Assembly (NCBI RefSeq): GCF_017592395.1 | Contig: NZ_JAGFOU010000033.1 | Location: 1-35,569 of the forward strand | DNA from: Actinomyces bowdenii | GTDB lineage: Bacteria > Actinomycetota > Actinomycetes > Actinomycetales > Actinomycetaceae | Direction of reading: 5' to 3' | DNA length: 35,569 nucleotides | Part shown: positions 1 to 35,569 of the stretch, one piece after another | How positions within the stretch are numbered: position 1 is the first letter of the stretch | Layout of the letters: every line of letters starts with the position of its first letter | The notes under the pieces: generated by a model | The model's input: the letters and a program-made list of their open reading frames with translations, nothing else | Databases searched by the model: none | What the model was told of the DNA's origin: nothing | Made by a program: the position numbers and the translations under genes

Positions 1-33
1 CCGCCGCCGTCGGCGCTCGGGGCCGCCCCCCGA

Positions 34-1644
34 TCATCCCGCGGTGAGGTCGCGGCGGCGGAACACCGCCGTGGAGGCGGCCAGCAGTGCCGCCGCGGCG
101 GCGCCCAGCCCCGCGACGGCCGGCATGCTGAGGTCCTGGAGCGGCTGGGTGCCCACGAGGTGGAGGGGTGAGAGGTCCCGCGCCCACTGCGGCAGGTCGA
201 GGGCCTCCCCGAGGAGGCCCACGGTGAGGATCCATCCGACAACAGCCCACCCCAGGGCCGGCCACCGGGGGCCCAGCGCCCCCAGTGCCGAGCACAGGGC
301 CACGACGGCGGCGATCGGAGCCGCGTAGGAGACCGCCACGCCCCAGGCCGTGGACAGGTCCCGCGCCTGCCCGGTCATCATCCAGGCGCTCAGCCCCAGT
401 GCCAGGCAGGAGGCGGCGAGCACGGCCAGGGAGCCGAGCAGCGCCAGCGCCCACCAGGCGATCCACAGGCGCAGGCGCGGCACCCGCGTGGAGAGCACGC
501 CGGCCAGGCGGCCCGCGACCTCCTCGGCCGCCAGGCGGGTGCCGGCCTGCACGCCGACGGCGGCTGCGGCCGCGGCGGCCACGATCGTGGCCAGCATGAC
601 CAGCACGTCGGTGCCTCGGCGCGCCCCCAGGGCCAGCAGCACGCTCGGGGTGGCATCGGCGATCTCCTCCACCTCCCGGCCCAGCAGGCCCAGGAGCAGG
701 GACCAGGCGGCTGTCAGCGCCATGGCCCCCAGCATCCCCGGGCGCAGCATGCGCCAGGCGTATCCCGCGCAGGTGGCCAGGCGGGGATGCGCCGCCGTCG
801 GCCCCGGGCGGGGCGCCAGCACTCCGGCGCCCACGTCGCGGTGCAGCGCCACCGCGCCCGCGATGATGAGCAGGAGCGCGGCGGCGATGAGGTGGGCCAG
901 GAGCGGCCAGGCCCGCGGCTCCGCGAAGGCCCGGACCTCCGGCAGCCATCCCAGCGGCCCGAGGAGGGCGGCGCGGGAGCCGAAGCCGTCGGCCAGGGCC
1001 CGGGCCAGGAAGGCGGCCGCGATGAGGCCCACCCCGATGCGCAGCGCGCTCCGGGCCAGTTGGCACACCTGGCTCAGGAGGCACCCCAGGGCGCCGAAGA
1101 GCATGAGGCAGGCCCCGGCGCTGGCCGCGTACCACGCGCAGCCCGAGGCGGGCAGTCCCAGACCGGTGAGGCCCGCGATGATCGCGCCCACCATGAGCAC
1201 CGCCGTCGTCGCGAGCAGGAGGACGGCGGTGCCCAGAGCGGTGAGGCGCCCCACGGGGGTGGCGGTCAGCAGGTCGGCGCGCCCCGCCTCCTCCTCATGG
1301 CGGGTCAGGCGCACCGCCAGGATCAGGCCCGCCATGGGGAAGAGGAGCTGGCCCATGAACCCGACCTCGTAGGCGGTGATCCCGCCCAGGGAGGTCAGGC
1401 CGTAGCCGCGGCCGTTGAAGGCGATGATGACCGTGGAGGACCCCATGAGCTGGGCGTAGTGCTCGCGCTCGGCGGCCGTGGGGTAGAGCCCCCGGGCGCT
1501 CAGTGCGTTGCCGAGCACCAGTGCGGCGCCCAGCGCCGCCGCGGCCATGAGGGCCGGCCAGGAGGCGCGCAGCGCGATCCGCGAGGCGCGCCCCAGCCCG
1601 GCCAGCAGGCGCGCCTGGGGGCCGTGATCGTCTCGCGCGCTCAT
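34..1644 (-). CDS. ABC-2 type exporter permease (drug/antibiotic efflux family)
   Basis: A 536-aa polytopic membrane protein, the membrane half of an ABC exporter whose ATPase is encoded just upstream. Around twelve hydrophobic segments are visible in two halves, joined near the middle by an HRDVGAG-type cytoplasmic segment followed by a Pro/Gly-rich stretch. That layout matches the long, duplicated ABC-2 permeases of actinobacterial polyketide-antibiotic exporters. The ATG at 1644 was chosen because it overlaps the ATPase stop in an ATGA junction; the same frame stays open further upstream, but that part lies inside the ATPase gene. With the ATPase and the divergent TetR gene it probably forms a regulated efflux pump. 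The substrate cannot be read from the sequence. Confidence 0.88.
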   Translation of the reverse strand: MSARDDHGPQARLLAGLGRASRIALRASWPALMAAAALGAALVLGNALSARGLYPTAAEREHYAQLMGSSTVIIAFNGRGYGLTSLGGITAYEVGFMGQLLFPMAGLILAVRLTRHEEEAGRADLLTATPVGRLTALGTAVLLLATTAVLMVGAIIAGLTGLGLPASGCAWYAASAGACLMLFGALGCLLSQVCQLARSALRIGVGLIAAAFLARALADGFGSRAALLGPLGWLPEVRAFAEPRAWPLLAHLIAAALLLIIAGAVALHRDVGAGVLAPRPGPTAAHPRLATCAGYAWRMLRPGMLGAMALTAAWSLLLGLLGREVEEIADATPSVLLALGARRGTDVLVMLATIVAAAAAAAVGVQAGTRLAAEEVAGRLAGVLSTRVPRLRLWIAWWALALLGSLAVLAASCLALGLSAWMMTGQARDLSTAWGVAVSYAAPIAAVVALCSALGALGPRWPALGWAVVGWILTVGLLGEALDLPQWARDLSPLHLVGTQPLQDLSMPAVAGLGAAAAALLAASTAVFRRRDLTAG

Positions 1645-2633
1645 TCGCGCCCACCCCCGCCGATCGGTGCGGGCAGCGCCTCGGGGGAGGCTCCGGCGCC
1701 CGCCGGCGGACCCCCGGCCCGGGGGCCGACCCGGTAGTGCTCCAGGAAGAGCTGCTCCAGGCTGGGGGGACGCACGGACAGGTCGAGGGGGCCCGCCGCA
1801 CTGATGGCGGCCACGGCCCCGGCGAGCCCGTCGTGCGCGACCAGCAGGGAGGTCTGCACGCCTCGGGGCACGGGGTCCTGGTGGAGGCGGCTGACACCGG
1901 CCAGGCGGTCGAGGCCCCGCGGGGCCGTGGCGGTCAGCGCCTCGATGGCCACGGGGGCCCGGGCGCGCAGCCGCGCCAGGCTGCCGGTGGACACCGCGCG
2001 CCCGGCCCGCACCACGGTCACCCGCTCGCACAGGGTCTCGACCTCGGCCAGGATGTGGCTGGAGAGCAGGACGGTGACGCCCTGGGCGCTGCGCTCGGCG
2101 ACCACCTGCTGGAAGACCGCCTCCATCACGGGGTCCAGGCCGGAGGTCGGCTCATCGAGGAGGAGCAGCTCGCAGTGGGTGGCCAGGGCGGCGATGAGTG
2201 CCACCTTCTGGCGGTTGCCCTTGGAGTAGGCGCGGATGCGGCGGGAGGGGTCGAGCTCGAAGCGCTCGATGAGCCCGTCCCGGCGCGAGGGGCTCACCGA
2301 GCCGTGCAGGCCCGTGAGCAGGTCGATGCACTCCCCTCCGGACAGCCCCGGCCACAGCGCGGTGTCCCCCGGGACGTAGGCCAGGCGCTCATGGATGTCG
2401 ACCGCCCGCCGCCATGCCGGCATGCCCAGGACCTCGGCGCTGCCGCTATCGAGGCGGAGCTGGCCCAGCAGGGCCCGGATCGTCGTCGTCTTGCCCGCGC
2501 CGTTGGGGCCCAGGAAGCCGTGGACCTCACCGGTGCGCACCCGCAGGTCCAGGCCGTCCAGGGCGCGGGTGCGCCCGAAGGCCTTGACCATCCCCTCGGC
2601 ACGGACCGCAAAATCTGAGAGTGACTTGCTCAT
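1641..2633 (-). CDS. ABC exporter ATP-binding protein
   Basis: A 330-aa nucleotide-binding subunit that powers the permease encoded next to it. Walker A is GPNGAGKTT at about residues 42-50. The signature motif is the non-classical YSKGNRQK common in drug-exporter ATPases, Walker B is LLLLDEPTSGLD, and the switch histidine is in SSHILAE. A C-terminal extension of about 100 residues follows, as in DrrA-like subunits. The ATG at 2633 was preferred over upstream in-frame starts because the protein then begins just before the first ABC beta-strand. The upstream extension would run through the operator and into the divergent tetR gene. No Shine-Dalgarno precedes this ATG, and a promoter -10 box lies 7 nt before it, so the mRNA may be leaderless. 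Confidence 0.93.
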   Translation of the reverse strand: MSKSLSDFAVRAEGMVKAFGRTRALDGLDLRVRTGEVHGFLGPNGAGKTTTIRALLGQLRLDSGSAEVLGMPAWRRAVDIHERLAYVPGDTALWPGLSGGECIDLLTGLHGSVSPSRRDGLIERFELDPSRRIRAYSKGNRQKVALIAALATHCELLLLDEPTSGLDPVMEAVFQQVVAERSAQGVTVLLSSHILAEVETLCERVTVVRAGRAVSTGSLARLRARAPVAIEALTATAPRGLDRLAGVSRLHQDPVPRGVQTSLLVAHDGLAGAVAAISAAGPLDLSVRPPSLEQLFLEHYRVGPRAGGPPAGAGASPEALPAPIGGGGRE

Positions 2634-2636
2634 GAT

Positions 2637-2655
2637 AGTAACTGTACATGTTACT
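2637..2655. promoter_or_regulatory. Palindromic TetR-type operator
   Basis: A perfect inverted repeat, AGTAAC-N7-GTTACT, lies in the 58-bp gap between the ABC ATPase gene and the divergent TetR gene. It covers the putative -10 boxes of both genes (TACAGT at 2646-2641 minus; TACTGT at 2652-2657 plus). A bound repressor would therefore block both directions. Size and position fit a TetR homodimer site. That this regulator binds here is inferred from adjacency. Confidence 0.75.
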
Positions 2656-2668
2656 GTGCGGCTGTCCA
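2641..2668 (-). promoter_or_regulatory. Promoter of the ABC exporter operon
   Basis: On the minus strand TGGACA (2668-2663) and TACAGT (2646-2641) are 16 bp apart, a good match to a housekeeping sigma promoter. The -10 box ends 7 nt before the ATG at 2633, so transcription would start at or next to the start codon. The palindromic operator overlaps the -10 box. Confidence 0.55.
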
Positions 2669-2691
2669 CCCCATGACAGCCAGGAGCCCGA

Positions 2692-3372
2692 GTGACCGAG
2701 ACCGGCGGCGGCCGCCCCCGCAGCGCTGCGCAGCAGGAGGGGGCCCTGGGCCCCAGGCCCGGCCTGCGGGCCCGCAAGAAGGCCGCGACCATGCGCCACG
2801 TGCAGGCCACCGCCCTGGCCCTGTTCGCCGAGCGCGGCTACGACGCCGTGAGCATCGAGCAGGTCGCCGAGGCGGCCGAGGTCTCCCCCTCCACCATCTA
2901 CCGCTACTTCTCCACCAAGGAGGGGCTCGTCCTGCACGACGAGCACGACGACGTGCTCGCGGCGGCGCTGGAGCACCACTTCGGGCAGGGCGAGGCCTCC
3001 TGGGAGGCCATCCGGGCCTCGATCGAGGAGATCTGGGAGCGGCACGTCGTCACCGATGCCTCCACCACCCTGGCCCGCATGCGGCTGTGGTCCCAGGTGC
3101 CGAGCATCCGGGCGGCGGGGTACCTCCTCGTCGAGCAGCGCGCCGATGAGCTCGCCGCCCTCATGGCGGCCACCGGGCGGTGGAGCCCGGGCCAGGCCCG
3201 GATCATCGCCACGGGCGCCATCTCCATGTTCGTGGCGGCCCTGCGCAACTGGCATGACACCGATGGGCGCACGCAGTGGAGCCAGCACATCGAGAAGCTC
3301 GCCCAGTGGGTGGGCACGATGGTCGAGGCCCTGGGGGAGGGCCCCGAGGTGCCCGGCGCGACCTCGCAGTGA
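2692..3372 (+). CDS. TetR/AcrR family transcriptional regulator
   Basis: A 226-aa DNA-binding repressor, probably controlling the divergent ABC exporter and itself. After a disordered N-terminal tail of about 28 residues comes the TetR helix-turn-helix region (about residues 33-80). It contains ALALFAERGYDAVSIEQVAEAA and the recognition-helix pattern VSPSTIYRYFSTKEGLV, close to the family consensus. The remainder is a helical ligand-binding/dimer domain without family-wide motifs. The start is GTG with a CAGGAG ribosome site 5 nt upstream. The divergent layout with a shared operator is the classic TetR-pump arrangement. The inducing ligand is unknown. Confidence 0.92.
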   Translation: MTETGGGRPRSAAQQEGALGPRPGLRARKKAATMRHVQATALALFAERGYDAVSIEQVAEAAEVSPSTIYRYFSTKEGLVLHDEHDDVLAAALEHHFGQGEASWEAIRASIEEIWERHVVTDASTTLARMRLWSQVPSIRAAGYLLVEQRADELAALMAATGRWSPGQARIIATGAISMFVAALRNWHDTDGRTQWSQHIEKLAQWVGTMVEALGEGPEVPGATSQ

Positions 3373-3488
3373 CCCTCCCGCGACCGGCTCGAGACCCCTT
3401 CGCAACCCGCCCGAGACCCGCCCCCCATCCTCCGCCGATCCCCGTCATCCCAACGGCATGGCGCCCATGCGCCGCGGGCGCGCAGCAC

Positions 3489-3536
3489 TAGAGTGCCCCC
3501 ATCCCCATGACACCCGCCCGAGTGATCCCCAGGAGG
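3489..3536 (+). promoter_or_regulatory. Putative -10 box and strong ribosome site for the 267-aa gene
   Basis: TAGAGT at 3489-3494 fits a -10 box, giving a start near 3501 and a leader of about 40 nt. The leader ends in a full AGGAGG at about 3531-3536, a few bases before the ATG at 3541. No clear -35 element was found. Confidence 0.4.
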
Positions 3537-3540
3537 ACCC

Positions 3541-4344
3541 ATGCTCATCGACCGGCTGCGCGGCCAGATGCTCGACCACGTCGTCATCTCCGCCGAGAGC
3601 GCCCGCAGCGCCGATCCGGCGCTGGCGGTCGCCTCCAACCGGGAGGTCGTGGACTACCTCAGCGACCGGCAGGTGCCCTATGAGGAGATGAGCGCCCAGG
3701 CGGTCGGCTCCTACTTCGTCGACGACTACCTGCGCCTGGTCCTGGAGGGCGGCATGGCCCGCTTCGTGAGCCACTCGCAATGGGACGGGCTCATTGTCAG
3801 CGCCATCGGGCGGACCCTGCCGCTCATCGGCGCCATCCGCCACGCCGAGGTCTTCGAGCGCCTGTGGGAGGCCGTCGAGGAGCCGCCCGCGGCCGGCCCG
3901 CAGGCCGATGCCGCCCTCGAGGCCCTCACCCGGGAGTTCCTGGAGGCCCAGGCCGTGGAGGACCTGGTCGAGCTCAACGCGGCCTTCCTGGCCGCCCACC
4001 CCCGCACCGAGCTGGTCGACCAGGCCGATCTCCGGCCCTTCCTCGACTCGCTGCTCGTGGGCCGGTCCCGGCCGCGGGATCCCGGGCAGGCCCGCCCGGG
4101 CGCCAGGACGCACTTCGAGCAGGCCATCGACCTCTTCTGCGAGATGCGGGGCATGACCCTGGAGGCCGTCTCCGCCGGGGACCCCTCCTTCACCTACCGG
4201 GGCGCTCCCGCAACGGCCTGGCACTTCCTGACCGATGCGGGCCACTTCTCCGTGGTGGACCTGGGCGGCACCGCGGTGCTGTTCGACGAGAAGGACATCG
4301 AGGTCGCCACCATCGACACCTCCAGCCTGGCACCGGTGGCCTGA
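3541..4344 (+). CDS. Uncharacterised protein, possibly DMP19/DUF4375-like
   Basis: A soluble-looking 267-aa acidic protein with no signal peptide or membrane segment. The start is well supported by a complete AGGAGG. Residues about 58-105 (YFVDDYLRLVLEGGMARFVSH followed by a helix with IGAIRHAEVFERL) resemble the pattern in DMP19/DUF4375-type proteins: a strand-helix, an N/E-G-G turn, then an aromatic or small patch and a conserved I-G-A helix. That comparison is from memory and tentative. The C-terminal third carries a WHFLTDAGHFSVVDLGGTAVLFDE segment with alternating hydrophobic residues, suggesting beta-strands. It is a single-gene unit, convergent with the SGNH gene. No function can be assigned. 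Confidence 0.8.
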   Translation: MLIDRLRGQMLDHVVISAESARSADPALAVASNREVVDYLSDRQVPYEEMSAQAVGSYFVDDYLRLVLEGGMARFVSHSQWDGLIVSAIGRTLPLIGAIRHAEVFERLWEAVEEPPAAGPQADAALEALTREFLEAQAVEDLVELNAAFLAAHPRTELVDQADLRPFLDSLLVGRSRPRDPGQARPGARTHFEQAIDLFCEMRGMTLEAVSAGDPSFTYRGAPATAWHFLTDAGHFSVVDLGGTAVLFDEKDIEVATIDTSSLAPVA

Positions 4345-4350
4345 GCAGGG

Positions 4351-4369
4351 GCCGCCCTCCCGGGGCGGC
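4351..4369. terminator. Hairpin between convergent genes
   Basis: GCCGCCC and GGGCGGC pair around a 5-nt loop, 6 bp after the stop of the 267-aa gene and 39 bp from the end of the convergent SGNH gene. It could serve both strands. There is no T-tract, as is usual in this GC-rich group. Confidence 0.45.
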
Positions 4370-4408
4370 GGGGCGCGGTCGGCCGGGGGAGCGGGGCGCC
4401 CGCGGGCC

Positions 4409-4999
4409 TCAGGCCGGCTGGTCGACCCCCAGCCACTCGTACCAGCCCCGGTGGAGGACCAGCCAGGCCAGGAGCCCGTACCCGGCCTGACCGGGGTGGG
4501 CGCCCCCGGCGGCGGTGACATCGGTGTTCCACTGCTCGTGGTTGCGCAGCGGCTCGAAGGCGTCGACGAAGGGCACCTGCCGGCGCGCGCAGACCTCGGA
4601 GGCGGCCTTGGTCAGCTGGGCGGTGGCGTCGGGATCCACTCCCGCCAGCGGGGGAGGCCCGACGACGAAGCAGGCGCGGTTGTCGGAGGCCGCGGTGTCC
4701 AGGATGTTGGCCAGTGCCAGGCGCGAGCGGGCGTAGGACACCCCGGCGCGCACATCGGCCACGCCCAGGCCCACGACGAGGCGGTTGCGGCCGGTGGGGG
4801 TGGAGCGGCGGGCCACCTCGGCCTGCCATCGCTCGGCGAGCTGGGCGGTGGTCTCCCCGGGCACCGCCAGTGAGGTCCACAGGATCTCGGCCTCCCGCGG
4901 GGTGCGTGCCATGACCCGTCCCGTCCAGCCCAGGGCGCGCCCGTCGCCGTGCCCGGCCACCAGCTCGTCGCCGATGAAGCTCAGCCTTGTCTCCTCCAT
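4409..4999 (-). CDS. Degenerate SGNH/GDSL-type hydrolase-like protein
   Basis: A 196-aa protein with the SGNH fold pattern. Block I is FIGDELVAGHGDGRALGW (residues 8-25), block II Gly sits in LAVPGET (Gly-48), block III is GLGVAD (residues 77-82), and block V is GGAHPGQAGYG (165-175). The family ends with an AWLVLH..WYEWLG signature, seen here. In block I the catalytic Ser is Glu-12, the block III Asn is Ala-81, and the block V Asp is Gly-165; only His-168 remains. It may therefore be a non-hydrolytic relative. The ATG at 4999 was preferred over 5020/5017 because AGGAGG lies 6 nt upstream. It may be transcribed from its own promoter, 148 bp downstream of kgd. Confidence 0.82.
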   Translation of the reverse strand: MEETRLSFIGDELVAGHGDGRALGWTGRVMARTPREAEILWTSLAVPGETTAQLAERWQAEVARRSTPTGRNRLVVGLGVADVRAGVSYARSRLALANILDTAASDNRACFVVGPPPLAGVDPDATAQLTKAASEVCARRQVPFVDAFEPLRNHEQWNTDVTAAGGAHPGQAGYGLLAWLVLHRGWYEWLGVDQPA

Positions 5000-5024
5000 G
5001 GCGTGCCTCCTCGTCATCATGGTG

Positions 5025-5037
5025 GATAGACGCTATC
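5025..5037 (-). promoter_or_regulatory. Putative promoter with inverted repeat before the SGNH gene
   Basis: GATAG-N3-CTATC forms a perfect 5-bp inverted repeat. On the minus strand it contains TAGCGT (5035-5030), a TANNNT -10 candidate giving a start near 5023 and a leader of about 24 nt ending in AGGAGG. The repeat may be an operator; no regulator is evident. Confidence 0.35.
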
Positions 5038-5146
5038 GCGCCGGGCCCCCGTGATGTGGTAGGCCCGCGGTGTCGTGGCGCCGTGGTGGCCGACGGCGAA
5101 CAGCGCCACTGCGCGCATGGCGGGCGAGCACGGCATGCGCGCGGGC

Positions 5147-8100
5147 TCAGTCCCGGGCGAAGGCGCGGGCCACCAACTCCTCCTGCTGGGCGCGGAAGGC
5201 GCCTGCCGAGCCCACGGCCGGGGCGGCGGCCTCGGGGCGCGAGACCAGGCCCGGCAGGACGCCCCCGGTCAGCTCCATGGGCAGGTGCAGGGCCAGGTAG
5301 GGCCACATGCCCTGGTTGGCGGGCTCGTCCTGGACCCAGATCGGCTCCGCGCCCGCGAAGGGGGCCAGGGCCGCGCTGATGGCCCCGGCATCCAGGGGGT
5401 AGAGCTGCTCCAGGCGGATGATGGCGGTGCGGGTGTCGCCGGTGGCCTGGCGGTGGGCGAGCAGGTCGTAGTAGACCCGCCCCGAGCACAGTAGCACCCG
5501 GTCCACCGAGCCGCCGGCGGCCAGGGCGGCGTCGGTCTCCCCGATGACGGGCTGGAAGGACCCGGAGGTGAAGTCCTCCACGGGGGAGGTGGCCGCCTTG
5601 AGCCGCAGCAGCTGCTTGGGGGTGAAGACGATGAGCGGGCGGCGCGGGCGCCGGTAGGCGTGATCGCGCAGCAGGTGGAAGTGGTTGGCCGGGGTCGAGG
5701 GCTGGGCGACCCGCATATTGTCCTGGGCGCACATCTGCATGTAGCGCTCGATGCGCGCCGAGGAGTGGTCGGGCCCCTGGCCCTCCTGGCCGTGGGGCAG
5801 GAGCATGACCAGGCCCGAGCGCTGCCCCCACTTCTGAGTGGCTGAGGTGACGTACTCGTCGATGACGCTCTGGGCCCCGTTGGCGAAGTCGCCGAACTGG
5901 GCCTCCCACATGGTCAGGCCCTCGGGGCGCTCCACCGAGTAGCCGTACTCGAAGGCCAGGGCCGCGTACTCGCTGAGCAGGGAGTCGTAGATCTCCAGGG
6001 GCGCCTGGTCGGGGGTCAGGAAGCTCAGCGGGGTCCACTCCGCCCCCGAGTCATGGTCGTGCAGGACGGCGTGGCGCTGGGAGAAGGTGGCCCGGCGCGC
6101 GTCCTCGCCGGCCAGGCGCACCGGCACCCCCTCCATGAGCAGGCTGCCCAGGGCCAGCAGCTCCCCGAAGCCCCAGTCGATGCCCCCCTCGCGCGAGGAG
6201 GAGCGGCGCTTGGCCAGCATCGCCTCCAGCTTGGGGTGGACGCGGAAGGACGGGGGCCAGGCCACCTGGGCGTCCCCGATGCGCTCGACGACGTCGCGCG
6301 GCACCGCCGAGGTCCAGCCGAGCATCATGCCCGAGCCGGCCTGCTGGGAGGCGGGGATCTCCAGGGAGGAGCGCGGGATGCCCACCCTGGCGGGGTCGGA
6401 GAAGTCCTGGGTCTCAGCGGCGGCCCGGCTCTGCGGGGCGCCCGCGCCGCCGACCTGGGCGCGCGCCTCGGAGAAGACCCGCTCGAGCTCGTCGTGGTAC
6501 TCCGCGGCCAGCTCCTCGGCCTCCTGGGAGGTGATGTCCCCGCGGCCCACGAGGGCGGCGGTGTAGACCTGGCGGGTCGAGGGCAGGGAGTCGATGAGGC
6601 GGTACATGACCGGCTGGGTCATCGAGGGGTCGTCGCCCTCGTTGTGCCCGCGGCGCCGGTAGCAGATGAGGTCGATGATGACGTCCTTGTGGAAGGTGCG
6701 CCGGTAGTCGTAGGCCAGGCGGGCGGTGCGCGCCACCGTGTCGGGATCATCGGCGTTGACGTGGAAGATCGGCACCTGCAGGCCCTTGGCCAGGTCGGTG
6801 GCGTAGGTGGTCGAGCGCGCCGAGGCCGCCCCGGTGGTGAAGCCGATCTGGTTGTTGACGATGACGTGGACGGTCCCGCCGGTGCGGTAGGCGGGCAGCT
6901 GGCTCATGTTGAGGGTCTCGTAGACCACGCCCTGCCCGGCGAAGGCCGCATCGCCGTGGACCAGGACCGGCAGGACCGTGTACCCCTTCTCGCCCAGGCC
7001 GATGCGGTCCTGCTTGGCCCGCACGATCCCCTCCACGACGCCGTCGACCGTCTCCAGGTGGGAGGGGTTGGCCGCCAGGGACACGCGCGTGGAGACCCCG
7101 TCGGTGCCGGTGAAGACGCCCTCGGTGCCCAGGTGGTACTTCACGTCCCCGGTGCTGGCGCCCTCGATGACGCTGTTGCCGTCGAACTCGTCGAAGACCT
7201 GGCTGTAGGACTTCCCGGCGATATTGGTCAGCACGTTGAGGCGGCCGCGGTGGGCCATGCCGATGACCACCTCGTCCAGGCCGTCATGGGCGCAGGAGTC
7301 CAGCAGCCGGTCCAGCAGCACGATGAGGGACTCCCCGCCCTCCAGGCTGAAGCGCTTCTGCCCCACGTACTTGGTCTGCAGGAAGGTCTCGAAGGCCTCG
7401 GCCTGCTCCAGCTTGGACAGGATGCGGCGCCGCTCGGCGTGGTCGATCTCCGCCCAGTCGGTCTCCAGGCGCTCCTGCCACCAGCTGCGCTGGGCCGGGT
7501 CCTGGATGTGCATGTACTCCACCCCGGCGCTGTGGCAGTAGGCGCTGCGCAGCATCTCCAGGATCTCGCGCAGGGTGGCGCGCTCGCGGCCCCCCAGCCC
7601 GCCGGTGGGGAAGGTGCGGTCCAGGTCCCACAGGCTCAGGCCGTAGGAGGCGATGTCCAGGTCGGGGTGGCGGCGCAGGCGGTAGGTCAGGGGATCGGTG
7701 TCGGCGGCCAGGTGGCCGCGCTGGCGGAAGGCGTGGATGAGCTCGGCCACGCGGGCGGGCTTGCCGGTCTCCAGCTCGGGGTCGTAGGTGGAGTCGCGGG
7801 CCCAGCGCACCGGCTCGTGCGGGATGCGCATGGAGGCCAGGGCCCGGTCCCAGAAGCCGTCCAGGCCCAGGAGCTTGTGCTCCACCAGGCGCAGGAACTC
7901 CCCGGAGGCCGCCCCCTGGATGACGCGGTGGTCGTAGGTGGAGGTCAGGGTCAGGATCTTGCCGATGCCCTGTCGGGCCAGGGTCTCGGCGCTGGCGCCG
8001 GCGAAGGCCGCGGGGTAGTCCATGGAGCCGACCCCCACGATGAGCCCCTGGCCGGGCATGAGCCGCGGCACGGAGTGCAGGGTGCCGAGCATGCCGGGGT

Positions 8101-8956
8101 TGGTCAGGGTCACGGTGGTGCCCTGGAAGTCGGCGAGCTCGAGGCCGCCCTGCCTGGCCCGGGAGACGAGCTGCTCATAGGCGGCCACGAAGCCGGCCAG
8201 GTCCATGAGGTCGGCCTGCTTGATGGAGGGCACCAGGAGGCGGCGCTCGCCGTCGGCCCCGGGCACGTCCACGGCCAGGCCGAAGGCGACGTGCGCCGGG
8301 GTGCTGAGCATCGGCCTGCCGGCCTCGTCCACGGAGTAGGCGACGTTCATCCCGGGCATCTCGGTGAGCGCCTCGACCACGGCCCACCCGATGAGATGGG
8401 TGAAGGAGACCTTGCCGCCGCGGGTGTGGGACAGGTGGGCGTTGATGACGGCCCGGTTCTCGATGAGGACCTTGGCGGGCACCGCGCGCGCCGAGGTGGC
8501 CGTGGGCACCGCCAGGGACTCCTCCATGTTCCTGGCGGTGCGGGCGGCGGCGCCCTTGAGACGGGTGGCGGCGCCCTGGGCGCTCTGCCCGGAGGCGTCC
8601 TGGGCCTGGAGGGCGGCCCGGCGCTGGGCATAGGGGGAAGTGGGCGGAGCGGCGTCCGAGGGCGGTGCGGGCGGCAGGTCCGAGCGGCTGACGTCCTGGA
8701 CGGCGGAGGGGGAGCGGGGGGCCTGCGGCGCGGAGGGGGCGGTGATGGTCGCGCGCCTGGGCCCGTCCAGGGGACCGGGGGATGCGGCCTGCCCGGGGTC
8801 CTGCCCGGCCCGGGGGTCGGTCTCGAAGAGCTCGCGCCACTGCGGGCTCACCGAGGCGGGGTCGGCGGACCAGGCGGCCCGCATCTCCTCCACCATCCAC
8901 TCGTTGGCTCCGAATCCTGCGCTGGATCGTGGGGCGGGGCGGTCCTGCGTGGCCAC
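5147..8956 (-). CDS. kgd: Multifunctional 2-oxoglutarate decarboxylase / dehydrogenase E1-E2 (Kgd)
   Basis: A 1269-aa TCA-cycle enzyme that decarboxylates 2-oxoglutarate with thiamine diphosphate and, with the E2p and E3 subunits of pyruvate dehydrogenase, makes succinyl-CoA. Order: an N-terminal FGANEWMVEEMRAAW segment; a low-complexity Ala/Pro linker; a succinyltransferase-like domain with DHRVIQG around residues 342-348 (catalytic His about 343); then the E1o part. E1o shows GMAHRGRLN (about 566-574), ANPSHLE, HGDAAFAGQG (about 667-676), the ThDP-binding NADDPDTV region and GHNEGDDP (about 769-776). The C-terminal domain has LPHGQEGQGPDHSS and WVQDEPANQG. There is no lipoyl domain, as expected for actinobacterial Kgd. 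Length is near mycobacterial Kgd (about 1230 aa). The GTG at 8956 follows a GAGGAGAG ribosome site; upstream in-frame starts lack conserved sequence. Confidence 0.96.
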   Translation of the reverse strand: MATQDRPAPRSSAGFGANEWMVEEMRAAWSADPASVSPQWRELFETDPRAGQDPGQAASPGPLDGPRRATITAPSAPQAPRSPSAVQDVSRSDLPPAPPSDAAPPTSPYAQRRAALQAQDASGQSAQGAATRLKGAAARTARNMEESLAVPTATSARAVPAKVLIENRAVINAHLSHTRGGKVSFTHLIGWAVVEALTEMPGMNVAYSVDEAGRPMLSTPAHVAFGLAVDVPGADGERRLLVPSIKQADLMDLAGFVAAYEQLVSRARQGGLELADFQGTTVTLTNPGMLGTLHSVPRLMPGQGLIVGVGSMDYPAAFAGASAETLARQGIGKILTLTSTYDHRVIQGAASGEFLRLVEHKLLGLDGFWDRALASMRIPHEPVRWARDSTYDPELETGKPARVAELIHAFRQRGHLAADTDPLTYRLRRHPDLDIASYGLSLWDLDRTFPTGGLGGRERATLREILEMLRSAYCHSAGVEYMHIQDPAQRSWWQERLETDWAEIDHAERRRILSKLEQAEAFETFLQTKYVGQKRFSLEGGESLIVLLDRLLDSCAHDGLDEVVIGMAHRGRLNVLTNIAGKSYSQVFDEFDGNSVIEGASTGDVKYHLGTEGVFTGTDGVSTRVSLAANPSHLETVDGVVEGIVRAKQDRIGLGEKGYTVLPVLVHGDAAFAGQGVVYETLNMSQLPAYRTGGTVHVIVNNQIGFTTGAASARSTTYATDLAKGLQVPIFHVNADDPDTVARTARLAYDYRRTFHKDVIIDLICYRRRGHNEGDDPSMTQPVMYRLIDSLPSTRQVYTAALVGRGDITSQEAEELAAEYHDELERVFSEARAQVGGAGAPQSRAAAETQDFSDPARVGIPRSSLEIPASQQAGSGMMLGWTSAVPRDVVERIGDAQVAWPPSFRVHPKLEAMLAKRRSSSREGGIDWGFGELLALGSLLMEGVPVRLAGEDARRATFSQRHAVLHDHDSGAEWTPLSFLTPDQAPLEIYDSLLSEYAALAFEYGYSVERPEGLTMWEAQFGDFANGAQSVIDEYVTSATQKWGQRSGLVMLLPHGQEGQGPDHSSARIERYMQMCAQDNMRVAQPSTPANHFHLLRDHAYRRPRRPLIVFTPKQLLRLKAATSPVEDFTSGSFQPVIGETDAALAAGGSVDRVLLCSGRVYYDLLAHRQATGDTRTAIIRLEQLYPLDAGAISAALAPFAGAEPIWVQDEPANQGMWPYLALHLPMELTGGVLPGLVSRPEAAAPAVGSAGAFRAQQEELVARAFARD

Positions 8957-9386
8957 AGCGGGTCTCTCCTCGATGAGATCGTCGTTCAGGAGACCTGGCG
9001 GCGGGCCCGGCCGGCCTCGTGACGTGCGGTTCTGTCCGGTGCCATGGTACGGGCTCGGCGCCCACTGCGCCGGAGAAACGCGGGACCAAGGGCTCATGCC
9101 TCCCGGTGGTGCCGCGCCCCGCGGTCCTGGGAGTCGACGGCGGGCCTCTCCGGGCGCCGTCGGCGTCCCCCTGCCGTTGCGGTCCCGATGCCGCCGGCTC
9201 TGCGGCCCGGCCCTGTGGGGCCGTGGGGCCGTGCGGTGATACCGTTCCTGCCACTATGCGATCGGCTTCCCGACGGACCCGCGGGCGCGCCTGCCGCCGG
9301 CGCTCCGAGTCCCCACCCGCCCCCGACCACCCCCACTCACCCCGGCCGCCCCGCACCGAGGGCGCTGGGGGAGCCCTGAGGCGGGC
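8957..9386. other. Divergent intergenic region kgd / CNNM gene
   Basis: About 430 bp without a convincing gene. On the minus strand TACCAT (9049-9044) is a -10 candidate for kgd, with a leader near 80 nt. On the plus strand an extended -10, TGATACCGT (9237-9245), could start the CNNM operon, with a leader of about 135 nt. Matching -35 boxes are weak. Short runs of open frame here look like GC-rich shadow. Confidence 0.4.
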
Positions 9387-10742
9387 ATGATGACCGACTG
9401 GCTCATGATCGGCGCCGGGGTCATCCTGACCATCGGCACCGCCCTGTTCGTGGCCGGGGAGTTCTCCCTGGTGGCCCTCGACCCCTCCACCGTGGAGACC
9501 CGCGCCGCCGCCGGGGACAGGCGGGCCGTCACCGTGCGCCGGGCCCTGGGGCGCCTGTCCACGCTGCTGTCCGGCGCCCAGGTCGGCATCACCCTGACCA
9601 CCATCCTGCTGGGCTACACCATGCAGGCGGCCCTGGCCGGGCTCCTGGAGGGCCTGATGAGCCGCTGGCTGGCCCAGTCCGTGGCCACCGGCGTGGCCGT
9701 GGCCGCCGCCCTGGTCATCGTCAACGCCTTCTCCATGGTGGTGGGCGAGCTCATCCCCAAGAACGCCACCCTGGCCGACCCCATGCGCGCCGCCGGCCTG
9801 GTCTCGCCCTTCCTCATGGGCTTCACCGCCCTGCTCAAGCCGCTCATCGTCGTGCTCAACAACACCGCCAACCGGCTGCTGCGCCGCATGGGCATCGAGC
9901 CGGCCGAGGAGATCAGCGGCACCCGCTCGGCCTCCGAGCTGGCGGCCCTGGTGCGCCACAGCGCCCAGGAGGGGACCCTGGACGTGTCCACCGCCGCCCT
10001 GCTGACCCGCAGCATCGGGGTCGGCCGGCTCACCGCCGTCGATGTCATGACCGACCGCGGCCGCCTCCACACCCTGGAGGCCGAGGCCAGCGCCGAGGAC
10101 GTCGTCGCCCTGGCCCGCGCCACCGGCCACTCCCGCTTCCCCGTCATCGGCCGGGACGTCGACGACGTCATCGGCATCGTCCACCTGCGCCGGGCCATCG
10201 CCGTGCCCCACGACAAGCGCGGCGAGGTGCCGGTGGCCTCCTCCTCCCTCATCACCCCCGCCCCCCGCGTGCCCGAGACGATGCCGCTGGCCGCCCTCCT
10301 GGTCGAGCTGCGCGCGCAGGGCTCCCAGATGGCGCTGGTGGTCGATGAGTACGGCGGCACCGCGGGCCTGGTCACCCTGGAGGACGCCGTCGAGGAGGTC
10401 GTGGGCGATGTGGCCGACGAGCACGACCGGAGGCGCTCCGGCGCCCACCTCGACCCCTCCGGGCACTGGGTGGTGCCCGGGTGGATGCGCCCCGACGAGC
10501 TGGCCGCCCGGGCCGGCATCCATGTGCCCGACGACGGCCCCTACGAGACCCTGGGCGGGCTGGTGATGAGCGAGCTCGGCCGCATCCCGCGCGTGGGCGA
10601 CGCCGTTGCCCTGCCGCGCGCGGTCCTGCGCGTGGACGCCATGGAGGCCCGCCGCGTCACCCGGCTGCACGCCCGGGCCCGCCGGGATGAGGACGGCGGG
10701 GCTGAGCGGCCGGGCGGGCCCGCGGGGGAGGAGCGCTCATGA
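9387..10742 (+). CDS. CNNM/CBS-domain membrane protein with CorC_HlyC domain (hemolysin family)
   Basis: A 451-aa integral membrane protein of the CNNM/CorC family, linked in studied members to Mg2+ (and Na+) transport or homeostasis. Residues about 1-190 form the DUF21/CNNM domain with hydrophobic helices and the conserved GELIPKNATLADP motif. Two CBS motifs follow (about 210-340), the second containing MALVVDEYGGTAGLVTLEDAVEEVVGD. A CorC_HlyC domain lies at about 355-430 (PYETLGGLVMSELGRIPRVGD). Older annotation calls such proteins hemolysins, which the sequence does not support. Start is one of two tandem ATGs (9387 or 9390); a weak GAGG lies 5-8 nt upstream. Its stop overlaps the next start in ATGA, so the pair is translationally coupled and may act as a hetero-oligomer. 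Confidence 0.92.
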   Translation: MMTDWLMIGAGVILTIGTALFVAGEFSLVALDPSTVETRAAAGDRRAVTVRRALGRLSTLLSGAQVGITLTTILLGYTMQAALAGLLEGLMSRWLAQSVATGVAVAAALVIVNAFSMVVGELIPKNATLADPMRAAGLVSPFLMGFTALLKPLIVVLNNTANRLLRRMGIEPAEEISGTRSASELAALVRHSAQEGTLDVSTAALLTRSIGVGRLTAVDVMTDRGRLHTLEAEASAEDVVALARATGHSRFPVIGRDVDDVIGIVHLRRAIAVPHDKRGEVPVASSSLITPAPRVPETMPLAALLVELRAQGSQMALVVDEYGGTAGLVTLEDAVEEVVGDVADEHDRRRSGAHLDPSGHWVVPGWMRPDELAARAGIHVPDDGPYETLGGLVMSELGRIPRVGDAVALPRAVLRVDAMEARRVTRLHARARRDEDGGAERPGGPAGEERS

Positions 10743-11875
10743 GCACGCCCCTGGCCCTCCTCATCACCGTCGCGCTCCTGGCGGGCAATGCGTTCTTCGT
10801 GGGCGCCGAGTTCGCCGTCACCTCCGCGCGGCGCAGCCAGCTCGAGCCCCTGGCCGAGGCCGGCGATGCCCGCGCCGCCACCGCCCTGTGGGCGCTGCGG
10901 AACGTCTCGCGCATGCTGGCCACCGCCCAGCTGGGGGTGACCCTGTGCTCCACGGGCCTGGGCGTCGTGGCCGAGCCCGCCATCGCCCACGCCCTGGAGC
11001 CCCTCCTGGAGCGGGTGGGGGTGGGCCATGGCGGCTCCCACGCCGTGGCCGTGGTCGTCGCCCTGGTCATCGTCGTCTACCTGCACGTGGTGGCCGGGGA
11101 GATGGTGCCCAAGAACATCTCCATCACCTCCCCGGACCGGGCGGTGCTGTGGCTGGGCCCGCCCCTGGTGCGGATCTCGCGGATCCTGGGCCCGGTCATC
11201 AGCGGGCTCAACAGCTTCGCCAACGGCATCCTGCGCCTGGTGGGCATCGAGGCCAAGGAGGAGGTCTCGGCGACCTTCAACGCCCAGGAGGTGGCCTCCA
11301 TCGTGGAGCGCTCCACCGCCGAGGGGGTCCTGGAGGACTCCACCGGCCTGCTCAGCGGCGCCCTGGAGTTCTCCGAGGAGACCGCGGGCAGCGTCATGGT
11401 CCCCCTGGACCGATTGGTGACCCTGCCGCATGACTGCACCCCCGAGGATGTGGAGCGGGCCGTGGCCTCCACCGGCTACTCCCGCTTCCCCCTGGTCGGG
11501 CCCGAGGCGGGCCCGGAGCCGGGGGAGGGCGGAGGCGCCGGCAGCGCGCAGGCCCCCGGCGGCGCCCCGGCGCGGCAGGCCGCCGTCCCGGTCATCAGCG
11601 GCTACCTCCACCTCAAGGACATCCTCTACGCCGAGGGCCCCGAGCGCGGCGAGCCGGTGCCCGCCTGGCGGGCGCGGGCACTGGTGCCCGTCAAGCGCGA
11701 CGACGAGGTGGAGGAGGCCCTGGCGGCGATGCAGCGCACCGGCGCCCACCTGGGGCGGGTGGAGGAGCCCGACGGCACGCTGGTGGGCGTGGTCTTCCTG
11801 GAGGACATCCTCGAGGAGCTCGTCGGCGAGGTGAATGACGCCATGCAGCGCGAGGAGCACCAGCGCCGCGGCTGA
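10739..11875 (+). CDS. Second CNNM/CBS-domain membrane protein, lacking CorC_HlyC
   Basis: A 378-aa paralogue of the preceding protein, probably membrane-located and part of the same ion-homeostasis unit. The CNNM domain (about 1-195) has NAFFVGAEFAVTSARRSQLE and GEMVPKNISI. The CBS region follows, but the loop in the first CBS motif carries a Gly/Pro/Ala-rich insert (about residues 256-283). The second CBS ends with GVVFLEDILEELVGEV. It stops soon after this and has no CorC_HlyC domain. Tandem long-plus-short CNNM pairs are common in Actinobacteria. The ATGA overlap with the upstream stop sets the start. Confidence 0.92.
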   Translation: MSTPLALLITVALLAGNAFFVGAEFAVTSARRSQLEPLAEAGDARAATALWALRNVSRMLATAQLGVTLCSTGLGVVAEPAIAHALEPLLERVGVGHGGSHAVAVVVALVIVVYLHVVAGEMVPKNISITSPDRAVLWLGPPLVRISRILGPVISGLNSFANGILRLVGIEAKEEVSATFNAQEVASIVERSTAEGVLEDSTGLLSGALEFSEETAGSVMVPLDRLVTLPHDCTPEDVERAVASTGYSRFPLVGPEAGPEPGEGGGAGSAQAPGGAPARQAAVPVISGYLHLKDILYAEGPERGEPVPAWRARALVPVKRDDEVEEALAAMQRTGAHLGRVEEPDGTLVGVVFLEDILEELVGEVNDAMQREEHQRRG

Positions 11876-12018
11876 GGCGCCCGGCGGCCCCGCGCCCCGG
11901 GATCCTGTGGAATCCTCGCAAGCGGGGCTGCCCGCGCTGTACAGTTCGGGCGGTGGAGGTCACATCCGTGTGTGACTCTTCTCCTGGCACGACCCTGTTC
12001 GCCTCGATATCGTTCCGG

Positions 12019-12083
12019 CAGACAGGCAAGGGATAGCGTCCTATTGTTATGAGGGGCAATCGACAACTCGCCGCCGTGGCGAG
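12019..12083 (+). promoter_or_regulatory. Putative promoter and leader hairpin of the M23 gene
   Basis: CAGACA (12019-12024) and TATTGT (12042-12047) are spaced 17 bp, giving a start near 12054 and a leader of about 60 nt. Within the leader CTCGCC (12067-12072) pairs with GGCGAG (12078-12083) around a 5-nt loop. I looked for the conserved blocks of a c-di-AMP (ydaO) riboswitch and did not find them. Confidence 0.4.
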
Positions 12084-12113
12084 GGATCTACCAGCCGCAT
12101 GGAGGCCGACAGC

Positions 12114-14618
12114 GTGACCACACAGCCGATGAGTCGACGCCAGCGTCGAGAGGCTGAGCGAGCCGCAGCGGCCGCTCAGCTCCGCACTGGCGCCCAGGCT
12201 GAGTCCAAGCCTCCCGAACCCCAGCCGGGCACGCCCAGCGCCCTCCCCGCGCGGCCCGCCGCGCTGGACCAGGGCCCCTCCCGGCCCGATGGTGCGGCCG
12301 GGCCCGCCGGCCACCGGCCCACCAGTCGCAGGTCGGCCGAGCCCCACGATCACAGGCTCACCGAGGCCGAGGCCGCCAGCGTCCTGCTGGGCGGGGCCGC
12401 GCCCGTCCCCCCGGCCTCGCCGCCCGTGCAGCGCCGCGGCCGTCACAGTGCCGCCTCCACGCCAGCCCCGACCGCCCAGTCCACGGGCAATGGCCGGCCC
12501 ACCGCGGCCGGCCCCGCCGCTCCTGCCGGCTGGGGCGCCCCCACCGGCCCGAGCCCCTCGGCGGACCCGCCCGCCTCCAGCGCGGCGCCGATGACCCGCA
12601 TGGCCCGTCGTCGCATGTCGGAGCGCGCGGCGCCCGATGGCCCGACCACCGCCGGCCTCCAGTCCCCAGAGGGCCCCGCGGCGGCTGAGGCGGCCGTGAC
12701 CCGGCGCTCGCGGCGCCTTCAGCAGGTCGGCTCCGCGGCCGCTGCCGAGCGGCAGTCCCCGGCCTCCCCGCACCCGACCCCCGGTCCATCAGCCACGGCC
12801 TCCGCTGAGGCGCCCGGCCGCGGTCCCTCCCGTGCCGCCCCGAGCCCGCAGCCGCCCCGAGCCCGCGCGGCCTCGGGCCCCCGGGCCACCGCCCCCGGCG
12901 CCTCGCCGCTTGCCGCCACCCCGGCCCGCCCCAGCGGTCCCGTCGCGATGCCGGCCCCGCATGCGGTCGCATCCACCGGTTCCTCCTCCCGCCACGGATC
13001 CTCCGAGTCCGCCACCGACACCCTGCGCGCCGGGCGGGCCCGCATCCTGGGCGCAGGCGCCCCTGCCGGCGTCGCGGCTGCCGGCACCGCGGCCGCGCCA
13101 GCGGGGCGGATGGGCGCCGGGCAGGTCCGGCAGGCGCAGGAGCCCGCCCCGGCGGCCCCCGCCTCCCCGGCCCCCGCCTCCCCGGCCCCCGGGGCCTCCA
13201 TCCACGGGGCTCCAGTGCCCGGGGCGGCAGTGCCGCCCGCCTCCCCGGCACTCCCGGAGGCGACCGCTGAGGAGCCCCCGGGCGCAGAGGAGTCCTGGGA
13301 CGCCGGCAGGGCCACGGGACCGGCCCTGAGATGGAAGCCCATCGCCGGTGCCGCAGCCGGCGGGCCGGCCCGCGGCCCGAAGGCCCGGGCCGCAGCCGCC
13401 CCCCGGGTGCACGGGTCCGATCCGGCCGGGGAGTCGGCCGCAGGCGCCGGCGACCACGCCGGGGATGCCATGCCCGAGGCCGGCGGGTCGGCGGCGATGG
13501 CCGCGCCGCGCGAGCCGGAGCGCGGGGCCGGCGGGAGCGCCGCGGCGCCGTCGAGCCCGGCCGATGTCGCGGCGGACGCCGCGCAGGCCGCCAGCACGGG
13601 CGGTCGCGAGTTGCGCTTCTCCCGCGAGCTGGAGGAGTTCCGCAGCGCCGACACCCTCCAGGTCCCCGAGATCCGCCGCATGAGGCGCAAGGCCCGCAAC
13701 CAGGACCGGGACGGCGCGGACACCCCTCGGGTGGGAAGCTCTCAGACGGCCGGTGGAGGCTCGGGCCCCGCCCGCGGCAGCCGCCGCCCCACCCCGGCCC
13801 GCCCCTCGCCGGGACGCCGCAGCGCCAGCGTCCTGGGGCGCACCGCCGTCCTGGCCACGCTGGCGGTGGCCACCGTCGTGGCCCCGGTCAGCGGCCAGCT
13901 GACCAATGCCGCCCTGGCCAGTACCGGGGGGTTCTCCCAGTCCCTCAACGAGGCGGCCCCCCAGGCCGGCTCCCGGCCCTCCTCCGTGGCGGCCGCCGTC
14001 CTGGGCTCGGACGCCGACCTGGATGAGGAGGGCGGCGAGGACCTGTCCAATGTCCCCGACGCCGCCACCCTGGCCCGCATCCGCGAGGCCTACCAGAACG
14101 CCGCCAAGACCTGCTCCTCGGTGACGGGGGCCTCGGGCGACACCAGCGCCTTCAACTCCGCCCCCGAGCTCTTCTACCCCATGCTCCCGGACACCTACAC
14201 GATCTCCTCGGAGTACGGCTACCGCATCCACCCCACCCTGGGCTATCTCAAGCTCCACGCCGGCCAGGACCTGTCGGCCCCGGTGGGAACCGCCATCTAC
14301 GCCGTGGCCGCCGGCACCGTGACCACGGCGGGCATGGTCGATGGCACCGGCACCGTCACCATCAAGCACGAGGTCGACGGCAAGGTCTGGTACACCAGCT
14401 ACCTCCACATGTACGAGGACGGCATCTACGTCAAGGCCGGGGACACCGTCACCGCCGGCCAGCTCATCGCCGGCGTGGGCAACACCGGGCGGTCCTCGGG
14501 CCCCCACCTCCACTTCGAGGTCCGCACGGCCGATGACACCGCCGATGAGTCCACCGTTGAACCGTGGGGCTGGCTCAAGGAGCACAGCGCCGTCGAGCTG
14601 ACCACCAACTGCTCCTGA
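12114..14618 (+). CDS. Membrane-anchored M23 family metallopeptidase with long disordered N-terminus
   Basis: An 834-aa type II membrane protein. Residues 1 to about 570 are Ala/Pro/Gly-rich and lack hydrophobic segments, apart from short basic patches such as MSRRQRREAERA near the start. A transmembrane helix follows at about 575-595 (VLATLAVATVVAPVSG), then a spacer, then a LytM/M23 peptidase domain. Zinc ligands are visible in HAGQD (His about 716, Asp about 720) and HLHFEV (about 799-804), with a TSYLHM segment between. Such domains cut peptidoglycan cross-links or, if inactive, activate amidases; here the motif set is complete. The GTG at 12114 was chosen because GGAGG lies 8 nt upstream; an in-frame ATG at 12099 has no such site. 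The GDPD gene follows after 27 bp. Confidence 0.9.
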   Translation: MTTQPMSRRQRREAERAAAAAQLRTGAQAESKPPEPQPGTPSALPARPAALDQGPSRPDGAAGPAGHRPTSRRSAEPHDHRLTEAEAASVLLGGAAPVPPASPPVQRRGRHSAASTPAPTAQSTGNGRPTAAGPAAPAGWGAPTGPSPSADPPASSAAPMTRMARRRMSERAAPDGPTTAGLQSPEGPAAAEAAVTRRSRRLQQVGSAAAAERQSPASPHPTPGPSATASAEAPGRGPSRAAPSPQPPRARAASGPRATAPGASPLAATPARPSGPVAMPAPHAVASTGSSSRHGSSESATDTLRAGRARILGAGAPAGVAAAGTAAAPAGRMGAGQVRQAQEPAPAAPASPAPASPAPGASIHGAPVPGAAVPPASPALPEATAEEPPGAEESWDAGRATGPALRWKPIAGAAAGGPARGPKARAAAAPRVHGSDPAGESAAGAGDHAGDAMPEAGGSAAMAAPREPERGAGGSAAAPSSPADVAADAAQAASTGGRELRFSRELEEFRSADTLQVPEIRRMRRKARNQDRDGADTPRVGSSQTAGGGSGPARGSRRPTPARPSPGRRSASVLGRTAVLATLAVATVVAPVSGQLTNAALASTGGFSQSLNEAAPQAGSRPSSVAAAVLGSDADLDEEGGEDLSNVPDAATLARIREAYQNAAKTCSSVTGASGDTSAFNSAPELFYPMLPDTYTISSEYGYRIHPTLGYLKLHAGQDLSAPVGTAIYAVAAGTVTTAGMVDGTGTVTIKHEVDGKVWYTSYLHMYEDGIYVKAGDTVTAGQLIAGVGNTGRSSGPHLHFEVRTADDTADESTVEPWGWLKEHSAVELTTNCS

Positions 14619-14645
14619 ATCCCCATTCCTGAGAGGCACCTAACC

Positions 14646-15395
14646 GTGGCACGTACACGACGTCCGGCCGTCATCGCTCATCGCGGGGGAGGCCGCGAGG
14701 TCCCCGAGAACACCTGGAGCGCAGTGGAGCACGTCTCCAAGCTGGGCCTGGGGTGGATGGAGACGGATCTGCGGGCGACCGCCGACGGGGTCGTCGTGCT
14801 GGCCCATGACGAGGACCTGCGGCGCGCCTCCGGCGACCCCCGCAGGGTCGATGAGGTCATGTGGGCCGAGCTGGCCGACCTCGATGCCGGGGACGGGCGC
14901 GGCTTCGTCCGCCTCTCCGATGCGCTGGAGCTCCACCCCCGGCTGCGCTTCAACGTCGACCTCAAGGCCTCCGGCGTCGTCCAGGGCGCCCTCCAGACCG
15001 TGCGCGACGCCGAGGCCCTGGGACGGGTGCGCTTCGCCTCCTTCTCGGCCCGCCGCCTGGCGGTGCTGCGCCGCCAGGAGCCCCGGGCCACCACCTCCCT
15101 GGGGGTGGGCGACGTCATGGGCCTCATGCTGCTCAGCGAGGCGGCCCTGCCCCTGCCGCACACCCGCTGGGGCTGGACGCGGGGACGGGTCGATGCCGTT
15201 CAGGTCCCGGAGTCCTACCGGGGCGTGCCCATCGTCACCAGGCGCTTCGTCGCCGCCGCGCACCGCGAGGGCCTGGAGGTCCACGTGTGGACCGTGGACA
15301 GCCCCGAGCGGATGCGGCGCCTGGCCGCCCTCAATGTCGACGCCATCATGACCGACGTTCCCACCCTGGCCACGAAGGTCCTGGCCACCGCCTGA
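14646..15395 (+). CDS. Glycerophosphodiester phosphodiesterase
   Basis: A 249-aa TIM-barrel enzyme that hydrolyses glycerophosphodiesters (or related lipid head groups) to glycerol-3-phosphate and an alcohol. The catalytic HRGGGREVPENT motif lies near residues 12-23. It is followed by the metal site METDLRATADGVVVLAHDEDLRR, a NVDLKA strand, and the C-terminal VHVWTVDSPERMRRLAALNVDAIMTDVP, all typical of short bacterial GDPDs. No signal peptide is present, so it is probably cytoplasmic. The GTG start has a GAGAGG site 9 nt upstream. It closely follows the M23 gene and probably shares its transcript. Confidence 0.93.
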   Translation: MARTRRPAVIAHRGGGREVPENTWSAVEHVSKLGLGWMETDLRATADGVVVLAHDEDLRRASGDPRRVDEVMWAELADLDAGDGRGFVRLSDALELHPRLRFNVDLKASGVVQGALQTVRDAEALGRVRFASFSARRLAVLRRQEPRATTSLGVGDVMGLMLLSEAALPLPHTRWGWTRGRVDAVQVPESYRGVPIVTRRFVAAAHREGLEVHVWTVDSPERMRRLAALNVDAIMTDVPTLATKVLATA

Positions 15396-15637
15396 GCAGC
15401 GCCGGAGGCCGCCTCCAGCGCCACTGGCCACCGCCTCGTCCCCGGGCCCGCGGCCCAGGGCTCAGCCCGGGTGCGCCCCGTGGCAAACGCACAGCTCCGG
15501 CCCTGCCCAGGGCGCCGCTGCGCCCGGCCCGGCCCTGGGGAGCGCGGAGCGCCTCATCCGCACTGGCGGGCTACTGACGGGCTCCTGGGGGCCTCCTGGG
15601 GCGGAGCCCGCCGATGATCTGCCGCAGGATCGACGAG

Positions 15638-15664
15638 GCCCCCGCCACGGGTGGTGACGGGGGC
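15638..15664 (-). terminator. Hairpin downstream of tRNA-Arg
   Basis: On the minus strand GCCCCCG and CGGGGGC pair, with an inner CCAC/GTGG helix. It starts 11 nt beyond the tRNA 3' end, well placed to end tRNA transcription. No T-tract follows. Confidence 0.5.
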
Positions 15665-15674
15665 TCGGGGCCGG

Positions 15675-15747
15675 TGCCCCGGACAGGATTCGAACCTGCG
15701 ACCTTCTGCTCCGGAGGCAGACGCTCTATCCACTGAGCTACCGGGGC
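15675..15747 (-). tRNA. tRNA-Arg (anticodon CCG)
   Basis: A 73-nt cloverleaf. The 7-bp acceptor stem pairs GCCCCGG with CCGGGGC, followed by discriminator A. The D-arm contains TAGCTCAGTGGATAGAGC. The 5-bp anticodon stem (TCTGC/GCAGA) closes the loop CTCCGGA, so the anticodon is CCG, reading CGG. The T-arm carries GGTTCGAATCC. CCA is not encoded in full (ACCG follows). It is transcribed opposite to its neighbours and lies between the GDPD gene and the siderophore operon. Confidence 0.97.
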
Positions 15748-15757
15748 CCGGGTCGGG

Positions 15758-15788
15758 ACTCTACCAGGGCACGGGCCCGGGAGCGCAA
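15758..15788 (-). promoter_or_regulatory. Putative tRNA-Arg promoter
   Basis: On the minus strand TTGCGC (15788-15783) and TAGAGT (15763-15758) are 19 bp apart, with the -10 box ending 10 nt before the tRNA 5' end. This is a reasonable short-leader tRNA promoter. Confidence 0.4.
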
Positions 15789-15854
15789 TCGACGGGCAGG
15801 TCCTCGAAGGGTGCTGGGATGGTCATATGCATCACATGGCACATCACGAGATGG

Positions 15855-15873
15855 TTATGTAAGGCTTACCTTG
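15855..15873 (+). promoter_or_regulatory. DtxR/IdeR-like iron box before the siderophore operon
   Basis: The 19-bp site TTATGTAAGGCTTACCTTG matches the DtxR/IdeR consensus TTAGGTTAGGCTAACCTAA at 14 positions and has a perfect GTAAG-N-CTTAC core. It lies 51 bp before the ATG of the binding-protein gene and overlaps TANNNT-type -10 candidates. Repression by an iron-loaded DtxR-family protein when iron is plentiful is the expected control. The regulator is not in the window. Confidence 0.72.
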
Positions 15874-15923
15874 TGAAAAATGCGAGGCATCTCCCAGTGC
15901 CTCCACCCACGTCAAGGAGCACC

Positions 15924-16982
15924 ATGACCACTCGCCGATCCTTCCTCCACCTGGCCTCCGCGGGCGCGCTCGCCTCACTGGCGGCGTGCTCCTCCTCCGG
16001 CGGCTCCGCGGGCGCCTCCGGCGGGCCGTCGGCCTCCACGGGCACGAGTGCCTCCGGCGCCGCCTCCGCCCCGGGCTCATCGAGCCCGACGGCCTCGGCC
16101 GGCTCCGCCGCGGTCACCCCCGACGCCAGTGCCTTCCCGGTGACCGTGACCGATGGCAAGGGGGAGGTGACCATCGAGGCGCTGCCGGAGAAGGTCGTCG
16201 TCCTGGATCCCGCCGCCCTGGACACCATCGTCGCCCTGGGGGTCACGGACCGCGTCGTCGGCGTCGTGGCCAATGACGGCAAGCTGCCCTCCACCCTGAG
16301 CGGGTCCTACTCCGGGGCCGAGGTCGTGGGCACCCTCCACGAGCCCTCGGCGGAGAAGATCGATGCCCTGGGGCCGGACCTGGTCATCGTCGGCGGGCGC
16401 GCCGCGAAGCACTACGACACCCTGTCGCAGGACTTCACGACGGTGCTCATGCCCAGCAGCGGCACCACCTACGGCGAGCGCCTCACCGAAGGCGCCGAGC
16501 TGCTGGGCAAGGTCCTCGGGGTGCCCGCCAAGGCCACGCAGGAGCTGGAGGCCTTCAGGACCAGGGCCGATGAGGTCAAGGCCAAGGCCTCGACCGCGGG
16601 CAAGGGCCTCATCCTGCTGACCACCGGCGGGGAGGTCACGGCCTACGGCCCCGGCTCGCGCTTCGGGCTCATCCACGACGACCTCGGGGTGGTCCCGGCC
16701 ATCGCCGACCTCAAGCCCGAGACCCACGGCGAGTCCGTCTCCTTCGAGCGCATCGCCGAGGCCAACCCCGACTGGCTCTTCGTCGTCGACCGCGACGCCG
16801 CCATCGGCGAGAGCGGCAAGGCCGCCAAGGAGGTGCTCGACACCGAGCTGGTCACCTCCACCACGGCCTGGAGCAAGGACCAGGTCGTCTACCTCGACGG
16901 CGAGCGCTGGTACATCATCGGCGCCGGCCTGCACAACGCCCCGACCCTGGTCGAGGACATCGCCACCGCCATCAAGGCATGA
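15924..16982 (+). CDS. Siderophore (iron) ABC transporter substrate-binding lipoprotein
   Basis: A 352-aa extracytoplasmic receptor for a ferric siderophore. The N-terminus has a twin-arginine motif (TRRSFLH, residues 3-9) followed by a lipobox LAAC with Cys-22, so it should be Tat-exported and lipid-anchored. A Ser/Gly/Ala linker leads to a periplasmic-binding fold (VVVLDPAALDTIVALGVTDRVVGV, then LGPDLVIVGGR and a WYIIGAGLHNAPTLVEDI C-terminus). This resembles the FatB/YclQ (petrobactin/catechol) group more than the FepB or FhuD groups. The ATG at 15924 has AAGGAG 4 nt upstream; an in-frame extension upstream would run back through the iron box and over the tRNA. Its stop overlaps the permease start (ATGA). 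Siderophore identity is not determined. Confidence 0.93.
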   Translation: MTTRRSFLHLASAGALASLAACSSSGGSAGASGGPSASTGTSASGAASAPGSSSPTASAGSAAVTPDASAFPVTVTDGKGEVTIEALPEKVVVLDPAALDTIVALGVTDRVVGVVANDGKLPSTLSGSYSGAEVVGTLHEPSAEKIDALGPDLVIVGGRAAKHYDTLSQDFTTVLMPSSGTTYGERLTEGAELLGKVLGVPAKATQELEAFRTRADEVKAKASTAGKGLILLTTGGEVTAYGPGSRFGLIHDDLGVVPAIADLKPETHGESVSFERIAEANPDWLFVVDRDAAIGESGKAAKEVLDTELVTSTTAWSKDQVVYLDGERWYIIGAGLHNAPTLVEDIATAIKA

Positions 16983-18034
16983 CCGCCCCATCCCCGGCGG
17001 CTCGCGCCGCCCGGGCGCCGGGCCCGCAGGAGACTGCTCCTGCGGGCCCGGCCCCTGCGGGCCGCAGCCGGCACCGGGCCCTGCTGGCCCTCATGGTGCT
17101 CCTCCTCCTGATCCTCATCACCGCCTCCCTGTCCGTGGGCGCCGCCGACATCAGCCTGAAGGACCTGCTGACAGGCAGCGACGCGGGTCGGGCCGACCGC
17201 ATCATCATGGTCTCGCGCATCCCGCGCACCGCCGCGGCCGCCCTGGCCGGAGCGGCCCTGGCGATGGCCGGGGCCCTCATGCAGCTCCTCGTGCGCAACC
17301 GCTTCGTGGCGCCCTCGACCACCGGCACCGTCCAGTTCGCCACCGCCGGCATCCTGGCCGCCACCATCCTGACCCCCGCAGCCCCGGTGGCGGCCAAGAT
17401 GGGGGCGGGGGCGGCCAGCGCCATGGTGGGATCGGCCCTGTTCCTGTGGCTGCTGCGCCGCCTGCCCACCCACCGCAGCGATGACGTCGTCGTGCCCCTG
17501 GTGGGGATCATGCTGGCCTCCGTGGTGGAGGCCGCCACCACCTTCGTCGCCTGGCGCCGTGATCTCATGCAGACCCTGGGCACCTGGACCAACGGGGATC
17601 TGTCGGGCATCGTCTCGGGGCGCTACGAGCTGCTGTGGGGCGTGGGCCTGGTGGCGCTCGTCACCTGGTTGGCCGCGGACCGCCTCACCCTGGCCGGCCT
17701 GGGGCGTGATCATGCCGTGGGCCTGGGCCTGGCCTACGACCGCACCTTGGCGCTGGGCCTGGCCATCGTCTCGATCACCAGCGCCGTGACCGTCGTGGTG
17801 GTCGGGGCGCTGCCCTTCCTGGGCCTGGTCGTGCCCAACCTCGTCTCGCTCCTGGTGGGCGACCACCTGCGCCGCTCCCTGCCCTGGGTGGCGCTGGGCG
17901 GCGCCACCATGGTCCTGGGCTGCGACATCATCGGCCGGCTCGTGCGCCAGCCCTTCGAGATCTCCGTGGGCGTCATCATGGGCGTGGTCGGCTCCTCGCT
18001 CTTCCTCATCCTCCTGCTCAGGGGGACCCGGTGA
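16979..18034 (+). CDS. Iron-siderophore ABC transporter permease (FecCD family), first subunit
   Basis: A 351-aa membrane protein, one of two permeases moving the ferric siderophore through the membrane. After a Pro/Ala-rich cytoplasmic tail (about 35 residues) come roughly nine hydrophobic helices. Family signatures include RIPRTAAAALAGAALAMAGALMQ, the conserved turn around NRFVAPSTTGT, and near the C-terminus LPFLGLVVPNLVSLLVGDHLRRSLPW followed by E-I-S-V-G-V-I-M-G-V. The latter segment contacts the ATPase. It groups by eye with the FatD/YclN permeases. Start and stop overlap the neighbouring genes by 4 bp, indicating coupled translation. Confidence 0.93.
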   Translation: MTAPSPAARAARAPGPQETAPAGPAPAGRSRHRALLALMVLLLLILITASLSVGAADISLKDLLTGSDAGRADRIIMVSRIPRTAAAALAGAALAMAGALMQLLVRNRFVAPSTTGTVQFATAGILAATILTPAAPVAAKMGAGAASAMVGSALFLWLLRRLPTHRSDDVVVPLVGIMLASVVEAATTFVAWRRDLMQTLGTWTNGDLSGIVSGRYELLWGVGLVALVTWLAADRLTLAGLGRDHAVGLGLAYDRTLALGLAIVSITSAVTVVVVGALPFLGLVVPNLVSLLVGDHLRRSLPWVALGGATMVLGCDIIGRLVRQPFEISVGVIMGVVGSSLFLILLLRGTR

Positions 18035-18987
18035 GCGCGCGCATCCATCCCGGCTGGCGCCTGGCCGCCCTCGCCCTCCTCCTCGTGGCCGCCGCCGCCC
18101 TCTTCCTGGGCTACGAGGCGCGCAGCCTGCACTCGGTGCTGCGATTCCGCCTGCCCACCCTGGCGGCGATGCTCATCGTGGGCTGGGCGGTGGCCGTGTC
18201 CACCGTGACCTTCCAGACCCTGACCTCGAACCGCATCCTCACACCCGCGATCATGGGCCTGGATGCCATCTACTCCCTCATCCAGACCCTCGTGCTGGTC
18301 ATCGCCGGCAGCCAGGTCCTGGCCGCCACCCCCAGCCTCATCCAGTTCGCCGCGACCAGCGCCATCATGGTCGGCGCCTCGTGGCTGCTCATCGTCCCCC
18401 TGCTCGGCTCCGGCCGCCAGCTCCACGTCCTGGTCCTGGCCGGGATCATCCTGGGCACCCTGCTGCGCAGCATCACGGTGTTCATACAGAACCTCCTGGA
18501 CCCCAACGAGTTCTTCGTCCTCCAGGCCCGCCTCTTCGCCTCCTTCAACGGCGTGAGCAGGGACCTGCTGTGGGTGGGCGGGGCGATCGTGACGGTGCTC
18601 TCGGCCTGGCTGTGGCACCGCCGCCATGTCCTCGACGTCCTGCTGCTGGGCCGGCCCCTGGCCATCTCCCTGGGGGTCCCCTACGACCGGGAGGTCAAGC
18701 GGACCATGATCGCCATCGCCGTCCTGGTGTCGGTCTCCACCGCCATGGTCGGCCCGATCACCTTCTTCGGCCTGCTCGTGGCCCACCTGGCCTACCGCCT
18801 GGCGGGCAGCCACCGCCATGCCGTCGTACTGCCCGCCTCCGCCCTGTGCGCCGCCCTGACCCTCGTGGGCGGCCAGGCCATCCTCCAGCACCTGCTGGAC
18901 TGGTCCACCGTCCTGTCGGTGGTCGTGGAGCTGGCCGGCGGTCTCCTTCTCATCACCCTGCTCATCCGGGAGGGCAAGCGCCTGTGA
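18031..18987 (+). CDS. Iron-siderophore ABC transporter permease (FecCD family), second subunit
   Basis: A 318-aa hydrophobic protein partnering the previous permease. It has RLPTLAAMLIVGWAVAVSTVTFQTLTSNRILTP in the first third and GPITFFGLLVAHLAYRLAGSHRHAVVLP near the C-terminus, the pattern of FatC/YclO-type subunits. The GTG start overlaps the upstream stop (GTGA). The ATPase gene begins inside its last codons. No deviations in key motifs were seen. Confidence 0.93.
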   Translation: MSARIHPGWRLAALALLLVAAAALFLGYEARSLHSVLRFRLPTLAAMLIVGWAVAVSTVTFQTLTSNRILTPAIMGLDAIYSLIQTLVLVIAGSQVLAATPSLIQFAATSAIMVGASWLLIVPLLGSGRQLHVLVLAGIILGTLLRSITVFIQNLLDPNEFFVLQARLFASFNGVSRDLLWVGGAIVTVLSAWLWHRRHVLDVLLLGRPLAISLGVPYDREVKRTMIAIAVLVSVSTAMVGPITFFGLLVAHLAYRLAGSHRHAVVLPASALCAALTLVGGQAILQHLLDWSTVLSVVVELAGGLLLITLLIREGKRL

Positions 18988-19742
18988 TCTCCATCGACCG
19001 CGTCTCGAAGAGCTATGGGGACGCCCTCGTGCTGGACGACGTCACCGTCGACCTGCCGGCGGGCGGGGTGACCTGCCTCATCGGCCCCAACGGGGCGGGC
19101 AAGTCCACCCTGCTGTCCATCATGGCCCGCCTGCTGGGCTCCGACGCCGGGACCGTCGTCGTCGGCGGGCTGGACGTGACCACCGCCGATTCCCGGGAGC
19201 TGGCCCGCACCATGGCCGTCCTGCGCCAGGAGACCCACCTGACCGTGCGCCTGACGGTGCGCGACCTGGTCTCCTTCGGCCGCTTCCCCCACAACGGCGG
19301 CCGCCCCACCGCGGCCGACCGCCGGGCGGTGGAGGAGGCCATCGCCTGGATGGACCTGGAGGACCTGGCCGAGCGCCGCCTGGACCAGATGAGCGGCGGC
19401 CAGCGCCAGCGGGCCTTCGTGGCCATGGTCCTGGCCCAGGACACCCCCTACCTCCTGCTCGATGAGCCCCTCAACAACCTGGACATGACGCATGCCACCG
19501 CCATGATGCGGCGCCTGCGGGCGGCGGCCGACGAGCTGGGCCGGACGGTCGTCCTGGTCCTGCACGACGTGAACTACGCCTCGTGCTGGGCGGACTCCAT
19601 CCTGGCGCTGCGCCGGGGGCGGGTGGTGGCCCACGGCAGCCCCGAGGCGATCATGGACTCCGAGGTGCTGGAGGGCATCTACGGCTGCTCCATCCCGGTG
19701 CACGTCGTGGACGGCCACCGCCTGGCGCTGTACTACGTCTGA
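18984..19742 (+). CDS. Iron-siderophore ABC transporter ATP-binding protein
   Basis: A 252-aa ATPase energising the two permeases. Walker A is GPNGAGKST (residues 34-42), the signature is MSGGQRQR (about 136-143), Walker B is [12 protein letters not shown] (about 156-167), and the switch His lies in VLHDVNYA. It corresponds to the FatE/YclP/FepC class. The GTG at 18984 overlaps the stop of the permease gene and is preceded by GGGAGG; ABC homology starts right there ([12 protein letters not shown]). It completes the operon binding protein-permease-permease-ATPase. No siderophore biosynthesis gene is adjacent, so a scavenged xenosiderophore is possible. Confidence 0.95.
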
Positions 19743-19765
19743 GCGGGCGGCTCGGGCCTGCCCGC
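19743..19765 (+). terminator. Weak hairpin after the siderophore operon
   Basis: GCGGGC and GCCCGC pair around an 11-nt GC-rich loop immediately after the ATPase stop. It could end the operon before argS. Support is structural only. Confidence 0.3.
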
Positions 19766-19871
19766 GCACGGCCAGCGCGACCAGCGCCGCGTTGAGGGCG
19801 ACGATGAGCCCGGCCGCGCCCCGAACCCGCCCGGATACCAGGACCGGGACGGCGATCCCGCCCGATGGCGG

Positions 19872-19887
19872 TACTCTGTGGCCCGTG
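19872..19887 (+). promoter_or_regulatory. Putative leaderless promoter of argS
   Basis: TACTCT (19872-19877) is a TANNNT -10 box placed 7 nt before the GTG at 19885. No ribosome binding site precedes this GTG, so the transcript probably begins at or next to the start codon. A -35 element is not obvious. Confidence 0.5.
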
Positions 19888-21561
19888 ACCCCAGAAGAGC
19901 TTGCCGCAGCGATCCGCACCGTCCTGGCCTCCGCCGTCTCCGATGGCTCCCTGGCCCTGAGTGAGCAGGAGATCCCGCTCCCCCGAGTCGAGCGGCCCAG
20001 GAACCGCGACCACGGGGACTGGTCCACCAATGTGGCCATGCAGCTGGCCAAGAGGGCGGGCACCTCCCCGCGGGCCCTGGCCGAGCTCCTCACCCCCCGC
20101 CTGGCCGCCCTCGACGGCGTGGCGGGCGTGGAGGTGGCCGGTCCCGGCTTCCTCAACATCCGGCTGGACGCCGGGGCCGCCGGCGAGCTCGCCCGCACCA
20201 TCGTGGAGGCGGGGGGCGACTACGGCCGCAACGAGACCCTGGCCGGCCAGCACATCAACCTCGAGTACGTCTCGGCCAACCCCACCGGCCCGGTCCACCT
20301 GGGCGGCGCCCGCTGGGCCGCCGTCGGCGACTCCCTGGCCCGGATCCTGGCGGCCAGCGGCGCCACCGTCACCCGCGAGTACTACTTCAACGACCACGGC
20401 ACCCAGATCGACCACTTCGCCGCCTCCCTCCTGGCTGCCGCCCGTGGCCAGGAGACGCCGGAGAACGGCTACGGCGGCGCCTACATCGCCGAGATCGCCC
20501 AGCGCGTCATCGCCGATGAGCTGGCGGCAGGCCGCCCCGACCCGGCCACGCTCGAGGACGCCGAGGCCTGCGAGGTCTTCCGCGCCCAGGGCGTGGAGCT
20601 CATGTTCGACGCCATCAAGGCCGAGCTGCACGCCTTCCGGGCCGACTTCGACGTCTTCTTCCACGAGGACTCCCTGCACAGCTCGGGGGCGGTGACCCGC
20701 TCCATCGGCGAGCTGCGCGAGCGCGGCGTCATCGAGGAGCGCGACGGCGCCACCTGGCTGCGCACCACCGACTTCGGCGACGACAAGGACCGCGTCCTGA
20801 TCAAGTCCGACGGCAAGCCCGCCTACTTCGCCGCCGACACCGCCTACTACCTGGACAAGTGCTCGCGCGGGGCGACCTGCTCCATCTACCTCCTGGGAGC
20901 CGACCACCACGGCTACGTGGGGCGCATGATGGCCATGTGCGCCGCCTACGGCGACACCCCGGGGGTCAACATGCAGATCCTCATCGGTCAGATGGTCAAC
21001 CTGGTCAAGGACGGGGCCCCGGTGCGCATGTCCAAGCGCGCCGGCACCATCGTCACCCTGGAGGACCTCGTCGATGCGGTCGGGGTCGACGCCGCCCGCT
21101 ACGCCCTGGCCCGCTCCTCCATGGACTCCACCATCGACATCGACCTGGACCTGCTGGCCTCGCGCACCAGCGACAACCCCGTCTACTACGTCCAGTACGC
21201 CCACGCCCGCACCCGCAACGTGGCGCGCAACGCGGCCGAGCACGGGGTCGGCCGCGAGGCCGGCTTCGATCCCGCCGCCCTGGACGACCCCGCCGACGCC
21301 GCCCTGCTGGGCGTGCTCGCCCAGTACCCCGCCGTCGTGGCCCAGGCCGCCGCCCTGCGCGAGCAGCACCGGGTGGCCCGCTACCTCGAGCAGCTCGCCG
21401 GGGCCTACCACACCTGGTACGGCCGCACCCGGGTCACCCCGCGCGGCGATGACCCGGTGCAGGCCGGCCACGTGGCCCGCCTGTGGCTCAATGACGCCGT
21501 CGGGCAGGTCGTGGCCAACGGCCTGGGCCTGCTGGGCGTCAGCGCCCCGGAGCGGATGTGA
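19885..21561 (+). CDS. argS: Arginine--tRNA ligase
   Basis: A 558-aa class I aminoacyl-tRNA synthetase charging tRNA-Arg. The N-terminal Add1-type domain includes [20 protein letters not shown]. The catalytic core starts with [17 protein letters not shown], whose HLGG (His-138) is the actinobacterial form of the HIGH signature. The second signature is MSKRAGT (from residue 382), and a DALR anticodon-binding domain (HARTRNVAR onward) forms the C-terminus, ending in [13 protein letters not shown]. The frame is open upstream to 19792, but homology begins at [11 protein letters not shown], and a -10 box at the right distance supports GTG 19885. The lysA start overlaps its stop. Confidence 0.97.
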
Positions 21562-23051
21562 GCGCCGCAGGGGCCGGGCGGGGCGCCGGCCCGGGGGGCG
21601 TCGTTCCCGCGGGTGAGGCGCCGCTGGGCGCCCTGGTCTGCCCCGAGCCCGAGGAGCGCCCCGACCTGTGGCCCACCACGGCCCGGCGCGCCGAGGACGG
21701 CCAGCTGGAGATCGGCGGGCGCAGTGTCAGCGAGATCCTCGACCGGGCGCCCGCCCCCGTCTACGTCCTGGATGAGGCCGACTTCCGGGGCCGGGCCGCC
21801 ACCTGGGCCGCTGCCATGGCCGAGGAGTTCTGGGAGGGCTACGGGATGGCGGGGGGCGAGGCCTTCTACGCGGGCAAGGCCTTCCTGACCACCCGGGTGG
21901 CCCGCATCGCCCTGGAGGAGGGCCTGGGCATCGACACCGCCTCGCGCGGCGAGCTGGCCGTGGGCCTGGCCGCCGTCGAGCAGGTCGAGGGCCCCGGGGC
22001 CGCCATGAGGGCCCATCGCCTGGGCCTGCACGGCAATGGCAAGACCGAGGCCGAGGTGGGCCTGGCCGTCCACCACCGCCTGGGTCATATCGTCATCGAC
22101 TCCCCCGAGGAGATCGAGTACGCGGCCGCTGCCGTGCGCCGCTGGCGCGAGGAGGGGCACTACGGCCCCCAGGAGCGGGCGGGGCTCATGGTGCGCCTGA
22201 CCACCGGCATCCACGCGGGCGGGCACGAGTTCATCGCCACCGCCCACGAGGACCAGAAGTTCGGCCTGTCCATCCACACCGGGGCCGCCCGCGAGGCCAT
22301 CGACCGCATCGTGGCGGCCCCCGAGCTGGAGCTGCGGGGCCTGCACTCGCATATCGGCAGCCAGATCACCGACCCCGCGGGCTTCGAGGAGGCGGCCGCC
22401 GCCGTCCTGCGGCTGCGCCATGAGGTGGCCGTCGGCACCGGCTGGCTGTGCCCGGAGATCGACCTGGGCGGAGGGCTGGGCATCGCCTACACCGGTGCCG
22501 ACGACCCCGCCCCCTCACCGGCTGCCCTGGCCCGCGCCCTGGCGGCCGTGGTGCGCCGGATGTGCGCCGAGCTGGGCGACGAGGTGCCGCGCGTCTCGGT
22601 GGAGCCGGGGCGCTCCATCGCGGGGCCCTCCCAGGTCACCCTGTACCGGGTCACCGGCCTCAAGGAGATCGAGCTGGGGGAGGGGGCCAGCCGCCTCTAC
22701 GTCAGTGTCGAGGGCGGCATGAGCGACAACCTGCGCCCCGCCCTGTACGGCGCCGCCTACACCGCCCTGCTGGCGGGGCGGCGCTCGCAGTCCACCCGGG
22801 TGGCGCGCTGCCGGGTGGTGGGCAAGCACTGCGAGAGCGGGGACGTGGTGATCCGTGACGTGGACCTGCCGGCGGATCTGGTCGTGGGCGATGTGCTCGC
22901 GGTCCCGGCCACGGGCGCCTACGGGCGCTCCATGGGCATGAACTACAACCTGTTCACCCGCCCCGGTGTGGCCTGGGTGGCCGGGGGCGAGCAGGGCTGG
23001 GTGCTGCGCCCCGAGACCATCGAGGACCTCCTGCGCCTGGAGGGCGAGTAG
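21558..23051 (+). CDS. lysA: Diaminopimelate decarboxylase
   Basis: A 497-aa PLP enzyme making L-lysine from meso-diaminopimelate, the last step of lysine synthesis. An N-terminal extension precedes the fold III barrel. The PLP lysine lies in FYAGKAF (Lys-107), followed by [18 protein letters not shown] (about 262-270), [10 protein letters not shown] and VEPGRSIAG. The C-terminal domain carries CESGD and [10 protein letters not shown], the substrate-binding region. GTG 21558 overlaps the argS stop, so the two are coupled; argS-lysA is a conserved actinobacterial pair. Usually hom follows directly, but here 5.6 kb separate them. Confidence 0.97.
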
Positions 23052-23092
23052 GCTCGCAGCCCGACACCGGCGGGGCCTCGTCAGGCGCTCGT

Positions 23093-23113
23093 GCATGGCT
23101 TACCATGCGAGGC
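23093..23113 (+). promoter_or_regulatory. Inverted repeat and putative leaderless promoter of the ATPase module
   Basis: GCATGG (23093-23098) and CCATGC (23103-23108) form a perfect 6-bp inverted repeat with a 4-nt centre. Inside it TACCAT (23101-23106) is a TANNNT -10 box ending 7 nt before the ATG at 23114. A protein bound to the repeat would block this promoter. The module could also be read through from lysA, as no clear terminator follows lysA. Confidence 0.45.
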
Positions 23114-24406
23114 ATGGCTGACAGCGATCGCGCCTACCGCAAGGCGTTCTACGGGGCGGTGAACCTTCACCAGGGGAACCGGCTACTGTCGGAGGAAGAG
23201 GAGTTCAACCGCTATTACGTGCCGATCTACGACCAGCCTGACGGGCCTGCGGGCCCGGACTTCGTCGCCGAGATCGTCAACGCCATCGACTTCACCACGG
23301 GTGGCTCAGTGCAGTTGCTCTCCGGCTACCGTGGTGCGGGTAAGACCACCGAGCTCATCCGTCTCCACCGGACGATCGACCGGCAGGCCTATGTGCCGAT
23401 CTACTTCGACGTCGAGGACTACTTCAATACTGAGCTGCCCGTGGATGAGGGATCTTTCCTCATCGGCCTGGCTGCGGGCTTCGTTGCCAGTTGTGAGGAG
23501 GCCGAGGTTCCGAAGGACAACCTCATTCAGCGCTTGGGCGCTTTCCTCAAGAGGATCGATGTCTCCGCCGATGTGACAGTTGCTCTTTCACAGGGGCCGG
23601 TATCGGTCGGCCTTCGGGCGGCGCTGAGTGATGATGAGTCGTTCCGCGCCCAGGTGGCCAGGGCGCTGGTATCGAATCGCCGGCGCTTCAAGGAGGAGAT
23701 GCACTCCTTTTTCGAGGATGTGGTGGATGCGATGCCGGATGGGCGCACCCCGGTGTTCATTGTCGACTCCATCGATCACTTTCGTGGCCGTGCCTCGAGT
23801 TTCGATGAGGTCCGCGAGTCTGTTGAGTCGCTCTTCTCCACCTACGTGACCGAGCTGACTCTTCCTCGGATGCATGTGGTCTACACTGTGCCCATTTATG
23901 TCAAGCCTGTGGGATGGTCGGGCCAGATCTGGCCTGTCCTCAATGTCAAGGTGCGGCAGAAGGATGGTGAGGAGTGCCGGGAGGGGATCGCCCTCCTGCG
24001 GGACGTCCTGGCTCGGCGTGCGCCAGGAGAGGATCTCGATCGCCTTCTCGGTGATCATGCCGATCGGGTGATTCTTGCCTCCGGTGGCCTCTTCCGCGAC
24101 CTTTTCCGGCTTGTCTCCGCACTGCTGTTGAAGGAGGCCGCACTTCCTGTGGGTGATGTCGAGGTCGACGGGGTTGAGCGCCAGCAGCGCTCTCTCATGG
24201 CGACCGCACTCAGTGAGGAGCAGTGGGAGATCCTCTCGCAGGTCAAAGCAACCAAGCAGTTGCGGGTCCCGCGCGAGTTGTGGGCGGAGGCGTGGAGTCT
24301 TCAGGCACTCGGCGCGGTGCTGTGCTACCGCAACGGCAGTGTCGACTGGTATGGCGTCCATCCTCTCCTCGAGCCACTCGTTCCCGGTCCCTCCGAGAAC
24401 TCCTGA
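23114..24406 (+). CDS. P-loop ATPase of a two-gene module (uncharacterised, STAND/AAA-like)
   Basis: A 430-aa soluble ATPase with no transmembrane segment. Walker A is GYRGAGKTTEL (residues 71-81), preceded by DFVAEIVNAIDFTTGGSVQLLS. A segment YVPIYFDVEDYFNTELP follows, and Walker B is VFIVDSIDHF (about 214-223). A basic helical region with ESFRAQVARALVSNRRRF lies between. The C-terminus looks like a winged-helix-type tail: SEEQWEILSQVK..., then LCYRNGSVDWYGVHPLLEPLV. From memory, the same order (D-x-E-D-Y after Walker A, a terminal W-Y-x-VHPL) recurs in unstudied bacterial ATPases encoded beside TPR proteins. ATG 23114 is preferred because of the leaderless -10 box; an in-frame ATG at 23105 is the alternative. 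G+C is lower than in neighbours (38/60 at 23461-23520; 34/60 at 23881-23940), suggesting acquisition. Function is unknown; a sensing or defence role is inferred. Confidence 0.9.
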   Translation: MADSDRAYRKAFYGAVNLHQGNRLLSEEEEFNRYYVPIYDQPDGPAGPDFVAEIVNAIDFTTGGSVQLLSGYRGAGKTTELIRLHRTIDRQAYVPIYFDVEDYFNTELPVDEGSFLIGLAAGFVASCEEAEVPKDNLIQRLGAFLKRIDVSADVTVALSQGPVSVGLRAALSDDESFRAQVARALVSNRRRFKEEMHSFFEDVVDAMPDGRTPVFIVDSIDHFRGRASSFDEVRESVESLFSTYVTELTLPRMHVVYTVPIYVKPVGWSGQIWPVLNVKVRQKDGEECREGIALLRDVLARRAPGEDLDRLLGDHADRVILASGGLFRDLFRLVSALLLKEAALPVGDVEVDGVERQQRSLMATALSEEQWEILSQVKATKQLRVPRELWAEAWSLQALGAVLCYRNGSVDWYGVHPLLEPLVPGPSENS

Positions 24407-24416
24407 GGTGCCGTAG

Positions 24417-25793
24417 ATGACCGTGCTGCCTGGTGTCAGCATCGATGAGGCGTGGTCGGATCTGCGCCGCCATCTTGAATGGACGCCAGGGGAGGGCACG
24501 GTGGTGTTCATCGCGGTCGACTCGCTGTCCGATGCGCAGGATCTGAGGGAGCGGGCCGAGCTGTGGGCGCGACGTGCCAGGGTGCCGTGGAGCTGCGCTC
24601 CCCAGGAGTCATCGGTCGCCGCATGGCTGCGGACGCACCTGCCCACTCCCGGAGTGCTGTGGGTGGAGCTGCGGGAGGAGGGTGCTCGTCTCCCCGCCCT
24701 CCACGCCCTCAATGAGATGAGAAGCAGACTGGCGCATCCGGGTTCGGGCTGCCTTGTCCTCAGCGGCCCCGTCATCCTCCTGGAGCAGGCGCCTCGGGAG
24801 GCCATCGACCTATGGTCGATCCGCTCCTTTGCTCATGTGGTCTCCAGGCGGCGGGTGGCCACTGATCCATCGAGCCTCCATATCACCGATCGGATGGGGG
24901 ATGGGCAGGCCCCGCAAGCGCTCTCAGAGGGCCGCTACCGCTCCACGTGGCGCATCAGCCTCCCCGAGGAGATGCGGTCGCCAGAAGCCGCTGTGCTCAT
25001 GCGCCGTATCGAGCGGGTTCGGCAACTGCTGGGCAACGATCCGCTCGCCGCGCGCACGCTGCTCGAATCGGTCCCTGACCGGGAATCGGACCTGGCCCGG
25101 GTGCTCGAGGGGCTCGTGCGTGCGGAGATCGCGGGCCTGCTAGACGACGTTGTCAGCGTGGAGAGGCTCCTGCTGAGGGCCATGGAGGAGGCGGAGGCCT
25201 TCCCTCCTGCCTTCCGCTGGCAGGTGGACGACGCCGGGTGGGAGATCGCGACAGCATTCGGGGCCTTGGACGCGGCTATGCGTGCGGCGCAGGGGCGGAT
25301 GACCGTCTCGCGGGAGTTGGTGGGGGTGCTGGGGACGCCGGAGGCGCGGCGTGATTTGTCGGTGGCTCTGGACAATGTGGGTGGTGTGGCTCAGGCGCGG
25401 GGGTTGTGGCAGGAGGCTGGGGCGGCCTATGAGGAGTCCCTGGAGTTGCGCCGGGAGTTGGTGGGGGTGCTGGGGACGCCCCAGGCGCGGCGTGATCTGT
25501 CGGTCTCGCTGAATAAAGTCGGTGGTGTGGCTCAGGCGCGGGGGTTGTGGCAGGAGGCCGGGGCGGCCTATGAGGAGTCCCTGGAGTTGCGCCGGGAGCT
25601 GGCCCGCACCCAGGGGACACCGACGTCCTACAATGACCTGCTCCTCTCCCTGGATTCATCGATCCGTGTCGCTGAGGCTCAGGGCGAGTCGGAGCGGGCG
25701 GCCGCGCTCCGGGATGAGCGCGCTGAGGTGGAGGAGATGCTCGGCGCAGCGCCGGCTGAAGCATCGGAGAGCGGCCCCCTTGAGAACCGCTGA
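24417..25793 (+). CDS. Repeat (TPR-like) partner protein of the ATPase module
   Basis: A 458-aa soluble protein. An N-terminal alpha/beta region (about 1-160) alternates hydrophobic strands (GTVVFIAVDSL, GVLWVELREE, GCLVLSGPVILL) with helices and ends in ALHALNEMRSRLAHP and AIDLWSIRSFAHVV. No Walker motif is visible. A helical middle (about 180-298) follows, then 47-residue repeats at 299-345 and 346-392, with a diverged third from 393. Each repeat (RELVGVLGTP..RRDLSVSL..VGGVAQARGLWQEAGAAYEESLELR) reads as a long TPR-type helical hairpin. An acidic tail ends the protein. A GAGGTG ribosome site lies 6 nt before the ATG, and the gap from the ATPase stop is 10 nt, so they form one operon. Likely role: recognition or scaffold partner of the ATPase (inference). 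Confidence 0.88.
   Translation: MTVLPGVSIDEAWSDLRRHLEWTPGEGTVVFIAVDSLSDAQDLRERAELWARRARVPWSCAPQESSVAAWLRTHLPTPGVLWVELREEGARLPALHALNEMRSRLAHPGSGCLVLSGPVILLEQAPREAIDLWSIRSFAHVVSRRRVATDPSSLHITDRMGDGQAPQALSEGRYRSTWRISLPEEMRSPEAAVLMRRIERVRQLLGNDPLAARTLLESVPDRESDLARVLEGLVRAEIAGLLDDVVSVERLLLRAMEEAEAFPPAFRWQVDDAGWEIATAFGALDAAMRAAQGRMTVSRELVGVLGTPEARRDLSVALDNVGGVAQARGLWQEAGAAYEESLELRRELVGVLGTPQARRDLSVSLNKVGGVAQARGLWQEAGAAYEESLELRRELARTQGTPTSYNDLLLSLDSSIRVAEAQGESERAAALRDERAEVEEMLGAAPAEASESGPLENR
25312..25593 (+). repeat. Two tandem 141-bp repeats within the TPR-like gene
   Basis: Two direct copies of a 141-bp unit (25312-25452 and 25453-25593) differ at about 11 positions by eye; the last 70 or so bases differ at only one. 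Each encodes one 47-aa repeat in frame. A third unit from 25594 begins similarly but is strongly diverged. The near identity points to recent duplication or gene conversion. Confidence 0.95.
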
Positions 25794-26162
25794 GACCGTT
25801 GAGCCCTCCCTGAGGCGCTGCCGGGGCGCCGCGTGAGGCGCGGGCCCGGCCTCCGGTCGGCGGATGCACAGGTCATGAGGCTCCGGGCAGGTCCGTGCGC
25901 GGTCGAGTTCTTCTGGCGTCGGTACGATCCATCAACCCCAGAAACCTGGGAGTTCGCAGGGAAACTTCCTCGGCGTCGGCTATGCGACTGTGAGATATAG
26001 CCCGTCTGGCTGATCTGCTATGCCGGACGTGCCGTTTGTGACAGAGTGGTCACGAAGGTCACGGAGCGATAGGGAATAGCCGCCGTCCTGGGACGTGCGG
26101 TGCTCCGTGGATGGGACCAGCCCCGCCTTCGACATCGACGACGTCCAGAACTCGGAGATCCC
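25794..26162. other. Intergenic region before the adhesin gene
   Basis: About 370 bp with no convincing gene and visibly lower G+C than the core. It should hold the end of the ATPase/TPR transcript and the adhesin promoter. A short GGCGC/GCGCC pairing lies just after the TPR gene, weak as a terminator. The second half holds GTGAC/GGTCAC repeats, described separately. No strong -35/-10 pair could be fixed. Confidence 0.5.
26038..26062 (+). promoter_or_regulatory. GTGAC/GTCAC repeat cluster upstream of the adhesin gene
   Basis: GTGAC (26038-26042) and GTCAC (26049-26053) form an inverted repeat with a 6-nt centre. GGTCAC then recurs 9 bp later (26048-26053 and 26057-26062). Such mixed inverted and direct repeats about 100 bp before a surface-protein gene suggest a regulator site. 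The spacing does not fit the Crp consensus (8 rather than 6 nt between TGTGA and TCAC). Confidence 0.35.
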
Positions 26163-27941
26163 ATGAACACAGTGCCAACGGGCGCCGTGTCTCGTCCGGC
26201 CCTCACCCGAGGGGCTGCGGCGGGACTGGCTGCCCTCCTCACTCTGCTCCTGGCCGCACTCACCCCCCTGGCCTCGACGGCTCATGCCGCCGAGAACCCG
26301 GGCATCACCGTCACCAACATGTCGCTCACGCGCGTCGACGGCAACAACGCGGACCAGGAGGGCAACCTCAACTACTACGACAACGCCCGTCTGAGCTTCG
26401 ACTGGGATGCCGGCGGGACCACCCTCAAGCCCGGCGACTCCTTCACCATCAACCTGGGCACCTACTTCGAGAACCTCCAGGTCCCCTCCAGCCTGCCCAT
26501 GACGGTGGACCACAACGGCACTGACACGCAGGTCGGCACCTGCGATCTGACCGCCAAGGAGATCACCTGCACCTTCAACGACAAGGTCGCCGAGCTGCAG
26601 CAGGCCGGCTTCCACAACTTCAAGGGCCACGGCTCGGCGCTGCTGGCCATCACCCAGACCACCACCTCGCAGACCGCTGACATCACCGCCAACGGCACCA
26701 CCCAGGTGGACCTGCCCGGCCAGGGCGGCATCGGCGGCCCCGAGAGCTCCCCGTGGGAGCTGCACAAGTGGTCCTCGAGCTTCTACAACAACTACTCCGA
26801 GCTGACCTGGGGGGTGAACTTCGGAGCCAATGAGACCACCGGGAGCAAGCTGGGCACCACCTTCGACGGCAGCCGTCAGACCATCACCTTCACCGACACC
26901 CTCGGCGAGGGGATGAGCTTCAACCAGGACCTCACCCGGTGGGTGCTCAACCTGCGCCCCGACGGCCAGCAGAGCGTGAGGCTGACCGACGCCTCCGGTG
27001 CCGACGCCACCACCGAGCACGGCGACTTCGACATCAAGGCCTCCGTGAGCGGCGACGGGCGCACCGCCACCCTGGAGGTCACCGGCCCCTTCCAGGCCGG
27101 CACCAACTTCACCATGGAGTACCCGGTGGCCTTCGCGGGCGGCCAGGCCACTCCCGGCGGCACCTACAGCAACACCGTGACGATGAACGGCACCGACCTG
27201 TCCAGCACACGGCAGCAGACCTACGTGCAGTACTTCGACATCAATGTCGAGATGGAGCGCGGCTTCGGCTCCTTCGAGGTCGCCAAGAGCGTCGAGGGCG
27301 ACTCCGCCGGTGCGACGCAGGGCGCCTCCTTCGTCGTCGACGTCGCCTACGAGCTGCCCGCCGCGGTGAGCTCCTACCCGGGCTGGACCGCCCCCGAGGG
27401 GCAGAAGCCCCAGGGCGAGGGCCGCACCGGCACCACCAGCCTGACGGTCAAGGCCGGAGAGGCCGCCCAGTTCAACGGCACCTTCCCCGTGGGCACCAAG
27501 GTCACCCTCAGCGAGGACACCTCCAAGGCCACGGCCCCCGAGGGAGCCTCCTGGAAGGAGCCGGTGTTCACCATCGACGGCCAGCAGACCTCCACCTTCA
27601 CCATCGGTGACCAGGTGCGCACCAAGGTCGAGCTGACCAACACCGTCGTCTCCGGGCCGCCCGCCGCCCCGCCGACGCCGAGCACCCCGGCGACCCCGCC
27701 GGCGACGAGCACCCCCGGCGCCCCGGACGCCCCGCAGACCCCGGGGGCGCCCAGCGCCCCGGCCACCCCGGACCAGCCGGGCGCGCCCTCGACCCCCACC
27801 GCCGTGCCGCCCAACGGCGGCACCCCCGGTGGTCCGCCCACCCTGGCCCGCACCGGTGCCAACGCCGCAGCACTGCTCGTGCTGGCCGGCCTGGGCATGA
27901 GCGGAGGCGCCTACCTGCTGGCCCGCCGTCGCAGCTCCTGA
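26163..27941 (+). CDS. LARTG-anchored surface adhesin with SdrC/Cna-like Ig domains
   Basis: A 592-aa cell-wall protein. A signal peptide (residues 1-42, cleavage after AHA) is followed by a large beta-rich region (about 45-360). Its pattern (NYYDNARLSFDWDAGGTTLKPGDSFTINL, later ITFTDTLGEGMSF) resembles the N2-N3 adhesin folds of MSCRAMM proteins. A smaller Ig/Cna-like domain follows (about 366-497), with a Lys in FEVAKSV (about 374) and an Asn in ELTNTV (493), placed as for an intramolecular isopeptide bond. A Pro/Ala/Thr-rich stalk (about 498-560) leads to the sorting signal LARTG (561-565), a hydrophobic helix and RRRSS. A sortase would anchor it; none is encoded nearby. The ATG has GGAG 5 nt upstream. 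Probable role: host or partner-cell attachment. Confidence 0.9.
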   Translation: MNTVPTGAVSRPALTRGAAAGLAALLTLLLAALTPLASTAHAAENPGITVTNMSLTRVDGNNADQEGNLNYYDNARLSFDWDAGGTTLKPGDSFTINLGTYFENLQVPSSLPMTVDHNGTDTQVGTCDLTAKEITCTFNDKVAELQQAGFHNFKGHGSALLAITQTTTSQTADITANGTTQVDLPGQGGIGGPESSPWELHKWSSSFYNNYSELTWGVNFGANETTGSKLGTTFDGSRQTITFTDTLGEGMSFNQDLTRWVLNLRPDGQQSVRLTDASGADATTEHGDFDIKASVSGDGRTATLEVTGPFQAGTNFTMEYPVAFAGGQATPGGTYSNTVTMNGTDLSSTRQQTYVQYFDINVEMERGFGSFEVAKSVEGDSAGATQGASFVVDVAYELPAAVSSYPGWTAPEGQKPQGEGRTGTTSLTVKAGEAAQFNGTFPVGTKVTLSEDTSKATAPEGASWKEPVFTIDGQQTSTFTIGDQVRTKVELTNTVVSGPPAAPPTPSTPATPPATSTPGAPDAPQTPGAPSAPATPDQPGAPSTPTAVPPNGGTPGGPPTLARTGANAAALLVLAGLGMSGGAYLLARRRSS

Positions 27942-28036
27942 CTCGCGGAGCCTGAGAGGCGCCGCACCGGCGGCGCACTGAGGGCGGGTGACGGGAGCTG
28001 ACCCGCCGGCCGATCCTCAGATGCCCGGCGGTGCCC

Positions 28037-28073
28037 CCGGTGGCCCGTCCCGATCATCGGGGCGGGCCACCGG
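28037..28073. terminator. Strong hairpin 1 after the adhesin gene
   Basis: A near-perfect 18-bp inverted repeat with a very short centre; the only irregular pair is a G-T wobble. It lies 96 bp after the adhesin stop and could terminate its transcript. There is no T-tract. Confidence 0.55.
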
Positions 28074-28084
28074 TGTGGACACCC

Positions 28085-28122
28085 GCCGGCGCCCCAGCAC
28101 CGGAGTGGAGCCGGCGCCCCAG
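28085..28122. repeat. Short direct repeat between hairpins
   Basis: The 13-mer GCCGGCGCCCCAG occurs at 28085-28097 and again at 28110-28122, 25 bp apart, between the first and second hairpins. Confidence 0.6.
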
Positions 28123-28135
28123 GGGCGACGGGCCC

Positions 28136-28169
28136 GGCCCCAGGGCTGTGACGCCAGAGCCCTGGGGCC
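28136..28169. other. Strong hairpin 2
   Basis: GGCCCCAGGGCT (28136-28147) and AGCCCTGGGGCC (28158-28169) pair perfectly over 12 bp around a 10-nt loop. Not linked to any gene end within 190 bp. Confidence 0.6.
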
Positions 28170-28200
28170 ATCGGTCTGAGGCCCCCGTGGTGGCCCCCTT

Positions 28201-28234
28201 GGTCCCGTCTCAGGGAGATCCCTGAGACGGGACC
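28201..28234. other. Strong hairpin 3
   Basis: GGTCCCGTCTCAGGG (28201-28215) pairs perfectly over 15 bp with 28220-28234 around the tetraloop AGAT. It is the third strong hairpin in 200 bp of otherwise empty DNA; role unknown. Confidence 0.65.
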
Positions 28235-28315
28235 GCCCGCCGATCCACCTGGAGGCGGAGGGAGACGTCCCCGGAATCCTCCCCTGGAGGGTGATGGGCA
28301 CCACGCCCGCTTCTT

Positions 28316-28327
28316 TAGGCTCATGCC
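28316..28327 (+). promoter_or_regulatory. Putative leaderless promoter of the 43-aa ORF
   Basis: TAGGCT (28316-28321) fits a -10 box and ends 6 nt before the ATG at 28328. The 14-mer TAGGCTCATGCCAT recurs at 31093-31106 before the flavin monooxygenase operon. No good -35 box is seen. Confidence 0.4.
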
Positions 28328-28459
28328 ATGAGCGCAGCATCCTCCTCCCTGGAAGAGCCACCCCCGGTCTGGCACCGCTCCGGCGACCTGATCCTGGATG
28401 AGGGCCTGCCCCTGGGACAGATCCTCCTGCTCATCCTGCGCCGGATCGCCCGGCGCTGA
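28328..28459 (+). CDS. Putative 43-aa small protein
   Basis: A short frame encoding 43 residues: an acidic, Ser/Pro-rich first half (MSAASSSLEEPPPVWHRSGD) and a hydrophobic then basic end (LPLGQILLLILRRIARR). The C-terminus could form an amphipathic or membrane-binding helix. Third codon positions are about 86 % G or C, as in real genes here. A -10 box 6 nt upstream suggests leaderless translation. It stands alone between the hairpin cluster and the hom leader. No relative is recognised; it could be a chance frame. Confidence 0.45.
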   Translation: MSAASSSLEEPPPVWHRSGDLILDEGLPLGQILLLILRRIARR

Positions 28460-28576
28460 CCGGAGCTGACCGGCGCCCGCAGCCGGGCCGCCGCGCTGGA
28501 GCCGGCCCCGGGCAGGCGCATGCCGCCGCCCCGGCGCATGGGTGAGCGCATGGTTCGCCGCAACGGGAGTCCCCCT

Positions 28577-28582
28577 TATGCT
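28577..28582 (+). promoter_or_regulatory. Putative hom promoter -10 box
   Basis: TATGCT fits a -10 box and would give a start near 28589 and a leader of about 124 nt before the hom GTG. The -35 region is weak. Confidence 0.4.
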
Positions 28583-28601
28583 GGGCGGTGGCGGCCCGTC
28601 C

Positions 28602-28645
28602 GCCCTGCCCCACGCGCCCTGCCCCGCAGCGCTGCCGGGCAGGGC
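28602..28645 (+). promoter_or_regulatory. Alternative hairpins in the hom leader
   Basis: GCCCTGCCC occurs twice (28602-28610 and 28616-28624), and a single complement GGGCAGGGC follows (28637-28645). Either copy can pair over 9 bp. The loop of the inner form also holds the palindrome GCAGCGCTGC (28626-28635). Two arms competing for one partner may allow alternative RNA folds. Confidence 0.4.
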
Positions 28646-28712
28646 GATCGCCCGATGGCCGCCGGCGCGCAGCGCGCATCCCGTCCTCAGCTCACAGCAA
28701 GGTGGTTCCCCC

Positions 28713-30050
28713 GTGGTCCAGCCCCAGTCCTCCACCCCCGCCCCCCGCGCCCTGACCGTCGGCGTCCTGGGGGCGGGCACCGTCGGCACCCAGGTGATCC
28801 GGCTCCTGACCGAGCAGGCCGAGGAGTTCGCCGCCCGCTGCGGGGCCCGCCTGGAGGTCACCGGCGTCGCCGTGCGCGACCTCGGCGCCCCCAGGGATCC
28901 CGCGGTGCCGCGCGAGCTGCTCACCGATGACGCCACCGCCGTGGCCACCGGGAATGACCTGGTCATCGAGCTCATCGGCGGGATCGAGCCGGCCCGGACC
29001 CTCATCCTGGCGGCCCTCAAGGCCGGGGCCAGCGTCATCACCGGGAACAAGGCGCTCATCGCCGCCCACGGCCCCGAGCTCTACGCCGCTGCCGCCGCCG
29101 CGGGCACCGACTTCTACTACGAGGCCGCCGTGGCCGGGGCCATCCCCGTGGTCTACGCCCTGCGCGAGTCCATGGCGGGCGACCGGGTCACCGGTGTGCT
29201 GGGCATCGTCAACGGCACCACCAACTACATCCTCGATGAGATGAGCACCAAGGGCCTGTCCTTCGACCAGGCCCTGGCCGCCGCCCAGGAGCTGGGCTAC
29301 GCCGAGGCCGACCCGACCGCCGACGTCGAGGGGCTGGACGCCGCCGCCAAGGCCGCCATCATCGCCTCCCTGGCCTTCCACACCCGCGTGGGGCTGGATG
29401 ACGTGACCGTCGAGGGCATCCGGGGGATCACCTCCGAGGACATCGCCGAGGCCCACGCCTCGGGCTGCCGGATCAAGCTCCTGGCCATCGCCCAGAGGAT
29501 CGACGGGGGCGCTCAGGGCTCCCCGGGCATCTCAGTGCGCGTCCACCCCGCCCTCGTGCCCCTCGACCACCCCCTGGCCAGCGTGCACGGCGCCTACAAC
29601 GCGGTCCTGGTGGACGCCGAGGCCGCCGGGCGCCTCATGTTCTACGGGCAGGGCGCCGGAGGCGCCCCGACCGCCTCGGCCGTGCTCTCCGACGTCGTGG
29701 CCGCAGCCGCCCACCGGGTCCACGGGGGCCAGGCGCCGCGCGAGTCCTCCTACGCCGACCTGCCGATCCTGGGCCCGGGCGCGGCGATCACCCGCTACCA
29801 GATCCAGCTGCTCGTCGACGACGCCCCGGGCTCCTTGGCCGCCATGGCCGGGGTCGTGGCCGGCACCGGGGTGTCCATCAACTCCGTGCGCCAGAGCGCC
29901 TACGTCTCCACCGCCTCCACCGGGCCGGCCGTGGTCACCATCGTCACCCACCCGGCCGCGGTCGAGCGCCTGGAGGCGGCCGTCGAGGGGCTGCGCGAGT
30001 GCGAGAGGGTCCTGGAGGTCCTCTCCGTGCGCCGCGTCGAGGGCGAGTGA
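28713..30050 (+). CDS. hom: Homoserine dehydrogenase
   Basis: A 445-aa enzyme reducing aspartate semialdehyde to homoserine with NAD(P)H, the branch point to threonine and methionine. A Rossmann fold opens with VGVLGAGTVG (residues 16-25). The catalytic domain shows VITGNKALIA, NGTTNYILDEM and GYAEADPTADVEGLDAAAKAAI. The C-terminal ACT domain (about 360-435, QIQLLVDDAPGSLAAMAGV) is the usual site for threonine feedback inhibition. The GTG at 28713 has AAGGTGG 7 nt upstream; the frame remains open to 28542 without homology. thrB follows after 6 bp, with no thrC between. Confidence 0.97.
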   Translation: MVQPQSSTPAPRALTVGVLGAGTVGTQVIRLLTEQAEEFAARCGARLEVTGVAVRDLGAPRDPAVPRELLTDDATAVATGNDLVIELIGGIEPARTLILAALKAGASVITGNKALIAAHGPELYAAAAAAGTDFYYEAAVAGAIPVVYALRESMAGDRVTGVLGIVNGTTNYILDEMSTKGLSFDQALAAAQELGYAEADPTADVEGLDAAAKAAIIASLAFHTRVGLDDVTVEGIRGITSEDIAEAHASGCRIKLLAIAQRIDGGAQGSPGISVRVHPALVPLDHPLASVHGAYNAVLVDAEAAGRLMFYGQGAGGAPTASAVLSDVVAAAAHRVHGGQAPRESSYADLPILGPGAAITRYQIQLLVDDAPGSLAAMAGVVAGTGVSINSVRQSAYVSTASTGPAVVTIVTHPAAVERLEAAVEGLRECERVLEVLSVRRVEGE

Positions 30051-30056
30051 GCCGCC

Positions 30057-30959
30057 ATGAGGCTGATCAATGAGCATGCCGCGGTGCGCGTGCCGGCCAC
30101 GACGGCGAACATGGGGCCGGGATTCGACTCCTTCGGCATGGCCTTCCGCTTCTACGACGAGGTCGAGGCCCGTCCCATCACCGGTGTCACCCGGGTGGAG
30201 GTCACCGGCGTGGGCGCGGGCAGCGTGCCCACCGGTGAGGAGAACCTCGTGGTGCGGGCGCTGCGCGCGGGCCTGGACGCCGTCGGCGCCCCGCAGGCCG
30301 GTTTCGAGATGCGCTGCACCAACCGCATCCCCCACGGGGGAGGCATGGGCTCCTCGGCCAGTGCGGCCGTGGCCGGGCTCATGCTGGCCCGCGGCCTGAT
30401 CTCCGAGCCCGGGGCCCTGAGCGATGAGATGGTCTTCGCCCTGGCCACCCAGTTCGAGGGGCACCCCGACAACGTCGCCCCGGCGGTCTTCGGCGGGGCG
30501 ACCGTGGCCTGGACCCAGGCGGACGGCTCGCCCCGCATGGCGCCGATGCCGGTGGACGGGGACCTGCCGGTCAGCCTGCTCGTGCCGCCGTCGAGCACGC
30601 GACTGTCCACCGAGGAGGCGCGCCGGGTGCTGCCGGTCTCGGTGCCGCGCGCCGACGCCCTGTTCAACACCTCCCGCGCGGCGGTGCTCATGCTGGCGCT
30701 GGCGGGCCGGCCGGACCTGCTCATGGCCGGCACGGAGGACCGGCTCCACCAGGAGTACCGGCGCTCGGTCCTGCCCTCCTCCATGGCCGTCATGGACTCC
30801 CTGCGCGACAAGGGCTACCCGGCGGTCATCTCCGGGGCGGGGCCCACGGTGCTCGTGCTCTCCGCCCTGGAGGAGGACACCCGCGCCACCCTGACCCACC
30901 ACGGCTGGACGGTGCTCGTCCCGGGCATCGACACCCGGGGCGCCGTGCTGAGCCCCTGA
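30057..30959 (+). CDS. thrB: Homoserine kinase
   Basis: A 300-aa GHMP-family kinase phosphorylating homoserine on the way to threonine. The N-terminal VRVPATTANMGPGFDSFGMAF is diagnostic, the ATP-binding GHMP motif is PHGGGMGSSASAAVAG (about 92-107), and the C-terminal motif is AVISGAGPTVLVLS. It sits 6 bp after hom, so they are co-transcribed. In many relatives thrC lies between hom and thrB or nearby; it is absent from this window. Confidence 0.97.
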   Translation: MRLINEHAAVRVPATTANMGPGFDSFGMAFRFYDEVEARPITGVTRVEVTGVGAGSVPTGEENLVVRALRAGLDAVGAPQAGFEMRCTNRIPHGGGMGSSASAAVAGLMLARGLISEPGALSDEMVFALATQFEGHPDNVAPAVFGGATVAWTQADGSPRMAPMPVDGDLPVSLLVPPSSTRLSTEEARRVLPVSVPRADALFNTSRAAVLMLALAGRPDLLMAGTEDRLHQEYRRSVLPSSMAVMDSLRDKGYPAVISGAGPTVLVLSALEEDTRATLTHHGWTVLVPGIDTRGAVLSP

Positions 30960-30962
30960 GGG

Positions 30963-30997
30963 GCGCCCGCGGGGCCGGGTGGTGGCCCCGCGGGCGC
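30963..30997 (+). terminator. Terminator after hom-thrB
   Basis: GCGCCCGCGGGGCC (30963-30976) pairs perfectly over 14 bp with 30984-30997 around a 7-nt loop, starting 3 bp after the thrB stop. There is no T-tract, but the stem is very stable. Confidence 0.7.
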
Positions 30998-31068
30998 TCG
31001 CGCGAGCCGGCGCCCGGGCCCGGCGGACCTCGGTCATGGCCTGTGAGGGAGCCCTCATCCTCCAGTAG

Positions 31069-31098
31069 TTTACTTTTAAACAAGACTGGGGCTAGGCT
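31069..31098 (+). promoter_or_regulatory. Promoter of the flavin monooxygenase operon
   Basis: TTTACT (31069-31074) and TAGGCT (31093-31098) lie 18 bp apart in an unusually AT-rich patch. The start would be near 31105, giving a leader of about 34 nt with GAAAGG before the ATG. Confidence 0.6.
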
Positions 31099-31138
31099 CA
31101 TGCCATCACCGAAGCCCACCGTCCAGAAAGGCGCTGCC

Positions 31139-32287
31139 ATGCAGTTCGGCATCTTCACCGTTGGTGACATCACCACCAACCCGCACACCGGCAAGGCCCC
31201 CAGTGAGCACGAGCGGATCAAGAACACCGTCGAGATGGCGGTGCTCAGCGAGCAGGTCGGGCTCGACTTCTTCGCCACCGGGGAGCACCACAACCCGCCC
31301 TTCGCCCCCTCCAGCCCCGTGGCCCTGCTGGCGAACATCGCCGCGCGGACCGAGAGGCTCCTGCTGAGCACCTCCACCACCCTCATCACCACCAACGACC
31401 CGGTGCGCATCGCCGAGGAGTACGCCTACCTCCAGCACCTGGCCGACGGCCGCGTGGACCTCATGATGGGGCGCGGCAACACCGGCCCGGTCTACCCCTG
31501 GTTCGGCAAGGACATCCGCAAGGGCATCTCCCTGGCGGTGGAGAACTACGACCTCGTGCGCCGCCTGTGGCGCGAGACCAACGTGGACTGGGAGGGGGAG
31601 TTCCGCACCCCGCTGCAGGACTTCACCTCCATGCCCCGCCCGCTCGACGGCGTCCCGCCCTTCGTGTGGCACGCCTCCATCCGCTCCCCCCAGATCGCCG
31701 AGCAGGCCGCCTTCTACGGCGATGGATTCCTGCACAACAACATCTTCTGGCCCGTCGACCACGTCAAGAAGATGATCGACCTCTACCGCGAGCGCTACTC
31801 CCACTACGGGCACGGCTCGCCCGAGCAGGCGATCGTCGGCCTGGGCGGCCAGTTCTTCGCCGCCAAGACGCAGGCGGAGGCCATCAAGGAGTACACGCCG
31901 TACTTCCGCAACACCTACGTCTACCAGGGCGCCTCCCTGGAGGAGATGTCCACGCACACCCCGCTGGCCGTGGGCACCCCCGAGCAGATCGTGGAGAGGT
32001 ACCTGACCTACCGCGACGTCATCGGCGACTACCAGCGCCAGGCCTTCAACGTCGACATGGGCGGCGTGCCCCACGAGGAGGTCATGCGCCAGATCGAGAT
32101 CCTGGGCACCGAGATCGTCCCCGCGCTGCGGGCCGAGCTCGAGCCCTCCAAGCCCGCCGAGGTGCCCGACGCCCCCCTGCACCCGCGCCACCGGGCGCTG
32201 CTGGAGGGCACCGAGCCCCCGGCTGAGGAGCCCTTCAGCATGTCCAACGAGTTCGACCCGCTCACGGGCCGGAAGGTGAGGATCTGA
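31139..32287 (+). CDS. LLM class flavin-dependent monooxygenase (CE1758-like)
   Basis: A 382-aa luciferase-like TIM-barrel protein using reduced FMN and O2. It opens with MQFGIFTVGDIT and contains GLDFFATGEHHNPPF, TLITTNDPVRIAEEYAYLQHLADGRVDLMMGRGN, the flavin-binding pattern of the family, and VGTPEQIVERYLTYRD near the C-terminus. The next gene encodes an FMN reductase 1 bp downstream. This pairing matches the CE1758/CE1759 families named in Corynebacterium; substrates are unknown. ATG 31139 was chosen because AAAGG lies 7 nt upstream and homology begins there. Confidence 0.93.
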   Translation: MQFGIFTVGDITTNPHTGKAPSEHERIKNTVEMAVLSEQVGLDFFATGEHHNPPFAPSSPVALLANIAARTERLLLSTSTTLITTNDPVRIAEEYAYLQHLADGRVDLMMGRGNTGPVYPWFGKDIRKGISLAVENYDLVRRLWRETNVDWEGEFRTPLQDFTSMPRPLDGVPPFVWHASIRSPQIAEQAAFYGDGFLHNNIFWPVDHVKKMIDLYRERYSHYGHGSPEQAIVGLGGQFFAAKTQAEAIKEYTPYFRNTYVYQGASLEEMSTHTPLAVGTPEQIVERYLTYRDVIGDYQRQAFNVDMGGVPHEEVMRQIEILGTEIVPALRAELEPSKPAEVPDAPLHPRHRALLEGTEPPAEEPFSMSNEFDPLTGRKVRI

Positions 32288-32288
32288 G

Positions 32289-33035
32289 ATGACTGACACC
32301 AACAAGCCCAGCACGCCGGCCGTGGCGCCCTCCGGGGGCACCCAGTCCCTGGCCGACTCGCAGACCTACGACGCCTACGCCAACACCCAGATGGGCCGGC
32401 TGGCGAGGATCGTGGCGCTCCACGCCGGGGTCTCCCAGCCCTCGACCTCCCAGATGCTCGCCGAGCGCCTGGCCGACGGCGCCCGCAAGGCCCTGGCCGC
32501 CGACTCCCGACTGGCCGACATCGAGGTGATCGGGCTGCGCCCGCTGGTGGGCGACATCGCCAAGGCCAGTGTCGGCGCCCCCCTGTCTCCCGAGCTCCAG
32601 GCGGTCGCCGACTCCCTGGCCGCCGCCGACGGCGTCATCCTGGTCACCCCGGTGTTCCAGGCCTCCTACTCGGGGCTGTTCAAGTCCGCCATGGATGTCC
32701 TGCCCGAGGGCACCCTGGAGGGTGCGCCGGTGATCCTGGGCGCCACGGCGGGCACGGCGCGCCACAGCCTGGTCACCGAGACCGCGCTGCGCCCCCTGGC
32801 CGCCTACATGAAGGCCCTGCCGACGACCACCGCCGTCTTCGCCGCCAGCGAGGACTTCGGGGCCGCCTGGGAGACCGAGGCCGCCACGGACAGGCCCGAG
32901 GCGCCTCTGAGCGAGCGCGTGGCCCGGGCCGGGCGGGAGCTGGCCGTGCTCATGGAGCGCTTCCCCCGCAAGGCACCGGTCGACCCGCTGGCCGACTTCG
33001 CGCCCATGGGCTCACTGCTCAAGAGCCTGTCCTGA
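32289..33035 (+). CDS. NAD(P)H-dependent FMN reductase (CE1759-like)
   Basis: A 248-aa flavodoxin-like reductase that probably supplies FMNH2 to the adjacent monooxygenase. After a disordered head of about 38 residues the fold begins with ARIVALHAGVSQPSTSQMLAERLAD, the phosphate-binding loop with Ser/Thr. It is followed by ADGVILVTPVFQASYSGLFKSAMDVLPEGTLEGAPVILGATAGT, the FMN-binding core of NADPH-dependent FMN reductases. The ATG is 1 bp after the monooxygenase stop, with GGTGAGGA upstream inside that gene, so the two are tightly coupled. Confidence 0.93.
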   Translation: MTDTNKPSTPAVAPSGGTQSLADSQTYDAYANTQMGRLARIVALHAGVSQPSTSQMLAERLADGARKALAADSRLADIEVIGLRPLVGDIAKASVGAPLSPELQAVADSLAAADGVILVTPVFQASYSGLFKSAMDVLPEGTLEGAPVILGATAGTARHSLVTETALRPLAAYMKALPTTTAVFAASEDFGAAWETEAATDRPEAPLSERVARAGRELAVLMERFPRKAPVDPLADFAPMGSLLKSLS

Positions 33036-33036
33036 G

Positions 33037-33070
33037 GCTGGGTGCCGGCCGGGCCCGGCCGGCACCCAGC
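33037..33070 (+). terminator. Perfect 34-bp palindrome after the FMN reductase gene
   Basis: A fully self-complementary 34-bp sequence (17-bp arms, GCTGGGTG... to ...CACCCAGC) begins 1 bp after the stop. It is the obvious terminator of the monooxygenase operon, without a T-tract. Confidence 0.75.
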
Positions 33071-33074
33071 AGGC

Positions 33075-33126
33075 GACGCCGTCCCCGCAGGCAGCACTGC
33101 CGCGTGCCGTCTCCGGGGACGGCGTC
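33075..33126 (+). terminator. Second hairpin before rho
   Basis: GACGCCGTCCCCG (33075-33087) pairs perfectly over 13 bp with 33114-33126. The loop holds a smaller GGCAG/CTGCC hairpin. It may back up the preceding terminator. Confidence 0.5.
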
Positions 33127-33131
33127 GTGAT

Positions 33132-33160
33132 CGGGGCCGATCCGGGCCCGATCGGCCCCG
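33132..33160. other. Third hairpin before rho
   Basis: CGGGGCCGATC (33132-33142) pairs perfectly over 11 bp with GATCGGCCCCG (33150-33160), with a 7-nt loop. It lies just upstream of the rho promoter. Role unclear. Confidence 0.5.
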
Positions 33161-33197
33161 TGGGCGGGGCTGCGCTGTAGGCGCATCGCCGCAGTGC

Positions 33198-33206
33198 TGC
33201 TATGAT
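33198..33206 (+). promoter_or_regulatory. rho promoter (extended -10)
   Basis: TGCTATGAT is an extended -10 with a near-consensus TATGAT hexamer (33201-33206). The start would be near 33213, giving a leader of about 188 nt before the GTG of rho. Rho genes are often autoregulated through their leaders; no coding frame is convincing in this one. Confidence 0.6.
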
Positions 33207-33400
33207 GGCGGCGTCGGCCGCGCGGACTGCCTCTCCTGCACCGCACGGCGGACAGCACCGCATCCGGATGCGGGCCCCGTCCCGCGATGAGCCGATGCTG
33301 TGTGCACGACCCCCTGTGAGCGATTCCAACGGCCCCAGGGCGGTCTCCCTGTTGAACGCCAGGCCTGTGCGCGTGGCGCAACCACACCGTTAGGACACTC

Positions 33401-35470
33401 GTGACCGAGACCTCCAGCTCCCAGTCCTCGCTCTCCACGATGCGCCTGGCCGAGCTCCAGGCGCTCGCCGGGCAGATGGGCCTCAAGGGCACCTCCCGCA
33501 TGCGCAAGAGCGAGCTCGTCGCCGCCATCCGCGAGGCGCGCGGCTCCTCAACCCCCGCCTCGGCCCCCACACCGGACCAGGCGCCCGCCGTCGAGCAGCC
33601 CGAGGGGCAGGCCGCCCCTGAGCGCCAGGAGCCCCCCGCCGAGGGCGCCGCGCGCCCCCGCCGGCGCAGGGCCCAGGCGGCCGCCGGCACCCCTGAGCGC
33701 GAGGCCGCCCCCGCCCTCGACCTGGGCATCGAGCTGCCCTCGCGCTCCCCGGTCTTCCCGGACTCCTCGGGCTCCTCCGAGGGCTCCCGGGCCGAGCGCG
33801 CCGACGGCGCGCAGGGCGGCCCCGAGGCCCGACGTCGCCGCGGGCAGCGCCATGACCGCGCCGACCGCGAAGCCGATGAGGCCCGCGAGGACCAGCCGCG
33901 CGAGTCCCGCCGCGGGCGCCGCCGCGCCCAGGCCGCCGCGGGCACGCCCGAGCGCGGCGAGGGCGGCGAGCGGGTGGAGGCGGGCCGGCGGGAGCCGCGC
34001 CCCGACTCGCCCGAGGACCACCTCGACGCCAAGGCGGCCCTCATGCGCGACCTGGCCGACGCCACCGGCACCGCCGCCGTCGAGCCCGCCGAGCGCTCCC
34101 GCCGCAGCCGGGAGGAGGAGGCCGAGGGCTATGAGGAGGAGCGCGGCGGGCGCCGCCGTCGGGGCCGCAAGCGCGGGCGCGACCGCTTCGAGCGCGAGGG
34201 CCGGGAGGGCCGGGACGGCGGTGAGCAGGGCGGCCGGCAGGGCAGGAGCCAGCCCCGCGAGGACGAGGTCCTGCTGCCCGTGGCCGGGATCCTGGACGTC
34301 ACCGACCAGCAGCACGCCTACCTGCGCACCTCCGGCTACCTGCCCGGCCCCAAGGACGTCTACGTCTCGGGCCACCTCATCAAGGACAACGGCCTGCGGG
34401 CCGGGGATGCCGTGACCGGATGGGTCCGTGAGGGCGGGGAGACCGCCGGCCCCGGTGCCCAGGGCCGGGGCAACCGGCGCCAGAACCGTGCGGGGCGCGT
34501 GAAGTACAACCCGCTGGTGAGCGTGGAGACCATCAACGGCATGGATGCGGAGCGCTCCAAGCGGCGCCCCGAGTTCGCCAAGCTCACCCCCCTCTACCCC
34601 CAGGAGCAGCTGCGCCTGGAGACCACCCCCAAGGCCCTGACCCCCCGCGTCATCGACCTGGTCTCGCCCATCGGCAAGGGGCAGCGCGGGCTCATCGTCT
34701 CCCCGCCGAAGGCGGGCAAGACGATCGTCCTGCAGCAGATCGCCAACGCCATCGCCATCAACAACCCCGAGGCCCACCTCATGGTCGTGCTCGTCGACGA
34801 GCGCCCCGAGGAGGTCACCGACATGCAGCGCACCGTCAAGGGCGAGGTCATCGCCTCGACCTTCGACCGCCCGGCCTCGGACCACACCACGGTGGCCGAG
34901 CTGGCCATCGAGCGGGCCAAGCGCCTGGTCGAGCTGGGCCAGGACGTCGTGGTGCTGCTGGACTCCATCACCAGGCTCGGGCGCGCCTACAACCTGGCGG
35001 CCCCGGCCTCGGGGCGCATCCTGTCCGGTGGTGTGGACGCCTCGGCCCTCTACCCGCCCAAGCGCTTCTTCGGGGCGGCCCGCAATGTGGAGAACGGCGG
35101 CAGCCTGACGATCCTGGCCACCGCCCTGGTCGAGACCGGCTCGAAGATGGATGAGGTCATCTTCGAGGAGTTCAAGGGCACGGGCAACATGGAGCTGCGC
35201 CTGAGCCGCCAGCTGGCGGACAAGCGCATCTTCCCGGCGGTGGACGTGGCCGCCTCCGGCACGCGCCGCGAGGAGCTGCTCATCGACCCCGCCCAGCTGA
35301 AGATCATGTGGCGCCTGCGCCGCCTCTTCGCCGGCCTGGAGCAGCAGCAGGCCCTGGAGCTGGTGCTGTCCAAGCTCAAGGACACCCAGTCCAATGCCGA
35401 GTTCCTCATGGTCATCTCCAAGACCACGCCGGCGGGCACCTCCCTGGCCGACGCCGACGACGGGGAGTAG
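33401..35470 (+). CDS. rho: Transcription termination factor Rho
   Basis: A 689-aa hexameric RNA-dependent ATPase ending transcription. Residues 1-45 form the N-terminal helical domain ([28 protein letters not shown]). A long, charged Arg/Glu/Ala-rich insertion (about 46-285) follows, typical of high-GC Gram-positives and thought to bind RNA. The cold-shock-like RNA-binding domain is at about 287-345 ([27 protein letters not shown]). The ATPase core has Walker [13 protein letters not shown] (about 432-443), [13 protein letters not shown], Walker [17 protein letters not shown] (about 516-531) and the secondary RNA site near GTGNMEL. Start is GTG with AGGA 5 nt upstream. The 99 bp after its stop show nothing recognisable. 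Confidence 0.97.
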
Positions 35471-35569
35471 GGGCGCGATCCCGCGCTCCGGCACGGCGCA
35501 GCATGATGCGGCGCGCAGGCCGGGGCCGGGACCGGATGCAGTATGCGAGTGCGGGGTGCAGAAAGCGAG

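Follow-up and report, generated by a model that had tools for sequence, protein, structure and literature searches.

What does the pair of adjacent genes found beside lysA in Actinomyces bowdenii do? The initial annotation of the window (the whole stretch of 35,569 nucleotides analysed here, from contig NZ_JAGFOU010000033.1) had read the pair as a P-loop ATPase coupled by 10 nt to a TPR-type repeat protein, and had proposed a conflict or defence module of foreign origin. Both open reading frames and the 10-nt stop-to-start gap are as described there, and each gene is present as a single copy in the genome (Table 1). Gene 1 and gene 2 are a true pair, a coupled system which co-occurs across phyla; the parts of this real, conserved two-gene system, a STAND-like ATPase and TPR, are ordinary, and their split and apparently effector-free arrangement is unusual. 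The function that we tentatively prefer, at a little under an even chance, is that of a split NLR-like (STAND) switch. The repeats would serve as the sensor for a ligand, likely an invader protein, and the change of state would take place in the ATPase. This reading rests on gene order and co-occurrence, intact motifs, the predicted fold, near-identical repeats and the joint absence of the two genes from the nearest relative, G152.

Table 1. Features of the two-gene locus, in nucleotide positions of the window.
Feature	Position	Strand	Basis or remark
Presence/absence unit, two genes and no third, missing in nearest relative G152	23046..25809	.	blastn and aligned junctions
TACCAT, -10-like hexamer, possible leaderless promoter	23101..23106	+	TANNNT in 10/10 aligned Actinomyces upstream regions, by eye
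Gene 1, STAND/ORC-clade AAA-type ATPase (predicted fold) with C-terminal winged helix	23105..24406	+	433 aa ORF
Walker A, GYRGAGKTT, residues 74-82	23324..23350	+	G74, G77, G79, K80 and T82 invariant in 50 sequences
Walker B, VFIVD, residues 217-221	23753..23767	+	D221 invariant in 50 sequences
Gene 2, partner protein: N-terminal alpha/beta domain, helical linker and TPR array	24417..25793	+	458 aa ORF, Pfam, model
Partner domain, residues 1-145; five strands alternating with helices (predicted); possibly an eroded P-loop	24417..24851	+	
Arg102, candidate trans-acting residue	24720..24722	+	sole residue invariant among 40 and 49 aligned partners (two alignments)
Tandem 141-bp (47-residue) TPR units, 2.1 copies	25311..25602	+	TRF, 92% matches

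The translation of gene 1 contains the Walker A and Walker B motifs and the C-terminal tail WYGVHPLLEPL exactly as first written. In its structure model a P-loop core, a helical lid and a winged helix are predicted in the STAND/ORC arrangement, and by motif and predicted fold the product is a STAND/ORC-type ATPase, in keeping with the STAND/AAA logic suggested at the outset. Its Pfam scores lie below every curated STAND/NACHT cut-off (AAA_16, 22.7 versus 32.6 bits; NACHT, 14 versus 26.7; nSTAND5, 12.9 versus 34), and the chain is without sensor repeats, which sit on the separate gene 2. The best structural matches of the model are the DNA-binding AAA+ proteins TnsC and ORC/Cdc6, which speaks for an ordinary regulatory or scaffolding pair in which an ORC/TnsC-like ATPase uses its winged helix to bind DNA or another platform and a client is brought in by the TPR partner, with no role in conflict. 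We regard this alternative as unlikely, though it is the most serious of those considered here. Unlike the situation with TnsC and ORC/Cdc6, no transposition or replication genes were seen beside the pair, and identity to these proteins is 9-16% among the matches listed.

The second protein was modelled with a pLDDT of 77.0 and a pTM of 0.58, and the model predicts the alpha/beta fold that had been proposed for its N-terminus. The TPR-type repeats are real: TPR_12 (E=2e-11) and TPR_10 are the only families matched above the Pfam cut-off in the window protein, and the tandem units were recovered by TRF. Forty-nine aligned gene-2 proteins match 66 Pfam families, of which the 25 listed are mostly TPR or TPR-like, and neither among these 25 nor among those listed for the window protein was there a family matching the N-terminal domain, which had been left unassigned from the start. 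In the Foldseek comparison the top match of the partner is the STAND-TPR protein 6mfv, with a TMq of only 0.28; the VIA rows are filled by TPR proteins, so that the N-terminal domain was hardly probed by that comparison. Alignment of the partner domain by hhalign with the ATPase and with nSTAND1 gave no similarity, which counts against a split switch, although the positive control was likewise negative. The domain is possibly a P-loop domain with an eroded NTP site. Its Arg102 falls within an N-x-x-R motif, in a helical stretch preceding strand 112-117.

An iterated profile seeded with a Scytonema partner and run on 83 sequences connects this domain to Actinomyces. The first protein of that genus to be found, from A. 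howellii, was matched at E=3.1e-5 by a profile then free of Actinomyces sequences; with the A. howellii sequence added the window protein was matched at E=1.1e-6, and in the following round, with the window protein itself already in the profile, at E=9.3e-17.

Paired homologues had been suggested as a test of the proposal, and they are abundant. A contig scan with two short patterns yielded at least 583 stretches, at least 428 of them confirmed, from which the best 80 loci were kept (by title, 78 from cyanobacteria and two from proteobacterial MAGs). The partner-domain ORF starts no more than 500 nt downstream of the ATPase in 58 of these best 80 of at least 428 loci. Of the 22 remaining loci, six lie within 721 nt of the end of their contig and eight have the partner further off or on the opposite strand; in the last eight it was not found despite 8 kb of downstream sequence, which counts against a split switch. 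ATPase and partner overlap by 4 nt in 23 of 62 pairs (the 58 loci of the contig scan plus four of five plasmid loci). Twenty-five whole genomes were reached through 26 of the best 80 loci, and hence all bear the ATPase. After the merging of fragments (126 to 124 partner domains and 132 to 122 ATPases), 94 of the 124 partner domains in these genomes follow an ATPase (within 2.5 kb on the same strand, with a median of 59 nt between matches), and 89 of the 107 full-length ATPases have a partner. No conserved third gene was found in 85 loci beyond one mixed TPR/WD40 cluster (76 loci), which could hide a third repeat gene; the next cluster was present in 6 of 85.

Seven of the 30 unpaired partner domains, picked for their short frames, were inspected. 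All seven are free-standing proteins of 166-171 residues, so the partner domain also has an apparently ATPase-free life in cyanobacteria, which counts against a split switch; a shared neighbour adjoins five of the seven, which is a further point for a regulatory or scaffolding pair.

The partners differ in form. The Actinomyces protein is of the short TPR type, and of ten whole partners nine are listed with TPR families, six with nSTAND1 and one with WD40. Among the C-terminal pieces of the long partners (50 from 62 partners, the 12 under 560 residues having been left out), nSTAND1 was found in 41 and WD40 in 33; the 25 families listed, of the 158 matched by these pieces, are nSTAND1, AAA_16 and beta propellers. 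Such long partners resemble STAND sensors, which argues against a purely regulatory pair and again agrees with the STAND logic first proposed. In the window's own genome there is no nSTAND1 match above the cut-off, only seven weak sub-threshold ones; in the control search 13 of 14 genomes were matched, three of them over the cut-off.

Within the phylum the ATPase is rare, being present in 2 of 396 sampled genomes, one of which is the window's own. In the second (G291) the ATPase occurs at three loci, at one of which it is split between two frames; at two of the three a partner domain with a weak match lies alongside (E=1.9e-6 and 4.7e-6). Further relatives of gene 1 exist as protein entries at 40-49% identity, some named as other actinobacteria, and a representative entry 99% identical to gene 1 covers 14 member sequences. 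Plasmid matches comprise eight records, seven cyanobacterial and one acidobacterial, and no match in viral contigs was confirmed. Carriage in Actinomyces as phage or plasmid cargo was rejected, since gene 1 is unmatched in 50,697 phage records and the plasmid matches are non-actinobacterial.

In a sample of the family gene 1 was matched in 10 of 200 genomes (two as fragments), all from its own genus; in the genus, gene 1 or its remains occur in 13 of 49 genomes, intact in ten and broken in three (G172, G174 and G202). lysA adjoins gene 1 or its remains in all 13 carriers, and in ten of them the same contig runs on to hom, which bounds the interval; in G156, G160 and G200 the contig stops in or at the array and hom lies on another contig. 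A recent foreign island was rejected on account of this constant position, and the likely foreign origin initially proposed, if taken as recent, is not supported, the lower third-position G+C of the pair relative to neighbouring core genes being common to the carriers listed. In the window these values are 0.75 for gene 1 and 0.80 for gene 2, as against 0.96 for lysA. The drop in G+C noted at first is real over the pair (62.1, 66.0 and 69.2% over 23-26 kb versus 74.2% in the preceding kilobase) but not confined to it, since values are likewise low at 26-27 kb (66.1%) and 31-32 kb (67.0%). Trees of the ATPase and of core genes disagree: for 10 taxa the core data reject the ATPase tree (AU 3e-6) and the ATPase data reject the core tree at 0.025 (argS of G124 and thrB of G197, too short, were entered as gaps in the core-gene tree). 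Judged from these sequences, some exchange of the ATPase inside the genus is therefore likely.

The nearest relative (G152, 95% identical in lysA) is without exactly the 2.76-kb stretch that holds both genes; in blastn, window positions 21593-23045 (94.2%) and 25810-28070 (89.9%) abut at position 5042 of its contig L142. This clean absence, the patchy distribution in 13 of 49 genomes and the remnants in three species would be unusual for a housekeeping regulator. A. slackii (G062) has kept an open gene 1, with its partner unmatched; this argues against strict dependence of the one gene on the other and counts against a split switch. The three remnants are also what would be expected if the pair were a selfish or decaying relic that no longer has a function in this genome, a reading that we consider very improbable: both frames in the window are open with their motifs kept, and the 14 member sequences behind the 99%-identical representative of gene 1 likewise speak against it.

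The repeat array varies in size. With a unit of 47 residues, the window array has three units including a degenerate terminal one (two full), as against 7 to 10, terminal ones counted, in five relatives whose assemblies consist of one or two contigs. Decay or a collapsed assembly would explain the short array if the pair were a leftover; the window comes from a 54-contig draft, and its array may simply have collapsed in assembly. The ending of three other contigs at or inside the array, mentioned above, fits the same explanation, as does the near-identical entry nearest to the window (P0002, 411 aa), which is shorter by one unit and contains a hybrid unit. Within genes, repeat DNA identity is 0.75-0.82 in four of six, versus 0.56-0.64 between species. 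Two genes count against a split switch here, that of G205 (0.64 within versus 0.56-0.62 between species) and that of the window (0.64, from three units of which the last is degenerate, versus 0.56-0.60). Among the 120 homologues listed out of 135, 137 pairs share at least 97% identity over the N-terminal part. Length is equal in 62 of these pairs; in 49 the difference is a non-zero multiple of 47 residues, and in 26 it is of another size. Many homologue entries seem to be metagenome-derived, so that repeat collapse in assembly can mimic differences in repeat number.

Self-similar arrays of this kind would also be out of the ordinary in a housekeeping regulator. TPR units that are nearly identical and vary in number resemble the arrays of fungal NLRs, and the variable repeats might read strain identity, not phage, in a kin/non-kin discrimination system akin to fungal heterokaryon incompatibility. 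Kin discrimination has been raised, in the accessible text of PMC10907252, as an alternative for the diversified conflict systems of multicellular bacteria. It would need cell contact or delivery of a ligand, to neither of which anything at this locus points, and we hold it to be improbable for this pair.

The genomic surroundings give no indication of a defence island. Where one contig carries both lysA and hom, as in 45 genomes (G195 was omitted for its poor lysA match), the interval between them measures 237 bp to 14.9 kb. In the genomes listed, the ORFs read there specify ABC exporters, an LPXTG protein, an MFS exporter and, in some, VapBC-like genes; known defence neighbours are absent from the intervals listed. 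A defence island was rejected, the contents being mostly transporters and a surface protein, neighbours which fit a regulatory or scaffolding pair. With PADLOC the window ATPase had no match at E 0.01 and the partner matched only a generic TPR defence model (E=2.9e-5); above E 0.01 the window proteins matched mad8 (0.032) and pAgo_I (0.045). As had been remarked, no effector domain is visible in either protein, nor was one seen in the listed families of relatives. This result, like the lack of known defence neighbours in the intervals listed and of gene 1 matches among phage records or confirmed ones in viral contigs, speaks against the split switch. A defence role for the pair is neither demonstrated nor excluded; it is suggested by analogy with STAND systems together with patchy, repeat-variable behaviour, and not by the neighbours.

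If the pair is a split STAND switch, the N-terminal domain of the partner would dock onto the ATPase, perhaps presenting the invariant Arg102 to its active site. Ligand bound by the TPR array would then free the ATPase for nucleotide exchange and assembly, and the ATP-bound assembly would be the signal. Output would come from the assembly itself or from an unlinked host protein, because no effector is seen with the pair, and the biological role would be conflict, as phage defence or kin/non-kin discrimination. A bolder form of this proposal, which we consider rather unlikely as a whole, is that of an unnamed phylum-crossing split STAND switch in which a docking domain lacking an NTP site gives a trans-acting arginine, the array changes in recombination steps of 47 residues, and the Actinomyces pair is a complete, effector-free two-gene immune unit. 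If the split switch is correct, it would be a minimal NLR-type switch made of two proteins, whose sensing and ATP-switching functions could be taken apart and reconstituted piecewise. An unnamed domain that many filamentous cyanobacteria possess would also be linked to an oral actinobacterium that is tractable, and the testable question would arise of how such a switch acts without an adjacent effector gene.

NLR-like STAND defence proteins (Avs, bacterial NACHT and nSTAND1-WD40 proteins) combine a STAND ATPase with TPR or WD40 sensor repeats. Unlike in these, the Actinomyces ATPase and repeats are on separate chains, and no N-terminal effector domain was seen. The closest arrangement is the nSTAND2 system, which the accessible text of PMC8195603 describes as a mobile two-gene counter-invader operon with one active STAND NTPase and a second, NTP-site-eroded chain most commonly fused to GT4 or HEPN effectors. 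The present pair shares with it the two adjacent genes and the single active STAND-type NTPase. It differs in that the second chain, whose N-terminal domain may or may not be an inactive STAND domain, carries TPR (in relatives also nSTAND1 and WD40); no GT4 or HEPN effector was found in the window protein or among the 25 families listed, of 158, for the C-terminal pieces of 50 relatives. The iSTAND/iSTAND2 MoxR-vWA ternary systems, reported as enriched in multicellular bacteria, pair an NTPase with a component proposed to sense and coordinate (PMC7159879 and PMC8195603, accessible text); unlike them, the pair consists of two genes and not three, and in 85 loci neither MoxR nor vWA turned up as a conserved neighbour.

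Weaker likenesses were found among curated families. The P-loop domain resembles that of NCBIfam NF047389 (P-loop ATPase Sll1717 family), matched by 19 of 50 ATPases at E 0.01 and by the window ATPase at E=0.0025, whose 17 bits are far under the family cut-off of 75. PADLOC PDC-S20 and mad8 and the NCBIfam DS41_1 anti-phage protein are weakly matched (E 0.01) by 45, 32 and 14 of the 50 ATPases, whereas the window ATPase matches none of them at that threshold; a shared P-loop may be all that these have in common. The pair is not described in the accessible portions of PMC8195603, PMC7159879, PMC10907252, PMC12839542 and PMC13092281, and no description was found in the literature searched, which leaves out most subscription journals. 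A 'Npun2340/2341 family', named after Leipe 2004 in the accessible text of PMC8195603, may be related to it.

Upstream of gene 1, a sigma-70 scan requiring a -35 element found no promoter, and a palindrome at 23093-23108 was not found in the upstream regions of the relatives scanned. The true start of gene 1 is probably at 23114 (M4), because the ORFs of five of nine relatives open at the residue matching M4; those of the other four open further upstream. The TANNNT hexamer, identified by eye, lies a short way upstream of the gene in all ten aligned loci, which suggests that the gene-1 message may be leaderless.

In filamentous cyanobacteria the partner domain, which forms the N-terminus of the gene 2 product, also occurs as a free-standing protein of 166–170 residues. 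In all five genomes represented in the table the same common neighbour, recognized by eye, adjoins the gene, which is apparently a gene of its own.

The variable lysA–hom interval is common to the gene pair and an LPXTG-anchored surface protein, and G+C is also low in the 5' part of the surface-protein gene. None of the relatives' upstream regions that were scanned showed the palindrome that lies around the likely start of gene 1. Some of the ten TPR units in the array of L047, a stretch of a relative's DNA, are identical to one another, and the contigs of the draft genomes G156, G160 and G200 stop at or within this array.

Coordinates of additional features in the window and in relatives' DNA (L numbers)
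Feature	Location	Remarks
VapBC-like toxin-antitoxin ORFs	L058 4545-5293	lysA-hom interval of relative G172; by eye
VapBC-like toxin-antitoxin ORFs	L059 824-1225	hom side in G200; by eye
Free-standing partner-domain protein	L163 3739-4242	filamentous cyanobacteria
Free-standing partner-domain protein	L165 4101-4613	filamentous cyanobacteria
Free-standing partner-domain protein	L166 4206-4706	filamentous cyanobacteria
Free-standing partner-domain protein	L167 3931-4434	filamentous cyanobacteria
Free-standing partner-domain protein	L168 3795-4295	filamentous cyanobacteria
LPXTG-anchored surface protein	window 26100-27941	domains DUF7926, DUF5979, Big_8
Short perfect palindrome	window 23093-23108	GCATGG-CTTA-CCATGC
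Array of ten TPR units	L047 4500-6824
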